64,000 nucleotides of DNA, taken from contig JAJYLQ010000013.1 in assembly GCA_021787595.1 (NCBI GenBank), forward strand, positions 1-64,000. Reading direction: 5' to 3'. This DNA is from Chloroflexota bacterium (lineage in GTDB: Bacteria; Chloroflexota; Anaerolineae; Anaerolineales; Villigracilaceae). A program made the position numbers and the translations under genes. The notes below the pieces were generated by a model. It searched no databases, was not told where the DNA came from, and saw only the letters and a list, made by a program, of their open reading frames with translations. This document shows positions 1 to 64,000 of this stretch, piece by piece; the first letter of the stretch is position 1, and each line of letters starts with the position of its first letter.

Positions 1-115
1 TGCTGCTCAGAGCGTCCACCAAATCCATCAACGTGTCGGTTCGTTTACAGTTGTTAAAGTTCTGGTACACTTCGTCCCGGAACTGCGTCAGTTGTTTGGT
101 TTTCACAAACTGCAA
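1..115 (-). CDS. Transposase N-terminus, cut by the window edge
   Basis: An open frame on the minus strand runs off the left edge for about 38 codons and contains KTKQLTQFRDEVYQNF and DTLMDLVDAL. I recognise this as the N-terminal style of transposases of a DDE insertion-sequence family found in Chloroflexota and cyanobacteria; that is from memory, not from a search. An in-frame stop lies upstream near 130, so the start must be TTG at 115 or GTG at 106, neither with a convincing ribosome site. The rest of the element lies outside the window, so intactness cannot be judged. Confidence 0.5.
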   Translation of the reverse strand, partial: MQFVKTKQLTQFRDEVYQNFNNCKRTDTLMDLVDALSS

Positions 116-165
116 TTGTACGCAGTTCTACTCTTTATGCAAATTTTGTCTAAAGTCCAAGTTAT
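1..165 (-). mobile_element. Probable insertion-sequence end
   Basis: The transposase start is followed by an AT-rich segment to about 165 containing TTTTGTCTAAAGTCCAAG, which reads like the outer end of an IS on the side of the transposase start. The other terminal repeat and any target duplication are out of view, so the boundary is an estimate. The insertion lies about 45 bp upstream of the metallo-beta-lactamase-fold gene and could have replaced its promoter. Confidence 0.35.
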
Positions 166-211
166 TTCATCGCAGAAGATAATCATGGTGTGTTTGGAAA
201 ACGAGGAAAAG

Positions 212-1161
212 ATGAGTGACTTCAAAGTTCAGTTCTGGGGTGTGCGAGGCAGCCATCCTGCGCCAAGAAAAAATACAGTGCATTTTGGGGGCAATACTGC
301 TTGTGTGGAAGTCCGTGCCGGGAAACACATCATTATTCTTGATGCCGGCACTGGCATTATCCCGCTTGGACAGAAGTTAATACACAACAAGGAATCCAAG
401 ATCACGATTTTATTGAGTCATCTTCATCATGACCACACGCAAGGCTTTCCATTCTTCCTTCCTGCGTATGTGGCTGGGGCTTCCTTACAAATCTTTGGCC
501 CAGGCGCTACGGCAGAAACTTTGAAACGCGTGTTGGATTCGAATCAGTCCGCCCAACGTTCCCGGTCAGTTTGAACGACATGAACGCGGTAAAAGATATT
601 CGATCCCTGAAAGAGACGGACATCCTAACTTTCGACTCGAATGATATTCATATAAATCCCGTTTCCACTCTGGACCCGGAAACGGCCACCGTTAAAATTC
701 ATCGTTCCTACGCCCACCCCGGCGGAGTCTACGCTTATCGAATCGAATATCGAGGTCATGCCTTGGTCTATGCCACTGATGTTGAAGGTTACGTTGGTGG
801 AGACAGAAGATTGGCAAACTTCGCACACGGAGCAGATGTACTGATCCATGATGCACAATACAGTGAAGAACATTATCGCGGACAAGCTCCTGGCTTGCCA
901 CCTACACAAGGATATGGACACTCAACGATCCAAATGGCTTGTGAATTGGCAGCGGCCGCGCAAGTCCGCGAGTTGGTGTTGTTCCACCATGATCCAAGCT
1001 ATGCCGATGAAACAATAGACCGCCTTGGGATTCAGGCACAAGGGTTATTTTCAAATGTCCACGCTGCATATGAGGGGCTTGTAATGGATATCGAAGGTGA
1101 ACGATTACAAGCCGTTAAGCCGCAGGTAGAGGTAATGTCTGCTGTCGCTACGGCGAGGTAG
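212..1161 (+). pseudogene. MBL-fold metallohydrolase, split by a frameshift
   Basis: The product belongs to the metallo-beta-lactamase-fold hydrolases related to phosphoribosyl cyclic phosphodiesterases. The first part (212-574) has the FWGVRGSHP start, the GGNTACVEV strand and the metal motif HLHHDH. The second part (frame open from before 571 to 1161) has TDVEG, the metal-ligand region HDAQYSEEHY, GHST and LFHHDP. The two halves are in different frames. Adding one C to the CCC run at 552-554 would restore a continuous reading through PTFPVSLNDM, so this is either a one-base deletion or a sequence error. I chose ATG 212 because GAGGAAA lies just before it; ATG 185 is an alternative. The downstream Crp/Fnr gene follows after 4 bp, so the two form an operon. 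The substrate is unknown. Confidence 0.75.
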
Positions 1162-1165
1162 AATC

Positions 1166-1879
1166 ATGTTGAAAATGGCTGAAATAAGGACGGACGACAC
1201 GCGCAGTTTGCTGAGTGATATTCCACTTCTCGGTGGTCTAGCTTCGAAACAGTTAGATTGGGTTGCGCAGCGTTCGCATCGTCGCCTGTTTCCGGCCGGA
1301 ACGAATGTCCTTACGTTCGAACAGCCCGGTGAAGCCTTTTACATCATTCTGTTTGGAACGGTAAAAGTGCATATAGAGCAAACCGATGGCCGGGATGTCG
1401 TGCTTTCCATGTTGGGGAGCGGCGATACGTTGGGCGAAATGAGTCTAATCGATAGCGTGGGGCATTCAGCCAGTGCTATAACACTGGAAGATACACTTAT
1501 GCTATGGATGGATAATGCCACGTTCAAAAAGTTGCTGGATGAATATCCACCAGTCGCCCGTAATCTTGTCAAAATCCTTTCGGCTCGCATTCGCCTCTCT
1601 GACCAGCTTATTCAAGCCTTTGCCACACTGGATGTTTACGGTCGCGTTGCGCGTCAATTGCTTGCCTTTGCAGAGAAATATAACTTGAACAATTCAAAAG
1701 GCGAGGTTCGCATTCCAATCACGCTCACGCAAGGCAATATCGCGGACCTAGTCGGCGCGTCGCGCAAGCGGGTTAATCAAGTCATGGTTGCTTTTAAACA
1801 ACAAGACTTGATTGTTGTTGATGATACCGGGCGAATTACTGTGAAAGATCGTGACGGCCTAGCACGGTTTTGTAAGTAA
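1166..1879 (+). CDS. Crp/Fnr-family transcriptional regulator
   Basis: This 237-residue protein has the family layout. An N-terminal cyclic-nucleotide-binding beta barrel (about residues 15-130) includes PGEAFYIILFGTVKV and GEMSLIDS. A long dimerisation helix follows, then a C-terminal winged helix (about 160-235) with the recognition segment TQGNIADLVGASRKRVNQVM. No FNR-type N-terminal cysteine cluster is present, so an oxygen-sensing iron-sulfur role is not supported. The residues are not enough to decide whether it binds cAMP. GAGGT lies upstream of ATG 1166, and the gap to the preceding metallohydrolase gene is 4 bp, so the two are probably co-transcribed. Confidence 0.9.
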   Translation: MLKMAEIRTDDTRSLLSDIPLLGGLASKQLDWVAQRSHRRLFPAGTNVLTFEQPGEAFYIILFGTVKVHIEQTDGRDVVLSMLGSGDTLGEMSLIDSVGHSASAITLEDTLMLWMDNATFKKLLDEYPPVARNLVKILSARIRLSDQLIQAFATLDVYGRVARQLLAFAEKYNLNNSKGEVRIPITLTQGNIADLVGASRKRVNQVMVAFKQQDLIVVDDTGRITVKDRDGLARFCK

Positions 1880-1925
1880 TTTCCATTGTCAAAACCGTTT
1901 ACCCTCGTTATAATGTGTGTCGCTT

Positions 1926-1999
1926 GGGCGGGTAGCTCAGCTGGTTAGAGCACTGCTTTGACATAGCAGAGGTCGCAGGTTCGAGCCCTGTCTCGCCCA
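1926..1999 (+). tRNA. tRNA-Val (anticodon GAC)
   Basis: The cloverleaf folds fully: acceptor GGGCGGG pairs with CTCGCCC with one G-U, the D-arm has GCTC and GAGC, the anticodon stem is CTGCT/AGCAG with loop TTGACAT (anticodon GAC), and the T-arm has the TTCGAGC loop. The discriminator base is A, and CCA is not encoded. A rho-independent terminator follows within 5 bp. Confidence 0.96.
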
Positions 2000-2003
2000 C
2001 AAC

Positions 2004-2028
2004 AAAGGCCCCGATTTGGGGCCTTTTT
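2004..2028 (+). terminator. Terminator after tRNA-Val
   Basis: The stem AAAGGCCCC / GGGGCCTTT with a five-base loop ends in a run of T. It lies directly after the tRNA. Confidence 0.9.
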
Positions 2029-2149
2029 GATTATTAAAATCCTGCTAGAATCATGACAAAGAGGAATAACTTTGTACCACGAGTAGTGTTATCCTATTTG
2101 TAATGAATAGCACAAAGCTGTTCAACATCACACCAAAAGGAGCATCCAA

Positions 2150-2740
2150 ATGTTTATTGATTTTCTCACCCTTGTCATGATAAACCTTGTGGCAGGCACC
2201 GTTCTTCTAGCATACTACTTGTGGAAAGGCATGGATGAAAAAGATCAGCGCCCGTACGCGGCTGCCTTTTTCGTGACCGGGCTGGTAGGTCTGGTTACCG
2301 GCCTCCAACTTTCCTTCACCTGGCCCCTGCCGGGTAGTTTTAACGTTGGCTATGGCGATGCCTCCACTCTCTTCGGCGTTGTCTTCCTTGGCACAGCGAT
2401 TGCCCTGTGGCAAGGCTGGAATTTGACGCCGGTTTCCGTTTATTCCTTCTTCGCAGGCATCGATGCGATCATCGTTGGTCTCCGCCTCTATTCCCTGAAG
2501 CTGGGACAGGAGCCACTCGTTGCCGCCATTGGCTTTATTCTGGCGGGTTTGGGCGGCGTGTGCGCGTTCCCCTTCCTGCAGTGGTTCAGAGACAATAAGA
2601 CCGTGCGCTGGCTTGCGATTGCCGTCCTGCTGGTCACAGCCGCGATCTGGGCCATTACCTTCTATAGCGCGTTGTGGGGCCACATGGCCAGCTTCGCCAA
2701 GTGGGTACCCGCCACAATGGCGACTCCGGCTGCAAAATAA
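2150..2740 (+). CDS. DUF981-family integral membrane protein
   Basis: This 196-residue protein has about six hydrophobic segments and resembles DUF981 proteins in length and in the conserved blocks GLVTGLQLSFTWPLPGSFN and YGDASTLFG. The family has no established function. A strong ribosome site, AAAGGAG, precedes ATG 2150. It is a single-gene unit: a tRNA terminator lies upstream and another terminator just downstream. Confidence 0.75.
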   Translation: MFIDFLTLVMINLVAGTVLLAYYLWKGMDEKDQRPYAAAFFVTGLVGLVTGLQLSFTWPLPGSFNVGYGDASTLFGVVFLGTAIALWQGWNLTPVSVYSFFAGIDAIIVGLRLYSLKLGQEPLVAAIGFILAGLGGVCAFPFLQWFRDNKTVRWLAIAVLLVTAAIWAITFYSALWGHMASFAKWVPATMATPAAK

Positions 2741-2763
2741 TACAGCCCAAATAGTTCAACGAC

Positions 2764-2799
2764 CGGGAAGGGTATGTGACCTTCCCGGTTATCTTTTTT
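2764..2799 (+). terminator. Terminator after the DUF981 gene
   Basis: An inverted repeat CCGGGAAG / CTTCCCGG (2764-2771 with 2781-2788) is followed by a T-rich run at 2792-2798. Confidence 0.88.
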
Positions 2800-2887
2800 A
2801 AAAGTGCGACAACTTGCAAATCATTGGTTGGATCACAACATTTTTGCTATACTACAGAAGATCCAGAACAAATTTGGGAGAGGCGAC

Positions 2888-3256
2888 TTGAATACTGAAC
2901 AAGGAAAATTCTCAACGTTGATTATTGTCCTGATGATCGGCGCAACGCTTGTACTTGTATTGGCGTTATGGTCCGGATTCACATTTATATTCGCTCAAGG
3001 GCGCGAGATCATACTACCGACAATTATCAGCTTAGCCATCGCGATATTGCTTGTGATTGCCTTCGTTGTCGGATCGATCTTTACGCTGCGAAGAAAACTT
3101 TGGGGATACTGGTTATTCGCCGCCACATCGGTGTTGATGTTCATTGGAGGAGGGCTGCCTGGGACCGGCGGTGCAATGAGCCAGCTTGGAGCCGCGGGTT
3201 TTCTGGGCGCCGCCGCCGCGATCCTCGCGTATCGTCAGCGCAATTTGTTGTCGTAA
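2888..3256 (+). CDS. Small multi-pass membrane protein, unknown function
   Basis: The predicted product has 122 residues and about four membrane segments (roughly 10-33, 43-65, 75-92 and 95-115), with basic residues RRK and RQR between or after them. I do not recognise a family. The start is uncertain. TTG 2888 has GGGAGAGG just before it and gives a sensible hydrophilic N-terminus; an upstream in-frame start near 2804 would add 28 residues but has no ribosome site. It lies between the terminator of the DUF981 gene and the promoter of thrS, so it appears to be transcribed alone. Confidence 0.5.
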   Translation: MNTEQGKFSTLIIVLMIGATLVLVLALWSGFTFIFAQGREIILPTIISLAIAILLVIAFVVGSIFTLRRKLWGYWLFAATSVLMFIGGGLPGTGGAMSQLGAAGFLGAAAAILAYRQRNLLS

Positions 3257-3259
3257 CTC

Positions 3260-3288
3260 TTGCGGACTAGCTTGAAAGTGCGTATAAT
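3260..3288 (+). promoter_or_regulatory. Promoter of the thrS T-box transcript
   Basis: A -35 element TTGCGG (3260-3265) and a perfect -10 TATAAT (3283-3288) are 17 bp apart. The predicted start near 3295 is just before stem I of the T-box leader. Confidence 0.7.
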
Positions 3289-3301
3289 GTCGCCAATTAA
3301 A

Positions 3302-3629
3302 AAACGCAACGACCGGGACGAGTAAGCGGCTCCGGTTTCTGACAGGGAGAACAAGCCGAAGATTGAGAGCTTGTTCCAGAAGCAACTGCTGAAAACCACC
3401 CGCGAGCGTTGAACAGAACAGTGATCAGTGAATAAGTGATCAGTTAGTAAGTGAAACGGTTGGCTCCGTTATCGGCTCAAGAGATGTGTTAGTCGAGTAG
3501 TTCGATAGTCGTATAGTTTGGTAGTCGTGTGACTATCAGACTACAAGACTAAACGACTATACGACTAACTCAAATCGGGTGGAACCGCGTGAAGTAAATT
3601 CTCGCCCCGTATTCGGGCGGGAATTTTTT
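3302..3629 (+). promoter_or_regulatory. T-box leader of thrS
   Basis: This is a tRNA-sensing transcription attenuator. Stem I is closed by AACGC (3302-3306) and GCGTT near 3406-3410 and contains a GACGAGTA element of the S-turn type. Near its 3' base the text reads AAAACCACCCGCG, where ACC (Thr) is a plausible specifier codon. The T-box bulge GGGTGGAACCGCG is at 3577-3589. The competing terminator AATTCTCGCCC / GGGCGGGAATT with a T-run ends at 3629. Uncharged tRNA-Thr should stabilise the antiterminator and permit thrS transcription. The region between stem I and the T-box bulge is unusual because it is filled by repeat words and a long imperfect hairpin (3487-3570). Confidence 0.9.
3487..3570 (+). 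repeat. TAGTCG-word imperfect palindrome inside the T-box leader
   Basis: Units of 8-9 bp related to TAGTCGTA are repeated head to tail in the left half and appear as their complement (CGACTATACGACTAAC) in the right half, so the 84-bp segment folds into one long imperfect hairpin. A related element is at 26064-26151. Just upstream, at 3418-3456, AGTGATCAGT words are also repeated. Confidence 0.75.
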
Positions 3630-3645
3630 GTTTTAGGAGGTCGCT

Positions 3646-3720
3646 GTGATTGAAGATGGAACCACTCTCACTGCATGGCGGGTCGGAGGTTTGTTACTGT
3701 TTTCCTCTGTTGCCGCGTAA
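3646..3720 (+). CDS. Possible 24-codon leader peptide upstream of thrS
   Basis: A perfect AGGAGG (3635-3640) is followed after 5 bp by GTG and an open frame of 24 codons, beginning VIEDGTTLTAW and ending in TAA at 3718-3720. It starts 16 bp after the T-box terminator and ends about 70 bp before thrS. The DGTTL segment faintly recalls the start of a TGS domain, which ThrRS usually has and this thrS lacks, so it may be a remnant rather than a regulatory peptide. Nothing shows that it is translated. Confidence 0.3.
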   Translation: MIEDGTTLTAWRVGGLLLFSSVAA

Positions 3721-3752
3721 AGCCCGTTGAAACAGTAGCAAACTAAAAGCTC

Positions 3753-3773
3753 GCACTGAGCGAAGTCGAAGTG
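3753..3773. repeat. Short palindromic repeat GCACTGAGCGAAGTCGAAGTG
   Basis: This 21-bp imperfect palindrome is a variant of the CTTCGAC..GCTCAG word family seen also at 14575-14598 and 59796-59815. It lies between the T-box unit and the thrS start. Confidence 0.6.
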
Positions 3774-3791
3774 TCAAGAAAGGAAGCGAAA

Positions 3792-5606
3792 ATGTCACAA
3801 CCAGAAAAACGAGAACGATATGAAGATTCCCATCTTTATCGAATCCGACATTCTGCCGCGCACATCATGGCGCAGGCAGTCATGGAAATGTTCCCGGATG
3901 GAAAAGTCACGATTGGTCCGCCCGTTGAAGATGGCTTTTACTACGATTTCGATTTGCCGCGCAACCTCACGCCCGAAGATTTGGAGCAGATCGAAAAACG
4001 GATGCGCCAGATCATCGCCGGCAAATTCGAGTTCGAGAAGAAGGTTGTCCCGGCGGATGAAGCGCGCAAGATCTTCAAGGATCAGCCGTATAAAATCGAA
4101 TTGATCGAAGGACTCGAAAAAGGCGGCTTTGATGAATATGGTAACCCGCTCAAAGTCAAGCCGGAGATTTCGATCTATCAACAAGATACGTTCGTTGATC
4201 TGTGCCGCGGTCCACATGTCCAGAATACGAAAGAGCTTAAGCCTGATGCCTTCAAGTTGATGAGCGTCGCGGGCGCATATTGGCGCGGCGATGAACATAA
4301 CAAAATGTTGCAGCGCATTTACGGCACGGCTTGGGAAAGCAAGAAAGACCTCGACGATTATCTCTGGCGGCTCGAAGAGGCTAAGAAGCGCGATCATCGC
4401 AAGCTCGGCAAAGAGTTGGAGATCTTTATCTTTGAAGATGAGGTCGGTCCCGGACTTCCACTCTGGCTGCCGAATGGCGGCGTGATGATCGAAGAGTTGG
4501 AAAAGCTCGCCAAAGAAATGGAAGAGAAAGCCGGCTATCTGCGAGTCCGAACACCGAATCTGACGAAGGAAGATTTGTTCATTCGTTCAGGTCATCTGCC
4601 ATATTATGCGGAGTCGATGTATCCGCCCATGGAATTGGAAGGTGTGAAGTATTACGTCAAGCCGATGAACTGTCCGATGCATCATAAGATTTTTGCATCG
4701 AAGGGACGTTCGTATCGCGACCTTCCGATTCGTCTCGCGGAATACGGAACGTGCTACCGCTACGAAAAATCTGGCGAACTCTTTGGCTTGATGCGCGTCC
4801 GCTCGATGCAGATGAACGATGCTCACATCTATTGTTCCGAGGAACAATTCGAGCAGGAGTTCTTGGGCGTTGTAGACTTGTATATTAAATATTTCAAACT
4901 CTTTGGCATTGAAAAATATGTCATGCGGCTTTCTCTGCATAGCAAGGAAGGTCTTGGCAAAAAGTATGTGGATAACGAACGCTTATGGATCAAGACGGAA
5001 GAGATGGTGCGCCGCGCAATGACGAACGGCAATGTACCCTTCGTTGAAGCAGAAGATGAAGCCGCGTTCTACGGTCCCAAAATTGATGTACAGGTTTGGA
5101 GCGCCATCGGAAGAGAATTCTCTCTGATGACGAATCAAGTGGACTTTGCCGTGCCTGCACGTTTCGATTTGAAATTTACGAACAAGGAAGGCAACGATGA
5201 AGTTCCGCTGTGCATCCACCGCGCGCCGCTCTCGACGCACGAACGCATGATTGGATTCTTGATCGAGCATTATGCCGGTAACTTCCCGGTCTGGCTCTCA
5301 CCGGAACACGTGCGCGTCATCCCAATCACGGATGGACAAAACGAATATGCACAAAGCATTGTCCAGCAGTTGCGCGATAACGGAATCCGTGTCAGCGCCG
5401 ATATCAGCGCGCAGCGCATGAACGCCAAGATCCGCGCCGCGCAGTTGATGAAAGTGCCATATATGCTGGTCGTCGGCGAGAACGAGATGAAGGCGAATCA
5501 AGTCTCGCTGCGCGTGCGCGATGGAAGCCAGCAAAACAACATCGCGCTCAGCGAGTTCATCGCGAGAGCGAAAGATCGAATCGTCAAGAGGTCGGCAGAA
5601 TTGTAA
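3792..5606 (+). CDS. thrS: Threonyl-tRNA synthetase (lacks TGS domain)
   Basis: This class II synthetase charges tRNA-Thr and hydrolyses mis-made Ser-tRNA-Thr. With ATG 3792 (AGGAAG just before it) it has 604 residues. The editing domain is present: HSAAH at residues 20-24 and VDLCRGPH near 140. The catalytic core has zinc ligands in NCPMHH, DAHIYC and IHRAPLSTHE, and motif 3 falls in the last of these. The C-terminal anticodon-binding domain includes MKVPYMLVVGENE. The usual N-terminal TGS domain of about 60 residues is missing; the protein begins almost directly at the editing domain. Expression is controlled by the upstream T-box. Confidence 0.97.
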   Translation: MSQPEKRERYEDSHLYRIRHSAAHIMAQAVMEMFPDGKVTIGPPVEDGFYYDFDLPRNLTPEDLEQIEKRMRQIIAGKFEFEKKVVPADEARKIFKDQPYKIELIEGLEKGGFDEYGNPLKVKPEISIYQQDTFVDLCRGPHVQNTKELKPDAFKLMSVAGAYWRGDEHNKMLQRIYGTAWESKKDLDDYLWRLEEAKKRDHRKLGKELEIFIFEDEVGPGLPLWLPNGGVMIEELEKLAKEMEEKAGYLRVRTPNLTKEDLFIRSGHLPYYAESMYPPMELEGVKYYVKPMNCPMHHKIFASKGRSYRDLPIRLAEYGTCYRYEKSGELFGLMRVRSMQMNDAHIYCSEEQFEQEFLGVVDLYIKYFKLFGIEKYVMRLSLHSKEGLGKKYVDNERLWIKTEEMVRRAMTNGNVPFVEAEDEAAFYGPKIDVQVWSAIGREFSLMTNQVDFAVPARFDLKFTNKEGNDEVPLCIHRAPLSTHERMIGFLIEHYAGNFPVWLSPEHVRVIPITDGQNEYAQSIVQQLRDNGIRVSADISAQRMNAKIRAAQLMKVPYMLVVGENEMKANQVSLRVRDGSQQNNIALSEFIARAKDRIVKRSAEL

Positions 5607-5611
5607 AAAGA

Positions 5612-5668
5612 GATCATGGAGAATGGGTCATGGATTCTTTCTATGAACCATGATCCATTCTCCATGAC
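5612..5668. terminator. Word-repeat palindrome between convergent genes
   Basis: ATCATGGAGAATGGGTCATGG and its near complement CCATGATCCATTCTCCATGAC face each other around a short loop. It lies between the ends of thrS and the convergent CAP-LysM gene and probably stops transcription from both sides. The same GGATCATGG / CCATTCTCCATG words recur at 11822-11880 and inside the methyltransferase gene near 40197. Confidence 0.65.
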
Positions 5669-5674
5669 CCGTCG

Positions 5675-6718
5675 TTATTGCCTCTTTCTGCTCATGGCTA
5701 TAAAGATTCCGCCTAGGAATAATGCCGCAATGACGATCGCGCCGAAACTGAGCATGTCCGCTTTGCTGACTTTTGCGGAGGACTCTTTTGTCGGTGTGGG
5801 AGTTTGTTGATGTATCGGAGTTTGAAATTGTATGGACGGCGTAGCGGAAACTGTCGGCGTGTTTGGCGATTCGGTTTTATTCAATGTTGGAACCGGCTGC
5901 GTTGCGCTTTTGATCACCAACAATTTTTGTCCATCAATGATTACAATGCTGGATAAATGGTTCAATGATTGAATTTGTTTGATGGTGGTGTGATACGCAA
6001 TGGCGATGCTCCACAATGTTTGCCCATATTGAACCACATGATAAACATCGCCATTCGGCTGTGCCGTGTTCAATTTGACCGGAATCGAATATTGGGGAAG
6101 CAATCCGTTCTTGGCGGCTTCGGTTGACATTGCGGAATACGCGACTTGCGTTTGGGGGATGCCGGTCAGGATGGCATACGCATCGTATTGCATCTTTCCG
6201 CTGGAAGTTCGTAATGCCGTTTCGATAATGCAAACGACGTTTCCATCTTGATCTATAGCGACCGCCGCATCGATGTCACTGCGATATTGGGAGAGCATCG
6301 TGTTGGTATGCTCCGCATCGCCCAGCCAAGCCTGTACAACGTCATTCGCGCTGGCGGATATGGGCATGCTCAGCCAGTTCTCGGAGCGATAGCCGTCCAG
6401 CGATAAATCACCCGAAAGCGGATATCCCAGCGAGAGCATCCACTGCCCGAGCGTCAGGTTGCGCGGACGCCAATGTCCATCGTACCCCGTTGCGATGCCA
6501 TTTGCCTCCGCCTGCGCGATCTGCATGAGAACTGGGTGCGCTGTCAACGATGCGAGTCCGTGGGAGAGGCGCAAATTGTTTACGGCATTGATCAGATCTG
6601 TAGGAGTAAATTGCGGCTGAGACGATGTTGGAGTCGGTTGTTGAGCTTCCGCTATGTAGAACGAACACAGCGCGGCCAAGAATATTCCAACCAGAAGAAT
6701 TTTCCTTAAGGTTGGCAT
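5675..6718 (-). CDS. Secreted CAP-domain protein with LysM and C-terminal anchor
   Basis: The 347-residue product has a signal peptide (about 1-25, ending AEA), a CAP/SCP domain (about 38-190; NNLRLSHGLASL, a central His after YDGHW, and ENWL), and a LysM peptidoglycan-binding repeat (about 225-270; VVQYGQTLWSIAIAY). A Pro/Thr-rich spacer follows, then a C-terminal membrane helix ending in RKRQ. It is therefore an exported wall-bound protein held in the membrane. Some CAP proteins are lytic or protease-like, but the activity here is unknown. It lies 23 bp downstream of the sigma/anti-sigma pair on the same strand and may share its transcript. Confidence 0.85.
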   Translation of the reverse strand: MPTLRKILLVGIFLAALCSFYIAEAQQPTPTSSQPQFTPTDLINAVNNLRLSHGLASLTAHPVLMQIAQAEANGIATGYDGHWRPRNLTLGQWMLSLGYPLSGDLSLDGYRSENWLSMPISASANDVVQAWLGDAEHTNTMLSQYRSDIDAAVAIDQDGNVVCIIETALRTSSGKMQYDAYAILTGIPQTQVAYSAMSTEAAKNGLLPQYSIPVKLNTAQPNGDVYHVVQYGQTLWSIAIAYHTTIKQIQSLNHLSSIVIIDGQKLLVIKSATQPVPTLNKTESPNTPTVSATPSIQFQTPIHQQTPTPTKESSAKVSKADMLSFGAIVIAALFLGGIFIAMSRKRQ

Positions 6719-6741
6719 GGTTTGTACAACATCATCGCTTT

Positions 6742-9033
6742 TTATTTAGACCATCCTTCTACTTCACCGTTGATATTATTCAAACGAACTGATTCGCAGG
6801 TAAACGGGTTGATCAGAACCGGGCTGGTTGGTTTATAAGGCGTTACGACGCTAACGATTAGCCATTGCCCATTCGGACTCCAAACCGGATGAAATGCAAG
6901 CGTATCATCCAGCATGGCAACCAGCTTGCGCTCCGAACCATCCAGCCGCGAGATAAAAACCGCTCCATCCAAGTTAGCCCCGAACAATCTGGCATTGTAG
7001 GCAATCCACTGCCCGTCCGGCGAAATGGCGCCGATTGGAGTCTTGATAGTGATTGGGAAGAGCGATTTAGTTTCGCCCGTTTGCAGGTTATATGTTTTAA
7101 AAACGTGTTCATCCAAATTGTAGATGTCGCCGACTTGCGCGCCAAAAACAATCGTTTGATTATCTGGCAGCCAGCCAATCGGGTTGACACGTACTGAATT
7201 GGTTTCGATTTTTTGCAAGCCGGTGCCATCGGTGTTGACTACATATAACCCATCGAGCAAAATACGGCTGCCGTCTGGTGACCAGATATTCATGCCTCTC
7301 GATATTACTCCCTTAATCGCTGTGGACTGTCCGCTATTGATATCGAAAACATTCAAGCCAGTATCGGTTGAGAATAGTACCTTTGTCCCGTCTGGGGAAA
7401 GCGATGGATAGTAATCGCTAACCAGTCCGCGCTGATTACTGCCATCCAAATTGGCGATGAAGACGTTGATATCCGGCGGCATGGCGTCAATGTTGAATAG
7501 GATTTTCCCGCCCAAGCCAGCAGGGAGCGCTCCATGTTGATCTTTGATCTGCTCCCATTTTTCAAGCGTGAGACACGCCTCGGGTGCGGAAGTCGGAATG
7601 GGCGCCGCTGTGGATGGCGGATTCCAAATGACCTGCCATGGACCACTAATACGGTATGGCACAGTTGTGCTGATGGTGAAGCGGCGCAAGCCGCTGGGGA
7701 TTTCTCCATAAGCCATCGAAGTCAACCGTATTCCAGTAGAAGGTCCGCCCCCGCCGCCTCCACCGCCAGCAAGTTGTATCAGTGGTTTCTGAGGAATATC
7801 ATCCATTAGATCAATAAAAATGCCGCCTTCTTTGTCTTCATAGGTAAACATGAGGAGAGAAGCCCATTGAGGATTGTCGCTCTTTACCAGTTGAGCCGAC
7901 AACAATCGAACGGTATGCCCCTCGAATGTCAAATCGCGGTTGATTTCCCAAGTCTGGCCGATTTGCGGGTTTGAGCCAAGATCCAATTCAAACCGGGTTT
8001 GCGGAGTAATTTCCATCTCAACAGAGTCCAGATTGAGCACGAGCGGACCGGCAAATGCTTTCTGGTTGGTGCGATAAATCCACGAAACTTTATTGGGATC
8101 ATATACGGTGTTATCCTGCGGCTCTGACTGCGCTGCCTCGAACGGGATTCGATTCCCGTTGGCATCCATCATCCTAATCATAGTCATCGTGTTGAAATTG
8201 CCTTGTGCAGGCAAAGTGACCTTGCTTAAATCCAGACTGCCATATAGTTGATAGCCATCTTCCACTTCAACGAATTTTTCAAGCGTGAAGGTGATGCCAT
8301 TGCGCGTCATGGTATTGGATAACACGGGCGTACTCGTCACGCCCATGGTGGGAATGTTTGTCACAGCGGGCGTGGAAAGTTCGATAACAGGCGCAATCGT
8401 CATGTCAGGCGGCGCGGGCGCAAAGCGCAAAGGGAATATCCATTTTTCGGGAAGCGCACCCGGCTTGGTGAAGCCAATGCAATTGAATGCCAGGACAGCC
8501 ACGTTTACGTTGGCGGGAATTGCCCCATACTCTAAGCGATTGTCGAAATGCGTCCAGCCGCCTGCGCCAATAATGCCGCCTCCCAAAACCGTTCCATCCG
8601 CAAGAACCAAGTTTGCATTGCCCATACAGCCAATTGATTCATCGGTAGAATAAGCATCCCTCGGCACGCCCTCGACATGTACAAGCAACACGGTTTTATC
8701 CGCGCTGAGCACGGCCTCTTTGACGGTGATGGTTACGCCCTCACGCGTAACGCTCACCGGTTCAGCCAACACGCGGATCGGCGCGCTTTGGTTGACAAGC
8801 CCGATGCCGGGAATATATCCCATCATGTTTCCGATGGCATACACTGCGCCCGTCAACAGCAAGAGAATCAAAATCACAACGAGAACGATCAACAACGGTT
8901 TCGTGCGAATGATCTGCATCAGGGATTTCCTTTCAATGCGGGCCGAGATTTCGGGCCACAAATTGATATTCTCCGGGACGCCGCGGCGAGCGATGGCTTC
9001 CAGCACAACTTTCATGCTATCGTTCATCTTCAT
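6742..9033 (-). CDS. Membrane protein with anti-sigma-like N-terminus and PD40 propeller
   Basis: This 763-residue protein has a short cytoplasmic segment (1-40), one membrane helix (about 41-66) and a large outer part. The outer part first resembles the DUF4179 region of anti-sigma proteins (VREGVTITVKEAVLSADKTV style), with a second similar domain around 255-360. From about 520 it carries TolB-like PD40 propeller repeats (SLSPDGTKVLFS, IWSPDGSRILLD, AISPDGQWIAYN, VWSPNGQWLIVS). It overlaps the end of the ECF sigma gene by 17 bp, so the two are translationally linked and it probably holds that sigma factor inactive. A Gly run (GGGGGGGG) occurs near residue 430. The ligand is unknown. Confidence 0.7.
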   Translation of the reverse strand: MKMNDSMKVVLEAIARRGVPENINLWPEISARIERKSLMQIIRTKPLLIVLVVILILLLLTGAVYAIGNMMGYIPGIGLVNQSAPIRVLAEPVSVTREGVTITVKEAVLSADKTVLLVHVEGVPRDAYSTDESIGCMGNANLVLADGTVLGGGIIGAGGWTHFDNRLEYGAIPANVNVAVLAFNCIGFTKPGALPEKWIFPLRFAPAPPDMTIAPVIELSTPAVTNIPTMGVTSTPVLSNTMTRNGITFTLEKFVEVEDGYQLYGSLDLSKVTLPAQGNFNTMTMIRMMDANGNRIPFEAAQSEPQDNTVYDPNKVSWIYRTNQKAFAGPLVLNLDSVEMEITPQTRFELDLGSNPQIGQTWEINRDLTFEGHTVRLLSAQLVKSDNPQWASLLMFTYEDKEGGIFIDLMDDIPQKPLIQLAGGGGGGGGPSTGIRLTSMAYGEIPSGLRRFTISTTVPYRISGPWQVIWNPPSTAAPIPTSAPEACLTLEKWEQIKDQHGALPAGLGGKILFNIDAMPPDINVFIANLDGSNQRGLVSDYYPSLSPDGTKVLFSTDTGLNVFDINSGQSTAIKGVISRGMNIWSPDGSRILLDGLYVVNTDGTGLQKIETNSVRVNPIGWLPDNQTIVFGAQVGDIYNLDEHVFKTYNLQTGETKSLFPITIKTPIGAISPDGQWIAYNARLFGANLDGAVFISRLDGSERKLVAMLDDTLAFHPVWSPNGQWLIVSVVTPYKPTSPVLINPFTCESVRLNNINGEVEGWSK

Positions 9034-9577
9034 CGCTCCTTTCCAATAAACCGCGCAACCGCCCGCGCGCCGCGTTCAACAGCCATTTGATCGTTCCGGT
9101 TGCCGCGCCCGATCCTTCCGCCATTTCCTTTTCGCTCATCTCTAAAAAATATCTTTGTACGATTACCGCGCGTTGGCGCGGCGACAGCTTTTGCATCGCA
9201 TCCCAGATTTGATTTTGGACTTCGATGGACTCGACTTGCGATTCGACCGACTCGGCCCTCGCGGCAAATTCCGCTAAAACAGATTCGTCCGCATCGTCTC
9301 CAACCTCGATCTGCCGCGCCGACCTCTGCACCATCTTCACTGCCGCGTTGACCACGCTCCGCATGAACCACGGCTCGAACGGACGTATTGCGTCGAAGCC
9401 GCGCATGGAGTGAAAGGCCCGGATGAAAGCATCCTGCACAATATCCTCAGCCAGCCCACAATCCCGCGTGATCAGATAAGCCGTGCGTACAGCTTTCAAC
9501 TGATAGCAGCTAACCAAGAATTCCAGGCCGCTGATATCGCCTTGTTTGAGCAGCCGAATGGCTTGTTTTTCGTCCAT
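9017..9577 (-). CDS. ECF-type RNA polymerase sigma factor
   Basis: This 186-residue sigma-70 ECF protein has region 2 (about 20-90; LITRDCGLAEDIVQDAFIRAF and PWFMRSVVNAA) and region 4 (about 130-180; LSPRQRAVIVQRYFLEMSEKEMA followed by a helix-turn-helix). Start ATG 9577 gives the family-typical MDEKQAIRLLKQGD; an upstream start at 9604 would add nine unlikely residues. Its 3' end overlaps the downstream membrane gene, the usual layout for a sigma factor and its anti-sigma factor. It is divergent from infC. Confidence 0.92.
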   Translation of the reverse strand: MDEKQAIRLLKQGDISGLEFLVSCYQLKAVRTAYLITRDCGLAEDIVQDAFIRAFHSMRGFDAIRPFEPWFMRSVVNAAVKMVQRSARQIEVGDDADESVLAEFAARAESVESQVESIEVQNQIWDAMQKLSPRQRAVIVQRYFLEMSEKEMAEGSGAATGTIKWLLNAARGRLRGLLERSDEDER

Positions 9578-9628
9578 CTTTCGCCACTGTATATATCCGA
9601 TCATAATATAAAAGGTTGGGTGGTTTTA

Positions 9629-9658
9629 TTGACGATTCTCCGCCGCTCATGGTATTAT
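9629..9658 (+). promoter_or_regulatory. Promoter of the infC-rpmI-rplT cluster
   Basis: TTGACG (9629-9634) and TATTAT (9653-9658) are 18 bp apart. The short leader that follows contains the hairpin CCAGCC-TCG-GGCTGG at 9673-9687 followed by TTTCT, which could be an attenuator of the kind often found before infC. Confidence 0.65.
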
Positions 9659-9713
9659 CAGCCCGCCAAAAACCAGCCTCGGGCTGGGTTTCTGTCTTGA
9701 TAAGGAGAAGAAT

Positions 9714-10277
9714 ATCAGCGCTAACGAATTTCGAGTAAACGAGGGCATTCGGGTTTCCGAAGTCCGAGTGATCGGAGCAAACGGTGAAAACGTCGGAGTA
9801 GTTCCGATCAGACAAGCTTTGCAGATGGCACGCGACGCCGAACTGGATTTGGTGGAAGTTTCACCGACCGCCACACCGCCCGTCTGCCGCATCACAGACT
9901 TTGGAAAGTTCATTTACGAGCGAACAAAAAAGGAACGCGAGGCGCGCAAGGCGCAGACCAAGATCGAAGTCAAGGAAATCCGCCTGCGACCCAAGACCAA
10001 CGAGGCGCATCGCGGTTTCAAAGTGGACGATGCCCGCCGCTGGCTGAACCAGGGACACAAAGTCCGCGTCACGATCAGGTTCCGCGGCCGCGAAATGGAT
10101 TATCCCGAAATTGCACTCGAAGATTTGAAAGAGATCGCACAGTCGCTTTCTGACATCAGCACAATCGAGCAGGCCCCGATGATGGAAGGCCGCACAATGC
10201 TCGTGGTGCTGTCGCCGGGAAAGCCGTCAGCGAAGAAAAAGGAAAAGGATGAGACCCCGGCTGAAGCGTCATCCTGA
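9714..10277 (+). CDS. infC: Translation initiation factor IF-3 (apparent AUC start)
   Basis: IF-3 binds the 30S subunit, promotes correct start-codon choice and prevents premature 50S joining. The reading ISANEFRVNEGIRVSEVRV begins at ATC 9714. It is placed 6 bp after a perfect AAGGAG (9702-9707), and no ATG/GTG/TTG lies between that site and the conserved N-terminus. This gives 187 residues, a normal length. A GTG at 9768 would cut off conserved residues. IF-3 discriminates against non-standard start codons, so a rare start allows autoregulation, as with AUU in E. coli infC. Both domains are present: N-terminal to about residue 80 and C-terminal with VRVTIRFRGREMDYPE. It is followed by rpmI and rplT. 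Confidence 0.93.
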   Translation: MSANEFRVNEGIRVSEVRVIGANGENVGVVPIRQALQMARDAELDLVEVSPTATPPVCRITDFGKFIYERTKKEREARKAQTKIEVKEIRLRPKTNEAHRGFKVDDARRWLNQGHKVRVTIRFRGREMDYPEIALEDLKEIAQSLSDISTIEQAPMMEGRTMLVVLSPGKPSAKKKEKDETPAEASS

Positions 10278-10334
10278 ACCGGCCCGCACCCGTTCTTGGA
10301 GCGTCGAAGGATCGAGGTCGAAGCGAAAGAATAA

Positions 10335-10432
10335 AAAGAAAATTGATGGTTGTTGATTTTAGATTGACGACGCCGATTATCAAATCGCTCGTCAAAAAAT
10401 CAGCAATCTACAATCCGAAATCTACAATCGTA
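10335..10432. repeat. AATCTACAATC word repeats before rpmI
   Basis: The 170-bp spacer between infC and rpmI holds repeated words: GATTTTAGATTG (10355-10366), then AATCTACAATCCGAAATCTA and a further CAATCG (10405-10430). The halves are partly complementary. I see no gene here. The rpmI ribosome site AAGGAG follows at once. Confidence 0.55.
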
Positions 10433-10447
10433 AAGGAGTAAGTCACA

Positions 10448-10678
10448 GTGCCTCGCAAAGCCAAATCCGGCAAATTCAAGCTCAAGACCCACAAGGCGAC
10501 GTCCAAGCGATTCCGCCTGACGGGCGCGGGCAAACTCGTGCGCACGAAAGGCGGCAAAAGCCACTTGCGCCGAAATACATCGAAGCGCGTCAAGAACCAG
10601 CTCGATGAGATGCAGACCGTCAAAGGCCGCAGCATCATCAAGAATGTGAAGCGCCTCGCGCCGAACATGGAAGAATGA
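10448..10678 (+). CDS. rpmI: 50S ribosomal protein L35
   Basis: A small basic ribosomal protein of 76 residues with the L35 signature PRKAKSGKFKLKTHKATSKR and a GKSHLRR segment. Start GTG 10448 has AAGGAG at 10433-10438. It is slightly longer than the usual 64-66 residues because of the C-terminal VKRLAPNMEE extension. It sits between infC and rplT, the standard order, but both spacers have been expanded by repeats to about 160-170 bp. Confidence 0.96.
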   Translation: MPRKAKSGKFKLKTHKATSKRFRLTGAGKLVRTKGGKSHLRRNTSKRVKNQLDEMQTVKGRSIIKNVKRLAPNMEE

Positions 10679-10680
10679 AT

Positions 10681-10743
10681 TGACCACGAAGAACACGAAG
10701 GAACACAAAGAAAAGACTTCGTGCCCCTTTGTGTCCGTGGTGG
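10681..10743. repeat. ACCACGAAG...CTTCGTG...GTGGT inverted word repeat
   Basis: TGACCACGAAGAACACGAAG and ACACAAAG face CTTCGTGCCCCTTTGTGTCC and GTGGTGG. This 'accacgaagaacacgaagg' word type occurs as an intergenic repeat in many bacterial genomes. It could act as a partial terminator or processing hairpin between rpmI and rplT. Confidence 0.65.
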
Positions 10744-10839
10744 TAAGAATCCCGTTCAATTTTTATTGCGGCTCCTGGGTGTAAACAACTGACGCGCTTT
10801 CGCAGCCGCCGACGTCCAGAGGTTCGCAGGAGATGACAA

Positions 10840-11184
10840 ATGACTCGTATCAAGGGCGGTCCGTACGGACACCTTCGCCATAAAAAAGTTTTGAAGATCA
10901 CCAAAGGCCAGCGCGGCGCAAAGCACTTTTTGTTCAAGCGCGCCAACGAGGCCATGCTGAAGAGTTTGTGGTACGCCACGCGCGACCGCAGAGTCCGCAA
11001 GCGCGACCTGCGGAAGCTGTGGATCGCCCGCATCAACGCCGCGGCGCGCCTGAACGGCACAACGTACAGCCGTCTGGTGGCGGCGATGAAGAAAGCGGAC
11101 ATCGCCCTCAACCGCAAGATGCTGGCAGACATCGCCGTGCGCGACCCGAAAGCATTCGCCGCGGTGGTGGCAAAGGCAAAATAG
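10840..11184 (+). CDS. rplT: 50S ribosomal protein L20
   Basis: L20 is an early-assembly 23S rRNA-binding protein and often represses its own operon. The 114 residues carry the family hallmarks [37 protein letters not shown] and [16 protein letters not shown] precedes ATG 10840. It is the last gene of the infC cluster; the stop codon runs straight into an AATTGGT word repeat. Confidence 0.97.
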
Positions 11185-11212
11185 TAATTGGTAATTGAAT
11201 AATTGGTAATTG
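11184..11212. repeat. AATTGGT heptamer repeat
   Basis: TAATTGGTAATTG is present twice, separated by AATA, with 7-bp periodicity. It resembles the short tandemly repeated heptamers described in cyanobacteria. The same word appears inside the rRNA methyltransferase gene at 11996-12009, with its complement at 12178-12190. Confidence 0.7.
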
Positions 11213-11261
11213 TGCCCGTTGGGTTTTGGCCCGGCGGGCGTTTTCGTTGTAGAATGGGCGC

Positions 11262-11846
11262 ATGAACCAAGTTCTTGTCGAACGCGTTCTCTCTACGGGT
11301 CAAACCATTCAAATCGTTCAAGGCGATATCACGGCTGAAACCACCGATGCAATTGTCAATGCCGCGAACGAATACCTTCAACATGGCGCAGGTGTGGCCG
11401 GCGCGATTATCCGACGCGGCGGACAAGTCATCCAGCAGGAATCGGATGCGTGGGTACGCAAGCACGGAACGGTCTCCCATGCGCGCCCCGCGTGGACTTC
11501 GGGCGGAAACCTGCCTGCGAAATACGTGATCCACGCTGTGGGACCCGTGTGGGGCGATACTCAAAATGCGAGTGCAGGCGGTGATGAAGACAATAAATTG
11601 GCGGCGGCAATCAACGGCTCGCTGAAAGTCGCGGATGAATTGAAATGTACGTCCATCTCTTTCCCCGCCATCTCGACTGGCATCTTCGGCTTTCCGAAAG
11701 AACGTGCGGCGGGGATTATTTTTGATTCAGTAGAAAAATATTTTTCTCAACACGAATCCAGAATCAAATTGATTCGATTGGTATTGTTCGATGAGTCGAC
11801 AATTGATGCTTTTCTGAAAATATGGAGAATGGATCATGGATCATAA
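11262..11846 (+). CDS. Macro-domain (ADP-ribose-binding) protein
   Basis: The 194-residue protein is essentially one macro domain: IQIVQGDITAETTDAIVNAANEYLQHGAGVAGAI binds the adenine and distal ribose, and FPAISTGIFGFPKERAA is the second loop. Macro domains bind ADP-ribose or hydrolyse ADP-ribosyl groups or O-acetyl-ADP-ribose. The NAAN and GxxGAI residues are intact, so binding is likely. The last residues (RMDHGS) are encoded by a GGATCATGGATC word repeat that provides the end of the gene, so the native C-terminus may have been replaced. The start is ATG 11262. Confidence 0.88.
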   Translation: MNQVLVERVLSTGQTIQIVQGDITAETTDAIVNAANEYLQHGAGVAGAIIRRGGQVIQQESDAWVRKHGTVSHARPAWTSGGNLPAKYVIHAVGPVWGDTQNASAGGDEDNKLAAAINGSLKVADELKCTSISFPAISTGIFGFPKERAAGIIFDSVEKYFSQHESRIKLIRLVLFDESTIDAFLKIWRMDHGS

Positions 11847-11880
11847 TTGATTCCATTCTCCATGAACCATTAGCCATGAT
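11822..11880. repeat. GGATCATGG / CCATTCTCCATG palindromic word repeat
   Basis: ATGGAGAATGGATCATGGATC is followed by ATAATTGATT and CCATTCTCCATGAACCATTAG, a near-palindrome like the one at 5612-5668. It supplies the 3' end of the macro-domain gene and the region just upstream of the rRNA methyltransferase start. Confidence 0.7.
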
Positions 11881-12751
11881 CTCTTCTAATCAAAATTCAA
11901 AAATAAAACTCGCACGCGCGCTGACAGGTCGTCCGAAAGAACGGCGCGAGGCAGAGGCATTTCTTGCGGAAGGCGTGCGATTGGTTGAAGAAGCGGTAAT
12001 TGGTAATTGGGGATTCCGATTCGTTTTATATTCGGATGAATTGAGCGAACGTGGAAAGAAGTTGGTTGAGAAGTTGGAAGAGGAGAAGATAGAAGTTGAG
12101 GAAGTGGAAAGCAGTTTACTGCAATCGCTAAGCGAAACCGAAACATCGCAAGGTATTCTTGCCGTTATCGAATTGAAACAATTACCAATACCCAATTCCC
12201 CAAATTTCATTCTCATTCCTGATTCCATCCGCGACCCCGGCAATCTTGGAACATTACTTCGTACTGCCGACGCGGCTGGCGTGCAAGTGGTATTGATTCC
12301 GCCGGAGACAACCGATGCCTTCGCTCCGAAAGTCGTGCGCGCGGGGATGGGCGCGCATTTTCGCTTGCCGATCCATTCGATGAGCTGGGATGAGATTCGC
12401 GAATTTGTGAGTGCGTCGCACCTTACTAAACGGGACGAATCGAATCGAGGAGACTCTGTCCGCTTAACAGAAAAAACTAACCCTTCTGGTGCGACGCATA
12501 TCATCCCCTTTGGGGACACACGGTTGCATGTTTTTCTCGCTGATATGAAAGGTCAATCCTGCTGGGAGACAGATTTCCGTCAGCCGCTGACATTGATCGT
12601 TGGTGGAGAAGCTGAGGGCGCGAGCGAACACGCGCATCAATTAGCAAATGCTGTTGTAAAAATCCCGATGGCAGGGAAAACAGAATCATTGAATGCGGCA
12701 GTGGCTGGCTCGGTGTTGATATTTGAAGTGATGAGGCAGAGGTCATTATGA
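11876..12751 (+). CDS. TrmH/SpoU-family RNA 2'-O-methyltransferase with repeat insertions
   Basis: This SPOUT-class enzyme probably methylates a ribose 2'-OH in 23S rRNA. All three SpoU motifs are present: motif 1 DPGNLGTLLRTADAAG, motif 2 LIVGGEAEGAS and motif 3 VKIPMAGKTESLNAAVAGS, preceded by a small N-terminal substrate-binding domain (RPKERREAEAFLAEG). I place the start at ATG 11876; ATG 11822 lies inside a repeat. Two stretches look foreign. AATTGGT words at 11996-12009 and 12178-12203 encode VIGNWG and LPIPNS, and the palindrome at 12411-12498 encodes about 28 extra residues between IREFV and IIPFG. Frame is preserved, so the protein may still work. The next gene overlaps by ATGA. Confidence 0.85.
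   Translation: MISSNQNSKIKLARALTGRPKERREAEAFLAEGVRLVEEAVIGNWGFRFVLYSDELSERGKKLVEKLEEEKIEVEEVESSLLQSLSETETSQGILAVIELKQLPIPNSPNFILIPDSIRDPGNLGTLLRTADAAGVQVVLIPPETTDAFAPKVVRAGMGAHFRLPIHSMSWDEIREFVSASHLTKRDESNRGDSVRLTEKTNPSGATHIIPFGDTRLHVFLADMKGQSCWETDFRQPLTLIVGGEAEGASEHAHQLANAVVKIPMAGKTESLNAAVAGSVLIFEVMRQRSL
12411..12498. repeat. In-frame palindromic insertion in the SpoU methyltransferase gene
   Basis: GTGCGTCGCACC at the left end and GGTGCGACGCA at the right end are exact inverted repeats around about 65 bp. It lies in a variable loop of the methyltransferase and keeps the frame open. Confidence 0.75.
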
Positions 12752-13317
12752 ACAAAGTAATTGAGCTCCCTTCGATTGAATTGGTACAGAAATATATAAA
12801 CAACTTCGATTGCGATAAGGAACTCATTGTGGCTGACGATGTACTATCCTATTTGTTTGGAAAATACTCAACCAATCAAGAATTAGGTGATATTCTTGTC
12901 AAAGTTAAAACTCTCAATTCTCTTTACAGCACAAACATTTATGCGACTCGGAAAATGGCGAATAGTATTCTGGAGAAAAATATAGATGTTGAGCTTCAAT
13001 CAGGGTCGCTTGAGCTAGTGGATGATATTGCTTTGACTGAGATTGGTAATAATAAAAAGCGAAGGAATTATTCTTTCGCCAGCAAATATTGCCATTGGCA
13101 TCAACCAGATAAGTATCCAATTTATGACAACCTTGTTGAGAGCATACTTTGGGCTTATCACAAGCATTTTAATTTCGGATCATTTAAGCGGGATGACCTT
13201 CGACAATATAGTAAATATAAAGAGATCATTGATAACTTCAAAAAAGACTTTGGATTAACAAAATTTAGTTATAGGGAAATTGATAAATTCCTTTGGGTAT
13301 ATGCTAAGTCTCAATAG
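12748..13317 (+). CDS. Uncharacterised AT-rich gene
   Basis: I do not recognise this 189-residue soluble protein. It begins MNKVIELPSIELVQKYINNF and has a conserved-looking block around residues 108-130 (NYSFASKYCHWHQPDKYPIYD) that resembles a segment seen in some unassigned proteins near defence genes, but I cannot name a family. The C-terminus is Lys/Phe/Tyr-rich (KKDFGLTKFSYREIDKFLWVY). Codon use is clearly AT-richer than in the neighbours, suggesting acquisition. ATG overlaps the stop of the SpoU methyltransferase gene (ATGA), so it has been captured into the operon or is translationally coupled. Confidence 0.6.
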   Translation: MNKVIELPSIELVQKYINNFDCDKELIVADDVLSYLFGKYSTNQELGDILVKVKTLNSLYSTNIYATRKMANSILEKNIDVELQSGSLELVDDIALTEIGNNKKRRNYSFASKYCHWHQPDKYPIYDNLVESILWAYHKHFNFGSFKRDDLRQYSKYKEIIDNFKKDFGLTKFSYREIDKFLWVYAKSQ

Positions 13318-13324
13318 AGAAGCT

Positions 13325-14566
13325 ATGAAAATCCGTTCCATCACTTACTTCTGCAATCCCAAATATCCTTTGGATGAAAAAGTCATCCAAGCGGCTGGAG
13401 AATTTCTCGCCAAAGCCAAGTCCGCGTATGAAGCCGCGGGATATGAGGTCCAAACCACGCGGATTGCAACAATTCCGTTTCCAAAGCTGCTTGGCGAAAA
13501 ATATATTAATGATCTGCCCAAACTCGCTGAACAACTTGAAAAGCTAATGCCGCAAATCGATGTTGGACATCTCTCGCTTGGGCCCGCGCTACCAGAATCG
13601 CCGCGCAGTTATCAGGTCATTCCCGAAGCGATTGCCGCCTCGCAAAATATTTTCTTCGGCGGTGTGATGGCAGATGGAAATATCGGCATCTTGCTCGAGG
13701 CGATCAAGGCTTGTGCGAACGTGATCGTCAAGACCGCGCCGATTGACCCAAACGGTTTTGCCAACCTGCGTTTTGCCGCGCTGGCAAATGTCAAAGCCGG
13801 AGCGCCGTTTTTCCCCGCCGCGTATCACGACGCGGATCAACCTGCATTTGCGATTGCAACCGAAGCAGCGGATCTGGCAGTCAATGCTTTTTCAACGGCC
13901 AACGCTCAACCGTCCACAGTCGAAAGCGGTCGCCAGAATTTGATTTCTGAAATCAGCAAACATGGGGAAGCCCTCGCCCGAATAGCCGAACAACTTCGAA
14001 CTTCTCACTTTCCACTTCTCACTTTTCTTGGCATTGATTTTTCGCTAGCCCCGTTTCCTGATGACGCGCATTCGCTCGGCAATGCAGTGGAGAAAATGGG
14101 CGTTCCGAAAATAGGATTGCACGGCTCGTTGGCCGCTGCCGCGATCCTGGCCGAGGCCGTTGACCGCGCCGATTTTCCTCACACTGGCTTCAGCGGATTC
14201 ATGCAGCCTGTGCTAGAAGATTCTATTCTTGCTAAACGCGCTGCCGAAGGCACGCTGACCATCAAAGACCTTCTGCTTTATTCGACGGTTTGCGGCACAG
14301 GCTTGGACACGGTCCCATTGCCGGGCGACACAACTGCGGATCAACTCATCCCGTTGCTTCTCGATCTTTCCGCCCTCGCGTTACGCCTCGATAAACCATT
14401 GACCGCGCGCTTGATTCCCGTGCCAGGCAAAAAAGCGGGCGATGCAACGAACTTCGATTTTGGATTCTTTGCCAACAGCAAAGTGATGAGGTTGGATTCT
14501 GAACCATTGAATTCTTCACTTGCTAACGAAGAAATATTTTCAATTCAATCACGCGCAAAATCGTAA
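13325..14566 (+). CDS. DUF711 family protein
   Basis: The 413-residue protein matches the DUF711/UPF0210 family in length, in its Ala/Gly-rich style and in blocks such as GGVMADGNIGIL, FFPAAYHD and STVCGTGLDTVPLPGDT. Members are structurally related to the glycyl-radical/PFL-like fold but have no proven reaction. Start ATG 13325 lies 7 bp after the preceding stop. Residues near 225-240 (RTSHFPLLTF) are encoded by a TTCTCACTTTCCACTTCTCAC word repeat at 14001-14024, another case of a repeat read in frame. The TAA stop is the edge of a GTAAGGGC repeat. Confidence 0.8.
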   Translation: MKIRSITYFCNPKYPLDEKVIQAAGEFLAKAKSAYEAAGYEVQTTRIATIPFPKLLGEKYINDLPKLAEQLEKLMPQIDVGHLSLGPALPESPRSYQVIPEAIAASQNIFFGGVMADGNIGILLEAIKACANVIVKTAPIDPNGFANLRFAALANVKAGAPFFPAAYHDADQPAFAIATEAADLAVNAFSTANAQPSTVESGRQNLISEISKHGEALARIAEQLRTSHFPLLTFLGIDFSLAPFPDDAHSLGNAVEKMGVPKIGLHGSLAAAAILAEAVDRADFPHTGFSGFMQPVLEDSILAKRAAEGTLTIKDLLLYSTVCGTGLDTVPLPGDTTADQLIPLLLDLSALALRLDKPLTARLIPVPGKKAGDATNFDFGFFANSKVMRLDSEPLNSSLANEEIFSIQSRAKS

Positions 14567-14608
14567 GGGCGACAGCTTGCCCTGAGCTTGTCGAAGGATC
14601 GCCCCTAC
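14563..14608. repeat. GTAAGGGC...GCCCCTAC inverted repeat between convergent genes
   Basis: GTAAGGGCGACA (14563-14574) faces GATCGCCCCTAC (14597-14608), with CCTGAGCTTGTCGAAGG in the middle. Its left edge provides the TAA stop of the DUF711 gene and its right edge (CTA) the TAG stop of the convergent ArsR gene. It is a likely bidirectional terminator. Confidence 0.75.
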
Positions 14609-15165
14609 GATTCAACGCGCCAATAATCTCCTCCACCGCCTTCGCGCTTCATCAATCCATAACCGACCAATTCGCGGCGCAATGAAGCTGTATCTTCATG
14701 AAAGCCCGATAGGATTTTATTGACTTGCTTTTCGCTATATCGCTTGCCCGGCTCAAAAGCTTTGACCACATGGCGTAGCACCGCTTCGAGTTTTTTTCTC
14801 TGCGCGGGAATCGTTTTCAGACTTCCATCTTTGCGCGAGTAATCGGTGATGACTTTGCGATCATACGTGTCGAGATCAACATCCTCGATCGCTGTTGTGA
14901 AATCTTCGCGTGAAAGCAGATGGCGCGTCTTTTCTTCGAGCGCTTTTTCTTCGAGACGATAGACGTTGTAATAACTCTCCGTCCGAGCGCTGACGAGGCC
15001 GACCTGTGTCAGCTTGGCGAGATGGTGCGAAACCGTCGAGGGTTTGAGCTTCAGCAGCGCCGCAAGTTCCTCGACGCTGTACGCGCGCCCGGCCAGCAGA
15101 CCGACGATCTTCAAACGATTCGCATCCGCTAAAGCTTTGTAAAAGGAAACCAGTTCATCGCTCAT
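14605..15165 (-). CDS. ArsR-family regulator with DUF2087 domain
   Basis: The 186-residue protein has an ArsR-type winged helix (about 1-85; FYKALADANRLKIVGLLAG, then VEELAALLKLKPSTVSHHLAKL) and a C-terminal DUF2087 region (about 115-186; KRYSEKQVNKILSGFHEDTASLRRELVGYGLMKREG). No ArsR metal-binding cysteines are present, so a non-metal signal is likely. I chose ATG 15165; ATG 15174 is possible. A perfect 32-bp palindrome overlaps its promoter, which strongly suggests autorepression. The stop codon is contributed by a repeat element. Confidence 0.88.
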   Translation of the reverse strand: MSDELVSFYKALADANRLKIVGLLAGRAYSVEELAALLKLKPSTVSHHLAKLTQVGLVSARTESYYNVYRLEEKALEEKTRHLLSREDFTTAIEDVDLDTYDRKVITDYSRKDGSLKTIPAQRKKLEAVLRHVVKAFEPGKRYSEKQVNKILSGFHEDTASLRRELVGYGLMKREGGGGDYWRVES

Positions 15166-15178
15166 ATTCCACATCCGT

Positions 15179-15210
15179 AAATCTAATTCGATAATTATCG
15201 AATTAGATTT
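15179..15210. promoter_or_regulatory. Perfect 32-bp palindromic operator of the ArsR gene
   Basis: The half-site AAATCTAATTCGATAA is followed at once by its exact complement TTATCGAATTAGATTT, 14 bp upstream of the regulator's start codon and overlapping its -10 region. This is the expected place and symmetry for a dimeric winged-helix repressor site. Confidence 0.88.
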
Positions 15211-15234
15211 TAACGGGGAATTCCCGGTTGTCAA
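15207..15234 (-). promoter_or_regulatory. Promoter of the ArsR-DUF2087 gene
   Basis: On the minus strand TTGACA (15234-15229) and TAAAAT (15212-15207) are 16 bp apart. The -10 overlaps the palindromic operator. Confidence 0.72.
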
Positions 15235-15342
15235 GGGTCGTCCATTAAACGGCGGCCGTTTCGGGGTCCAGAACGAGGCGGCGATGAATGAGTTATAATG
15301 CGCTCGTAAGAGCTGGTCCCATTTCGCTATTGGAGGTGTCTT

Positions 15343-16260
15343 GTGGATCTCTCGAAGCATGCGTTCTTTGAGGGAAAAATCGTCCCGCTTGCGGACGCCA
15401 ACATCAACATCGCCACGCACGGCTTCCTGTATGGCACAGCTGTATTTGGCGGCATACGAGGTTATTGGAACGAAGAGAAGAAACGTCTCTTCGTTTTTCG
15501 TCCGTATGACCATTATCACCGCCTGCTGCACTCAGCGCACATGATGGCCATGTCAACCAGTTACGATGAAGAAAGCCTGATCGAGCTGACTTTGGAGGTG
15601 CTGCGCGCGGACAACTATCAGCAGGATGTTTACATGCGCCCGACATTCTATAAATCTGATTTGGGCATTGGCGTGCGCCTGCATGATTTGAAGGATGAGT
15701 TCTGCCTGTTCACGATGCCGTACGAGAAATATGTCAAGAACGATACCAACGCGCATGTGACGATTTCATCCTGGCGGCGGATTGACGACAACATGATCCC
15801 GGCGCGCGGGAAGGTGGCGGGCGCGTACGCCAATTCGGCTTTGATCAAAACCGACGCCAACCGCGCTGGTTTCGACGAAGCCCTGGTGCTGGATCAAAAC
15901 GGCCACATCTCGGAAGGTTCGGCGATGAATGTTTTCATGATCCGCGATGGCGTGGTGATCACGCCGCCGGTGACCGATAATATCCTGGAAGGCATCACAC
16001 GCAAGTCGGCTATCGAATTGCTGCGAAACGAGATGGGGCTTCAGGTGGTCGAACGATCCATTGACCGCACGGAGGTCTCGATTGCCGACGAATTTTTCAT
16101 GACCGGCACCGCCGCGCAAATCATGGCCGTGACCAAAGTGGATCACCGCCCCATCGGGCGCGGCGAGATGGGACCGGTCACCGCCAGGCTGCGTACGCTT
16201 TATGATGACGTATTACGTGCCCGGAATCCGAAATACGCGCATTGGAATGCAGTCGTGTAA
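15343..16260 (+). CDS. ilvE: Branched-chain amino acid aminotransferase
   Basis: A PLP fold-type IV transaminase of 305 residues that interconverts Leu/Ile/Val and their 2-oxo acids with glutamate. Signatures are the N-terminal HGFLYGTAVFGGIRGYW, the PLP lysine in RGKVAGAYANSALIK, and the family stretch EALVLDQNGHISEGSAMNVF with DNILEGITRKS. GGAGGTG lies before GTG 15343. A TATAAT at 15295-15300 is a plausible -10 for a single-gene transcript divergent from the ArsR regulator, but nothing shows that the regulator controls it. It is convergent with the HAS-barrel gene. Confidence 0.94.
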   Translation: MDLSKHAFFEGKIVPLADANINIATHGFLYGTAVFGGIRGYWNEEKKRLFVFRPYDHYHRLLHSAHMMAMSTSYDEESLIELTLEVLRADNYQQDVYMRPTFYKSDLGIGVRLHDLKDEFCLFTMPYEKYVKNDTNAHVTISSWRRIDDNMIPARGKVAGAYANSALIKTDANRAGFDEALVLDQNGHISEGSAMNVFMIRDGVVITPPVTDNILEGITRKSAIELLRNEMGLQVVERSIDRTEVSIADEFFMTGTAAQIMAVTKVDHRPIGRGEMGPVTARLRTLYDDVLRARNPKYAHWNAVV

Positions 16261-16283
16261 AGTTGCCGGCTGCCGCAGCGGCA

Positions 16284-16886
16284 TTAGACAGCCATGTCCC
16301 CCAATGCGCCGAGGACTGACATTAACTGCGGATAATCGTCGCGCAGTAATGTGATCAATTCCTGCGTTGCATCTTCCTTCCACGCCTCGCCGTTTTTTTC
16401 GTGCGCTTTGCCCGCCTGCAGCAGATGCGCGGCCAGCACTTCGCCGATCGGAACATCCTGTGAGCGCAGAATATGACGGAAATATCCGAACCGGCCCGCG
16501 CTGGTGAACCGGACCAAATCCTTGCCATCGCATAAATAAATCACATCCAGGCTCAGAGGCGGACGCGGCGGAAGCAGGTGATGGATTTTTCCGTCCTGCT
16601 CATATCCCACCGCCAGCACGGACATCTCGACCGGCACGATGCGACGCTCGCGGTTATCGCGCATCACTTCCTCGCTGACATTATCCGCGGTGACAAGCTG
16701 GCGCACCAGCCCGTCATCGTCAATGTGAATGTCGTGGATCAATCCATAAACCTGATAGCCGTCGCTCAACGGTGCGCGAACCAATGCGCCAAACGCAGGC
16801 GCATCCAATTGATTCACTCGGCATCCCGCGATGAAACCTGTCGTGCCTGCGCGCAGTAATCGTCCGATTTCGATGGGCTGAGTCAT
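16284..16886 (-). CDS. Stand-alone HAS-barrel protein (HerA N-terminal-like)
   Basis: This 200-residue protein resembles the HAS-barrel found at the N-terminus of HerA-type DNA-translocating ATPases: GRLLRAGTTGFIAGCRV, LDAPAFGALVRAP, VYGLIHDIHIDDDGLVRQL. A conserved C-terminal part follows (LPPRPPLSLDVIYLC, FGYFRHIL). No Walker A or B motif is present, so it cannot be the ATPase itself. It is the last gene of the nurA operon; its start overlaps the stop of the SH3 gene by one base. It may dock NurA or HerA, or replace the HerA barrel. HerA is not in the window. Confidence 0.72.
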   Translation of the reverse strand: MTQPIEIGRLLRAGTTGFIAGCRVNQLDAPAFGALVRAPLSDGYQVYGLIHDIHIDDDGLVRQLVTADNVSEEVMRDNRERRIVPVEMSVLAVGYEQDGKIHHLLPPRPPLSLDVIYLCDGKDLVRFTSAGRFGYFRHILRSQDVPIGEVLAAHLLQAGKAHEKNGEAWKEDATQELITLLRDDYPQLMSVLGALGDMAV

Positions 16887-17254
16887 TATAAATTCTCCTC
16901 CAGCGTTTCAACATTGGCGATTGGAATCCACCCTTGATGACGGGACTGACTGGCAGCCCAATAAAAACCACTTTCCTCTTTGTGAACTGTCAATATGTCG
17001 CCAACGTGGATCGTCAATTCGATGGCACTGTAATCATGGACCATCTTGCATCGGTCTCTCACAATTTTAATATATGAATTGGGAACCCAGCCGCTTTTTC
17101 CCAAACGGTTTGTGCACCAGACCCAACCAGCAATATCCGTTTCCTTGCTCCGGTCCATATCAACTTCATCGCCTGCTTTTACTTGAATTGGATCGGGATA
17201 CGGAGCTTGATAATCCTCGATAACTCGAACGCGAAATTTCGAATCGGCATTCAT
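16886..17254 (-). CDS. Tandem SH3-domain protein
   Basis: The 122 residues form two SH3-like barrels of about 55 residues each. The first is VRVIEDYQAPYPDPIQVKAGDEVDM... ending in GWVPNSYIKI; the second is VHDYSAIELTIHVGDILTV... ending in GWIPIANVETLE. Each has the ALYDY-like start, the acidic RT-loop and the GWxP motif, unusually close to eukaryotic-style SH3. No signal peptide is visible, so it is cytoplasmic. It overlaps nurA by 4 bp (ATGA) and the HAS-barrel gene by 1 bp. It is probably an adaptor linking the two; this role is inferred from position only. Confidence 0.75.
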   Translation of the reverse strand: MNADSKFRVRVIEDYQAPYPDPIQVKAGDEVDMDRSKETDIAGWVWCTNRLGKSGWVPNSYIKIVRDRCKMVHDYSAIELTIHVGDILTVHKEESGFYWAASQSRHQGWIPIANVETLEENL

Positions 17255-18441
17255 GGCTTGTAACTCGTCCTGCCTTGTAGATCCTTTGCCGATTGTTTAT
17301 AAGAACCTTCATCCACTTCTTCGTTTTGGCTGCGGAGTTCTTGCGCCAGCATCTGCTCGATCTGTTGTTTTTCTTCGTGCTTCACAACCGCCGTCTCGTG
17401 CGCGCGGTGAAGCAAATATGGATACGGCTTGCTTCCCATCACGCGGCATTGCTCGACCAGAATTGCGTGGAGCAAATTCAACTTTTCCTGATCGTCCGCG
17501 ACCCATTTTGGGATTTCGACGCGTACCGGCCAGGGATGCCCGTCTGTGCCGACATTGAGATAGAAGAAGTGCAGGGATAAAACGCCTGTGTAATTTTTTT
17601 CTGATCCGGATTGAATGCCGAACACAGCGGAGCGATGCCCCGGCGGCAATAATGGACTTTCCCGTTCGCCGAACAGCCAGCGGTCACTGACGCCGCGCAA
17701 GGGATGAAATTCGCGGAGCTTCTTCATTTGCTCGTTGTTGGCCGAAACGATCTCGAGCAGACGAACAACCAGGTCAGCGGCTGGCTTGTCAACGTAACCC
17801 GCCGTGACCACGCCGCGCGCCTGCAGGCGCGACAGGATCTTCAGGTAACTTCGGATGAAATCATTGTAGATTTTTTCGTCCTCGCCCTTTGCGCCCCATA
17901 ATTCGATGGGGCCGTCGATCAGCGTAAGGACCGGGCTTTTGGCGGTCTTCGATAATTCGTCGAGCTTGGCGCGTTCTTTCAGGTCGCGGCGCAAGGCAAC
18001 CCTGTCGTCCGTGATAAGGCCCGCATTGGTTTCAATATCATCGCCGTAGAGCAGTTCACTTGACACAGAAATCTCAGGCACTTCGCCTGAATTGAGCTTC
18101 ATTATGATTGCGCCGACGTTGATGAGGCAAAACTGAACGGTTGCATGGCGATCAAGGTTGATCTGCGAACCGTCAGCGGCGATAAGAGTCGCATCCTTGA
18201 CGGAGGCCGCCGGCGGGCGGGATGAAACGAGCGGCTCGCTGACCGGCAGCGCGCAGCGGATATTCGCATCAACCGTTTTGGCGGAATCCACTTTCGAACG
18301 CAGGAAGTCCAACTCAGACGCGTAGCTTTGGAGCAGATCGCGCGCCCTCCCTCTTCGTTCTTCGATCGTCTTTCTTCTCTCGCTCGCGTCTGCGCCAATC
18401 TCTTTTATTTTGGCGTGGATTTGCTGATAATCAATAGGCAT
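17251..18441 (-). CDS. nurA: NurA-domain nuclease
   Basis: NurA is a 5'-to-3' nuclease that in archaea works with HerA in DNA end resection. The 396-residue protein has an N-terminal helical segment (1-60), the first metal site LIAADGSQINLDRH near residue 90, a second acidic motif LTLIDGPIELWG near 175, the RGVVTAGYVDKPAADLVVRL block, and a C-terminal segment with LHRAHETAVVKHEEK. The conserved Asp residues are intact. It is first in an operon with the tandem SH3 and HAS-barrel genes, all overlapping. The start is ATG 18441. Confidence 0.85.
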   Translation of the reverse strand: MPIDYQQIHAKIKEIGADASERRKTIEERRGRARDLLQSYASELDFLRSKVDSAKTVDANIRCALPVSEPLVSSRPPAASVKDATLIAADGSQINLDRHATVQFCLINVGAIIMKLNSGEVPEISVSSELLYGDDIETNAGLITDDRVALRRDLKERAKLDELSKTAKSPVLTLIDGPIELWGAKGEDEKIYNDFIRSYLKILSRLQARGVVTAGYVDKPAADLVVRLLEIVSANNEQMKKLREFHPLRGVSDRWLFGERESPLLPPGHRSAVFGIQSGSEKNYTGVLSLHFFYLNVGTDGHPWPVRVEIPKWVADDQEKLNLLHAILVEQCRVMGSKPYPYLLHRAHETAVVKHEEKQQIEQMLAQELRSQNEEVDEGSYKQSAKDLQGRTSYKP

Positions 18442-18764
18442 GAGCGTACGTGTTTGCCGTGCGAAAGTGCGGCGCGGAATTCATTCCGCAGCCAAAGGCG
18501 ATATGAATATCGCGCTGCAAAATCTTCGCGGTGGATATGATTTTCGCGGAGTAATACTGCAATTTGTAGGGGGCCGAGAGCCTGGAAAAAAACAGGCTGA
18601 ACGACTCTTGTCAAAGGAGTGATGAGAATTGCGCACATTTCGAGTGTGAGCAAGTGCCGGATCAAGAACAGCCTGTTGAGCGTTTGCAGGAGTTGGGTAC
18701 TCAATTGCAGGCGGAGGCGGAAGAATTGAAGCGGTCCGGGAAGCGGCGGGCAGCGGGTAGAGCC
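18442..18764. other. Spacer upstream of nurA, no confident gene
   Basis: This 323-bp stretch lies between nurA and the terminator of a small convergent gene and should contain the nurA promoter, though I see no clear -35/-10. On the plus strand one frame reads without stop through PVERLQELGTQLQAEAEEL, a protein-like heptad pattern, and AAAGGAG occurs at 18614. There is no matching start codon, so it may be the remnant of a small gene. Confidence 0.4.
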
Positions 18765-18797
18765 ACGAAAACCCAGCGCGAGACGCTGGGTTTTCGT
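18765..18797. terminator. Bidirectional terminator
   Basis: A 14-bp perfect stem, ACGAAAACCCAGCG / CGCTGGGTTTTCGT, closes a 5-base loop, with A-rich and T-rich flanks so it can work in both directions. It terminates the small gene at 18820. Confidence 0.88.
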
Positions 18798-18819
18798 AGA
18801 TCAATGTGAAGCCTTGGGA

Positions 18820-19014
18820 TTATACTTTCTTGAGAACCGGAAGGCCTGTCTTCATTTCGATAACAGTATAGCCCGTTGGCACAGATTCCAGTACGCCTTC
18901 CTTGATCTCCTTCGAGAAGAAGAACAGGACACGCTCTTTTCCACTTGCCGCTTGTTGTCTTTTGGTATGCAAGTAGTACGTTGTACCTTTCGAATTGGTA
19001 AATGCGTAAGCCAT
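18820..19014 (-). CDS. Conserved small protein of unknown function (64 aa)
   Basis: The product begins MAYAFTNSKGTTYYLHTKR and ends TGYTVIEMKTGLPVLKKV. Proteins with this MAYxFTNSKG start and a GLPVLKK end are, as far as I recall, common short hypothetical proteins in Anaerolineae; no function is known. It is probably a compact beta-rich domain. The start ATG 19014 has GAAAGGAG upstream. It is followed by a strong terminator, so it is monocistronic. Confidence 0.75.
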   Translation of the reverse strand: MAYAFTNSKGTTYYLHTKRQQAASGKERVLFFFSKEIKEGVLESVPTGYTVIEMKTGLPVLKKV

Positions 19015-19090
19015 TTACTCTCCTTTCTGAATTTGGACAATAAAAGTGTAGCACAGATTTTCTATTGCTGTCAACGAGGAAATTTCCAGT

Positions 19091-19936
19091 ATGACTAGAC
19101 AAATAATGCTCTCGACCACCCTTCACGAATTGCGCTCAGCCCGCCTCCTACTGGACGGGACGGTGGGCTTGGTGCCTACGATGGGCTTTCTCCACGCCGG
19201 ACACATTTCCCTCGTCCGACGGGCGCGGGAGGAATGCCAGAATGTTATCGTCAGTATCTTCGTCAACCCGACGCAGTTCGGGCCAAACGAAGATTTGTCC
19301 AAATATCCGCGCGACCTCGACCGGGATTTGCACCTGCTCGAAGAGGCCGGCGCGGACCTGGTCTGGACGCCCACGCCCGAGGTGGTGTACCCGCCCGGAT
19401 TCCAGACGTGGGTCGAAGTCCAGGAAATGACGCGCCCGCTCGAAGGCGCACAGCGGCCCGGCCACTTTCGCGGCGTCACGACCGTCGTGGCGAAGCTGTT
19501 CAACGCCGTCCAGCCGACGAAAGCGTATTTCGGCCAGAAGGACGCGCAGCAGACGGCGGTCATCCAGCGAATGGTCAGGGATTTGAATTTTCCGATTGAG
19601 ATCGTGGTCTGTCCCATCGTGCGCGAACCGGACGGACTCGCCATGTCGAGCCGCAACGTGTATTTGGATACCGAACAGCGCAAGGTTGCGACGGTGCTGT
19701 ATCGCGCCTTGAGCGCGGCAAAAGAGGAATTCGAAAAAGGCGGGCGCGATGCGGAAAAGTTGAGACGAACGATGCAAGAAGTGATCGCGCGGGAGCCGCT
19801 GGCGCAAATGCAATATGTTTCCTGCGCTGACTACGATACGCTGCGGGAATTGGATAAGGTGACCGGCAAGACTTTGCTTTCGATGGCGGTGTTCATCGGC
19901 AAGACACGATTGATTGATAATTTTGTGCTGGAGTGA
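19091..19936 (+). CDS. panC: Pantothenate synthetase
   Basis: It ligates pantoate and beta-alanine with ATP to form pantothenate, the precursor of coenzyme A. The 281 residues are typical. Signatures are VPTMGFLHAGHISLVRRA (the HIGH-like nucleotide motif HAGH), VSIFVNPTQFGPNEDLSKYPR, TTVVAKLFNAVQPTKAYFGQKDAQQ and the KMSKS-like MSSRNVYL. GAGGAAA lies before ATG 19091. No other pantothenate gene is nearby. The stop is followed within 4 bp by repeat elements. Confidence 0.97.
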   Translation: MTRQIMLSTTLHELRSARLLLDGTVGLVPTMGFLHAGHISLVRRAREECQNVIVSIFVNPTQFGPNEDLSKYPRDLDRDLHLLEEAGADLVWTPTPEVVYPPGFQTWVEVQEMTRPLEGAQRPGHFRGVTTVVAKLFNAVQPTKAYFGQKDAQQTAVIQRMVRDLNFPIEIVVCPIVREPDGLAMSSRNVYLDTEQRKVATVLYRALSAAKEEFEKGGRDAEKLRRTMQEVIAREPLAQMQYVSCADYDTLRELDKVTGKTLLSMAVFIGKTRLIDNFVLE

Positions 19937-19939
19937 ATT

Positions 19940-19982
19940 GTAGGGGCGACTGGAGTAGGGGCGACTGGCCAGTCGCCCCTAC
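19940..19982. repeat. GTAGGGGC family repeat, perfect 28-bp palindrome plus half copy
   Basis: GTAGGGGCGACTGG occurs at 19940-19953 and again at 19955-19968, the second directly followed by its complement CCAGTCGCCCCTAC. It lies between panC and the TIR gene. The flank ACATTATGTTTTATAAT resembles flanks of the copies at 54521 and 54952, and its TATAAT may serve as the -10 of the TIR gene. Confidence 0.85.
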
Positions 19983-20013
19983 ATTATGTTTTATAATCCA
20001 TTCATCTTATTTC

Positions 20014-21444
20014 ATGGGGCTTCACGTGCCTGATTCATCGAACCGGCCTTTGCGCGTTTTCCTGTGCCATTCCTCCAACGACAAGCCGCTGGTGCGCGAG
20101 CTGTATCAAAAACTGCGCGCCGAAACCTGGATTCAGCCCTGGCTGGATGAAGAGGAACTTTATCCCGGCCAGGATTGGAATTTGGAAATCGAAAAAGCCG
20201 TCGAAGCATCGGATGCAATCATTGTTTGTCTTTCCAATAATTCTATCACGAAAGAAGGATATGTTCAGCGCGAACTGCGAATCGTGTTGGATTATGCCGA
20301 TTACAAACCGGAAGGCACACTTTATATCATTCCCGTGCGCCTGGAAGAATGTGAGCCGCCGCGCCGTTTGCGCGCTTGGCAATATGCAGATTATTTCCCT
20401 GACACGCAACGCGAACGTGCTTTTGAAAGATTGCTGGTTAGTTTAAAAAGGCGTGCTGATTCGCTCGGCTTGAAAAACGAAGCATTCGTTCTGAATAAAG
20501 TCGAAGAACCTGCTGAAAAACTTGTTGAAGAAAAGAAGCCAGCGACAGAAAAAAGAACAATAAGCATTGGCGGTAACGTTATCAATTCAAATATTATTGC
20601 AGGTGATGGAAATTCTATTGGAAATGTCCAGAAATCCCAACTCATACAAATAAAAGCTTCACAACTAGAGACAAATTCAAACAAGCTTGCTCTCTCCAAT
20701 GGTATGGAATTCATGCGCGTGCCCGCTAGTAAGTTCTTAATGGGAAGCACAAAAGAAAACAAACTGGCTTTTGATGATGAACGCCCTCAATATACAGTGG
20801 ACATTCCTTACGATTACTGGATGGCGCGCTTTCCCGTTACGAACGAGCAATACAACGCCTTTGTAAAGGCCAAAGGATCGAAACATCCTGTCAATGACTG
20901 GGCAAAGAAGAAAGATCATCCTGTTACTTACATCAGATGGGATGATGCCATGTCGCATTGCAGATGGCTGAATGATTTGCTCAAAGGCGACTTGTCTTCC
21001 GGCCTGGTCTTGCGCCTGCCCACCGAAGCGGAATGGGAAAAAGCCGCGCGCGGCTCCCCTCTCCTTTTAGGAGAGGGACAGGGTGAGGTCAATGAATGGC
21101 CGTGGAGAAATAAATTCGATAAGAATAAATGCAATTCAAGCGACGGTGGGAAGGGAACGACCACGCCCGTTGGCTTATATTCGCCGCAAGGCGACTCGCC
21201 CTACCTTTGCGCTGATATGGTTGGTAATGTGTGGGAATGGACGCACAGTTTGTTCAAGCCATATCCATATAAAGCCGATGACGGGCGTGAAGATGAAAAA
21301 ACTTCTGATTTCCGTGTGCTGCGCGGCGGTTCCTTCAGCAGCGATCTCAGGTTCGTCCGCTGTGCTTCCCGCCTCGACAGCCTCCTCTATAACTTCGGCG
21401 GCGGAATCGGTTTTCGTGTGGTGGCGGCTCCGCGATTATCATAA
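20014..21444 (+). CDS. TIR domain fused to a formylglycine-generating-enzyme-like (SUMF1) domain
   Basis: The 476-residue protein starts with a TIR_2 domain (about 11-140: LRVFLCHSSNDKPLVREL, WLDEEELYPGQDWN, IIVCLSNNS). A linker contains SIGGNVINSNIIAGDGNSIG, a repeat-like motif often seen in bacterial signalling fusions. The C-terminal FGE/SUMF1 domain (about 225-475) includes MEFMRVPASKFLMGS, ARFPVTNEQYNAFV, LRLPTEAEWEKAARG, MVGNVWEWT and VLRGGSF. The pocket glutamate expected for TIR NADases could be in the EEEL region. An in-frame CCCTCTCC / GGAGAGGG repeat (21056-21088) replaces part of a loop. The start is ATG 20014, close to a TATAAT. Defence or stress signalling is plausible. Confidence 0.85.
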   Translation: MGLHVPDSSNRPLRVFLCHSSNDKPLVRELYQKLRAETWIQPWLDEEELYPGQDWNLEIEKAVEASDAIIVCLSNNSITKEGYVQRELRIVLDYADYKPEGTLYIIPVRLEECEPPRRLRAWQYADYFPDTQRERAFERLLVSLKRRADSLGLKNEAFVLNKVEEPAEKLVEEKKPATEKRTISIGGNVINSNIIAGDGNSIGNVQKSQLIQIKASQLETNSNKLALSNGMEFMRVPASKFLMGSTKENKLAFDDERPQYTVDIPYDYWMARFPVTNEQYNAFVKAKGSKHPVNDWAKKKDHPVTYIRWDDAMSHCRWLNDLLKGDLSSGLVLRLPTEAEWEKAARGSPLLLGEGQGEVNEWPWRNKFDKNKCNSSDGGKGTTTPVGLYSPQGDSPYLCADMVGNVWEWTHSLFKPYPYKADDGREDEKTSDFRVLRGGSFSSDLRFVRCASRLDSLLYNFGGGIGFRVVAAPRLS

Positions 21445-21497
21445 TCAAACAAACAGCGACGTGTTGAACGCGTCGCTTTCGATTTATTCCAAAACCT

Positions 21498-22748
21498 TCA
21501 CGGTCCCCAGCGCATGTTTTCAGCAAAAGAAGTCAGCACCACATTCGGACGCGCATCTGGATAAACGACTTCCGCTTCGCCGCCTTCATAAACATCCTGG
21601 ACCGGCGCAAAAGCCACAACGGCAAAGCTGGCATCCGGCGCCCACAAAACTTCGTTGATGTTTTGGAAAAGATCAGGCTTGAGTTGTGTGCGGCCTGTTA
21701 CGCCATCCGACTCGGATTTGACCATATACAACGGCGTGTGTGCAGACGTTGGAATCTGCGTCAAATTATTGAAGAAGAAATAGAGTTTTCCATCCGGGCC
21801 GACCAGCGGGGCGTCGGCGAAGTTATAGGTTCCGTCCGGCGCGCTGCCCGGCAGGAGAACGCTGACCGTTCCGTTCGAGGCGTTCGCGTACAACAATCCC
21901 GAGTCGATCATGCCGGTCGTGGGACTGGCCGCGTACACGCCGCCGCTGTCGGGCGTCCACGAAGCGTGGCAGCAGAACATGCCTCCGTCCGGACGATTGA
22001 GTTTCATCATCGTTTGGTTGGCAAGGAAATAAATGCCCATCGTCCCGTTTTCGGAATAACTGATGTTGATCAGTAATTTGCCGCCATCGGGCGAATACCT
22101 GACCGGTGAATAAACTGCCCTCACCTGCAAAAAGCCTGCCGAAGTGTCGAAATCATTCTTTAAGACTTGAGCAATCGCGCCGCCATCCAATGTATAAAAA
22201 TTCAAGCCGTCTTCCGCGTATGCAATTGTCTTTCCATCCGGCGACCAAACCGGCGAGCCAACCGTATTGCTCAAACGATTGTTCTCGTTGATCGCGCCGC
22301 CATCTACCAGCATCTTGCGGCCTGCGCCGTTGACATCCACGAGAAACAATTGATTGTTCGAGACGTACGCAACACTTCCGTCTTTGGGCGAAATATCGTA
22401 CGAATCAACATTGGCCGGTTCAAATGTGATTTGCGTGATCGTCTTTCCATCGCGTTCGATGCGGAAGATTTGCACGAGTCCGTTTTTGTCATTGTTCAGG
22501 AAATATAACGAGTGCGGTAATAAGTCAGATGTCGTCGTCGGCGCGGAGGTTGGGGAAGCCAATTGCGTCGGGATGGGTGTCGCGGCAGGAGGGATCGTCG
22601 GCGTCGCGAGAGCGGATAAAGCCTGCATGGTTCGCGCCGCGAGGGTCGCTGCCGGAATGGTTGCCGGTGCCGCTAAATTGGGCAGCGCACAAGCCAGAAT
22701 CGCTGCAGTAGTCAAAAGGAAAGCGCTGGTGACTCGCATTCGCCTCAT
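21498..22748 (-). CDS. PD40 beta-propeller lipoprotein
   Basis: The 416-residue product has a lipoprotein-like signal (LLTTAAILAC, Cys about residue 20; the -2 Leu is not ideal), a long Ala/Pro/Thr-rich linker to about residue 75, and a TolB-like propeller with repeats such as DISPKDGSVAYVS, VWSPDGKTIAYAE, RYSPDGGKLLIN and SWTPDSGGVYAAS. It is therefore exported and anchored outside. Such propellers bind proteins or glycans; the partner is unknown. It is the last gene of a minus-strand group and is separated from the preceding PII-like gene by a repeat-filled spacer. Confidence 0.75.
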   Translation of the reverse strand: MRRMRVTSAFLLTTAAILACALPNLAAPATIPAATLAARTMQALSALATPTIPPAATPIPTQLASPTSAPTTTSDLLPHSLYFLNNDKNGLVQIFRIERDGKTITQITFEPANVDSYDISPKDGSVAYVSNNQLFLVDVNGAGRKMLVDGGAINENNRLSNTVGSPVWSPDGKTIAYAEDGLNFYTLDGGAIAQVLKNDFDTSAGFLQVRAVYSPVRYSPDGGKLLINISYSENGTMGIYFLANQTMMKLNRPDGGMFCCHASWTPDSGGVYAASPTTGMIDSGLLYANASNGTVSVLLPGSAPDGTYNFADAPLVGPDGKLYFFFNNLTQIPTSAHTPLYMVKSESDGVTGRTQLKPDLFQNINEVLWAPDASFAVVAFAPVQDVYEGGEAEVVYPDARPNVVLTSFAENMRWGP

Positions 22749-22764
22749 TGAGTTTCTCCTGATC

Positions 22765-22862
22765 CAATCACCACAACGCTGAGAAAACGCAGCGCTTAGT
22801 CACGGAGATCACGAAGAACTCTTTGCGCCCACAAAAAATCTCTGTGGACTTTGTGCCTTTGG
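22765..22862. repeat. CACGGAGATCACGAAG-type word repeats
   Basis: The spacer holds ACGCTGAGAAAACGCAGCG (a small palindrome) and TCACGGAGATCACGAAGAAC followed by TCTCTGTGGACTTTGTGCC, related to the accacgaag/ctctgtg words seen at 10681. No gene is visible. Confidence 0.5.
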
Positions 22863-22876
22863 GATGAACCAACATG

Positions 22877-23164
22877 CTAAACCTGTTCGAAGCGCGAGAC
22901 CGGGACAACGAATAACGTGGCGCGCTTCTCGATGGATTCGCCGGATCGTTCGGGACGGCGGCTGGAAGCGGCTGCCGTTTCGCGGACCAACGCCACCGCC
23001 GAATCGACTCTTGCATCGTCAACGCCCATCATCAGGGTTGCCACACCGCTGCGGAGCAATCCGCCCGTCGAGGCGATGCGCGTGACGCGGTATTCGGCGC
23101 TGGTCAACGCGCGGATCAAAGCATCGGCTTCGTTGTCCTTGATAATCACGATGATCATCTTCAT
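22877..23164 (-). CDS. PII-like cyclic-di-AMP receptor family protein, short form
   Basis: This 95-residue protein has the PF06153 (DarA/PstA-type) ferredoxin-like fold pattern: start MKMIIVIIKDNEADALIRAL, ligand-loop motif STGGLLRSGVATLMMGVDD, and end KRATLFVVPVSRFEQV. In DarA/PstA these regions bind cyclic-di-AMP at trimer interfaces. Here the usual GFL and N are LL and V, so affinity may differ. GGAGG precedes ATG 23164. It lies downstream of the long-form paralogue at 23245, in the same order as the pair at 40625-42794, and is most like the short protein at 42525. Confidence 0.8.
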   Translation of the reverse strand: MKMIIVIIKDNEADALIRALTSAEYRVTRIASTGGLLRSGVATLMMGVDDARVDSAVALVRETAAASSRRPERSGESIEKRATLFVVPVSRFEQV

Positions 23165-23181
23165 GGCGAACCTCCGTGCGT

Positions 23182-23242
23182 GTGGGGGCACAGCGTGATC
23201 TCAAGCCAGCCAAGCCGCGTCGAAAATCTGCTGTGCCCCTAC
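23182..23242. repeat. GTGGGGGCACAGC...GCTGTGCCCCTAC inverted repeat
   Basis: Terminal arms of 13 bp (23182-23194 and 23230-23242) face each other across 35 bp. This is a copy of the GTAGGGGC family, placed between two PII-like genes. Confidence 0.8.
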
Positions 23243-23244
23243 GC

Positions 23245-23577
23245 TTATATTTCTTCATATCTTTCCACCGGCAGGCAAAACACCGTCGCGCCGCCGACCG
23301 TCACCGGGACCGGCGTGGGCATGGGCAGCGGCGAACCTTCCAACGGCATCGTCAAATATTCCACGCGCTGGCGGCAGGATGCACGCAGGGCGGCCAGCGC
23401 CTCTTCTTCGTGCTCATCGGGCAGGCCGATCAACAGCGTGGCATTGCCGCGTCCGAGAAATCCGCCGGTGCTTGCCAGGTAGACGATGGGCGCGCCCAAA
23501 GGTTCCAAAGCACGCGTTGCCGCGTCCACGTCCTGGTCGTGTACCACGGCCAGCATCAATAGATGGATGGTTTTCAT
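23245..23577 (-). CDS. PII-like cyclic-di-AMP receptor family protein, long form
   Basis: The 110-residue protein has the same PF06153 pattern: MKTIHLLMLAVVHDQDVDAA, the full ligand motif STGGFLGRGNATLLIGLPDE, and the end ATVFCLPVERYEEI. It carries an insertion (MPLEGSPLPMPTPVPVTVGG) before the last strand. That insertion and the VERYEEI end match the domain fused to the antiporter at 40625, so the two are closer to each other than to their neighbours. ATG 23577 has GGAGAAG upstream. It is probably co-transcribed with the short form downstream. Confidence 0.82.
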   Translation of the reverse strand: MKTIHLLMLAVVHDQDVDAATRALEPLGAPIVYLASTGGFLGRGNATLLIGLPDEHEEEALAALRASCRQRVEYLTMPLEGSPLPMPTPVPVTVGGATVFCLPVERYEEI

Positions 23578-23621
23578 GATCCGCTTCTCCATCGCCACAT
23601 CTTTCTTTTAGGATACCACGA

Positions 23622-26018
23622 TTAATCGGCGGATACCACCAGCGGCGCGTGATCGGTGATCGTAACGGTTTTGCCATTCGGGAATGACACATCGGTTCGA
23701 TCGTGGCCGCGCACGATCTTCATTCCTTTGTGTTGAATCGTCACAGTCCACGCAAACGGGTTTTTGCCCTCGAGCCGGACGCGCGTCGGCGAGTAGATCG
23801 TCACGCCGAGGGTTTGCAAAAACAATCCAACTGGTGCGAGGCCGATCAATGCGCCGCGTTCGCCGATGCCGCTCCCGGTATCGGCATGATAGCGCGCATA
23901 AAACGTCTTGTTCTGTTTCAGGCTCCCGATGATCGCGTTCATCAAATGCGCAACCAGGCGCGCGGCCTCGTTTCGGAATCCATAGGCCAGCAGCCCCTCG
24001 CCGATCAAATGGTTCCAGTGGAGATAAACGCTGTTCGCAACGGTATCCGCAGAGAACGGCGGACTTTCCGCTTCACGGTCCGGGACGAACGGGATGGCTG
24101 GCACGCCGAACGGACGGTCGAAACGATCCGCGTCGAGGAAGGAACGTCCAATCAAAACCTGCGCGCGCTGTTCGTCCGGGATGTGCGCCCAAAGCGGGGT
24201 AAACAGCGTGATGTCCTCGATGGTCGCGTCCACCCTGCGAAGGATGAATTTATCCCTGTCTTCCAAACCTTTGACGCTGACGCTCCCGATCTTCGAAAAA
24301 ACTTTTTCGCTGGTCGCGACCAAGCCGCCGCTGCGCCATTGGAATTGTTCGATGATTTCGGACTCACCTTTTGCTTTTTGGCTGAGCATCTCACTGATTT
24401 CGACCACGGGCCGCGCCGCTGCGGGATTTTTGGATTGAATCTCGATCAACAAGCGCGCCGGCGTCTCGGACACAAAATGCGGGCGCATGTTGCCGGGGCC
24501 TTTGTGTCTGGCAATGACCTTGCCGCTCGAAGTTTGTTTCGTGGCGCGATCGCGATACGCATATAACGCGGAGCGCGGGTCCCAGCTTGTTTCGACGGAG
24601 GCGCGCAATGCGGCGGCTTGCGCCTGTAAAAGATTCGCATCGTCGTTTCGATTGAGGATACCCGCCATCGAGATCAACGCATTCGCTTCGCGGTAAAGCA
24701 TGGCCTCCAGCTGCGGGTTATGCAGCGCGGAAATCTTCACGCCCTGCGACCACGGATGCCATGTGTCGAAAAGCGGATGATCCTCGAAGCCGGTTTGCAA
24801 AACATGATCCCAGGCTGGGATGCCATCGCGGTCGGGATCGTGATCGGGCGAAAACCAGCTCCAGAAAAATGCCAGCAGTTTGGGAAATGTTTCTTTTACG
24901 AATTCTTCATCCCGTGTGTACTGATAATAATTCCACGCGAGGCTGGCGATCAGCGGCTCGGCCAGGAATTTAGCGCGCTGCCCGCCAAGGCCAGGACGCC
25001 CGTCAACGGAACCGGATTCGGTTTGAACACTCAGAAAGTTTTCAATGAGTCCGCGGAGGAGATTGGGCGCGGCGGGAAGCAGGCTGGCAAGGTAATACGA
25101 ATCGAGCGGCGTTTGTCCGCTCCACGCCGGCGGATAATCATGGCCGTCGCCGCGATGCGAATTGCCGCCGTCCGGCTGGCGCGACTGGACAAAGGAGGAA
25201 CAAGGCAAATGATCGGAATTTGAATAGAACAGACTCAGCGCGGCCTTTTGACTGAATGCCAGCGCGGCATCCCAATCTGCATCGCCGGTCTGGATATCGA
25301 GCGTATCGCCTGCGTCCAGCAATTCGATGCGCGTGCGCTCCGCGTCCCACGGGCGCGCCGCGATGTGCCGCGCCAATTCGAATGAAGATTCAGCCGTTGC
25401 TTCGGAGGCCAGCGTCCACGTTACCGTGCTCGTGGATCGAGGGTTGAGTTCGAGATCAACAGTCAGGGAGGGATGCGGCCCGGAGCCGGGATTCGGCCCG
25501 CCGGTCATGAATAGAACCGGAGCGAGCCCGCCCGTTCCTCCGGCGAGAACGTTGACCATCTGCTGCTGCGCGGGCGCAAAGGATTGTCCATCCAGCGGAG
25601 TCAACGCGCCGCACAATTCAACATTGAGCCTGCGCGCAAAGTCTGTGCGATTGGCAACGACCAGCCGCCCGGCCAACGCATGTGATTCGGGAACCCAATA
25701 TTCGGCGGAAACATCCAGATCATCAAAGGGAGAAAAGGTCAGCAACAATAAATTGGGATAAAAGCGGCGAAGCAATAATGGCGAATGAAATTCAGTTGGA
25801 TTCGTGACTGTCTTGCCCATCTCGCCAAATCTATAAAAGAGACGCATGTTGCGGGCACGCAATCCGTATGTGGTTCGGATGGCAAGTGCGACCGGTTCCC
25901 CTGTGCCGAATTCGAATTCCCAGATATGATCGTTGACGTAATCCGTTTTACAAAGGCGGGCATCCGCTGCAATCGTCAGCGAAAGCGGATCGCCTGCCTT
26001 GAGTGACCAATCGCGCAT
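23622..26018 (-). CDS. Alpha/alpha-barrel glycosidase-like protein
   Basis: The 798-residue protein has an N-terminal beta-sandwich part (about 1-270; YRFGEMGKTVTNPTEFHSP, PNLLLLTFSPFDDLDV) and a toroid of helical hairpins (about 285-740; DSYYLASLLPAA, PLIASLAWNYYQYTRDEEF, DHDPDRDGIPAWDHVLQ, NSVYLHWNHLIGEGLLAYGF), ending in a small beta domain. This layout is that of GH63/amylo-alpha-glucosidase-like enzymes, and DPDRDGIPAW is typical of the acid-bearing loop. No signal peptide is visible, so it is probably cytoplasmic, acting on an alpha-glucoside or mannosyl-glycerate-type substrate. The exact family is uncertain. Confidence 0.65.
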   Translation of the reverse strand: MRDWSLKAGDPLSLTIAADARLCKTDYVNDHIWEFEFGTGEPVALAIRTTYGLRARNMRLFYRFGEMGKTVTNPTEFHSPLLLRRFYPNLLLLTFSPFDDLDVSAEYWVPESHALAGRLVVANRTDFARRLNVELCGALTPLDGQSFAPAQQQMVNVLAGGTGGLAPVLFMTGGPNPGSGPHPSLTVDLELNPRSTSTVTWTLASEATAESSFELARHIAARPWDAERTRIELLDAGDTLDIQTGDADWDAALAFSQKAALSLFYSNSDHLPCSSFVQSRQPDGGNSHRGDGHDYPPAWSGQTPLDSYYLASLLPAAPNLLRGLIENFLSVQTESGSVDGRPGLGGQRAKFLAEPLIASLAWNYYQYTRDEEFVKETFPKLLAFFWSWFSPDHDPDRDGIPAWDHVLQTGFEDHPLFDTWHPWSQGVKISALHNPQLEAMLYREANALISMAGILNRNDDANLLQAQAAALRASVETSWDPRSALYAYRDRATKQTSSGKVIARHKGPGNMRPHFVSETPARLLIEIQSKNPAAARPVVEISEMLSQKAKGESEIIEQFQWRSGGLVATSEKVFSKIGSVSVKGLEDRDKFILRRVDATIEDITLFTPLWAHIPDEQRAQVLIGRSFLDADRFDRPFGVPAIPFVPDREAESPPFSADTVANSVYLHWNHLIGEGLLAYGFRNEAARLVAHLMNAIIGSLKQNKTFYARYHADTGSGIGERGALIGLAPVGLFLQTLGVTIYSPTRVRLEGKNPFAWTVTIQHKGMKIVRGHDRTDVSFPNGKTVTITDHAPLVVSAD

Positions 26019-26063
26019 AGCACTATTGTACGGGCAGATGAGCTTGAGGTCAAAGGGTATAAT

Positions 26064-26151
26064 TTAGTCTGTTAGTCGCGTAGTCGGTTAGTCCGATAGC
26101 CGCTTGGGTCACGCGACTACAAGGCCACATGACTACGAGACTAGCAGACCA
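26064..26151. repeat. TAGTCG-word imperfect palindrome
   Basis: TTAGTCTGTTAGTCGCGTAG and further TAGTCC/TAGCCG units face GCGACTACAAGG, GACTACGAGACTAGCAGACC. It is the same family as the hairpin in the thrS leader (3487-3570). It immediately precedes the MaoC ribosome site GGAGAC, and a TATAAT at 26058-26063 could start a transcript at this hairpin. Confidence 0.72.
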
Positions 26152-26162
26152 GGAGACAAAAC

Positions 26163-26612
26163 ATGCCCGGACTTTATTTCGAAGAATTCAGCGTGGGACA
26201 AAAGATCGTCACAGCGGGAAGAACCGTTGCGGAAAGCGACATCGTGACCTTCGCCGGTTTATCGGGCGACTACAACTCGATTCACACGGACGCGGAATTT
26301 AGCAAGACCACGCCGTTCGGCCAGCGCGTCTCACATGGACTTTTGGGCTTGTCCATCGCATCGGGCCTCGCCATGCGGACGGGAATCATGGAAGGCACCG
26401 TGATGGCTTTCCGCGAGATCAACGAATGGAAATTCGTCAAACCGATCTTCATCGGCGATACGATCCATGCCGAATTGAGCATCGCCGAGACAAAAGCTTT
26501 GCCGCGCATCGGCGGAGGCTCGGTGACACTTTCCATCGAAGTCAAGAATCAAGGCGGCGACGTCTGCCAGCGTGGAACCTGGAACATTCTTGTGGCGTCC
26601 AAGCCAAAGTGA
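26163..26612 (+). CDS. MaoC-family (R)-specific enoyl hydratase-like protein
   Basis: A single hot-dog-fold domain of 149 residues. The catalytic Asp/His motif of MaoC hydratases is present in FAGLSGDYNSIHTDAEF, followed by GQRVSHGLLGLSIASGL. Such enzymes add water to trans-2-enoyl-CoA in fatty acid or beta-oxidation pathways; the chain length cannot be read. GGAGAC precedes ATG 26163. The following 76 bp is rich in GCAAAACGCAAA words, so the gene is probably a separate unit from the PBP. Confidence 0.88.
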   Translation: MPGLYFEEFSVGQKIVTAGRTVAESDIVTFAGLSGDYNSIHTDAEFSKTTPFGQRVSHGLLGLSIASGLAMRTGIMEGTVMAFREINEWKFVKPIFIGDTIHAELSIAETKALPRIGGGSVTLSIEVKNQGGDVCQRGTWNILVASKPK

Positions 26613-26688
26613 TGTAAGCAAAGCGCAAAAAAAGCAAAACGAAAAAACAAAACGCAAAGAGTAAAACGCAAAAAGAACGCCGAGATTT

Positions 26689-29600
26689 ATGACACAAGAC
26701 GGTCCAACCGATAAATTCAAACGGCTGATCCAATCCGAGGCGGAGACGCGCGCCGAGCCGACGCCTGCGCTGCGTTCTTCAGCGTCCCAGCCGGCACGCG
26801 CGGACACAACGCCGACTCCGTCGAAGCCCGCGAAGGACAACATGCCGCTTCCCCGCCGCGTAGATGCGATTGATTTGGAAGGGACGCGCGTCACGCCTGC
26901 CGCGTTCGAGACGAAGACGGGCCGCCGGTACGGGACTCAGCTCCCGGTTCCCCCGGCCCCGCCGCGAAACGCCGCGCCGCACCTGAGATTTGATCCGCGC
27001 AATTTGGGCTGCCTGATTCGCGGGTTGATCGTCCTTGTATTCATTCTTGTCATCATCGGCTTATGCCTCGGCTCGTTCGCGGTGTATGAATATTATTCCA
27101 TTGCCAGTTCGCTCCCGTCCGTCAGCGATTTGCAGCAGCGCGCCGCGCAATTCGAGACCACGCGCATCCTCGACCGCAACGGCGATTTGCTTTATGAAAT
27201 CATTGATCCGAACGCGGGACGCCGCACGTATGTGACCCTCGACAAGATTTCGCCCGCATTGGTGGCCGCGACCATCGCGACCGAAGACAGGGATTTTTAC
27301 AGTCATCCCGGCTATGATGTTTTTGCGATCATCCGCGCCATCTGGCAAAACTACACCACCGGCGGCACGGTCTCCGGCGCTTCGACGATTACGCAGCAAC
27401 TGGCGCGCGACATTCTTCTGTCACCGGAAGAACGCGGCCAGCGAACGTACCTGCGAAAAGCGCGCGAGATCATCCTGGCTGCGGAGATCACGCGCCGATA
27501 CACCAAGGACCAAATTCTCGAGCTTTATCTGAACCAGATTTATTACGGCAATCTCGCTTACGGAATCGAAGCCGCGGCAGAGACATACTTTGGGACGACC
27601 GCCGACAAATTGACCGTCGCACAGGCGGCGTTTCTTGCAGGGCTTCCGCAGTCGCCGTCTGTTTATGATATCTACACCAACCGCGATGCGACCCTGGCGC
27701 GCGACCAGTTGGTATTGAGCCTGATGACACAGGCCAGCTATGAGCAGAATTGCATCAGCGTCAGCAACAGCCCGCAGCCTGTTTGCGTCAGCCCGGCAAA
27801 CGCGGCGGAGGCCGCAACTGAGATCCGCAATTACAACTTCCAGCCGCCGGTCATCAACATGCGCTATCCGCACTGGGTCAATTATGTGCGCTCGCAGCTC
27901 GAATCAAATTATGACGCGCAGACCATTTATCATTCGGGCTTCACGATCTATACGACGCTCGATCCGACACTGCAGGATTATGCCCAACAGGTCGTTACCA
28001 ACCAGATCGCGAAACTGACTGCCAACAACGCCACAGACGGGGCGCTGGTTGCCATCCAGCCGTCCACTGGTGAGATTCTCGCCATGGTCGGCTCGGCGGA
28101 TTATTACAACACGGCCATTTCGGGGCAGGTCAATATGGCGGTCAGCGAGACGCGCCAGCCAGGTTCATCCATCAAGCCGGTCAATTATGTGGCGGCGTTC
28201 GAAAAAGGCTGGACGCCCGCCACACTGATCTGGGATGTGCCTTCTCAATTCCCGCCGTCGGGTGATCCCAACGACCCGCGCCCGCCGTACATCCCCGTCA
28301 ACTACGACGGAAGATTTCACGGCCCGCTTACGGTCCGCATGGCGCTGGCAAACTCGATCAACATTGCTGCCGTGAAAACGCTCCAGTTCGTCGGCATCTA
28401 CGGCGATCACGGCTTCATTGCCATGGCGAAGCGTTTGGGAATTACATCGCTCAATCGCAGCGATTACGGCCTGTCGCTGACGCTGGGCGGCGGCGATGTG
28501 AGCGTGCTCGAAATGACCGGCATGTATTCGGTCTTCGCGAACAGCGGCGTGAGAATTCCCCCGGTTTCGATTCTCAAGATCGTGGATCACCTAGGCAATG
28601 TCGTTTATCAATATTCGCCGCCGCAGGGCGATCAAGCCATCAGCCCTCAACATGCGTACCTGATCACATCCATTCTGTCCGACAATCAGGCGCGCGCCAT
28701 GGAGTTCGGGACGAATTCGGCGCTGAACTTGTCGTTCCCGGCGGCGGCCAAGACCGGGACGAGCAACGATTTCCGCGATAACTGGACGCTCGGTTACACA
28801 CCCGACCTCGCGGCGGGCGTCTGGGTTGGCAATGCGAATTACACGCCGATGGTGAACACAACCGGACTCACCGGCGCGGCGCCGATCTGGTCGCAGTTCA
28901 TGCAGTTCGCCGTCCCGTATGTGACGAATGGAAAACCGAGTCCGTTCGTTCGTCCCGCGGGAATCGTGGAGAAAATCATTTGCTCGCTCTCCGGCACACA
29001 ACCGTCGCAGTGGTGCAAAGGCGGGACGCGCACCGAGGTCTTCGCATCCGATCAATTGCCTTTGCCGCCAAGCCAGGATTTGCGCCGCCAGATTACGCTG
29101 GATACCTGGACAGGTTTGCAATCTTCGCCCGACTGCGGAAGCGACTTCACACATCCGCAGATCGTCATCAATGTCAGTGATCCGTGGGCCATCAAATGGT
29201 TCGGCACAAAAGACGGGCGCAACTGGCTCAACAATAATAATTTTCCTGTCCCGCCGGTTTTAGCGCCACAGCAGCAATGCAGTAAAAACGATCCGCGCCC
29301 AACGCTGGCGCTCAGCGTCAATGAAGGCGATGTTGTCACACAGTCCACGCTTGCCATCACGGGCACCGCGGATGCAACCGGCGGCTTCAAATCCTGGAGA
29401 CTCGAGTTCGGGCTGGGCAATGATCCCGGCGGCTGGACGATGCTCGCACACAGCAACCAGCCGATTGATAACGGGCTGATGTTCAATTGGGATTTGTCCA
29501 ACCTGCCAAACGGGATGATCACTTTGCATCTTTACGCGGCCGGCAAGAACGGCTATGCCGAACGCTTTGTCCACTTTACGCTTCAAGCCCCGACTCCGAC

Positions 29601-29742
29601 TCCGCCGCCGACTGCCACAGCGCTACCTTCGCCGACGCCATTCCCAACGCCGACAAATACCCCCGTGCCGATCATTCCAACCGATACGCCGACGGCTATT
29701 CCTGCCCCCACCGATACACCGGTCCCTGCTACAACACCATAG
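26689..29742 (+). CDS. Class A penicillin-binding protein (PBP1A/1C-type)
   Basis: A bifunctional peptidoglycan glycosyltransferase/transpeptidase of 1017 residues. A disordered cytoplasmic N-terminus (1-105) precedes one membrane helix (about 107-130). The GT51 domain (about 150-330) includes ATEDRDFYSHPGYD, GASTITQQLARD and RKAREIILAAEITRRYTKDQ. The transpeptidase (about 430-740) has the active-site Ser in QPGSSIKPVNYV near 492, the SxN motif ANSINIAAVK, and KTGT in AAKTGTSNDFRDN near 687. A beta-rich C-terminal domain (ITGTADATGGFKSWRLEFG) and a Pro/Thr tail follow. It is anchored in the membrane and acts outside. Confidence 0.95.
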   Translation: MTQDGPTDKFKRLIQSEAETRAEPTPALRSSASQPARADTTPTPSKPAKDNMPLPRRVDAIDLEGTRVTPAAFETKTGRRYGTQLPVPPAPPRNAAPHLRFDPRNLGCLIRGLIVLVFILVIIGLCLGSFAVYEYYSIASSLPSVSDLQQRAAQFETTRILDRNGDLLYEIIDPNAGRRTYVTLDKISPALVAATIATEDRDFYSHPGYDVFAIIRAIWQNYTTGGTVSGASTITQQLARDILLSPEERGQRTYLRKAREIILAAEITRRYTKDQILELYLNQIYYGNLAYGIEAAAETYFGTTADKLTVAQAAFLAGLPQSPSVYDIYTNRDATLARDQLVLSLMTQASYEQNCISVSNSPQPVCVSPANAAEAATEIRNYNFQPPVINMRYPHWVNYVRSQLESNYDAQTIYHSGFTIYTTLDPTLQDYAQQVVTNQIAKLTANNATDGALVAIQPSTGEILAMVGSADYYNTAISGQVNMAVSETRQPGSSIKPVNYVAAFEKGWTPATLIWDVPSQFPPSGDPNDPRPPYIPVNYDGRFHGPLTVRMALANSINIAAVKTLQFVGIYGDHGFIAMAKRLGITSLNRSDYGLSLTLGGGDVSVLEMTGMYSVFANSGVRIPPVSILKIVDHLGNVVYQYSPPQGDQAISPQHAYLITSILSDNQARAMEFGTNSALNLSFPAAAKTGTSNDFRDNWTLGYTPDLAAGVWVGNANYTPMVNTTGLTGAAPIWSQFMQFAVPYVTNGKPSPFVRPAGIVEKIICSLSGTQPSQWCKGGTRTEVFASDQLPLPPSQDLRRQITLDTWTGLQSSPDCGSDFTHPQIVINVSDPWAIKWFGTKDGRNWLNNNNFPVPPVLAPQQQCSKNDPRPTLALSVNEGDVVTQSTLAITGTADATGGFKSWRLEFGLGNDPGGWTMLAHSNQPIDNGLMFNWDLSNLPNGMITLHLYAAGKNGYAERFVHFTLQAPTPTPPPTATALPSPTPFPTPTNTPVPIIPTDTPTAIPAPTDTPVPATTP

Positions 29743-29750
29743 GATCAACC

Positions 29751-30437
29751 ATGCGACTCGAGGATTTGAACTGGATGGATGTCGAAAAATATCTCCAGCA
29801 TGAAGACCGGCTGATGCTGATCTTCGGGGCGACCGAACAGCATGGCTATCTCAGCTTGCTGACCGATATAAAAATTCCCCTTGCTTTGGCCGATGCCGCG
29901 TCGCAGGCAACGGGTGTGCTGGCTGCGCCGCCGCTGAACTTTGGCGTGTCGCCCTATTTCCTTGCCTATCCGGGAACGATCAGTTTGCGGGTCGGCACGC
30001 TGATTGCGGCAGCGGAAGATATCGTCCGGTCCGCGTATGGGCATGGCTTCCGGCGCCTCCTCATCATCAACGGTCACGGCGGCAATTCGCCGGTGCGCAA
30101 TCATCTGCACGAAGTCAACAATTCCCTGCCCGATCTAAGGCTCAATTGGTACGATTGGTGGCTGTCGCATTCGGTTGAGGCGGTCGCCTTCAAACATAAT
30201 GTCAAACCGGCTCATGCCAACTGGCTGGAGGCTTTTCCGTTCACTGTCGTTGGCGACATGCCCGAAGGGAACAAGACTCCGCCCAACGTCCCAAGCGCGA
30301 TCGTGGACGCAAAGACCGCCCGCCAGGTTTACGGCGACGGGTCGTTCGGCGGGCCGTACCGCGTCGGCGACGATGTCATGCGCGAACTTTTCGACGCGGC
30401 GCTGGAAGATATATTGAAATTGTTAGAATTCGATTAG
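29751..30437 (+). CDS. Creatininase-family amidohydrolase
   Basis: The 228-residue protein shows the metal-binding motifs of the creatininase superfamily (PF02633): LIFGATEQHGYLSLLTDI near residue 22 and RLLIINGHGGNSPVRNHL near 100, plus AHANWLEAFPFT (the usual AGExETS-like segment, here diverged). Members hydrolyse cyclic or linear amides, such as creatinine or formylated riboflavin intermediates; the substrate here is unknown. Start ATG 29751 lies 8 bp after the PBP stop, so it is probably in the same transcript. Confidence 0.82.
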   Translation: MRLEDLNWMDVEKYLQHEDRLMLIFGATEQHGYLSLLTDIKIPLALADAASQATGVLAAPPLNFGVSPYFLAYPGTISLRVGTLIAAAEDIVRSAYGHGFRRLLIINGHGGNSPVRNHLHEVNNSLPDLRLNWYDWWLSHSVEAVAFKHNVKPAHANWLEAFPFTVVGDMPEGNKTPPNVPSAIVDAKTARQVYGDGSFGGPYRVGDDVMRELFDAALEDILKLLEFD

Positions 30438-30511
30438 TTGCCTGTAAAGGCCAAATGAATCCGGAGCGCAAGTGGTAGAATCCCCGCATTCAAAGATCGG
30501 AGGAACAAAGT

Positions 30512-30673
30512 ATGTATATAGATCCTAATACCGGTGGAATTCTATTCCAGGCGCTGGCTGCTGCGTTTGTGGCAGTCTCTGGTTTGTTGTTGGTGTTTTC
30601 CGGCAGAATCCGCGGCTACATTTCACAGCTCCGCCGAAAGGCGCGCAAAGATAAAACTGAAGACCAAGAATAG
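30512..30673 (+). CDS. 53-residue single-span membrane protein
   Basis: A perfect-looking ribosome site (CGGAGG, 30498-30503) precedes ATG 30512. The product starts MYIDPNTGGILFQALAAAF, has one membrane helix (about 9-30) and ends in a basic tail RRKARKDKTEDQE. The stop TAG is immediately followed by the ATG of the phosphodiesterase gene with no gap, so it is surely co-transcribed. I do not know a family name. It may help the phosphodiesterase or the downstream membrane protein assemble. Confidence 0.72.
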   Translation: MYIDPNTGGILFQALAAAFVAVSGLLLVFSGRIRGYISQLRRKARKDKTEDQE

Positions 30674-32500
30674 ATGCGGACGATCATCGTAGGGTTCGAT
30701 TCATTTGATCCGGGGACCTTCGAAAGGCTTCAATCTGCCGGACAAATGCCAAATCTGGAAAAATTCGTAAAGAACGGGGGATACTCGCGATTGGAGGTCT
30801 GTTCTCCTCCTCAGACAGAAGTTTCGTGGACAAGCATCGCAACCGGCGTCGATCCGGGATCGCATGGCATTTTCGACTTCGTCCATCGCGACCCGAAAAC
30901 GTACGGCGCTTACGTTTCACTGCTGCCCACAAAGCAGAGCGTCATGGGAGAGCAGTTCCTCCCCCCCTATACAACCAAGACTCTTTTCCATGAAGCATCG
31001 GAGATGGGGTTTCCGGCAACCGCGTTATGGTGGCCGGCGCTATTTCCCGCGCGGCCCGAAATTCCAGTCGCGACCATTCCAGGATTGGGCACGCCGGATA
31101 TCCGCGGCCAATTGGGTGTTGGAACGTACCTGACGACCGAACCTGAGGAAAAGAAAAAGACCAAGGTTGTGAAGCTCGAAGCAGCCGGCAAAAACAAATT
31201 CAATGCGGCGCTCGAGGGGCCGTCGGTCAAATCGAAGGACGGGATGCGTCCCGCGGTTTTGCCGGTGACGGTTGAAGTCCGGGACGATGCGGCCGCAACC
31301 CTTACCATTGCGAATCAGAAATACCCACTGACGCTTGGGCAATGGAGTCCGATCATCGAACTTAAATTCCAGGCGGGTTTCGCCTTCAATGTTCACGCCG
31401 TCACGCAGGTGATCCTGACCGAAGTCAGAAATAGAGTCAGTTTGTATTTTCTGCCTTTGCAGATTCACCCGCTTCATTCTTTATGGCATTACGCCACGCC
31501 GCCGTCGCTGGTCAGGGATGCGTGGAAAAATGCGGGGCCATTCCTCACGCTTGGCTGGCCGCAGGATACCAACGCGCTCGAAGATGGCTGCATTTCCGAT
31601 GAACAATTCCTGGATCTTTGCGATTCGATTTTCATGTCGCGGCAAAGGATCTTTTTCAACCGCCTTGAGAATTTTCGCGAGGGCGTACTGGCCGGAATCT
31701 TCGATTGCCTCGACCGCGTGCAGCATATGTTTTTACGCACGCGTCAGGATATTGTTGACCAGTGGTATGTCAAACTTGATCGCTATGTCGGCGAAGTTCA
31801 ATCGCGCACCGATAAACTAAATCTCGATAAATATCGTTTCATCGTGCTCTCCGATCATGGATTTCGTCCATGGGAAAATAAAGTGCATCTCAATCACTGG
31901 CTGGTTGAGAACGGATACATGGCGCTGTCCAATCAAACGGAGACACCCGAACTTCGCGATGTGAACTGGCAGAATACAAAGGCTTATGCTTTGGGCTTGA
32001 ACAGCGTGTATCTCAATGTTGCCAATCGTGAAGGACAGGGCGTTGTTCAGCCGCAGGAGATCGAACCTCTGCTGGAAGAGATCAAAACCAAATTGCTGGA
32101 TTGGAGAACCGAGGACGGCAAACAGGCGATCAGCCGCGTCCTGCTGAAGCACGAGGCGTTCACCGGGCCTTACGCCCGCCTCGGCCCGGACCTGGTCATC
32201 GGCTACGCCCCCGGATTCCGCGCCTCGTCTGAGACCGGACTCGGCAAATCCGCGTCCAAATCCATCGAAGCCAACTCGGATCACTGGGGCGCGGATCATT
32301 GCATCGACTCGACAAAAGTCCCGGCCGTGCTCTTTACCAACCGCGATATCCGCAACATGCCGGGACTGTCTTTCAGGGATATCCCATTTCTCGCGCTGGG
32401 CAAACATCTCGATCAGTCGTACATCAAGCCGCCATCCCAAACCGGATCGCAGGGACAAAAAGATCTCGAGGAAAGGCTCAAGGGACTTGGGTATCTTTAA
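30674..32500 (+). CDS. Alkaline-phosphatase-superfamily phosphodiesterase (type I PDE/NPP-like)
   Basis: The 608-residue protein has the nucleotide pyrophosphatase/phosphodiesterase arrangement: IIVGFDSFDPGTFERL with the first metal Asp, the nucleophile region SPPQTEVSWTSIATGVDPG (Thr or Ser in TEVSWTS), a metal motif VLSDHGFRPWENKVHLNHWL, and a C-terminal HWGADHCI. No signal peptide or membrane helix is obvious, so it seems cytoplasmic. It is the core of a locus with a small membrane protein before it and a TTG-started membrane gene overlapping its end by 14 bp. Substrates could be nucleotide-sugar or lipid-linked diesters. Confidence 0.82.
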   Translation: MRTIIVGFDSFDPGTFERLQSAGQMPNLEKFVKNGGYSRLEVCSPPQTEVSWTSIATGVDPGSHGIFDFVHRDPKTYGAYVSLLPTKQSVMGEQFLPPYTTKTLFHEASEMGFPATALWWPALFPARPEIPVATIPGLGTPDIRGQLGVGTYLTTEPEEKKKTKVVKLEAAGKNKFNAALEGPSVKSKDGMRPAVLPVTVEVRDDAAATLTIANQKYPLTLGQWSPIIELKFQAGFAFNVHAVTQVILTEVRNRVSLYFLPLQIHPLHSLWHYATPPSLVRDAWKNAGPFLTLGWPQDTNALEDGCISDEQFLDLCDSIFMSRQRIFFNRLENFREGVLAGIFDCLDRVQHMFLRTRQDIVDQWYVKLDRYVGEVQSRTDKLNLDKYRFIVLSDHGFRPWENKVHLNHWLVENGYMALSNQTETPELRDVNWQNTKAYALGLNSVYLNVANREGQGVVQPQEIEPLLEEIKTKLLDWRTEDGKQAISRVLLKHEAFTGPYARLGPDLVIGYAPGFRASSETGLGKSASKSIEANSDHWGADHCIDSTKVPAVLFTNRDIRNMPGLSFRDIPFLALGKHLDQSYIKPPSQTGSQGQKDLEERLKGLGYL

Positions 32501-33026
32501 GCGAATACCAGACTGGAAAGAAATCGCGCCTGTTTATGCCGTGATCGTCCTGATGATCTATACCTGGACGATCATGTGGTTCTTTTGGAAATTACCGAGC
32601 TGGCTGTTCTTCATGAACGCCGGCGAGATTCTCCTCGTTTTTATCTATTCCGTGTCCACGAATTTTGTCGAGAGCCTCATCATTCTTTGTGCGCCGATAT
32701 TTTTGTGCATGGTACTTCCGCGTCAATGGTTCCATGACGTATTCGTATCACGCGGCACGGCTTTGGTGGCAGCCGGGCTGGGATATATGATGTTCCTGGC
32801 CCTTCAATTTCAGGCCAAGAATGATTATCCCGCGATCTACTTGAAGGCATGGTCGCTGGCGCTTGCACTGTTGATCCTTTCGTTCATCGTTTTCCTGGCT
32901 GGGAAAATCAGCATTCCGCGAAAAGCGCTCGAAGCGGTTGCGGATCGTGCGACCATCTTTCTATACGTCACGATTCCCGTCAGCATTATTTCGGCTATTG
33001 TTGTTCTCTTTCATTCGGTGGTTTAA
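32487..33026 (+). CDS. Multi-pass membrane protein in the phosphodiesterase locus
   Basis: The 179-residue product has about five membrane helices (roughly 15-37, 44-70, 83-106, 117-140, 152-176) and few charged residues; I see no enzymatic motif. The start appears to be TTG 32487 inside the end of the phosphodiesterase gene. The overlap implies translational coupling and a shared function at the membrane. The Tat-exported phosphatase-fold gene follows after 10 bp. Confidence 0.7.
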   Translation: MGIFKRIPDWKEIAPVYAVIVLMIYTWTIMWFFWKLPSWLFFMNAGEILLVFIYSVSTNFVESLIILCAPIFLCMVLPRQWFHDVFVSRGTALVAAGLGYMMFLALQFQAKNDYPAIYLKAWSLALALLILSFIVFLAGKISIPRKALEAVADRATIFLYVTIPVSIISAIVVLFHSVV

Positions 33027-33036
33027 GGATGTATCA

Positions 33037-34557
33037 GTGTCAAGGATCAGCCGGCGCGATTTCCTGAAATTGGGTTCGGTCGTAACGGGGACTCTTGCGT
33101 TATCCAACATAGCCCCCAAACTTTCATTTGGCCGGGGACCGTCGGTTCCCGGCATAGTCGTCTTCGTCTTCGATGCCATGTCGGCGAAGAATTTATCGTT
33201 ATACGGATACAGAAGAAAAACCACTCCCAATTTCGAGCGGTTTGCCCAGCGGGCTGTGGTATACAACACGCATTATTCTGCCGCCAGTTTTACCACGCCC
33301 GGAACCGCTTCTCTGCTGACCGGGCTATATCCCTGGACTCACCGCGCCATTAACGAGTCGGGGCTGGTTGCGCGCGATCTCGCCTCGCAGAATCTTTTTG
33401 AGGCCGTCGGCAAAGGATATTACCGCCTGGCCTTCTCTCAAAACATGTGGCCGAATTATTTCTTCGGGCAGTTCCAATCAGAAATCGAAAAGATCCTGCC
33501 TCCGGCCGCTTTCAGCCTGATAGACGAAGTCTACGGAGATAAGTTTGGAACGGATCTGCTGACCGGCCACCGCACCTTTGAAGATTTCCTCCTTCAGGAT
33601 GGCGTCCCCCCGGCATCGCTGTTCTTTGGCCTGGCCGAACGCATCCAAATGCATCGGGCCGTGGCGCGCGTACAGGACGCGGATTATCCACACGGAATTC
33701 CCCGCACTGGAAATTATCCGATATTCTTCAAGCTCAAGGATATGTTCGACGGTTTGATCTCAACCGTCAATCAGTTGAGATCGCCGTCATTGGCTTACCT
33801 GCATCTCTGGTCGCCTCACGCGCCTTATATACCGGCCGCCAAATTCTGGAATTTTTTTACAGACCAATGGCGGCCCATCCAAAAACCGGACCATGTGCTT
33901 GGAGAGCATATCCTTCCCAGCCAGATCAACAATCGCCGCCGGGCCTACGATAACTATATCGCCAACCTGGACGATGAGTTTGGCAGACTGCTCGATTTTC
34001 TTGAGCAAAAAGGAATCCTCGATCAAAGCTATGTCGTGATAACATCCGACCATGGCGAGTTTTTTGAACGAGGCGAGGAGGGCCACGTCTCGCCGCTGCT
34101 CTATGATCCGGTGGTACGCGTCCCGCTGATGATTTCCACGCCCGGTCAAACGTCGAGAAAGGATGTTTATGCGCCAACGGTCAGCACGGACGTTGTTCCA
34201 ACCCTGGCACACCTGATCGGAAGGGAAATCCCCGCATGGGCCGAGGGCGAACTTCTGCCCGAACTCGGCGGAAGCGGAGCGCCGGGCCGGAGCATTTTTA
34301 TGATGGACGCAAAATACAACCCGGCCTTTGCGCCGCTATCCATCGCAAGCTTTGCCATGAGGAAAGATCAATATAAATTGATTTACTATAAGGGTTACGA
34401 GCAATATAATGGCAGGGATGCGTTTGAGTTGTATGATATGGAAAACGATCCGGAAGAAATGAACGACTTGTACTCTGATAACCCGTCCATTGCAGGACCG
34501 CTGCGGGAAGAACTTTTTGCTAAAATCGATTCTGTGAACGCAAAATATAAACATTAG
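33037..34557 (+). CDS. Tat-exported sulfatase/alkaline-phosphatase-fold enzyme
   Basis: The 506-residue protein starts with a twin-arginine signal (ISRRDFLKLGSVV) and belongs to the sulfatase-type branch of the alkaline phosphatase superfamily: VVFVFDAMSAKNLSLYGY (metal Asp), the nucleophile segment ASFTTPGTASLLTGLYPW, metal ligands VITSDHGEFF and EEGHVSPLLYDP, and ELYDMENDPEEMNDLY at the end. The CxPSR formylglycine motif is replaced by TTPGT, so it is not a Cys- or Ser-type formylglycine sulfatase. A Thr-nucleophile phosphotransferase or phosphohydrolase is more likely. The start is GTG 33037, with AAGGAT before it. Confidence 0.85.
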   Translation: MSRISRRDFLKLGSVVTGTLALSNIAPKLSFGRGPSVPGIVVFVFDAMSAKNLSLYGYRRKTTPNFERFAQRAVVYNTHYSAASFTTPGTASLLTGLYPWTHRAINESGLVARDLASQNLFEAVGKGYYRLAFSQNMWPNYFFGQFQSEIEKILPPAAFSLIDEVYGDKFGTDLLTGHRTFEDFLLQDGVPPASLFFGLAERIQMHRAVARVQDADYPHGIPRTGNYPIFFKLKDMFDGLISTVNQLRSPSLAYLHLWSPHAPYIPAAKFWNFFTDQWRPIQKPDHVLGEHILPSQINNRRRAYDNYIANLDDEFGRLLDFLEQKGILDQSYVVITSDHGEFFERGEEGHVSPLLYDPVVRVPLMISTPGQTSRKDVYAPTVSTDVVPTLAHLIGREIPAWAEGELLPELGGSGAPGRSIFMMDAKYNPAFAPLSIASFAMRKDQYKLIYYKGYEQYNGRDAFELYDMENDPEEMNDLYSDNPSIAGPLREELFAKIDSVNAKYKH

Positions 34558-34564
34558 GTTCCTC

Positions 34565-35200
34565 ATGTTGAAACAACTATTCGGAAGAACGAGTACTCCA
34601 AAGAGTGATCCCAGGGCCATTATCGTGGTTTCAGGATTGCCGCGCTCCGGCACATCCATGATGATGAAAATGCTTGCAGAAGGCGGCCTGGAAGCTGTCA
34701 CCGATTCCATCCGCAGCGCGGACGAAGACAACCCAAACGGCTATTTCGAATTCGAGACGGTCAAGCAGTTGGTGGGCGGCCAGACCCAATGGCTGGCCAA
34801 TGCCGATCACAAAGCGGTGAAGATCATCTCTGCGCTGCTCGAATACCTTCCAGGGAATCATCGCTATAAGATTCTTTTCATGGAACGAGAGATCGGCGAG
34901 ATCCTGGCCTCGCAGCGCAAAATGCTGGCGCGCCGGAACGAAGAATCCAAAACCAGCGATGCAGAGATGGAATCCCAATTTCGGGAACACCTGGCCGCCA
35001 TCAAATTTTGGATCGCGCGTCAGCCCAACATCGAAGTGCTGTATGTGGATTACAACAAAATGCTGTCCAACCCGGACGAATATTGCCGGAACATCGCGGA
35101 ATTCATTGGCATGCCGGTTGACATTGAAAAGATGCGCTCCGTGCCGGATGAGCATTTATACCGAAACCGCTCCGGCGCGCGAAATCCATCCTCGACTTGA
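34565..35200 (+). CDS. Sulfotransferase-family protein
   Basis: The 211-residue protein carries the 5'-phosphosulfate loop VVSGLPRSGTSMMMKMLAEGG near residue 20 and a later RxxSEKxRxN-like basic segment (FMEREIGEILASQRKMLARRN), typical of PAPS-dependent sulfotransferases. It is shorter than most and has only a compact domain. It lies 7 bp after the Tat-exported phosphatase-fold gene and ends the locus. Sulfation of a glycan or lipid made or trimmed by the locus is plausible but unproven. Its last codons overlap the rpoC promoter. Confidence 0.8.
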   Translation: MLKQLFGRTSTPKSDPRAIIVVSGLPRSGTSMMMKMLAEGGLEAVTDSIRSADEDNPNGYFEFETVKQLVGGQTQWLANADHKAVKIISALLEYLPGNHRYKILFMEREIGEILASQRKMLARRNEESKTSDAEMESQFREHLAAIKFWIARQPNIEVLYVDYNKMLSNPDEYCRNIAEFIGMPVDIEKMRSVPDEHLYRNRSGARNPSST

Positions 35201-35224
35201 CGGAAAAACGAATCCGCGTATAAT
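35197..35224 (+). promoter_or_regulatory. Promoter of rpoC
   Basis: TTGACG (35197-35202, overlapping the sulfotransferase stop) and TATAAT (35219-35224) are 16 bp apart. The leader to rpoC is about 155 nt. Confidence 0.8.
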
Positions 35225-35258
35225 TGTCTCGTTGGATGTAAAAACCGAGCTAAACATG

Positions 35259-35305
35259 GCAAGCGCTTGAGGAGAAAAGCCTCCAAGCGCTTGCATTTGT
35301 TTGTC
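35259..35305 (+). promoter_or_regulatory. Leader hairpin (possible attenuator) upstream of rpoC
   Basis: GCAAGCGCTTGAGGAG (35259-35274) can pair with CTCCAAGCGCTTGC (35281-35294) with a small bulge, followed by ATTTGTTTGTCT. It is a strong stem with a weak T-rich tail, so it may attenuate transcription or be an RNA-processing or protein-binding site. Confidence 0.6.
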
Positions 35306-35387
35306 TCTTGTACAAGCCGACTACACGCTATACAGGGACGTCCGCTCGCGATCTCGCATTTTAGAAAATGGAAATGGAGAATAAGCA

Positions 35388-39635
<4,248 letters not shown>

Positions 39636-39646
39636 CAAAAATTCCC

Positions 39647-39682
39647 GTAGAGGCAGGTTTCAAACCTGCCTCTACATTTTTT
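39647..39682 (+). terminator. GTAGAGGC palindrome, rpoC terminator
   Basis: GTAGAGGCAGGTTT and AAACCTGCCTCTAC form a perfect 14-bp stem around a single C, followed by six T. It is a short member of the GTAGGGGC-type repeats and works as a terminator. The next gene starts right at its end. Confidence 0.88.
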
Positions 39683-40498
39683 ATGATCCGCTCCCGATTC
39701 ATTTCGAAGAAACCGGAAGGACAGCCGACGCGCGGCAAGACCGCTTCGAATCGACTCCGCCGCGTCGACAATTTCATCCTGCTCTATGAGCCATCGCTTC
39801 TCGCGCGAACCGACGGCGGGTCCAGCGATTCTTTATTCGTTGACCTCGGCTACGGCTTTGATCCGCGTACCACGCTCGAATCCGCCGCTCGTTTTCGACG
39901 CGTGAATCCAAATCTAAAAATCTTGGGCGTCGAAATTGATCAAGAACGAGTGGATGCCGCGCTGCCTTATGCAGACGATAAAACATTTTTCCGTTTGGGC
40001 GGATTCAATTTGCCATTGAAAGACAATGAAACAGTCAGGCTTATTAGAGCCTTCAATGTTTTGCGCCAATACGAAGAAAAAGATTTCGCCCCGGCTTACG
40101 GGCGATTAGCTCAATATGTTCTGCCCGGCGGGTTGATGATCGAAGGCACATCGAATCCGTTTGGGAGCATTTGGGCGGCAAACCTGGCAAGAAAGATGGA
40201 TGATGGATCATGGAAAACGGAAGCGCTGATCTTCAGCACAAATTTTCGCCTGGGTTTTGAAGTGGAGGAATTTCAAACCATCCTGCCGAAGAATCTTATC
40301 CATCACGTGACGCCCGGCGAAAAAATTTATGACTTCTTCGAAGCATGGAAACGCGCCGCGGCAGAAACGGCATCGGCCAAAGCGTATGGGACGCGTCAGT
40401 GGTTTGGCGCGGCCGCCCAAATCCTCGCAGGGCGAGGGTATCGAATCAATTTGCAAAAGAAATGGTTATCCAAGGGTTGGCTAATCTGGGAACGATGA
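39683..40498 (+). CDS. SAM-dependent methyltransferase-like protein
   Basis: The 271-residue protein has a Rossmann methyltransferase pattern: motif I DSLFVDLGYGFDPRTTLES, acidic end of strand 2 LGVEIDQERV, the segment FNVLRQYEEKDF at motif IV, and VLPGGLMIEGTSNPFG. The N-terminus is basic (SRFISKKPEGQPTRGKTASN). Its substrate is unknown. Start ATG 39683 directly follows the rpoC terminator and has no good ribosome site. Residues RKMDDGSWK are encoded by an ATGGATGATGGATCATGG word repeat (about 40195-40213) of the kind found in spacers, read here in frame. Confidence 0.72.
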   Translation: MIRSRFISKKPEGQPTRGKTASNRLRRVDNFILLYEPSLLARTDGGSSDSLFVDLGYGFDPRTTLESAARFRRVNPNLKILGVEIDQERVDAALPYADDKTFFRLGGFNLPLKDNETVRLIRAFNVLRQYEEKDFAPAYGRLAQYVLPGGLMIEGTSNPFGSIWAANLARKMDDGSWKTEALIFSTNFRLGFEVEEFQTILPKNLIHHVTPGEKIYDFFEAWKRAAAETASAKAYGTRQWFGAAAQILAGRGYRINLQKKWLSKGWLIWER

Positions 40499-40510
40499 AT
40501 CCTATTCATG

Positions 40511-40588
40511 TCATTGCGAGTGGCGCGATGGTTGAGTAGTGGCGCCTCGCGCCACGTATCGAAACCAAGCGCCACGCGGCAATCTCCA
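40511..40588. repeat. TCATTGCGAG...GGCAATCTCC intergenic repeat
   Basis: The segment begins TCATTGCGAGTGGCGCG, contains the palindrome GTGGCGCCTCGCGCCAC (40539-40555), and ends GCGGCAATCTCC. This is a well-known type of dispersed intergenic word repeat in bacteria. It fills most of the 126-bp gap before the antiporter gene. Confidence 0.7.
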
Positions 40589-40624
40589 CTTACATTCAAA
40601 TTAATTCGTTTATACTTCCGCCTG

Positions 40625-42523
40625 ATGACCGGCGAAAACATCATTGTCGTTGAACGATTCATCATCCTCTCACTGCTGATCGCCTCAGTGGTGGCAGTTG
40701 CCGCGCGCCGACTGCGATTGCCATACACGGTGGGGCTGGTTTTGATCGGCCTCGCCGTGACGTTGCTTTCCCCCCTTCAAATTCAAATTTCGCCGCAAAT
40801 CATTTTAGCTTTGCTCGTTCCTCCGTTGGTATTCGAAGCCGCATTTCATATCCGCATTGACGATCTGCGCCGCGACTTCTGGCTCATCCTTTTGCTGGCC
40901 GTGCCAGGCGTGATACTGACCACATTGCTCGTTGGCTGGCTGGTGGCGGAGGGAACCGGACTCGCTATTCAAATCACGCTGGTCTTCGGCGCGCTCGTTT
41001 CCGCAACGGACCCGGTCGCAGTCGTGGCTTTGTTCCGGCGTTTGGGTGTACCAAGGCGATTGCAGGTTTTGCTCGAAGGCGAAAGCCTGTTCAACGATGG
41101 GACCGCCATCGTGATGTTCAGCCTGATGGTTTCCATCGCATCCGCCGGCACATTCAGTTGGACAAGTGGCATCGCTCAATTCATCACCATCGCAGGCGGC
41201 GGCCTGATTGCCGGCATTCTTTTGGGGATGCTCATCTCGCAGTTTATCAGCCGCATTGATGATCCATTGGTCGAGACAACCCTGACCGTTGTGCTGGCTT
41301 TCGGTTCCTATCTCATTGCCGAGTCACTCGGCGTCAGCGGCGTGCTGGCGGTGGTCGCGGCGGGCATTGTCAACGGGAATGCCGGGCCGCGCGGCATGTC
41401 CCCGACCACGCGCGTGGTGGTCTTCAATTTTTGGGAAACCGCCGCGTTCCTTGCCAATTCGTTCATCTTTTTGCTGATCGGATTAACGATCAACCTTCAA
41501 ACACTGTTTGCAAACTGGCAGGCGATTGGCTGGGCAATCCTTGCTGTTCTGCTTGCGCGCGCGGCCAGCATTTATGGCTTTTCGATTTTTGGCCGCGAGA
41601 TTCCATCCAACTGGAAGCATGTTTTGTATTGGGGAGGCCTACGCGGCGCGATTGCCCTTGCACTGGCCCTGAGTCTGCCGGAGACGGGCGATCTATTGGC
41701 GTCCGCGCGCGAGCCGCTTCAGGCCATGACGTTTGGCGTTGTGCTGTTCACATTGCTGGTGCAGGGCTTTACAACGGACTGGCTCACGAAGCGGCTCAAG
41801 ATTGTCCAGCGTTCGCATTATCAGGAGGAGTACGAACGCCGCCACGCGCGTTCCGTTGCCTGGCGGGCCGCACATGATTATTTGCGACGATTGAATCAGC
41901 AGGGACTCCTTTCCGAACATACCTGGCAGAAACTTTCGCCGCTCATGGAACGACAAAATGGCGTGCTCGTGGAAGCGGTCAAGGAAATCATCACTTCTGA
42001 TCCGACTGTCGAAGCGGAGGAGTTGGACACCGCGCGGCGCGAAGCGTTACGCGCACAGCGCTCGGCATTGATGGGGCTTCTGCGCGACAACGTCATCTCG
42101 GAGGAAACATATTCGCAGCTCGTCGGGGAAGTGGACGCGGCGCTCACCGAAGAAAGCTTGTCGTGGCCCGATCTTTTGCGAAGCAGCACCGCGCCTTCCT
42201 TGCATATCTCGAAATTGATGGTCGCTGTTGTTCAAAAGCAGGATAATGAAAACGCGACGAACGTTCTGACGAATTTGGGTTTCCCGTTGGATCATCTGCC
42301 AAGTTCCGGCGGATTCCTGAATCATCATAACATCACGCTGTTGATCGGGCTTCCAGCCGGGCGCGAGGAAATTGTTGTCAATGCATTGCGCCGCGCCTGC
42401 CGCGGACGCGTGGATTTCGCCCCCGCGAATTTGTCCGCGGATCTTCCGATTGCACCCAAAGAAGTGACCGTGTCGAAAGCCACCATTTTCATGTTCGACG
42501 TCGAAGCGTACGAGGAATTCTGA
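40625..42523 (+). CDS. CPA1-type Na+/H+ antiporter fused to a cyclic-di-AMP receptor domain
   Basis: The 632-residue protein has about 12 membrane helices (residues 10-385) of the NhaP/CPA1 kind, with ion-site ALVSATDPVAVVALFRRLG, EGESLFNDGTAIVMF, ESLGVSGVLAVVAAGI and the arginine-bearing GGLRGAIALALALSLP. A long cytoplasmic helical linker follows (about 390-525; AAHDYLRRLNQQGLLS, EAVKEIITSD). The last 105 residues (about 528-632) are a PF06153 PII-like domain: ISKLMVAVVQKQDNENATNVL, SSGGFLNHHNITLLIGLP and ATIFMFDVEAYEEF. The fusion suggests that cyclic-di-AMP, a regulator of K+ and osmolyte transport, gates the exchanger. Start ATG 40625. A free short paralogue follows by 1 bp. Confidence 0.9.
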   Translation: MTGENIIVVERFIILSLLIASVVAVAARRLRLPYTVGLVLIGLAVTLLSPLQIQISPQIILALLVPPLVFEAAFHIRIDDLRRDFWLILLLAVPGVILTTLLVGWLVAEGTGLAIQITLVFGALVSATDPVAVVALFRRLGVPRRLQVLLEGESLFNDGTAIVMFSLMVSIASAGTFSWTSGIAQFITIAGGGLIAGILLGMLISQFISRIDDPLVETTLTVVLAFGSYLIAESLGVSGVLAVVAAGIVNGNAGPRGMSPTTRVVVFNFWETAAFLANSFIFLLIGLTINLQTLFANWQAIGWAILAVLLARAASIYGFSIFGREIPSNWKHVLYWGGLRGAIALALALSLPETGDLLASAREPLQAMTFGVVLFTLLVQGFTTDWLTKRLKIVQRSHYQEEYERRHARSVAWRAAHDYLRRLNQQGLLSEHTWQKLSPLMERQNGVLVEAVKEIITSDPTVEAEELDTARREALRAQRSALMGLLRDNVISEETYSQLVGEVDAALTEESLSWPDLLRSSTAPSLHISKLMVAVVQKQDNENATNVLTNLGFPLDHLPSSGGFLNHHNITLLIGLPAGREEIVVNALRRACRGRVDFAPANLSADLPIAPKEVTVSKATIFMFDVEAYEEF

Positions 42524-42524
42524 A

Positions 42525-42794
42525 ATGATGAAAATGATCATTGCCATTCTGCATAACACGGACGGTGAATCCACGCTCCAGGCTTTGACGCAGGCCGGCT
42601 TCCGCGTCACGCGCGTGGCCGCCAGCGGAGGCTTTCTGCGCCGCGGCAATGCCACCTTGTTGATCGGCACGGATGAAGAACAAGTTCCCGGTGCCATACA
42701 GATTCTGCGCGAGCACAGCGCACCCGCCATAGACCCCGGACAAAAACGCGCCACAGTTTTTGTGTTGAAGGTGGATCGGTTTGAACAGATCTAG
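42525..42794 (+). CDS. PII-like cyclic-di-AMP receptor family protein, short form
   Basis: The 89-residue protein matches the PF06153 pattern: MMKMIIAILHNTDGESTLQAL, ASGGFLRRGNATLLIGTDEE with the complete GGFL/GN ligand loop, and KRATVFVLKVDRFEQI. It lies one base after the antiporter stop, so it is certainly co-transcribed and may form mixed oligomers with the antiporter's own domain or titrate the ligand. It is most similar to the short form at 22877. GAGGAA at 42511-42516 is the probable ribosome site. Confidence 0.85.
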   Translation: MMKMIIAILHNTDGESTLQALTQAGFRVTRVAASGGFLRRGNATLLIGTDEEQVPGAIQILREHSAPAIDPGQKRATVFVLKVDRFEQI

Positions 42795-42854
42795 AAGGCA
42801 TAATCGCTCAAAGTCGAGAACGAAGCGGATTTATAATTGAATCAAGGAGTTTCA

Positions 42855-44255
42855 ATGTCCAATCCTGAATTCGTTGCTTTCCTGCGCGCTTATCCATCCT
42901 ATCCCACCACGCACATCATTGACGATTTGCGCGCCGCCGAATATGCGCGGCTCGACGTGGGCGAGCACATCTATCTCGATTACACCGGCGGCGGGTTGTA
43001 TGCCGAAACGCAGGTGCGCCGCCATCACAAACTGTTGAGCGAACACGTCTTCGGCAATCCGCATTCGTCGAATCCAAGTTCGCAGGCATCCACGCAATTG
43101 GTCGAACATGCGCGCAGCTACGTGCTGAAATTTTTCGGCGCCGATCCAAACGAATACGATGTGATCTTCACGGCAAATGCAAGCGGCGCATTGAAACTGG
43201 TTGGCGAGTCGTATCCGTTTGCCAAAGGCGGACATTATCTTTTGACTTTTGATAACCACAATTCAGTGAATGGGATTCGGGAATTCGCGCACGCCCGCGG
43301 CGCGGAGGTGACTTATATCCCGGTCGCGCTGCCGAACATGCGCGTCGACGCATCCTCCCTCGACGATTACTTTGCGCGCGGACAAAAGGGCGCGCATAAT
43401 CTTTTTGCTTTTCCCGCCCAATCGAACTTCTCCGGCGTACAACATCCGCTCGAATGGATCGAGAAGGCGCACGCCGCGGGCTGGGACGTTTTGCTCGACG
43501 CCGCGGCGTTTGCTCCGACAAATTATCTCGACTTGAGTCAGGTTCATCCTGATTTTGTTCCGTTATCGTTTTATAAAATGTTCGGTTATCCAACCGGCAT
43601 CGGCGCGTTGATCGCACGCAGGGAAGCGCTGGCAAAACTTCACCGTCCGTGGTTCGCAGGCGGGACGATCACAGTTGTGTCGGTGCAGGGTGATAAATAT
43701 TATCTGGCTGATGGTCACACCGCGTTCGAAGATGGCACGCCCGATTATTTGAACATTCCCGCGGTCGAGATCGGACTCAAGCATCTCGAGTCGATTGGCT
43801 ACGATGTGATCCACGAGCGCGTGATGTGTCTCGCTGGCTGGCTGTTGGACAATCTGGTTCAAATGAAGCATGGCACGGGTCAGCCGCTGGTGCGTATCTA
43901 CGGGCCGACAAATGTCGAAGCGCGCGGCGGTTCGGTGACTGTCAACTTCTTTGATAAAGATGGCAGGGCGATTGACCATCGCTTCATCGAAAGCGAAGCC
44001 AACAAGGTCAACATCTCACTGCGGACAGGTTGTTTCTGCAATCCCGGCGCAGGTGAAGTCGCGTTGGGTCTTTCGCGCGTCGAATTGGATGTGTGCTTTA
44101 CACGGCCGGATCATGAACAGCGATTGAGTGTTGATGATTTCCGCCTTTGCTTCGACGGCAAGTCCACCGGCGCGGTGAGAATTTCTGTGGGCATGGTGAC
44201 GAATTTCAACGACGTGCAGGCGTTCTTGAGCTTTGCGAGGGGGCTGCTGGGATAA
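42855..44255 (+). CDS. Class V aminotransferase (cysteine desulfurase / MoCo sulfurase-like)
   Basis: A PLP enzyme of 466 residues related to cysteine desulfurases and the N-terminal domain of molybdenum-cofactor sulfurases. Signatures: YLDYTGGGLYAETQVRRHH, FGNPHSSNPSSQAS, FTANASGALKLVGE, the PLP lysine in PLSFYKMFGYPTGIGALI, and a conserved cysteine in ISLRTGCFCNPGAGE that could carry persulfide. The C-terminal part (KSTGAVRISVGMVTNFNDV) is typical of the MOCOS branch. AAGGAG precedes ATG 42855. No partner molybdenum or iron-sulfur gene is nearby, so the acceptor is unknown. Confidence 0.85.
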   Translation: MSNPEFVAFLRAYPSYPTTHIIDDLRAAEYARLDVGEHIYLDYTGGGLYAETQVRRHHKLLSEHVFGNPHSSNPSSQASTQLVEHARSYVLKFFGADPNEYDVIFTANASGALKLVGESYPFAKGGHYLLTFDNHNSVNGIREFAHARGAEVTYIPVALPNMRVDASSLDDYFARGQKGAHNLFAFPAQSNFSGVQHPLEWIEKAHAAGWDVLLDAAAFAPTNYLDLSQVHPDFVPLSFYKMFGYPTGIGALIARREALAKLHRPWFAGGTITVVSVQGDKYYLADGHTAFEDGTPDYLNIPAVEIGLKHLESIGYDVIHERVMCLAGWLLDNLVQMKHGTGQPLVRIYGPTNVEARGGSVTVNFFDKDGRAIDHRFIESEANKVNISLRTGCFCNPGAGEVALGLSRVELDVCFTRPDHEQRLSVDDFRLCFDGKSTGAVRISVGMVTNFNDVQAFLSFARGLLG

Positions 44256-44286
44256 TCTTTCATGGGATAATTGGGAGAGTAAATTC

Positions 44287-45252
44287 ATGCATCTATTTGA
44301 AAAAGCACTGTGCGTTTGTGTTGAAGACATCGAGCTTGAACTTCAGAGTCTTTCTTCTATTGAATGGCTGAACTTTTTATTAAACCCTCGTCGTTTACGA
44401 GGAAGTGATTTTCTCATGCGCTGGTCGCAAGGCGCATGGAGCGAGGAACGTATCACACAGGCAGTCAACCAAACCAAAGAATTTTTTGCAATCCCTTATG
44501 GTCCAAGTGGTACTGCGCCAGACGATGATGTTCGAGCATTTGAACTTTATTTTGAGAGGCTTGAGGCGGCAGGATTAGGAAAAATCAAACGGCCAGATTT
44601 ATTGGTCTTTAGGAAACACGACGAAGAAGATGTTTCAAGGTTGGTTGAAAAACTTGGTGGGCTGGGGGAATTGCCATTTACGTCAGAAGACAGCAAAGAT
44701 ATCCAAGACCTTTTATCCAAAGCTATCGTCGCAATTGAGTGTGAAAATAGCCTTTGGATGGGAAGACTTATGCCGGATTATGAAGCCGAGTTGAAGCCAC
44801 AAAAGCGTTTGGGAGGCAAGATGGGACTGAAGAAAAATGCAGTTCTTCCAACAATCATTGTGAAAGAGGAAGACCGAAGGCCTTTGCAGACATGGCAGAA
44901 ATCAAATAATATTCCCATTCATGTATGGCATGTCTTCTACGACATGGCCTTCGGAATCGCTTTTGATGAAGTACAACGATTGATTAGGCAGAAATATATT
45001 CTCCCAACTGAGCAGACCTTTCAAGCTCCAAGCGGGGCAACGACAAAGAAATCTCTTTACAAGATCTATTATCATTATGGCTATCCTCTCGGAAATGCCA
45101 TTGAACAGCCAAAACTCTCTGCTAAACACATTGTTGATAAGAACGGACACATTCTTCCCTATGTTCACTTTGAAAGTGGTAAGATGGAAATCACTAACGA
45201 AGCTTTGAAGGTCTTACAAGAACTGGCAAATGCAAAAGATCAATCATTATAA
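44287..45252 (+). CDS. Type II restriction endonuclease, AccI-like
   Basis: The 321-residue protein looks like the AccI restriction endonuclease family: PRRLRGSDFLMRWSQGAWSEERI, a nuclease core KRPDLLVFRK ... AIVAIECENSLWMGRLMPDY (acidic residues of a PD-(D/E)xK-type site), RLGGKMGLKKNAVLPTIIVK, and VWHVFYDMAFGIAFDE. AccI itself cuts GTMKAC, but the specificity here cannot be read from sequence. Codon use is AT-rich compared with the neighbours, and the gene overlaps its methyltransferase partner by 23 bp; both point to a transferred restriction-modification cassette. Start ATG 44287, with GGGAGAG upstream. Confidence 0.72.
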   Translation: MHLFEKALCVCVEDIELELQSLSSIEWLNFLLNPRRLRGSDFLMRWSQGAWSEERITQAVNQTKEFFAIPYGPSGTAPDDDVRAFELYFERLEAAGLGKIKRPDLLVFRKHDEEDVSRLVEKLGGLGELPFTSEDSKDIQDLLSKAIVAIECENSLWMGRLMPDYEAELKPQKRLGGKMGLKKNAVLPTIIVKEEDRRPLQTWQKSNNIPIHVWHVFYDMAFGIAFDEVQRLIRQKYILPTEQTFQAPSGATTKKSLYKIYYHYGYPLGNAIEQPKLSAKHIVDKNGHILPYVHFESGKMEITNEALKVLQELANAKDQSL

Positions 45253-46810
45253 ACTTCCGTCTTCAGGCCAAGCTAGAGAACTCCTGCGCGAAAAAGGGCA
45301 ATTCTGGACACCTGACTGGGTAGCAGAAGCAATGGTTGAATATGTGCTTGTTGATAACAGCAACAGTTTGTTTGATCCGGCAGTTGGCGCAGGCGCGTTC
45401 TTTCGCGCAGGGAAAACAATAGCAAAGGAAACGGGGCGATATATTTCTCTTTCGGGAATGGAAATAGATTCTTCCGTTTTAGAGCAGGCAATTCGACACA
45501 GCCTGTCAAGAGAAGACATAGCAAATGTTAAGATTGGCGATTTTATCTTTGACCCGCCAAACAAAAAATTTTCCGCAATTGTTGCCAACCCGCCTTATAT
45601 CCGCCACCATCGTATCTCTTTGGAGAAGAAAGAACAACTTAAGCAGTTAAGCGTGAAAGTTACTGGCAAGATTTTGGACGGGCGAGCAGGCTTGCATATT
45701 TACTTTTTAGTTCGCGCACTAGCGCTGTTGGAGGAAAATGGGCGCTTGGCGTTCATCATGTCGGCTGATACCTGTGAGGGAAAATTTTCAAATGATTTAT
45801 GGAATTGGATATCAAAAAATTATGCGCTTGATGCTGTAATTACTTTTGAGCCGGATGCGTCTCCGTTTCCAAATGTAGATACCAATCCAATCATCTTTTT
45901 TCTAAGAAAATCTCTGCCCCAAGAAAAATTTCTTTGGGTGCGCTGCAATGAATCGCAGACAGAACAATTGAAATTGTGGGTGAGATCGGGTTGTCAAGTT
46001 GCACCTCATAAACAAATGACAATTGTGGAGCGCGAGTTAAGTGAGGGATTGGCAACTGGATTATCGCGTCGGCCGTTTGCCAACGTAGCCAGCAAATATG
46101 TTCTGGGCGACTTTGCTCAAGTTATCCGCGGTGTTGCGACAGGGGCAAATGAGTTCTTTTTTCTAACTGAAGAACAAATTAAGCGGATTGGCATACCGGA
46201 CCGTTATTTTGTTAGGGCAATTGGCCGGACGAGAGATGTCCCAGACAAGGAAATTACCAGAGAAACATTGAACTCTCTTGACGCGAAAGGCCGCCCCACG
46301 TTTTTGCTCGCTCTTAACGGCGAACCTTTTGATAAATATCCGGAAAAACTAAGAGAGTATTTGAAAAATGGCGAGAAAATGGGCCTCCCCAAAAGGCCTT
46401 TGATTTCGCAAAGAAAGCCCTGGTATAAAACAGAGTCACGCATTGTGCCGCCATTTTTGTTTGCCTATTTGGGGCGACGCAATTCCAGGTTTATTCGCAA
46501 TATGGCGGGTATAATTCCGCTTACGGGCTTCTTATGTGTTTATCCAAAAAGTCATGAGAAAGAATTCATTGAGCGGCTTTGGAAAATCCTTGACCACCCC
46601 GGCACAGTTTCCAATCTTGCGATGATTGGTAAGTCTTATGGCGATGGCGCGGTAAAAGTAGAGCCGCGGTCGTTGGAAAAATTACCTATTCCTGATAACG
46701 TCATTGAACAAATAAAAATGCCTGTTCAGATGAGGTTATTTGAAAAAGATAAAACTTATAAAGCAGTAACCTACCCTGTAAGAAAACGAACTAAAACGGT
46801 GGCCCGATAA
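45230..46810 (+). CDS. Adenine-specific DNA methyltransferase of the R-M system
   Basis: The 526-residue N6-adenine methyltransferase has the AdoMet motif I in SLFDPAVGAGAFFRAG, the catalytic motif IV in FSAIVANPPYIRHHR (NPPY), and motif VIII-like NTNP and FFLRKS segments, followed by a target-recognition half (about 270-510). The order of motifs is I before IV, as in Eco57I/AccI-type methylases. An in-frame overlap with the endonuclease gene couples their translation. AT-rich codon use indicates acquisition together with the nuclease. It should protect host DNA at the same site the nuclease cuts. Confidence 0.88.
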   Translation: MQKINHYKLPSSGQARELLREKGQFWTPDWVAEAMVEYVLVDNSNSLFDPAVGAGAFFRAGKTIAKETGRYISLSGMEIDSSVLEQAIRHSLSREDIANVKIGDFIFDPPNKKFSAIVANPPYIRHHRISLEKKEQLKQLSVKVTGKILDGRAGLHIYFLVRALALLEENGRLAFIMSADTCEGKFSNDLWNWISKNYALDAVITFEPDASPFPNVDTNPIIFFLRKSLPQEKFLWVRCNESQTEQLKLWVRSGCQVAPHKQMTIVERELSEGLATGLSRRPFANVASKYVLGDFAQVIRGVATGANEFFFLTEEQIKRIGIPDRYFVRAIGRTRDVPDKEITRETLNSLDAKGRPTFLLALNGEPFDKYPEKLREYLKNGEKMGLPKRPLISQRKPWYKTESRIVPPFLFAYLGRRNSRFIRNMAGIIPLTGFLCVYPKSHEKEFIERLWKILDHPGTVSNLAMIGKSYGDGAVKVEPRSLEKLPIPDNVIEQIKMPVQMRLFEKDKTYKAVTYPVRKRTKTVAR

Positions 46811-46850
46811 TAATCGTCGGGCTGGCTTTACACCTTTAGGAGATTTAACC

Positions 46851-47354
46851 GTGAATGTTCAAGACATCCTCACTCTTTACGATTATAACTACTGGGCCAA
46901 CAAACAAATTCTCGCAGCAAGTGAAAAAGTCACAAAAGAACAACTCCTTGCGCCCGCGTCTTTTCCGTTCGGCAGTTTGCGCGGCACACTCGTTCACATT
47001 CTCGATGCCGAGTTTGGCTGGCGGATGTTTTTCCAGCACAATGATTGGTCCGCTCCGGAATTGAAGCCGGAGGCCTTTCCGACTCTCGCCGCGCTTCGAG
47101 AACGCTTCGATGGGGAAGAGAAAGAAATGCGTGCGTATCTTGCCGCGCTGCGCGACGAAGACATGCATGTCCACCGGCATTATGACACGCCGGAGGGCAA
47201 TCATCGCGATCGCATCCTTTGGAACTGCCTCTGGCACGTGGTCAATCACGGGACACAGCATCGCAGTGAAGCCGCCGCCCTCCTGACGGATTACGGCTCC
47301 TCTCCCGGCGATTTGGACTTCACCGTTTTTCTGAACTCAATTCAGAAATCATGA
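46851..47354 (+). CDS. DinB-family protein
   Basis: The 167-residue four-helix-bundle protein has the three metal-ligand histidines of the DinB/YfiT fold: one in GTLVHILDAEFGW (about residue 50) and two in HVVNHGTQHRSEAAALL (about 130). The YDYNYWANKQIL start is also typical. Family members are often thiol-dependent S-transferases or of unknown activity. TAGGAGA precedes GTG 46851. The next gene overlaps by ATGA, starting a chain of four overlapping genes (DinB, VOC, YwbE, PlsY-like). Confidence 0.9.
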   Translation: MNVQDILTLYDYNYWANKQILAASEKVTKEQLLAPASFPFGSLRGTLVHILDAEFGWRMFFQHNDWSAPELKPEAFPTLAALRERFDGEEKEMRAYLAALRDEDMHVHRHYDTPEGNHRDRILWNCLWHVVNHGTQHRSEAAALLTDYGSSPGDLDFTVFLNSIQKS

Positions 47355-47743
47355 ACGCACTTGAATTTCGTTTTGCCTGCTTTGCCCGCGACTTTGAAAA
47401 GAGCATCCATTTTTATCGCGATGCCCTCGGCATGGCGCCCGTCGGCGAGTGGTGGGATCGTCCCGATGGCAAAGGCGCGTTGCTTTCCGCTGGAGGCACA
47501 GCCGTCATCGAAATCTACGGCGCGGCGAAAGGTAAAACATACGATGGACCGAGTCCGGTCGCGATCAATTTGGCTTTGCGCTTCGCGGACGCGTCAGCGG
47601 TGGATGAGTTTTACAAACGGCTGGCCGCTATCGGCGTGGAAAGAATCGAACCGCCGCAGGATCGAAGCTGGGGTCATCGTTCGTTCATCGTTTATGACCC
47701 GGATGGAATTCCCGTCCACATTTATTGCGAGATAAAAAAATGA
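47351..47743 (+). CDS. VOC-superfamily (glyoxalase-like) protein
   Basis: The 130-residue protein is one vicinal-oxygen-chelate domain made of two beta-alpha-beta-beta-beta units: FACFARDFEKSIHFYRDALGM and NLALRFADASAVDEFYKRL, ending RSFIVYDPDGIPVHIYCEI. The final strand carries the typical metal-ligand Glu, but the first metal position is not obvious, so it may be a binding protein rather than a lyase or dioxygenase. It overlaps both neighbours by ATGA. Confidence 0.85.
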   Translation: MNALEFRFACFARDFEKSIHFYRDALGMAPVGEWWDRPDGKGALLSAGGTAVIEIYGAAKGKTYDGPSPVAINLALRFADASAVDEFYKRLAAIGVERIEPPQDRSWGHRSFIVYDPDGIPVHIYCEIKK

Positions 47744-47940
47744 ACGGCACAATCCGCGCGAACATCAAACCCGGAATGACGGTGTTGATCGTTCTAAAGC
47801 AAGACCAACCAACCAGCAAATTGACCAGGGGCATCGTGAAAGATATCCTGACCAAATCGCCGACGCACCCACATGGGATCAAAGTCCGGCTGACGAGCGG
47901 GGCCGTCGGGCGCGTAAAAGAGATATTGGGAACAACGTGA
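47740..47940 (+). CDS. ywbE: YwbE family protein
   Basis: This 66-residue protein matches the YwbE (DUF2196) pattern: IKPGMTVLIVLKQDQPTSKLTRGIVKDILTKSPTHPHGIKVRL, then GAVGRVKEI. Its fold is probably an SH3-like/KOW-type barrel; the function is unknown. ATG 47740 overlaps the VOC stop (ATGA), and its own stop overlaps the GTG of the next gene (GTGA). Confidence 0.9.
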   Translation: MNGTIRANIKPGMTVLIVLKQDQPTSKLTRGIVKDILTKSPTHPHGIKVRLTSGAVGRVKEILGTT

Positions 47941-48539
47941 CTCTCCTGTCGTCCGCGCTGGTCTTTTCGTTGCTTGGCTATCTCAGCGGCTCGCTTCCTT
48001 TTTCGATCTGGATCACGCGTCTCTTCAAAGGCGTGGATGTGCGTGATTCCGGTTCGGGACACGCGACGACGACCAACACGATTCGTCAGGCCGGATTTGG
48101 TCCCGGCGCGCTGGTCCTGATCCTCGACCTGGCAAAAGGCTTTCTCCCAATCTGGCTGGCATTGAGGTATGCGCCTGCGATTTGGATCGTCCCGCTGACG
48201 GCGGCGTGTGTTGTGATCGGTCATTGCTGGCCGCTCTTTGCACAATTCCGCGGCGGCATGGGACTGGCCTGCGCGGGCGGAAGCTTACTCGCGGCATACC
48301 CGCTTTCATTTCTGATCGCGGCCGCGGTTTTGGTCGTGCTGGTTTTGGCCCTTCGTCATCCGGCGCGCGCCAGCATCTTTACCGGGATTGCCGCTGCGCC
48401 CGCATTGTGGTTATCCGGCCTGCACGGAATTGAGTTCTGGATCGCAGTCGCGGCCGGGATCATCATTGCTTTGCGATTCCTGGTTGATTGGAATCGCCAG
48501 TATCGCGGCGAGCTCTGGCTCGACCGCGAAAAGCATTAA
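47937..48539 (+). CDS. PlsY-like glycerol-3-phosphate acyltransferase (diverged motifs)
   Basis: The 200-residue membrane protein has the PlsY topology (about six helices) and all three motif positions: SGSLPFSIWI, SGSGHATTTNTIRQAGFG and GHCWPLFAQFRGGMGLACAGG. PlsY transfers acyl groups from acyl-phosphate to glycerol-3-phosphate. Compared with the usual GSGNxGATN and GGKGVAT, the Asn is His, GAT is TTT and the Lys is Met. The usual phosphate-binding lysine is thus missing, so this may be a paralogue with a changed substrate or low activity. The start is GTG 47937, overlapping the ywbE stop. It ends before a strong terminator. Confidence 0.75.
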   Translation: MTLLSSALVFSLLGYLSGSLPFSIWITRLFKGVDVRDSGSGHATTTNTIRQAGFGPGALVLILDLAKGFLPIWLALRYAPAIWIVPLTAACVVIGHCWPLFAQFRGGMGLACAGGSLLAAYPLSFLIAAAVLVVLVLALRHPARASIFTGIAAAPALWLSGLHGIEFWIAVAAGIIIALRFLVDWNRQYRGELWLDREKH

Positions 48540-48558
48540 TGGAACAGCCGCGAATAAA

Positions 48559-48585
48559 AAAATCGGCGGCAAGCCGCCGATTTTT
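48559..48585. terminator. Bidirectional terminator between convergent genes
   Basis: AAAATCGGCGGC / GCCGCCGATTTT is a 12-bp perfect stem with a two-base spacer, ending in T-run on the plus side and A-run on the other. It lies between the PlsY-like gene and the PP2C gene. Confidence 0.92.
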
Positions 48586-48647
48586 CTCTGCCACGCAGGG
48601 AATCCGCAGCGTCGCCGTGGCGCCATCTCCAGACTTCGGACTCCGTT

Positions 48648-49514
48648 TTATTCTCCAAAGATGCCATCCAATAACCCTTTTTTCTTTTTTGGCGGTTCGG
48701 GGAAACCTTCTTTTGGCACGCCGATCAGAATGACTGTAATGTTATCGTGGCCGCCGCGCTCGTTGGCCTGGGCGACAAGATCCTCAGCCGCGGACTTCAA
48801 CAAGCTCCGGGTTGTGATCACATGCTGGATTTCGTCGTCCCAAACCAGATCGGTCAGGCCGTCGCTGCATAACAACAGAACATCATTGGCTTTCAAGCGG
48901 GTGCCCTGATTATTGACAGCCTGTTCGCTGCCATCCTCATTGCTTAATCTCAGACGAAAGTCCACTTTCGGCAATTCAACGGAACCCAAGTGCCGGCGGA
49001 TGACGTGCGCGTTTGGATGGTCGCGCGCCTGATCGGGCGTGATGATCTTTTTCTCGATGGCCTCCTGAATCCACGTGTGGTCCACCGTCAGGCGCTGAAT
49101 CCTCCCGTCGCGGACCAGATAAATGCGCGAGTCGCCCACGTACGCGGTGTAGAGCCGATCTCCGTCAATCCATACGCACGCGCACGTCGCACCCATGCCG
49201 TGCTGTTCGGTTTTGCTGGCCGAGCGCGAGGCAATGGCCTGGCTGGCATGGTGGATGGCGGCCTCCATGATTTCCGGGGGATTTTTGCCATTGCTTTCCG
49301 AAACTTTTTCGACGATGTAATTCACGGCCAGTTCCGCCGCGACCTCGCCGGCGCGGTGTCCCCCGATGCCATCGGACACTACCGCGAAGATCACCGGTTT
49401 ATTTTCTTCATCTGCATAGGAAGAAACCGCGTAACGGTCTTCGTTGTTTTTGCCAGCCATTCCCGCGTGGCTCAAAGCCGCGACGTTAAGATGGGTGTGC
49501 TGGGATCGATTCAT
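48648..49514 (-). CDS. PP2C-type serine/threonine phosphatase
   Basis: The 288-residue protein has the bacterial PPM motifs: AGKNNEDRYAVSS (metal Asp), VVSDGIGGHRAGEVAAELA, YTAYVGDSRIYLVRDGRI, LLLCSDGLTDLVWDDE and GGHDNITVILIG. It removes phosphate from Ser/Thr residues and should counter a Hanks-type kinase, which is not in the window. Start ATG 49514 overlaps the stop of the VWA-FHA gene by 4 bp, so the two are coupled; FHA domains read phosphothreonine. The C-terminus is a short basic tail (PPKKKKGLLDGIFGE). Confidence 0.93.
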   Translation of the reverse strand: MNRSQHTHLNVAALSHAGMAGKNNEDRYAVSSYADEENKPVIFAVVSDGIGGHRAGEVAAELAVNYIVEKVSESNGKNPPEIMEAAIHHASQAIASRSASKTEQHGMGATCACVWIDGDRLYTAYVGDSRIYLVRDGRIQRLTVDHTWIQEAIEKKIITPDQARDHPNAHVIRRHLGSVELPKVDFRLRLSNEDGSEQAVNNQGTRLKANDVLLLCSDGLTDLVWDDEIQHVITTRSLLKSAAEDLVAQANERGGHDNITVILIGVPKEGFPEPPKKKKGLLDGIFGE

Positions 49515-51424
49515 GATCGAGATTTCTCTTTGATGATTTTTGGTTCCGCCGCAGGCGGCGCACTCTTCAGCTCGAAGCGGAAGGCCAATTTTCCGAAGTG
49601 TACCACGTCTCCATGCCGGAGCAGGTGACCCTCTTTTCCCACCGGCTCGAAATTGACCCACGTCCCCGCGACCGTTCCCGCGTCCATCACGAGGAAGTTG
49701 AAATCATCCGTGTGCGTGATATGCGCGTGCAGCGGCGAAACCGAAGGATCATTTAGCACAACAGTGGATTGGGCCGCGTCGGTCCCGAGCGTGGCATCTT
49801 TTTCGTTTAACGGAATCGGAGAATCAGCCGCAGATTTAAGCGCTTGAGCGGAATCTGCTGAAAGGTCCGGGACGAGGCGATGGAGAAAAGCAGGAGCATC
49901 ACTGCGCCTGTGCGAGGCCCGTCCATGCCGAGTCTTCTTTCCTGTTTCCATCAATGGCGCTTCGACAACCGCCGCGACTGGCTGGGTTACCGGATCAGCC
50001 TGCGCTTGCTGCGCGGCGCGCGCGTGCGAGAACAGCAACCGCAAACGCCCCATGAAAATGATCAAAAGAAGCACGACGCCCGCCAGAAAGACCGACGTTA
50101 TGATGATGTATTGGCGATAGCGGGAGAACACTGCGGTCAGGCCATGCGGCGCCTGCACTACCGTGACCGTCACCGGGATTTCGATGCTGGTCTTGCTCAG
50201 ACCCAGCGAATCGACCGCTTCGACCGCGATCTTATGATCGCCGCTGACCTGGTATCGACTCAAGTCCCACGTGAATTTATCGAACGGCGCGCTTTTATTT
50301 TCGGCAACCGGCTGTCCGTCTACAAAAAATGTTGTGCTTGCCAGCGGACGCTTATGCCCGTCGGGAAATTCGATGATGATGTTGATTTGGGTTGATGTGG
50401 GCAGCAGAACTTTCGTGTTATATGGATCGTTTTGCGGCGGTGCGCGGACAATTTGAAGCTGCGGCGAAACGAAGATCGGATTCGGCGGCTGAAGATCCAC
50501 GGTAAACGGCTGGTCGCCGGATTTAATGAGGCCAGCCGATGTTTTGATCTGCACGCTCATCGTGTGCGAACCGCCCGTTGTAGCCACCGAATTGTATTTG
50601 AGCAAATACACGCGGCGCAGCGGAGCAAAGTATGAATCGGGATTCGGATATTGCGGAGCGTTCCCGGCCGCCGCGAAGAAAGCGCCGCCGGTCTGCATGG
50701 CAAGCGTGTTGAACGCCGCGGCGCTGGTGGTGGCCGCGTACATGTCCGCATCCACGAACCAGACGAAGACACGCACATGATTTTTCACAGCGCGCTGGAT
50801 CAATGGCTGGACGAGGGTGTCAATGTTCGGATCGTCCATGTGCGGCGTGATGAAAAGGATGGCGCGCTTCATGCCGACACGCGGCGGCTGGCTTGTGATC
50901 GTATCGAGGGCGATGGACAGCGATTGCAGGTTCGGAGTCGTCGAGCGGAAATCGGGCTGGAAAGAATCCAGGCTCACGCGCCAATCTTTCGCGCTGGCGT
51001 GCGCGATGATCGGTCCGGCAATCGTGACCAGGCTCAAATCGTCGGGCTGCTGCGTCGAAAGCCCCTGCGCCCACGCGTCGAGCGCGTTGGCAACGCGCTG
51101 GAAGCGCGCCATGCCCTGGGTGTCCCGCGCGGCCAGCGCCGGTCCCGGATTGATCGCCACGGCGATTTGCGCGGGGACGGTTTGCTCGTTCAATTCCGCG
51201 GCGGGAAGCGAACTGCCGTCTTCGATGATGGTTACGTCCGGAGCTTTGAGTCCGCTGACGAACCGGCCCGACGCGTCGAACACATCCATGAACGCGGACA
51301 CCGTCGGAAAGGCCGACGCGTCCGCGGGATAAAGATCCACTTCGGCCTGGCCCTGCGCGCGGGCAGGCACACCCCATCCGAAGAGCAGGATCAGGCTGAT
51401 GAAAACAATAAGGAACTTACGCAT
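49511..51424 (-). CDS. VWA-like surface protein with cytoplasmic FHA domain
   Basis: The 637-residue protein has a signal peptide or anchor (1-24, ending ARA), a von Willebrand A-like domain (about 65-260; QIAVAINPGPALAARD, MKRAILFITPHMDD), beta-sandwich segments (about 270-435), a membrane helix (about 442-466), and a C-terminal FHA domain (about 545-625; DATLGTDAAQSTVVLNDPSVSPLHAHI, GTWVNFEPV, LRHGDVVHFGKLAFRF). The first Asp of a classic MIDAS (DxSxS) is replaced by NPGPA, so metal binding is doubtful. It probably senses outside and binds phosphothreonine inside, in partnership with the coupled PP2C phosphatase. Confidence 0.82.
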   Translation of the reverse strand: MRKFLIVFISLILLFGWGVPARAQGQAEVDLYPADASAFPTVSAFMDVFDASGRFVSGLKAPDVTIIEDGSSLPAAELNEQTVPAQIAVAINPGPALAARDTQGMARFQRVANALDAWAQGLSTQQPDDLSLVTIAGPIIAHASAKDWRVSLDSFQPDFRSTTPNLQSLSIALDTITSQPPRVGMKRAILFITPHMDDPNIDTLVQPLIQRAVKNHVRVFVWFVDADMYAATTSAAAFNTLAMQTGGAFFAAAGNAPQYPNPDSYFAPLRRVYLLKYNSVATTGGSHTMSVQIKTSAGLIKSGDQPFTVDLQPPNPIFVSPQLQIVRAPPQNDPYNTKVLLPTSTQINIIIEFPDGHKRPLASTTFFVDGQPVAENKSAPFDKFTWDLSRYQVSGDHKIAVEAVDSLGLSKTSIEIPVTVTVVQAPHGLTAVFSRYRQYIIITSVFLAGVVLLLIIFMGRLRLLFSHARAAQQAQADPVTQPVAAVVEAPLMETGKKTRHGRASHRRSDAPAFLHRLVPDLSADSAQALKSAADSPIPLNEKDATLGTDAAQSTVVLNDPSVSPLHAHITHTDDFNFLVMDAGTVAGTWVNFEPVGKEGHLLRHGDVVHFGKLAFRFELKSAPPAAEPKIIKEKSRS

Positions 51425-52421
51425 TCGTGGGCAAAGGGATCGGCGGTTGTGGTTCCGTTTTGGGTTTTGTGAGCCGCAGATAAGTCAAAGTCCAAACAGA
51501 TTGAATATATGTCATCAGGATTCCATTGGCAATCCATGAGATCGGAATGTAAATGCAAATAATGCCCACGAAGGTAATGATCCAGGGTGTGAGGGAGAAA
51601 TTTACGCTGTTTTCATTTGCAATGAACGCGAATACAAGTGGAATAAGAACGATCAAAAGCGGCAAAGCGATCACGATTCCCGCGACGAGACCAATCGCCG
51701 CGGTGATCAGCCAGATGATCAGAATCGGGCCGAGGTTCCTGACCAGCACGTCCCAGCCGCGTTGGAAGCCGCCAAGGATGGTTTGGTTTTCGATCACGAC
51801 CGCGTTCTCCGCCATGCGGAGGATGAATCCGACCAGAACCGCGAGGATGAAGATGATGCAGGCCAATACGCATAAAACCGGCAGTAATGTTAGAAAGCCC
51901 ATTCCCGCCGCGTTATTGTTCAACATAGGAATCAGCGTCAGCACAAAACCGGCGGCGATTACAAGGACGAGGATTAGAAATGGAAGGCCGACCAGGAGCG
52001 ACATCCAAAACACACGCCAGAAAAACGGCATGCTTTGGCTCCATAAACTGCCGAAGTTCAGTTTCTCCGCGCCGCCGTCGGCATCCCAAACGCCTTTGAT
52101 CAAACCAATGCGGCCAATCGTCCCTAAAACATATTCCACGATCACGATCACGCACACGACCGCGATGATCGCCGCGGCAAACTCCCAGACGAATTGCGGA
52201 TTGTCGAATGACCGCGCAAATTGGTTGAACCAATTCAAGATGCCCGGAGGCAGACTGGGCGTCGAGCCTGGAAAGTTATTCCCGCCGGTTTGATACGAGC
52301 CATTGAAATTGAAACTCCCGCCGCTGCGCGTCCCGCAGCTGGCGAGTATTCCAAAGACCCACAACACCTTGAACTTCCAGGTGACCTTCCATGCCTTGCT
52401 TATGACTTCGCCGAAATCCAT
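51417..52421 (-). CDS. Multi-pass membrane protein (DUF7544/GPDPase-membrane-domain-like)
   Basis: The 334-residue product begins MDFGEVISKAWKVTWKFKVLW, a pattern I associate with DUF7544-type or glycerophosphodiesterase-membrane-domain-like proteins. It has six to seven membrane helices with a glycine-rich loop after the first. A conserved amphipathic block GGFQRGWDVLVRNLGPILIIWL is present. No catalytic motif is visible, so it is probably a structural or transport-accessory membrane protein. It overlaps the VWA-FHA gene by 8 bp, starting the three-gene operon. Confidence 0.65.
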   Translation of the reverse strand: MDFGEVISKAWKVTWKFKVLWVFGILASCGTRSGGSFNFNGSYQTGGNNFPGSTPSLPPGILNWFNQFARSFDNPQFVWEFAAAIIAVVCVIVIVEYVLGTIGRIGLIKGVWDADGGAEKLNFGSLWSQSMPFFWRVFWMSLLVGLPFLILVLVIAAGFVLTLIPMLNNNAAGMGFLTLLPVLCVLACIIFILAVLVGFILRMAENAVVIENQTILGGFQRGWDVLVRNLGPILIIWLITAAIGLVAGIVIALPLLIVLIPLVFAFIANENSVNFSLTPWIITFVGIICIYIPISWIANGILMTYIQSVWTLTYLRLTKPKTEPQPPIPLPTNA

Positions 52422-52453
52422 CGTCCCTCCGCCAGGTTCGTTGATTTCTTGAG

Positions 52454-52870
52454 TTATTTCGGATTTATATCAATGATCTCGTGATCCTCATTGCCAGTCC
52501 CGCTTGTCGAGGATGGCAGTTTGATCCATTCGTGCGCGCCGGCCCATGCCAGCAGCAATCCGCCGGCCGCCGTGCCGCTCACACTGAACGGCACGCCCGC
52601 GATGACTCCCATCACGAGTCCTTTGGCAACAGACGGTCCCCATTCATCTTTGGCAAGAAAACGCTGGACAAGCGTAACAGTCACCGTGTTGACGACTCCA
52701 ACAGTAAGGCTGGTCAGCAGGATCAACAGCGGATCAACGATCTCCACTGCGCCGAAAACATTGTCGAGCAAAATTGTGACCAGCGCCGAGAGCGGATGCA
52801 CGGGCGCGGCCGGAATCGGACTGCGATTGATGTTCAATCGAGGCCGTCGAGGTTCGATTTGGTTCGTCAT
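52454..52870 (-). CDS. Small membrane protein, unknown function
   Basis: The 138-residue product has a hydrophilic N-terminus (MTNQIEPRRPRLNINRSP) and two to three membrane helices (about 28-50, 52-72, 86-112), ending in an acidic tail. I do not recognise a family. The start is ATG 52870, with GGAGATG just before it. It lies 32 bp upstream of the membrane-protein/VWA-FHA/PP2C operon and could be its first gene. A repeat-type hairpin separates it from guaA. Confidence 0.6.
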   Translation of the reverse strand: MTNQIEPRRPRLNINRSPIPAAPVHPLSALVTILLDNVFGAVEIVDPLLILLTSLTVGVVNTVTVTLVQRFLAKDEWGPSVAKGLVMGVIAGVPFSVSGTAAGGLLLAWAGAHEWIKLPSSTSGTGNEDHEIIDINPK

Positions 52871-52892
52871 TTCATCTCCAATCGTTAATACA

Positions 52893-52954
52893 ATCCGCAG
52901 ATTACACAGATTTCGCCGATTTTTAAATCTGTGTAATCTGCGAAATCTGTGGAT
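52893..52954. repeat. ATCCGCAGATTACACAGATT inverted word repeat
   Basis: ATCCGCAGATTACACAGATT faces AATCTGTGTAATCTGCGAAA and CTGTGGAT around a short spacer, giving a long hairpin. This dispersed word repeat type is found in many bacterial phyla. Here it follows the guaA 3' end and could act as its terminator. Confidence 0.8.
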
Positions 52955-52970
52955 AGAATTTTTAAACAGC

Positions 52971-54506
52971 CTATTCCCATTCGATTGTAGCGGGCGGCTT
53001 GCTGGTAATATCATACACCACTCTATTGATTCCGTGAACTTCGTTCACAATGCGGCTGGAAATTTTCGCCAGAAGATCGTTCGGCAGGCGCGCCCAATCC
53101 GCGGTCATGAAATCTTCCGTGGTCACGGCGCGGATCGCGGCGGCTTCCTGATACGTGCGCTGGTCGCCCATCACGCCGACGGAATGGACCGGCAATAAAA
53201 CGACGAATGCTTGCGATAATTCTGAATCCTTGCCAATTAACTTTGCCTTGGACAACTCATCTTGGAAGATGGCATCCGCGGCGCGCAGACGATCCAATCG
53301 CTCACGCGTGACCTCGCCGAGACAGCGCACGCTCAATCCCGGACCCGGAAACGGCTGCCGCCAAACCATCCCTTCCGGCAGCCCAAGCGCCTCACCGACC
53401 GCGCGCACTTCGTCCTTGAACAAATATCTCAGCGGCTCGACCAAATCGAATCGCATGTCTTCCGGCAATCCGCCGACGTTGTGATGCGTCTTGATGCGTT
53501 CGGCTTTATTGCGCTCCGGCGCGGACGATTCGACCACATCCGGATAGATCGTCCCCTGCACCAAAAATTTTGGCTGGCCGAGTTGCTTGGCTTGTCCTTC
53601 AAAAATGCGAATGAATTTTTCGCCGACGATTTTTCTTTTTTGCTCCGGCTCCGTGATGCCTTTTAGTGCGTCGATAAATTCCGCACTGGCATCCACAGCA
53701 ATCAATTCCGCGCGCATCTTCTCGCGGAAGGTCGAGACGACTTGTTCGGGTTCGCCCTGGCGCAATAGACCAGTATCTACAAATACGGCAACAAGTTGGT
53801 CGCCAATGGCTTTATGAACGAGAGCCGTTGCCACGGACGAATCCACGCCGCCGCTGACCGCCGCCAGCACGCGTTCATTTCCAACCTGCCTGCGAATGCG
53901 GGCAATCGAATCTTCGATGATGGAAGCTGGAGTCCAATCTGGCGACGCGCCGCAAATGTCAACCGCGAAATGTTCGATGACTTCTGCGCCGTTCAGCGTG
54001 TGTTTGACTTCGGGGTGAAATTGCACGCCAAAATATTTTCTCTGCATATCGCCCATCGCCGCGAACGGACTGTTCCCACTTTTCGCCAGTGCGATGAAAC
54101 CATCCGGCATACGCGTGATGCGGTCGCCGTGCGACATCCAGACGCGAGAGAGATTAGAGATTAGGGGATTAGGGGATAGGGGATTGATGCCCGCAGAGCC
54201 GTATTCGCGATGAGCCGATGCGTCCACTTGTCCGCCGAGCGCATGAGTCAGTGCCTGCATTCCGTAGCAAATGCCAAGAATGGGCAAACCGGAATCAAAA
54301 ATATATTTTTGAATAGTTGGTGCATTCGGTTCATAAACCGACTTTGGCCCGCCGGAAAGGATGAAGCCTTTGGGTTTGATGGATAAAACTTTTTCCGCGG
54401 GCGCGTCCCAGGGAAACAATTCGCAATAGACATGCGCTTCGCGCACGCGCCGCGCGATGAGTTGAGCGTATTGAGAACCGAAATCGAGGATGGCAATGGA
54501 ATTCAT
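52971..54506 (-). CDS. guaA: GMP synthase (glutamine-hydrolysing)
   Basis: It converts XMP to GMP with glutamine and ATP. The 511 residues have the class I glutamine amidotransferase domain (about 1-190; nucleophile in [10 protein letters not shown], His/Glu in [12 protein letters not shown]), the ATP-pyrophosphatase loop [16 protein letters not shown] near 220, and the dimerisation domain ending [18 protein letters not shown]. Start ATG 54506 gives [12 protein letters not shown]. There is no ribosome site; a GTAGGGGC repeat ends 14 bp upstream. Residues [11 protein letters not shown] are encoded by a GATTAGAGATTAGGGGATTA word repeat (54144-54186) read in frame. The salvage gene xpt lies upstream on the same strand. 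Confidence 0.97.
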
Positions 54507-54520
54507 AAATTTTATGTTGT

Positions 54521-54579
54521 GTAGGGGCACAGCGAGACCTAAAAGAGCTCGACGATTTCCCGTTCCGCTGTGCCCCTAC
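54521..54579. repeat. GTAGGGGCACAGCG...CGCTGTGCCCCTAC inverted repeat
   Basis: A GTAGGGGC family copy lies between guaA and the HIT gene. Its right edge (CTA on the plus strand) supplies the TAG stop of the HIT gene, and its left flank TAAATTTTATGTTGT matches the flank of the next copy. Confidence 0.88.
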
Positions 54580-54935
54580 GCCTTTACATCGGAAATTAGA
54601 TGGAAATGTAACTGCGGGAAATCCTGATATTCGCCGCCATTGACGATCAAACGATAAGCGGTCAGATGAAATTCGTTCACCAATGATTGAATGGTGAAAA
54701 ACAAATCAGTGAGAAAAGTTGAATCGCTTGGATCGAGGTCGGCTAACCTTTGAATGGCTTTCTTTGGTACGATCAAAATATGGAATGGATACGCAGGCTT
54801 GGGATGATGAAACGCAATCAATGTTTCCGTTTCACGTAAACGATCAACAGGCAGCAGGAAACTCATTTTAGCGAATATCCAGCCGATCAACTTCAAGCCA
54901 ATGCTTGTATTTGCGAACCATATCAAGGAATCCAT
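54576..54935 (-). CDS. HIT-family protein with altered catalytic motif
   Basis: The 119-residue protein has the HIT-fold order: TETLIAFHHPKPAYPFHILIVPKKAIQRLADL, then YRLIVNGGEYQDFPQLHFHLIS. The histidine-triad motif HxHxH is here QLHFH, so the first His is Gln; nucleotide hydrolase or transferase activity might be reduced. The N-terminal 25 residues are hydrophobic (WFANTSIGLKLIGWIFAKMS) and may be a membrane anchor or reflect a start too far upstream. The start ATG 54935 has no ribosome site, and the flanks on both sides are GTAGGGGC repeats. Confidence 0.78.
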   Translation of the reverse strand: MDSLIWFANTSIGLKLIGWIFAKMSFLLPVDRLRETETLIAFHHPKPAYPFHILIVPKKAIQRLADLDPSDSTFLTDLFFTIQSLVNEFHLTAYRLIVNGGEYQDFPQLHFHLISDVKA

Positions 54936-54951
54936 AAATTTTATTATTTGT

Positions 54952-55012
54952 GTAGGGGCATAGCGGGGAATCGGAAAAACCTTGACGAAGAACCGTCCCG
55001 CTATGCCCCTAC
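54952..55012. repeat. GTAGGGGCATAGCGGG...CCCGCTATGCCCCTAC inverted repeat
   Basis: A GTAGGGGC family copy with 16-bp arms. A T/A covariation (ATAGC with GCTAT instead of ACAGC with GCTGT) keeps the stem paired relative to the other copies, which argues that the hairpin itself is maintained. Confidence 0.88.
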
Positions 55013-55018
55013 ATCATG

Positions 55019-55066
55019 TTATTCACCGAACACAATATTACCTTCGTCCATCGAAGCGATACAAGA
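55019..55066 (-). pseudogene. Remnant of a second xpt 3' end
   Basis: On the minus strand the segment reads SCIASMDEGNIVFGE followed by TAA. The intact xpt ends ACIASMDDGKIVFSE followed by TAA, so this is a diverged copy of the last 15 codons. It lies between two GTAGGGGC repeats, with nothing of the gene body left. It suggests an ancient tandem duplication that was later deleted by recombination, or repeat-mediated copying of the 3' end. Confidence 0.75.
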
Positions 55067-55124
55067 GTAAGGGCACAGCGGGATGAATAAACATCAGAAC
55101 TTCTCGGTCCCGCTGTGCCCCTGC
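55067..55124. repeat. GTAAGGGCACAGCGGG...CCCGCTGTGCCCCTGC inverted repeat
   Basis: A GTAGGGGC family copy just downstream of xpt (minus strand), between the real and the remnant xpt ends. Both xpt ends are followed by the same arrangement. Confidence 0.86.
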
Positions 55125-55130
55125 ATCACA

Positions 55131-55703
55131 TTATTCGCTAAACACGATCTTCCCATCGTCCATCGACGCGATGCACGCCAATGATTCAACCGGGATGTTC
55201 AAATGCTTTAGTGCCTCGCGTCCGCCCTCGAAGGTTTTCTCGATCAATGTGCCGATGCCGACGATCTTCGCGCCCGCGGCTTCCGCGAGCCGGACGAGTC
55301 CGAGGATCGTTGCGCCGGAGGCGAGGAAGTCGTCAATGATGAGCACCTTTTCGTGGTTGGCAAGATATTCGGGTGAGATGATCAACTCCACCATGCGGCC
55401 CTTCGTGTGCGAGGGGGCCAGCGTCAGATAGACCTGGTCCGGCATGGTGATCGGCTTGGTTTTCCGCGCGTACACAACCGGAAGTCCGAGATGAAGCGCC
55501 GTGGTCAGCGCGGGAGCGATGCCGGAGATTTCCGCGGTCAGCACTTTCGCCGCGCCCAGATTCGCAAAGCGCCGCGCAAATTCCCGGCCGCACGCGTCCA
55601 TCAGCGCCGCGTCCACTTGATGATTGACGAAGCTGTCCACTTTCAAAATTCCATTGCCGAGGATCTGCCCCTCGCGCTGGATCCGTTCCTGAAGTTCTTT
55701 CAC
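55131..55703 (-). CDS. xpt: Xanthine phosphoribosyltransferase
   Basis: It makes XMP from xanthine and PRPP, feeding guaA next door. The 190 residues match Xpt: MKELQERIQREGQILGNGILKVDSFVNHQVD start, ISGIAPALTTALHLGLPVVYARK, and the PRPP-binding loop VLIIDDFLASGATILGL. GGAGGT lies before GTG 55703. I see no purine riboswitch in the short leader. A diverged copy of its 3' end is at 55019-55066. Confidence 0.95.
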   Translation of the reverse strand: MKELQERIQREGQILGNGILKVDSFVNHQVDAALMDACGREFARRFANLGAAKVLTAEISGIAPALTTALHLGLPVVYARKTKPITMPDQVYLTLAPSHTKGRMVELIISPEYLANHEKVLIIDDFLASGATILGLVRLAEAAGAKIVGIGTLIEKTFEGGREALKHLNIPVESLACIASMDDGKIVFSE

Positions 55704-55835
55704 GTGACCTCCAAATGGATTTTTTATTTTGTCGCCGTCTAGACATCCCGAATTGTACAACACTCGCGACCAGCCTGCCAGCGCACATGAATCCCGCCTT
55801 AAAGCCTCGACGAATGACTGTGTTAGAATTTATCC

Positions 55836-56507
55836 GTGAACGAACAAGCTTTGATTATATTGGCATCCAATTCGCCGCGCCGGAAGGAATTGATCGCGCT
55901 CGGGAACTGGACGTTTACCGTTTCCGTCTCGGATGTGGATGAAAGCGAACGCGCGGGTGAGGCGCCCGCGGATTATGTCTTGAGGCTGGCTGAATCAAAA
56001 GCACGCGTTGCCGTGAAAAATGCACTGTCAGATCAGATCATCGTCGCCGCAGATACAACTGTTGTTGATGGAAATGCAATTCTCGGCAAGCCGCGCGATC
56101 AGGCCGATGCGATTCAGATGCTCGAACGTCTGCGCGGGCACAAGCACCAGGTTTACACGGGGCTGGCTGTTTTGAAAATGAGCGATGGACGATTGATCCA
56201 GGATCTATGTGTCACTGACGTCTCGATGCGGAATTATCGTGACGAGGAAATTTATTCATACGCCCTGACCGGTGACCCGCTCGATAAAGCTGGAGCCTAC
56301 GCCATCCAGCATCCGCGATTTCAGCCGGTTGAAAACTTCAGCGGATGTTATGCCTCGGTCATGGGACTGCCATTATGCTATCTCGCGCGTGTCCTTCGCA
56401 AACTGGATGTCATGCCAGGCGGCGATGTCCCGGCCCACTGCCAGAATTATCTGCATTATCCATGCCCGGTGTCGCGGCGAATTTTGAACGGCGAACAAGC
56501 CGGATAA
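55836..56507 (+). CDS. maf: Maf-family nucleoside triphosphate pyrophosphatase
   Basis: The 223-residue protein has the Maf core: LILASNSPRRKELIAL (substrate loop), AADTTVVDGNAILGKPRDQADA, and GDPLDKAGAYAIQH. Such enzymes hydrolyse non-canonical or dTTP/UTP-type nucleotides and restrict incorporation of modified bases. The C-terminal 30 residues (GGDVPAHCQNYLHYPCPVSRR) extend beyond the usual end. The start is GTG 55836, and TAGAAT just upstream may be the -10 of a nearly leaderless transcript. The PBP2-like gene follows after 11 bp. Confidence 0.93.
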   Translation: MNEQALIILASNSPRRKELIALGNWTFTVSVSDVDESERAGEAPADYVLRLAESKARVAVKNALSDQIIVAADTTVVDGNAILGKPRDQADAIQMLERLRGHKHQVYTGLAVLKMSDGRLIQDLCVTDVSMRNYRDEEIYSYALTGDPLDKAGAYAIQHPRFQPVENFSGCYASVMGLPLCYLARVLRKLDVMPGGDVPAHCQNYLHYPCPVSRRILNGEQAG

Positions 56508-56518
56508 AAGGTGAATGA

Positions 56519-58792
56519 ATGAAACTGACTCGAGGAATCCTGATTCTGCTGCTGATCTTTCTAAGCGCCTGCGCGCCCAAACCCGGCGGAGGCGGCTCCA
56601 GCCTCTTCGGAGTTTTTCCCAGCCCCACACCGCTGCCGACTCCGCACATCGGAGTCACACCGCCGCCCGCTGTGGATGCGCGCGCCACGATCACCCGTTT
56701 CCTCGATGCGCTCAAGAACAATGATTTCGCGTCCATGTATGCCCTGCTTGCCAAGGACAGCAAGGCCGCCATGACGCAGGATGCCTTCACCAAAAAATAC
56801 AACGACGCACTCGATGCAATGGGCGTGAAAAAACTGGATTACGAAGTCCATACGCAAACCCTCAATCCCGATACGGCGCTGGTCGGATACAGCATCACCT
56901 ATCACACCGCGTTGTTCGGTGATCTTCAACGGGAATTCTCCGCCGCGCTCAACAAGGAAGGCGGCGAATGGCGCGTCGAATGGAACAATAACCTGATCCT
57001 GCCCGAACTGGCCAACGGCGACGTGTTGAAGACGGATTACCAGATCCCAGCGCGCGGCAACATCTACGATCAAAACGGACAGCCTATCGTAGCTCAATCC
57101 GACGCGTACGCACTGGGAGTCACGCCGGGCAAGATCAATCCCAACTCCGAGGGACTGCTGGTCAGCGAGCTTTCGAAGGTATGCGGCATGCCGCCGGATG
57201 AGATCAAAGCTTTGTATGCAGGGGCCGCGCCGGATTGGTATGTGGGCGTGTGCGAGGTCAGCGCGGACCAGGCGAAAGCCGTACTGGATATGGGTCTCGG
57301 CGGACTGGTCGTCAATCCATACAACTCGCGCTTCTATTTCGACAGCGGCATCGCGCCGCAGGTTGTGGGCTATACCCAGCTGATTCAGCCGCAGCAACTC
57401 GATCAATACCGGCGCATGGGTTACCGCGGCGATGAAAATGTTGGGCAGTCGGGCATCGAAAAATCCATGGAATCATACCTGGCAGGCAAACATGGAGGCA
57501 CGCTTTATGTGGTGGATCCAAACGGGCAGCTCGTAAAACAAATCGCGGCTGCGAACCCGCAGGCCGCTGACTCGGTCTACCTGACCATTGACCAAAACAT
57601 GCAATATTGGGCGCAGCAGGCGCTGACGGGATATAACGGCGCAATTGTGGTTCTTGAACGTGACACGGGCCGCGTGCTGGCCATGGCCTCCTCGCCGGAA
57701 TTCGACCCGAACGCGTTCGATGCCAACAATTTCAACAACAGCTACCTGATCAATAACCTGCTCAATGATACCAACCAGCCGTTGGTCAACCGCGCCGCGC
57801 AGGGACAGTATCCGCTTGGATCGGTGTTCAAGATCATCGCCATGTCTGCCGCGCTGGAAAGCGGTTTGTATGAGCCGCAGACCACGTATGATTGTAAATA
57901 CGATTTCACCGAATTGAACGGCATTGTCCTTCACGATTGGACATGGGAATTCTGCCAGAACGCTTTGAAGGCGGGAAAGCAGTGCAATAACCCATCCACC
58001 ACGCCATCCGGATTGATCACATTGCAGCAGGGTCTGATGCGCTCCTGCGATCCGTATTTCTGGCACATCAGCGTGGATTTGTTCAACAACAATCGCGCTG
58101 CCGACATTACCAATATGGCGCACGCTTTTGGCGTGGGCTCGCCGACCGGCATTGATGACATCGCCGAGGCGACCGGAAGTGTTGCTGTGCCCTCCACGCT
58201 GATACAGGCTACCAATCAAGTGATCGGACAAGGCGATGTGACGGTGACGCCGCTTCAAGTTGCGCGATTCGTCGCGGCGGTTGGGAACGGCGGAACGCTT
58301 TATCAGCCTCAGCTTGTGGAAAAAGTCCAGCCGGCAGACGGCAGCCCCATCCAGGCGTTCAAGCCAAACGCGCAAGGAACACTGCCCGTACGCTCGGACA
58401 ATCTCGCGGCCATACAAGAGTCAATGAATTGGGTGATGACCAACCCGCTTGGCACTGCTTATTATGCGATGATCGGCTTGAATGTTCCAATGGGCGGCAA
58501 GACAGGCACCGCCCAAACCGGTCCGGGAATGGCACCGGATGCGTGGTTCGCGGGCTACACCAACGACGCGGCCAATTCCGGCAAACCCGATATCGCCATT
58601 GCAGTCGTTATGGAAAACGCGGGCGAAGGCGCCGATTATGCCGCACCGATGTTCCGGGCCATGGTCGAAACATATTATTATGGAAGTCCGCAGACTGTGC
58701 CGTCGAGGTTGGGTCCGATTGGAAATCCATATACGCCCACGCCTATAGGCGGCATCCCCACAAAGACGCCAAAGGCTCCAAAACAACCGTAG
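56519..58792 (+). CDS. Lipoprotein class B penicillin-binding protein with NTF2-like domain
   Basis: The 757-residue protein begins with a lipobox signal (ILLLIFLSAC, Cys about 18), then a Pro-rich linker and an NTF2-like (MecA_N-type) domain (about 58-165; ITRFLDALKNNDFASMYALL). The PBP dimerisation domain (about 170-330; IPARGNIYDQNGQPI) and the transpeptidase (about 355-725) follow. The active-site Ser is in QYPLGSVFKIIAMS near 437, the SxN position is SCD (MRSCDPYFW), and KTGT is in MGGKTGTAQTGPG near 660. It is therefore a membrane-anchored PBP2-like transpeptidase. The NTF2 domain plus lipid anchor resembles PBP2a-type organisation. It is co-transcribed with maf. Confidence 0.9.
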   Translation: MKLTRGILILLLIFLSACAPKPGGGGSSLFGVFPSPTPLPTPHIGVTPPPAVDARATITRFLDALKNNDFASMYALLAKDSKAAMTQDAFTKKYNDALDAMGVKKLDYEVHTQTLNPDTALVGYSITYHTALFGDLQREFSAALNKEGGEWRVEWNNNLILPELANGDVLKTDYQIPARGNIYDQNGQPIVAQSDAYALGVTPGKINPNSEGLLVSELSKVCGMPPDEIKALYAGAAPDWYVGVCEVSADQAKAVLDMGLGGLVVNPYNSRFYFDSGIAPQVVGYTQLIQPQQLDQYRRMGYRGDENVGQSGIEKSMESYLAGKHGGTLYVVDPNGQLVKQIAAANPQAADSVYLTIDQNMQYWAQQALTGYNGAIVVLERDTGRVLAMASSPEFDPNAFDANNFNNSYLINNLLNDTNQPLVNRAAQGQYPLGSVFKIIAMSAALESGLYEPQTTYDCKYDFTELNGIVLHDWTWEFCQNALKAGKQCNNPSTTPSGLITLQQGLMRSCDPYFWHISVDLFNNNRAADITNMAHAFGVGSPTGIDDIAEATGSVAVPSTLIQATNQVIGQGDVTVTPLQVARFVAAVGNGGTLYQPQLVEKVQPADGSPIQAFKPNAQGTLPVRSDNLAAIQESMNWVMTNPLGTAYYAMIGLNVPMGGKTGTAQTGPGMAPDAWFAGYTNDAANSGKPDIAIAVVMENAGEGADYAAPMFRAMVETYYYGSPQTVPSRLGPIGNPYTPTPIGGIPTKTPKAPKQP

Positions 58793-58817
58793 AAATCATT
58801 TCCGTTTTGCAGACGCG

Positions 58818-59726
58818 GTGACGCAAACGATTCGACATGGTCTGATCATTAAGGCCCAATCCGGTTTCTTTACCGTCGAGACCGGAGAAGGCCTCGTCAT
58901 TTGCCAGCTGCGCGGCAAACTCAAACGAGGCAAAGCCACCGGCGACATCGCCGCGTTGGGGGATCGCGTCCGCATTACGGTTTTGGAGGATGGCTCCGGG
59001 ATGATTGATGAGGTCGAGGAACGGAAGACGGCCATCGTCCGGCTCGACCCGAGACCGCAGGGCGCGTACCAGCAAATCCTGCTGGCGAATCCCGATCAGG
59101 CTGTGTTCGTCTTCGCCTGCGCGCAGCCGAATCCAAAATTGCGAATGCTCGACCGCTATCTCATCATCGCGGAAAAACAGCGCGTGTCCGCCGTCATCGT
59201 CGCGAATAAAATTGATTTGATTGGAGTGCGGGAAGCGAAAAAGATTTTTGGTCTTTATAAACCGCTTGGCTATCGCGTGATCTACACCTCCGCAAAAAAT
59301 GGCAAAGGCGTAGATGAACTTAAATCACAATTGATCGGCAGAGTCAGCGCGATGGCCGGGCCGAGCGGAGTTGGAAAATCGAGTCTGCTCAATGTGATCC
59401 AGCCGGGATTGGGTTTGGCGGTCAACGAAATCAGCGTCATCAACAAAGGCAAACACACCACCGTCACGCGCGAGATATTCGAGCTTGATAACGGTGGTTA
59501 TGTGGCCGACACGCCCGGATGGAAATCGCTGGCGTTGTGGGACACCGAACCCGAAGAGATGGATGCGTATTTTCCCGAACTTGCGCCGCTCGTGGCAAAA
59601 TGCCAGTTCAGCGATTGCACACACATCCATGAGCCGGGCTGCGCGGTGCGCGCCGCGTTGGACGAAGGCAGGATTCATCCCGAACGATATGAATCGTATT
59701 TGCGATTGCGCGCGGGACAAGATTGA
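58818..59726 (+). CDS. rsgA: Ribosome small-subunit-dependent GTPase RsgA
   Basis: A circularly permuted GTPase (302 residues) that helps late 30S maturation. An N-terminal OB fold (about 1-75; RGKLKRGKATGDIAALGDRVRI) is followed by G4 (IVANKIDLI), then G1 (MAGPSGVGKSSLLNVI) and G3 (VADTPGW), and finally the zinc domain CQFSDCTHIHEPGC. Start GTG 58818 gives MTQTIRHGLIIKAQSG; the ribosome site is weak. It lies 25 bp after the PBP gene, so co-transcription is likely. Confidence 0.95.
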   Translation: MTQTIRHGLIIKAQSGFFTVETGEGLVICQLRGKLKRGKATGDIAALGDRVRITVLEDGSGMIDEVEERKTAIVRLDPRPQGAYQQILLANPDQAVFVFACAQPNPKLRMLDRYLIIAEKQRVSAVIVANKIDLIGVREAKKIFGLYKPLGYRVIYTSAKNGKGVDELKSQLIGRVSAMAGPSGVGKSSLLNVIQPGLGLAVNEISVINKGKHTTVTREIFELDNGGYVADTPGWKSLALWDTEPEEMDAYFPELAPLVAKCQFSDCTHIHEPGCAVRAALDEGRIHPERYESYLRLRAGQD

Positions 59727-59816
59727 CGATTCCCAATTGACGATTTACGATTCAGTCTGAACACTGAAAACCGATCACTGATCACTGATGACTGATCCTT
59801 CGACTACGCTCAGGAC
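59727..59816. repeat. CTGATCA heptamers and CTTCGAC..GCTCAG palindrome at the holB start
   Basis: The spacer holds GACGATTTACGATTC words, then three to four CTGATCA-type heptamers in tandem (59770-59797), then CCTTCGACTACGCTCAGGAC (59797-59816). The last two supply the start codon and first residues of holB. Confidence 0.75.
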
Positions 59817-60801
59817 AAGCAATTGGGGTTTGCTCGGACACGAATGGGCTGTGGACATGCTGCGCCAGCATGTCGCGCACGATGCAACGCGCCATGCGTA
59901 TCTCTTCGCGGGACCTCCGGGCGTGGGACGCCGCACGCTGGCCTTGCGTTTGGCTCAGGCCTTGAACTGCACGCAGGCCGTCGAACCGGGCGTGCCCTGC
60001 TTCAAATGCCGCGACTGCAAACAAATCGAGGCGATGCTGCATCCTGACCTGACGATCATTCAAGCGGATTCCGAAGGCGGCACGTTGAAAGTGGACCAAG
60101 TCCGCGAGGTGCAGCGGTCGCTGACGCTCAAGCCATATCAATCCAAATATCGCGTGGCACTATTCCTCCGCTTTCAAGAAGCCAATGATAATGCAGCAAA
60201 TGCTTTGCTCAAAACGCTCGAAGAAGCGCCATCGTATGCGGTTTTGATTTTGACCGCCGATAATCCTGAAGGACTTTTGCCGACCATCGTTTCGCGCTGC
60301 GAAGTATTGCGCTTGCGTCCATTGCCGCTGGAAATCGTTGAATCGTTTCTCAAAGAACGCGGCGCAGACGAAGACTCGGCGCGGCTCATCTCGCACGTCA
60401 GCGGCGGACGACCCGGTTATGCCTTGCGATTGTTGCAAAATCCAAATACGTTGGCATTCCGCGACGAAAAGTTAGGCGATCTGCAAACATTGCTTCCTGC
60501 CACGCGCGTGGACAAATTTTCCTACGCCGAGAAACTCTCCAAAGATAAAGATGGAATGCGGAATGTTCTTTTGCTGTGGCTGTCGTTTTGGCGCGATGTA
60601 TTGCTGCGCGTGGGCGGCGCGTCCACGCCGATTGCGAACATTGACCGGGTGCAGGAAATCGAATTTTTAGCGGGGAGAATCAATTTGTCCGAGGCGCGAC
60701 GCGTGGTATCCGATTTGGAAAAAGCCTTGTCGCAGCTCGAGGCCAATGTCAACGCGCGCTTGCTGGCTGAGGTCCTATTGCTTGATTGGCCGAAAACTTG
60801 A
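59788..60801 (+). CDS. holB: DNA polymerase III delta' subunit
   Basis: A clamp-loader AAA+ protein of 337 residues. Signatures: NWGLLGHEWAVDMLRQHV, the P-loop region FAGPPGVGRRTLALRLAQAL, the four-Cys zinc module with CFKCRDCKQ, LKTLEEAPSYAVLILTADNPEGLLPTIVSRC with sensor 1, and a C-terminal collar domain. The P-loop Lys of ATP-binding loader subunits is Arg (GVGRRT), compatible with a non-hydrolysing delta'. ATG 59788 and the first 11 residues (MTDPSTTLRTS) are encoded by repeat words, and the family-like protein begins at NWGLLG. An alternative start at TTG 59830 would lose conserved residues. Confidence 0.92.
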   Translation: MTDPSTTLRTSNWGLLGHEWAVDMLRQHVAHDATRHAYLFAGPPGVGRRTLALRLAQALNCTQAVEPGVPCFKCRDCKQIEAMLHPDLTIIQADSEGGTLKVDQVREVQRSLTLKPYQSKYRVALFLRFQEANDNAANALLKTLEEAPSYAVLILTADNPEGLLPTIVSRCEVLRLRPLPLEIVESFLKERGADEDSARLISHVSGGRPGYALRLLQNPNTLAFRDEKLGDLQTLLPATRVDKFSYAEKLSKDKDGMRNVLLLWLSFWRDVLLRVGGASTPIANIDRVQEIEFLAGRINLSEARRVVSDLEKALSQLEANVNARLLAEVLLLDWPKT

Positions 60802-60825
60802 TCCACCTCGAAAGGAGAAGAAGAA

Positions 60826-61044
60826 ATGTGCCGAAGCATTAAAGTTTTGCGGTTGCAGGATCGCGTCGCAACGGAACAGGAAATCAACGAGGCCGCCCTG
60901 CAATACGTCCGCAAGATAAGCGGCTATCGAAAGCCGTCCAAAGCCAACCAGACCGCGTTCGACGCGGCGGTGCGCGAGGTAGCGTTGTCCACACAGAAAT
61001 TACTGGCAAGCCTCTCCGCCAAACAAATGCATGAACCTGCCTGA
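60826..61044 (+). CDS. DUF2277 family protein
   Basis: The 72-residue protein has the DUF2277 pattern MCRSIKVLRL, ATEQEINEAALQYVRKISGYRKPSKANQ and AFDAAVREVA. The family is small, helical and of unknown function. AAAGGAGAAGAAG precedes ATG 60826. It lies 24 bp after holB and ends the operon before a terminator. Confidence 0.9.
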   Translation: MCRSIKVLRLQDRVATEQEINEAALQYVRKISGYRKPSKANQTAFDAAVREVALSTQKLLASLSAKQMHEPA

Positions 61045-61128
61045 CCTGCCGATGATCCCGAAAGGCAGCGTTTAGCCAGTCAGTGTTAATCCAATCACTG
61101 GCCCAAACTCAAAATAGACATAAATCCG

Positions 61129-61162
61129 ACATCTCTCCGAAATGAAAACGGAGAGATGTTTT
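61129..61162 (+). terminator. Terminator after the DUF2277 gene
   Basis: ACATCTCTCCG and CGGAGAGATGT form an 11-bp perfect stem with a 9-base loop, followed by TTTTGTT. Confidence 0.9.
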
Positions 61163-61215
61163 GTTCTCATTGACGAACAGACAATATATGAAATGACCGC
61201 TATCAATATTGATAG

Positions 61216-61244
61216 TTGACGCTTTATCTCTATTATTATAAAAT
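61216..61244 (+). promoter_or_regulatory. Promoter of the surface-protein gene
   Basis: TTGACG (61216-61221) and TAAAAT (61239-61244) are 17 bp apart in an AT-rich stretch. The predicted leader is about 185 nt. Confidence 0.72.
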
Positions 61245-61350
61245 CCTTAACGGTTTTTTTGTTTGCGGATGCGACGACCCAGGTCCTGGATTTGGCCGCT
61301 TCTTCCTTTTGCAATCATTTCCCGCTTGGATAAGGGCCCTGGCGAGCAAG

Positions 61351-61382
61351 TAGCGAAACCGACCGCATCGTTTCGCTATTTT
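61351..61382 (+). promoter_or_regulatory. Leader hairpin with T-run before the surface-protein gene
   Basis: TAGCGAAAC (61351-61359) and GTTTCGCTA (61370-61378) form a perfect 9-bp stem followed by TTTT. It lies inside the leader and looks like a conditional terminator. The upstream leader (61250-61350) has further GC-rich complementary segments and could hold a sensor, but I recognise no known riboswitch. Confidence 0.6.
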
Positions 61383-61435
61383 GATTCTTTAATCGAGGAC
61401 ACATGACAAGGCTTTTCAGCAAAGGGAGGTTAGCA

Positions 61436-64000
61436 ATGATTTCATTTGGAAGCAAAATTCTGTTAATAGCCAGCGTGTTGCTGGCTATGTTGTTGCAGCC
61501 ACAAGGTCCGGTGTTTGCCTCCGCAAACCTGACCATCACGCCCATTACGTGGAACGTGGTCGGCCTGGACAGCAACAACGTCAATGTCGGCCCGAACAAT
61601 TTTCCGGTGGGAGCGAGGGTTTGTAATACCGGCGATGCGGCCACCAATGTCACAGCCAATTTCGTATGGGAGGATACCGTGGCGGGCTATACGGGACCCA
61701 CGCCCAACCCTTATGTCCACTTACGCACCGGTTCGGCTGGGTCAACGAGTCCCATTACCCTATCCACATTAGCTGCAGGGACCGCAGCCAACCCAACCTG
61801 TTATGACTTTTATTTTGAAGTCACTGTTGATCGTAATTCAGCTGCCTATTCCAGCTACGATCAAACCACCCATGTTTCTACCAACATTCGCAGATATCAC
61901 ATAGATATTAGCGCCACTGGCGTCACCACACTCAGCACCCCCTCTCCCCGAGATGTCTTCGTGGAGCACCTGATTTCGCAGAACCGCAACGGCGTTGACA
62001 ATGTGGAACTCAGCACGGATGGTATAAACTATACCAGCTACGGTGCGGGCACCACGATGAGTTTAATGGTGGGAAATACATATCACATCCGAATGGATGG
62101 GCATACTGCCACCCAGGGCTATAACCAACTCGAAGACTTCATCAATTTACCCAACACCATTTTCCAGGTGCTTGCGGTTTCGTCCACTTATTCAGCCGAC
62201 TCATCCACTTTCGTAGCTAATTCAAGCGATAAGTTGTATGCGGACGCCTGTTTATGGGACCCTGACCCCAACACCCCCACCTATCTTTCCTGCATCGGTA
62301 GCGATGGCAAGATTGGCGGCACGATCAGCACAGATTACACCGTCAAGATCATTAGCGGGGCAGGCACCACCCAGACGTTGAGCACGTTGATCTACGACTT
62401 TTCAGGAAGCAGCTTCCACTATAACTCCGATCTTTCAACCAGCGTGCGCTATGCTTCCATCTCATCGCCCCTCACCATGACGAAGTCGTTCTCGCCAACA
62501 TCTATCACCAGCGGCGGGACTTCCACATTAACGATTACGATCAACAATACCAGTTCATCCGATGTGACCGGCGTCGGTTTGACGGACCCAATGCCATCCG
62601 GGGTGACCATTTCTGGCAGCGCTGCAAGTTCATGCGGAGGCATTAGCAACACAACAGGCTCGATTACCCTGACCAATGCCACGATCCCCACTGCTGGTTG
62701 TACAATCCAGGCCACCGTCACTTCCTCGACCAAAGCCACCTATACCAATACCACCGATGATCTCTTCATCAATGGCAGTGACACGGGGACCAACGCCAGC
62801 GCCAATTTGACCGTGGCTTCAACCAGCAGCGGAAGCGGGTTATGCGGCCTTACACTGGCAGAATGGACTTTTACAGGTGCAACCTCCGCGACGAATCCGC
62901 TCCCTTCCACAAATAATGTGTCCGCCGCGGCTGCCAGCACCACCGTCTCCTCGCCGACAATAGACACGAACGCCAACGATGGTAACCCTGCCCCCTCGTG
63001 GCAGGGACAGGGATTCGATACAGGCTCCTCGGTCAATCCTGATACATCCAGGTACTTCCAATTTCAAATTGATACAAGCAATTACAGCAATGTGCAAATC
63101 AGCTTTGACTATTTGGAGACTTCGTCGAATTGGGCGAGCGGCGCAACCATCCTGGTATATACCAGCACGACGGGCGCCTCAGGCTCGTTTGCATTGAGCG
63201 GATCCAATGCCCTGACCGCCAGCCGGCAAAATAGCACCTTTACCGCGACATCCACGGGCGCCAGCTCAACCTATTTCAGAATCTTTGCAGACAACGCGCA
63301 AAATACAAACGCCGCGCTTTCCATTGATAACGTCACCTTTACGGGTTGCGGAACCGCCCAACAGCCCACCATCACCAAAGCTTTCTCACCGGCAACCATC
63401 GGCGCGGGCGGCACCTCCCAGCTTCAGTTCACTTTGACCAACCCTAACAGCGCCAGCTTGACGGGTGTTGCTTTTTCGGACACGCTTCCATCGGGCGTAA
63501 CGGTTTCCGGCACTCCCGCGACACCGCAATGCGGAGGCACGATCTCCAGCACGTCCAACTCGATTGCGTTATCGGGCGGCACCCTCGCGGCCGGCAGCAA
63601 TTGCACCGTCATGCTCAATGTGACCGCGGCCTCCGCGGGAGCTTACATAAATACCAGCGGATATATATCGAGCAATGAGTCGGGAACCAATACGGGCGCG
63701 GGAGGTTCCGCCAGCGCCACGCTGACAGTTCTTGCGCCGCCCGTAATTTCGAAATCGTTTTCGCCCAATCCCATCTATGCGGGCGGCACGAGCACACTGA
63801 CATTCACGATCACCAATCCCAATGCCAGCGCAGGCTTATCTGGTGTCGGATTTACCGATACATTTCCTTCGGGCCTTACTGTTTCCACCGCGCCCGCCAC
63901 GCCGCAGTGCAGCGGCACGGTTTCTTCCACATCCGGCAGCATTACGCTTGGCGGAGGCAGCATTGCGGCAGGCGGCAGTTGTACGGTCACGGTGGCGACA
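61436..64000 (+). CDS. Large secreted repeat protein (DUF11/DUF7933-type), cut by window end
   Basis: An 855-codon open frame runs to the window edge without a stop. GGGAGG precedes ATG 61436. The signal peptide (ILLIASVLLAMLLQPQGPVFA, about 8-28) is followed by a beta-rich N-terminal region (to about 340) and then Ig-like repeats. Their start motifs are TMTKSFSPTSITSGGTSTLT (about 345), TITKAFSPATIGAGGTSQLQ (about 643) and VISKSFSPNPIYAGGTSTLT (about 767). Each repeat has a CGG or CSG cysteine and a second Cys (GCTIQA, NCTVML, SCTVTV) that could pair. A CBM- or jellyroll-like insertion (about 465-640) separates the first two. It is probably a surface or sheath adhesin, Thr/Ser-rich and Lys-poor. 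The C-terminal anchor is not visible. Confidence 0.85.
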   Translation, partial: MISFGSKILLIASVLLAMLLQPQGPVFASANLTITPITWNVVGLDSNNVNVGPNNFPVGARVCNTGDAATNVTANFVWEDTVAGYTGPTPNPYVHLRTGSAGSTSPITLSTLAAGTAANPTCYDFYFEVTVDRNSAAYSSYDQTTHVSTNIRRYHIDISATGVTTLSTPSPRDVFVEHLISQNRNGVDNVELSTDGINYTSYGAGTTMSLMVGNTYHIRMDGHTATQGYNQLEDFINLPNTIFQVLAVSSTYSADSSTFVANSSDKLYADACLWDPDPNTPTYLSCIGSDGKIGGTISTDYTVKIISGAGTTQTLSTLIYDFSGSSFHYNSDLSTSVRYASISSPLTMTKSFSPTSITSGGTSTLTITINNTSSSDVTGVGLTDPMPSGVTISGSAASSCGGISNTTGSITLTNATIPTAGCTIQATVTSSTKATYTNTTDDLFINGSDTGTNASANLTVASTSSGSGLCGLTLAEWTFTGATSATNPLPSTNNVSAAAASTTVSSPTIDTNANDGNPAPSWQGQGFDTGSSVNPDTSRYFQFQIDTSNYSNVQISFDYLETSSNWASGATILVYTSTTGASGSFALSGSNALTASRQNSTFTATSTGASSTYFRIFADNAQNTNAALSIDNVTFTGCGTAQQPTITKAFSPATIGAGGTSQLQFTLTNPNSASLTGVAFSDTLPSGVTVSGTPATPQCGGTISSTSNSIALSGGTLAAGSNCTVMLNVTAASAGAYINTSGYISSNESGTNTGAGGSASATLTVLAPPVISKSFSPNPIYAGGTSTLTFTITNPNASAGLSGVGFTDTFPSGLTVSTAPATPQCSGTVSSTSGSITLGGGSIAAGGSCTVTVAT

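Follow-up and report, generated by a model that had tools for sequence, protein, structure and literature searches.

A CPA1-type Na+/H+ antiporter with a PII-like PF06153 domain at its C terminus is encoded at 40625..42523 (+) of the window (the whole 64,000-nucleotide stretch of DNA analysed, from a Chloroflexota bacterium of the order Anaerolineales), and the gene that follows it encodes a free protein of the same domain family. Judging by the contact residues that each domain has kept or lost, the antiporter and the gene behind it would together encode a PII-like c-di-AMP receptor of two subunit types, with A attached to the antiporter and B made as the free protein. A mixed A/B trimer seated on the antiporter dimer, in which both paralogues contribute to the c-di-AMP site, is a reading that we consider evenly balanced between right and wrong; the divided site that underlies it is a strong, testable hypothesis.

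The fusion gene, as read from the sequence, runs from an ATG at 40625 to a TGA at 42521-42523 and encodes 632 residues. Profile searches assign residues 18-389, the transmembrane exchanger part (40676..41791, +), to PF00999 (249 bits), and the protein scores 319.2 bits against TIGR00831 (a_cpa1; cut-off 279.6), which places it in the CPA1 family. Residues 530-631 match PF06153 at 50.9 bits in the full protein, and the isolated domain (42212..42520, +) does so at 55.9 bits (cut-off 27); the predicted architecture of a CPA1-type antiporter with a C-terminal PF06153 domain is thereby upheld. PF00999 and PF06153 were the only Pfam families matched (E up to 1): neither an RCK nor a USP domain is present in the fused protein, in agreement with the proposal of a control route unlike those two. 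The two matched parts are joined by a cytosolic linker (about residues 391-525; 41795..42199, +) that is helical in the AlphaFold2 model. Asn157-Asp158 and the TDP stretch (Asp129, Pro130), which we take to have their known meaning in exchangers, show no variation across 45 aligned fusions.

The AlphaFold2 model of the full fusion, built with 44 relatives, has a mean pLDDT of 82.4; in its PF06153 part the strands lie in the expected order, with pLDDT values of 49-84 per ten-residue block. VIA-align matched the model to SOS1, SLC9C1, NHE and NhaP exchangers, with the PF06153 part barely covered. The model has an exchanger fold, aligning with PaNhaP (4cz9; Z 45.8, rmsd 2.4, 384 residues), with NHE1, and with SLC9C1 (8xq4; Z 48.4, rmsd 3.9, 458 residues, model range 5-511), and its linker aligns with SLC9C1/SOS1 to about residue 510. 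Exchange of Na+ or K+ for H+ by the fusion is predicted from family and fold.

One base past the fusion stop, an ATG at 42525 (alternative start 42528) opens the gene for the free type B protein of 89 residues (42525..42794, +), positioned as originally predicted and matching PF06153 at 75 bits (cut-off 27). Its AlphaFold2 model (pLDDT 88.5; T'-loop block 62) has a PII-like fold, the best Foldseek matches being PstA/DarA with and without c-di-AMP (E 4e-8), with the GlnK-AmtB complex 2ns1 also among the matches. By sequence, too, DarA and PstA are the closest solved structures to both A and B. The equivalog model for DarA, NF058593 (CycDAmpRcpDarA; cut-off 140), takes in neither the isolated fused domain (60.4 bits) nor B (77.1 bits).

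In the PstA complex, c-di-AMP lies at each subunit interface, between two unlike halves of the site (PMC4316997). One subunit provides Arg26, Thr28, the backbone of Gly47 and Gln108 (half 1), and its neighbour provides Phe36, Leu37, Asn41 and Phe99 (half 2; PMC4316997). The same report gives no determinable Kd for PstA T28A or for the GGFL-AAAA mutant, a Kd of 9.6 micromolar for N41A against 0.37 for the wild type, and normal binding in lysates for a variant without residues 71-87 of the B'-loop; Gln108 is not among its mutants (PMC4316997). With the family residue numbers transferred via the DarA alignment, the fused A domain of the window has Pro26, Asp28 and Glu108 in place of Arg26, Thr28 and Gln108, and keeps Phe36, Leu37, Asn41 and Phe99. 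Half 1 is therefore lost and half 2 kept: the DarA/PstA ligand loop that had been recognized in this domain, SSGGFLNHHNITLLIG, is present and the T'-loop is conserved, but three other contacts of the full set are gone, and the domain does not qualify as the intact DarA-type receptor that the original prediction had envisaged. Loss of ligand-contacting residues in the modelled trimer had been named in advance as grounds for abandoning that prediction, and these replacements fulfil it in part. B lacks the B'-loop and keeps Arg26, Thr28, Phe36, Leu37, Asn41, Gly47, Phe99 and Gln108, the full c-di-AMP contact set by alignment.

Four PF06153 matches occur in the whole assembly, every one inside the 64-kb window. 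The other two form an unfused tandem A-B pair at 22877-23598 (-), which did not figure in the original prediction. Its type A protein (117 residues; 23245..23598, -) has Pro26, Val28 and Glu108 together with Phe36, Leu37 and Asn41, and its type B protein (104 residues; 22877..23191, -) keeps Arg26, Thr28 and Gln108 and has lost half 2, with Leu36 and Val41. The residue pattern thus divides the half-sites more sharply in the free pair than in the fused A with its B. By the same pattern, loss of half 1 is certain for both the fused and the free A of the window, because Thr28 is gone as well.

A and B belong to two paralogue clades within the order. In a tree of 231 PF06153 domains (quick method, SH-aLRT support), 69 fused and 31 free domains form group A (98), 102 free domains form group B (90), and 29 class outgroup rows stand apart (96). 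The outgroup was drawn from the 30 PF06153 matches with the highest scores in the class, 29 of them distinct (L022, identical to another, was left out), and it leans towards the canonical form because of that choice; the Bacillota comparison rows, which were chosen by similarity, are mostly canonical too. B domains have a median length of 88 residues, against 104 for A and 109 for the class outgroup. The protein downstream of the fusion, predicted to be a free copy of the fused domain, is instead a diverged paralogue, as its place in the B clade and its missing B'-loop indicate.

The two paralogues occur together. Domain neighbours on the same strand within 400 bases are A-B in 80 cases, B-B in nine, B-A in two and A-A in none, and 64 of the 65 genomes with a fused A also contain B. 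Among 20 genomes without B beside A in the fetched stretch (19 fused, one free), 19 have B elsewhere, the sole exception being G432, whose genome is 62% complete. Five f65 loci (L068, L070, L071, L073 and L081) combine a fused A with two different free genes of the B clade. In a Candidatus Aquidulcis locus (L245), a long and a short PF06153 domain share one open frame of 243 residues from the first ATG, within which the second domain may have its own start.

Two further lines of pairing evidence were set aside. A partial Mantel test of A-B co-evolution on 49 of the 50 fused pairs, which controlled for the distances of transporter and linker, yielded r 0.22 (p 0.025), but the control, linker versus B given the transporter, was stronger (r 0.445), so the A-B signal is not specific. 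Exactly one PF06153 match was counted by hand in 14 of the 187 genomes of the order that have the family, against 74/184 genomes outside it in the class sample; copy number is nonetheless weak as evidence of pairing, because 110/184 genomes outside the order (also a hand count) have at least two matches as well. PF06153 itself misses some members, since two single-match genomes (G355 and G403) contain both A and B by a custom profile (loci L102 and L096).

Half-sites were scored by a strict rule (half 1, Thr28 plus Gln, Arg, Lys or His at 108; half 2, an aromatic residue at 36 plus Asn41) and by a lax rule, under which Thr28 alone counts as half 1. Loci L001-L004 and L036 (the window itself) and L141, L144 and L146-L155 (duplicate places) were dropped before counting, loci L156-L271 lay outside these counts, and two B rows of L052, poor and on long branches, were retained. 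Rows with no residue aligned at 108 (7 A, 5 B and 2 class rows) were scored as lacking half 1; by eye, the seven A tails concerned have Val or Leu there. Under the strict rule, half 1 is present in 7/100 A rows and half 2 in 80/100, against 96/102 and 29/102 in B and 27/29 and 29/29 in the class outgroup, counts that are not independent, given the shared ancestry of the rows. Thr28 is found in 100/102 B rows and Gln, Arg, Lys or His at 108 in 97/102; an acidic residue at 108 occurs in 71/100 A versus 0/102 B (Fisher p 3e-31, a value that ignores relatedness).

Pairing the rows by locus brings out the division. Of the 80 adjacent A-B pairs, 61 have a complete interface of A half 2 with B half 1, and none has the reverse interface complete (strict rule). 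A is complete alone in 0/50 fused and 6/30 free cases, and B in 25/50 cases beside a fused A and 0/30 beside a free A; half 2 is missing from all 30 of the latter under either rule. Six free A rows are thus complete even by the strict rule. Six free A rows carry Gln108 and, although B-like by that residue, fall in A by the tree. Counted over the 65 genomes with a fused A (strict rule), the fused A is complete alone in none, a composite site is complete in 48 and B is complete alone in 29; 17 genomes have no composite site, and ten have neither a composite site nor a complete B. Half 2 is missing in 16/69 fused rows and kept in 53/69, and a fused subgroup (L082, L093, L096, L102, L103 and L105) has lost the GGFL loop. 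With the lax rule, Thr28 is kept in 44/69 fused and 17/31 free A, 33/69 and 15/31 respectively are complete alone, and the reverse interface is complete in 16/80 pairs. Read from these residues, the divided half-site pattern is firm for the window locus and softer for the A clade, because Thr28 alone would pass those 33 of 69 fused rows. Division is most strongly supported by the persistence of B at places away from A and by the unfused pairs, in which the two partners have decayed on opposite halves.

The fusion is genuine, widespread and restricted to one lineage, and it joins known families in a new form. Used together as a query against 251 genomes of the order, linker and domain gave many matches over their full length in long open frames and showed the fusion in at least 65 genomes (69 fused rows); 65 is a lower bound because about nine further possible matches, some cut by contig ends, lie outside the count. 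The named relatives are mostly Anaerolineales or Anaerolineae and include Anaerolinea thermolimosa and Longilinea arvoryzae, of which the cultured strains IMO-1 (L215) and KOME-1 (L220) have the free A-B pair. In a class-wide sample (298 genomes, E to 1e-12), none of the matches listed outside the order spans both linker and domain; they cover either the linker, in antiporters that have no such domain, or the domain by itself, so the linker is part of the antiporter family, and the domain was added after it. Three candidates were set aside: in L248 (Bacillota), PF06153 ends a 702-residue frame whose upstream part looks by eye like a chance open reading frame and gives no match to the antiporter profile, and the upstream frames of L221 and L243 were judged apparent chance frames in the same way. 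Among the open-access papers searched by title and abstract opening, none describes a PF06153-antiporter fusion or split A/B pairs.

The signal could be made in this organism. A different contig carries a gene for a CdaA-like diadenylate cyclase, which matches PF02457 at 134 bits and CdaA_N at 22.3 bits, just under the cut-off of 23.8, so the absence of a cyclase, named in advance as grounds for abandoning the prediction, does not apply. The cyclase translation contains DGA and RHR, which we take to be diadenylate cyclase motifs. PF02457 was found in 97/101 genomes of the order searched; the ydaO c-di-AMP riboswitch (RF00379) was not found in the genome.

Directly upstream of the free A-B pair lies a gene for a glycoside hydrolase of 798 residues (23622..26018, -), which matches PF22422 at 69.1 bits (cut-off 27), reaches 30.8 bits against an NCBIfam alpha-glucosidase model (cut-off 625) and matches a PDB trehalase at E 2e-4. 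Relatives of this hydrolase near A genes (phmmer, E up to 1e-10) lie upstream of the free A at a distance of up to 150 bases in 18/31 loci and farther away in 5/31, and none was found in the remaining 8/31, one of which offered just 169 upstream bases. For the antiporter-A fusion, 27/69 rows have a hydrolase relative upstream (in two cases the row is the second copy of a tandem fusion); none was found in 22/69 rows with more than 300 bases of room, the other 20 having too little sequence. Gene orders vary around this theme: hydrolase, domainless antiporter, A and B in L098 and L101; hydrolase, antiporter-A fusion, B, A and B in L039 and L041; and antiporter, A and B as three separate genes in L099. 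We read the arrangement of hydrolase, antiporter, A and B as one ancestral cluster that gave rise to the fusion. That the hydrolase takes part in osmolyte turnover is a guess based on the names of the families.

Bacterial CPA1 proteins are dimeric. Animal NHEs are likewise homodimers, with a transporter domain described as similar to that of their prokaryotic relatives (PMC11120249). Since CPA1 exchangers are dimeric and the PF06153 fold is trimeric, the exchanger dimer would supply A twice, leaving the third place in the trimer to a single B (A2B). In it, half 1 of B (Arg26/Thr28/Gln108) would face half 2 of A (the T'-loop and Asn41) in a complete site, one per exchanger dimer; because A has lost half 1 and B has it, a B-A site would be complete and an A-A site incomplete. 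Once bound, the ligand would order the loops where the helical linker ends and so shift exchanger activity, tying Na+/H+ exchange to c-di-AMP as a switch of salt and pH balance. What the sequences show is the fusion, the paralogy of A and B, their co-occurrence, the residue pattern and a cyclase gene; the mixed trimer, its stoichiometry, ligand binding and the effect on transport are inferred, and c-di-AMP might either open or close the exchanger. Mixed trimers are better supported than buffering of the signal, the other role suggested earlier for the downstream protein.

That the B of the window has every contact residue by itself makes a B homotrimer possible, and B could then be a complete c-di-AMP receptor for which the fused A is merely a docking platform, as for GlnK on AmtB. 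B is indeed complete alone in 25 of the 50 pairs beside a fused A and in 29 of the 65 genomes, and in five loci (L093, L096, L102, L103 and L105) a fused A without the GGFL loop adjoins a B that keeps Thr28, Asn41 and Gln108. We nevertheless think this rather unlikely: none of the 30 B next to a free A is complete alone; in seven f69 genomes the family is represented solely by a fused A that lacks half 1 and an unlinked B with Ser41 in place of Asn41, and no B there is complete; and the half 2 that 53 of the 69 fused domains keep would be needless in a pure dock.

The loss of Thr28 and the acidic residue at 108 in A would also suit a different ligand, such as an adenine nucleotide, sensed by the fused domain with or without B, and both the distance from the DarA equivalog cut-off and the ydaO riboswitch search point the same way. 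Such a ligand seems improbable to us against the near-universal Thr28 and Gln, Arg, Lys or His at 108 in B, the cyclase in nearly all genomes of the order searched, and the fact that the closest solved relatives of A and B are c-di-AMP receptors. Least probable of all, and in our view very unlikely indeed, is that the fused A is a full DarA-type receptor that homotrimerizes and binds c-di-AMP by itself, with B merely buffering. The kept T'-loop and Asn41 would allow it, as would the 33 fused domains that pass the lax Thr28 rule; set against this are the changes of Thr28 to Asp, Arg26 to Pro and Gln108 to Glu in the window, the result for PstA T28A (PMC4316997), and exchangers that are dimeric rather than trimeric, as stated for animal NHEs (PMC11120249).

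The mixed A/B trimer would combine features of several known systems. DarA and PstA of Bacillota belong to the same PF06153 family, and the same interfacial layout of the site is assumed here; they are described as free homotrimers with the whole site in each subunit, whereas here A is fused and the contacts are split over A and B. The partners in the PII systems GlnK-AmtB and SbtB-SbtA are separate proteins. PII-fold proteins have been described to act on transporters in these systems, and paralogues mix in PII trimers in the case of GlnB-GlnK (PMC5448240); by contrast, one subunit is here covalently joined to the transporter and the ligand contacts are divided. KhtTU, CpeAB and CpaA are, as reported, cation/proton antiporters controlled by c-di-AMP through a cytosolic domain or subunit, but they use RCK_C, which is absent from the present fusion with its PII-like domain; the effects of c-di-AMP on KhtT-KhtU and CpeA-CpeB are reported to differ (PMC10117811). 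SLC9C1 and SOS1 share the CPA1-fold exchanger, and their first cytosolic helices align with the linker; SLC9C1 ends in a CNBD (PMC11120249), which is for cAMP, and has a voltage sensor, where the fusion has a PII-like domain.

The occurrence of the fusion in at least 65 genomes points to CPA1 exchangers, of which we take NhaK of Bacillus subtilis to be one, as a target class of c-di-AMP. This cation/proton antiporter has been reported as mutated among suppressors of c-di-AMP loss. We offer only tentatively, as a possibility with the balance against it, the fuller picture of an obligate heteromeric PII-like receptor, A2B with one site per dimer, which together with the unfused A-B pair and its glycosidase would make up a c-di-AMP-controlled salt and osmolyte cluster of Anaerolineales. 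Divided half-sites, if true, would be a new design of second-messenger receptor in which the ligand is read only once both gene products meet, and the free third subunit would reconcile a transporter that is a dimer with a sensor that is a trimer.

A second pair of genes encoding the PF06153 paralogues A and B, both free, is marked by PF06153 matches at 22877-23598 (- strand). Sequence comparison revealed that A of this pair is missing one half of the predicted c-di-AMP site (half 1, Arg26/Thr28/Gln108), and B the other (half 2, Phe36/Leu37/Asn41/Phe99).

Loci from other genomes display further arrangements. In L068, L070, L071, L073 and L081, A fused to the antiporter is followed by two differing free B-clade genes, and these three products could form a three-part trimer. 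A Candidatus Aquidulcis record contains a single open frame (L245:2483-3211, + strand) with a long and then a short PF06153 domain, possibly a natural one-chain A-B receptor.

The ORF between rpoC and the antiporter (39599-40498, + strand) carries no family assignment, with no match in scans of Pfam (E 0.001) or NCBIfam (E 0.01); partial relatives of it adjoin two other fusions, L038 and L066. The family scan also identified one protein combining TIR and formylglycine-generating-enzyme (FGE-sulfatase) domains (19933-21444, + strand), and an AccI-like endonuclease (PF09545) with an Eco57I/N6 DNA methylase (PF07669, PF02384) at 44233-46810 (+ strand), probably a type II restriction-modification pair; these two genes overlap by a few bases.

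Immediately upstream of the free A-B pair lies a PF22422 glycoside hydrolase (23622-26018, - strand). Because its relatives are found upstream of A or antiporter-A fusion genes across the Anaerolineales, this hydrolase could form part of one c-di-AMP module with A and B.
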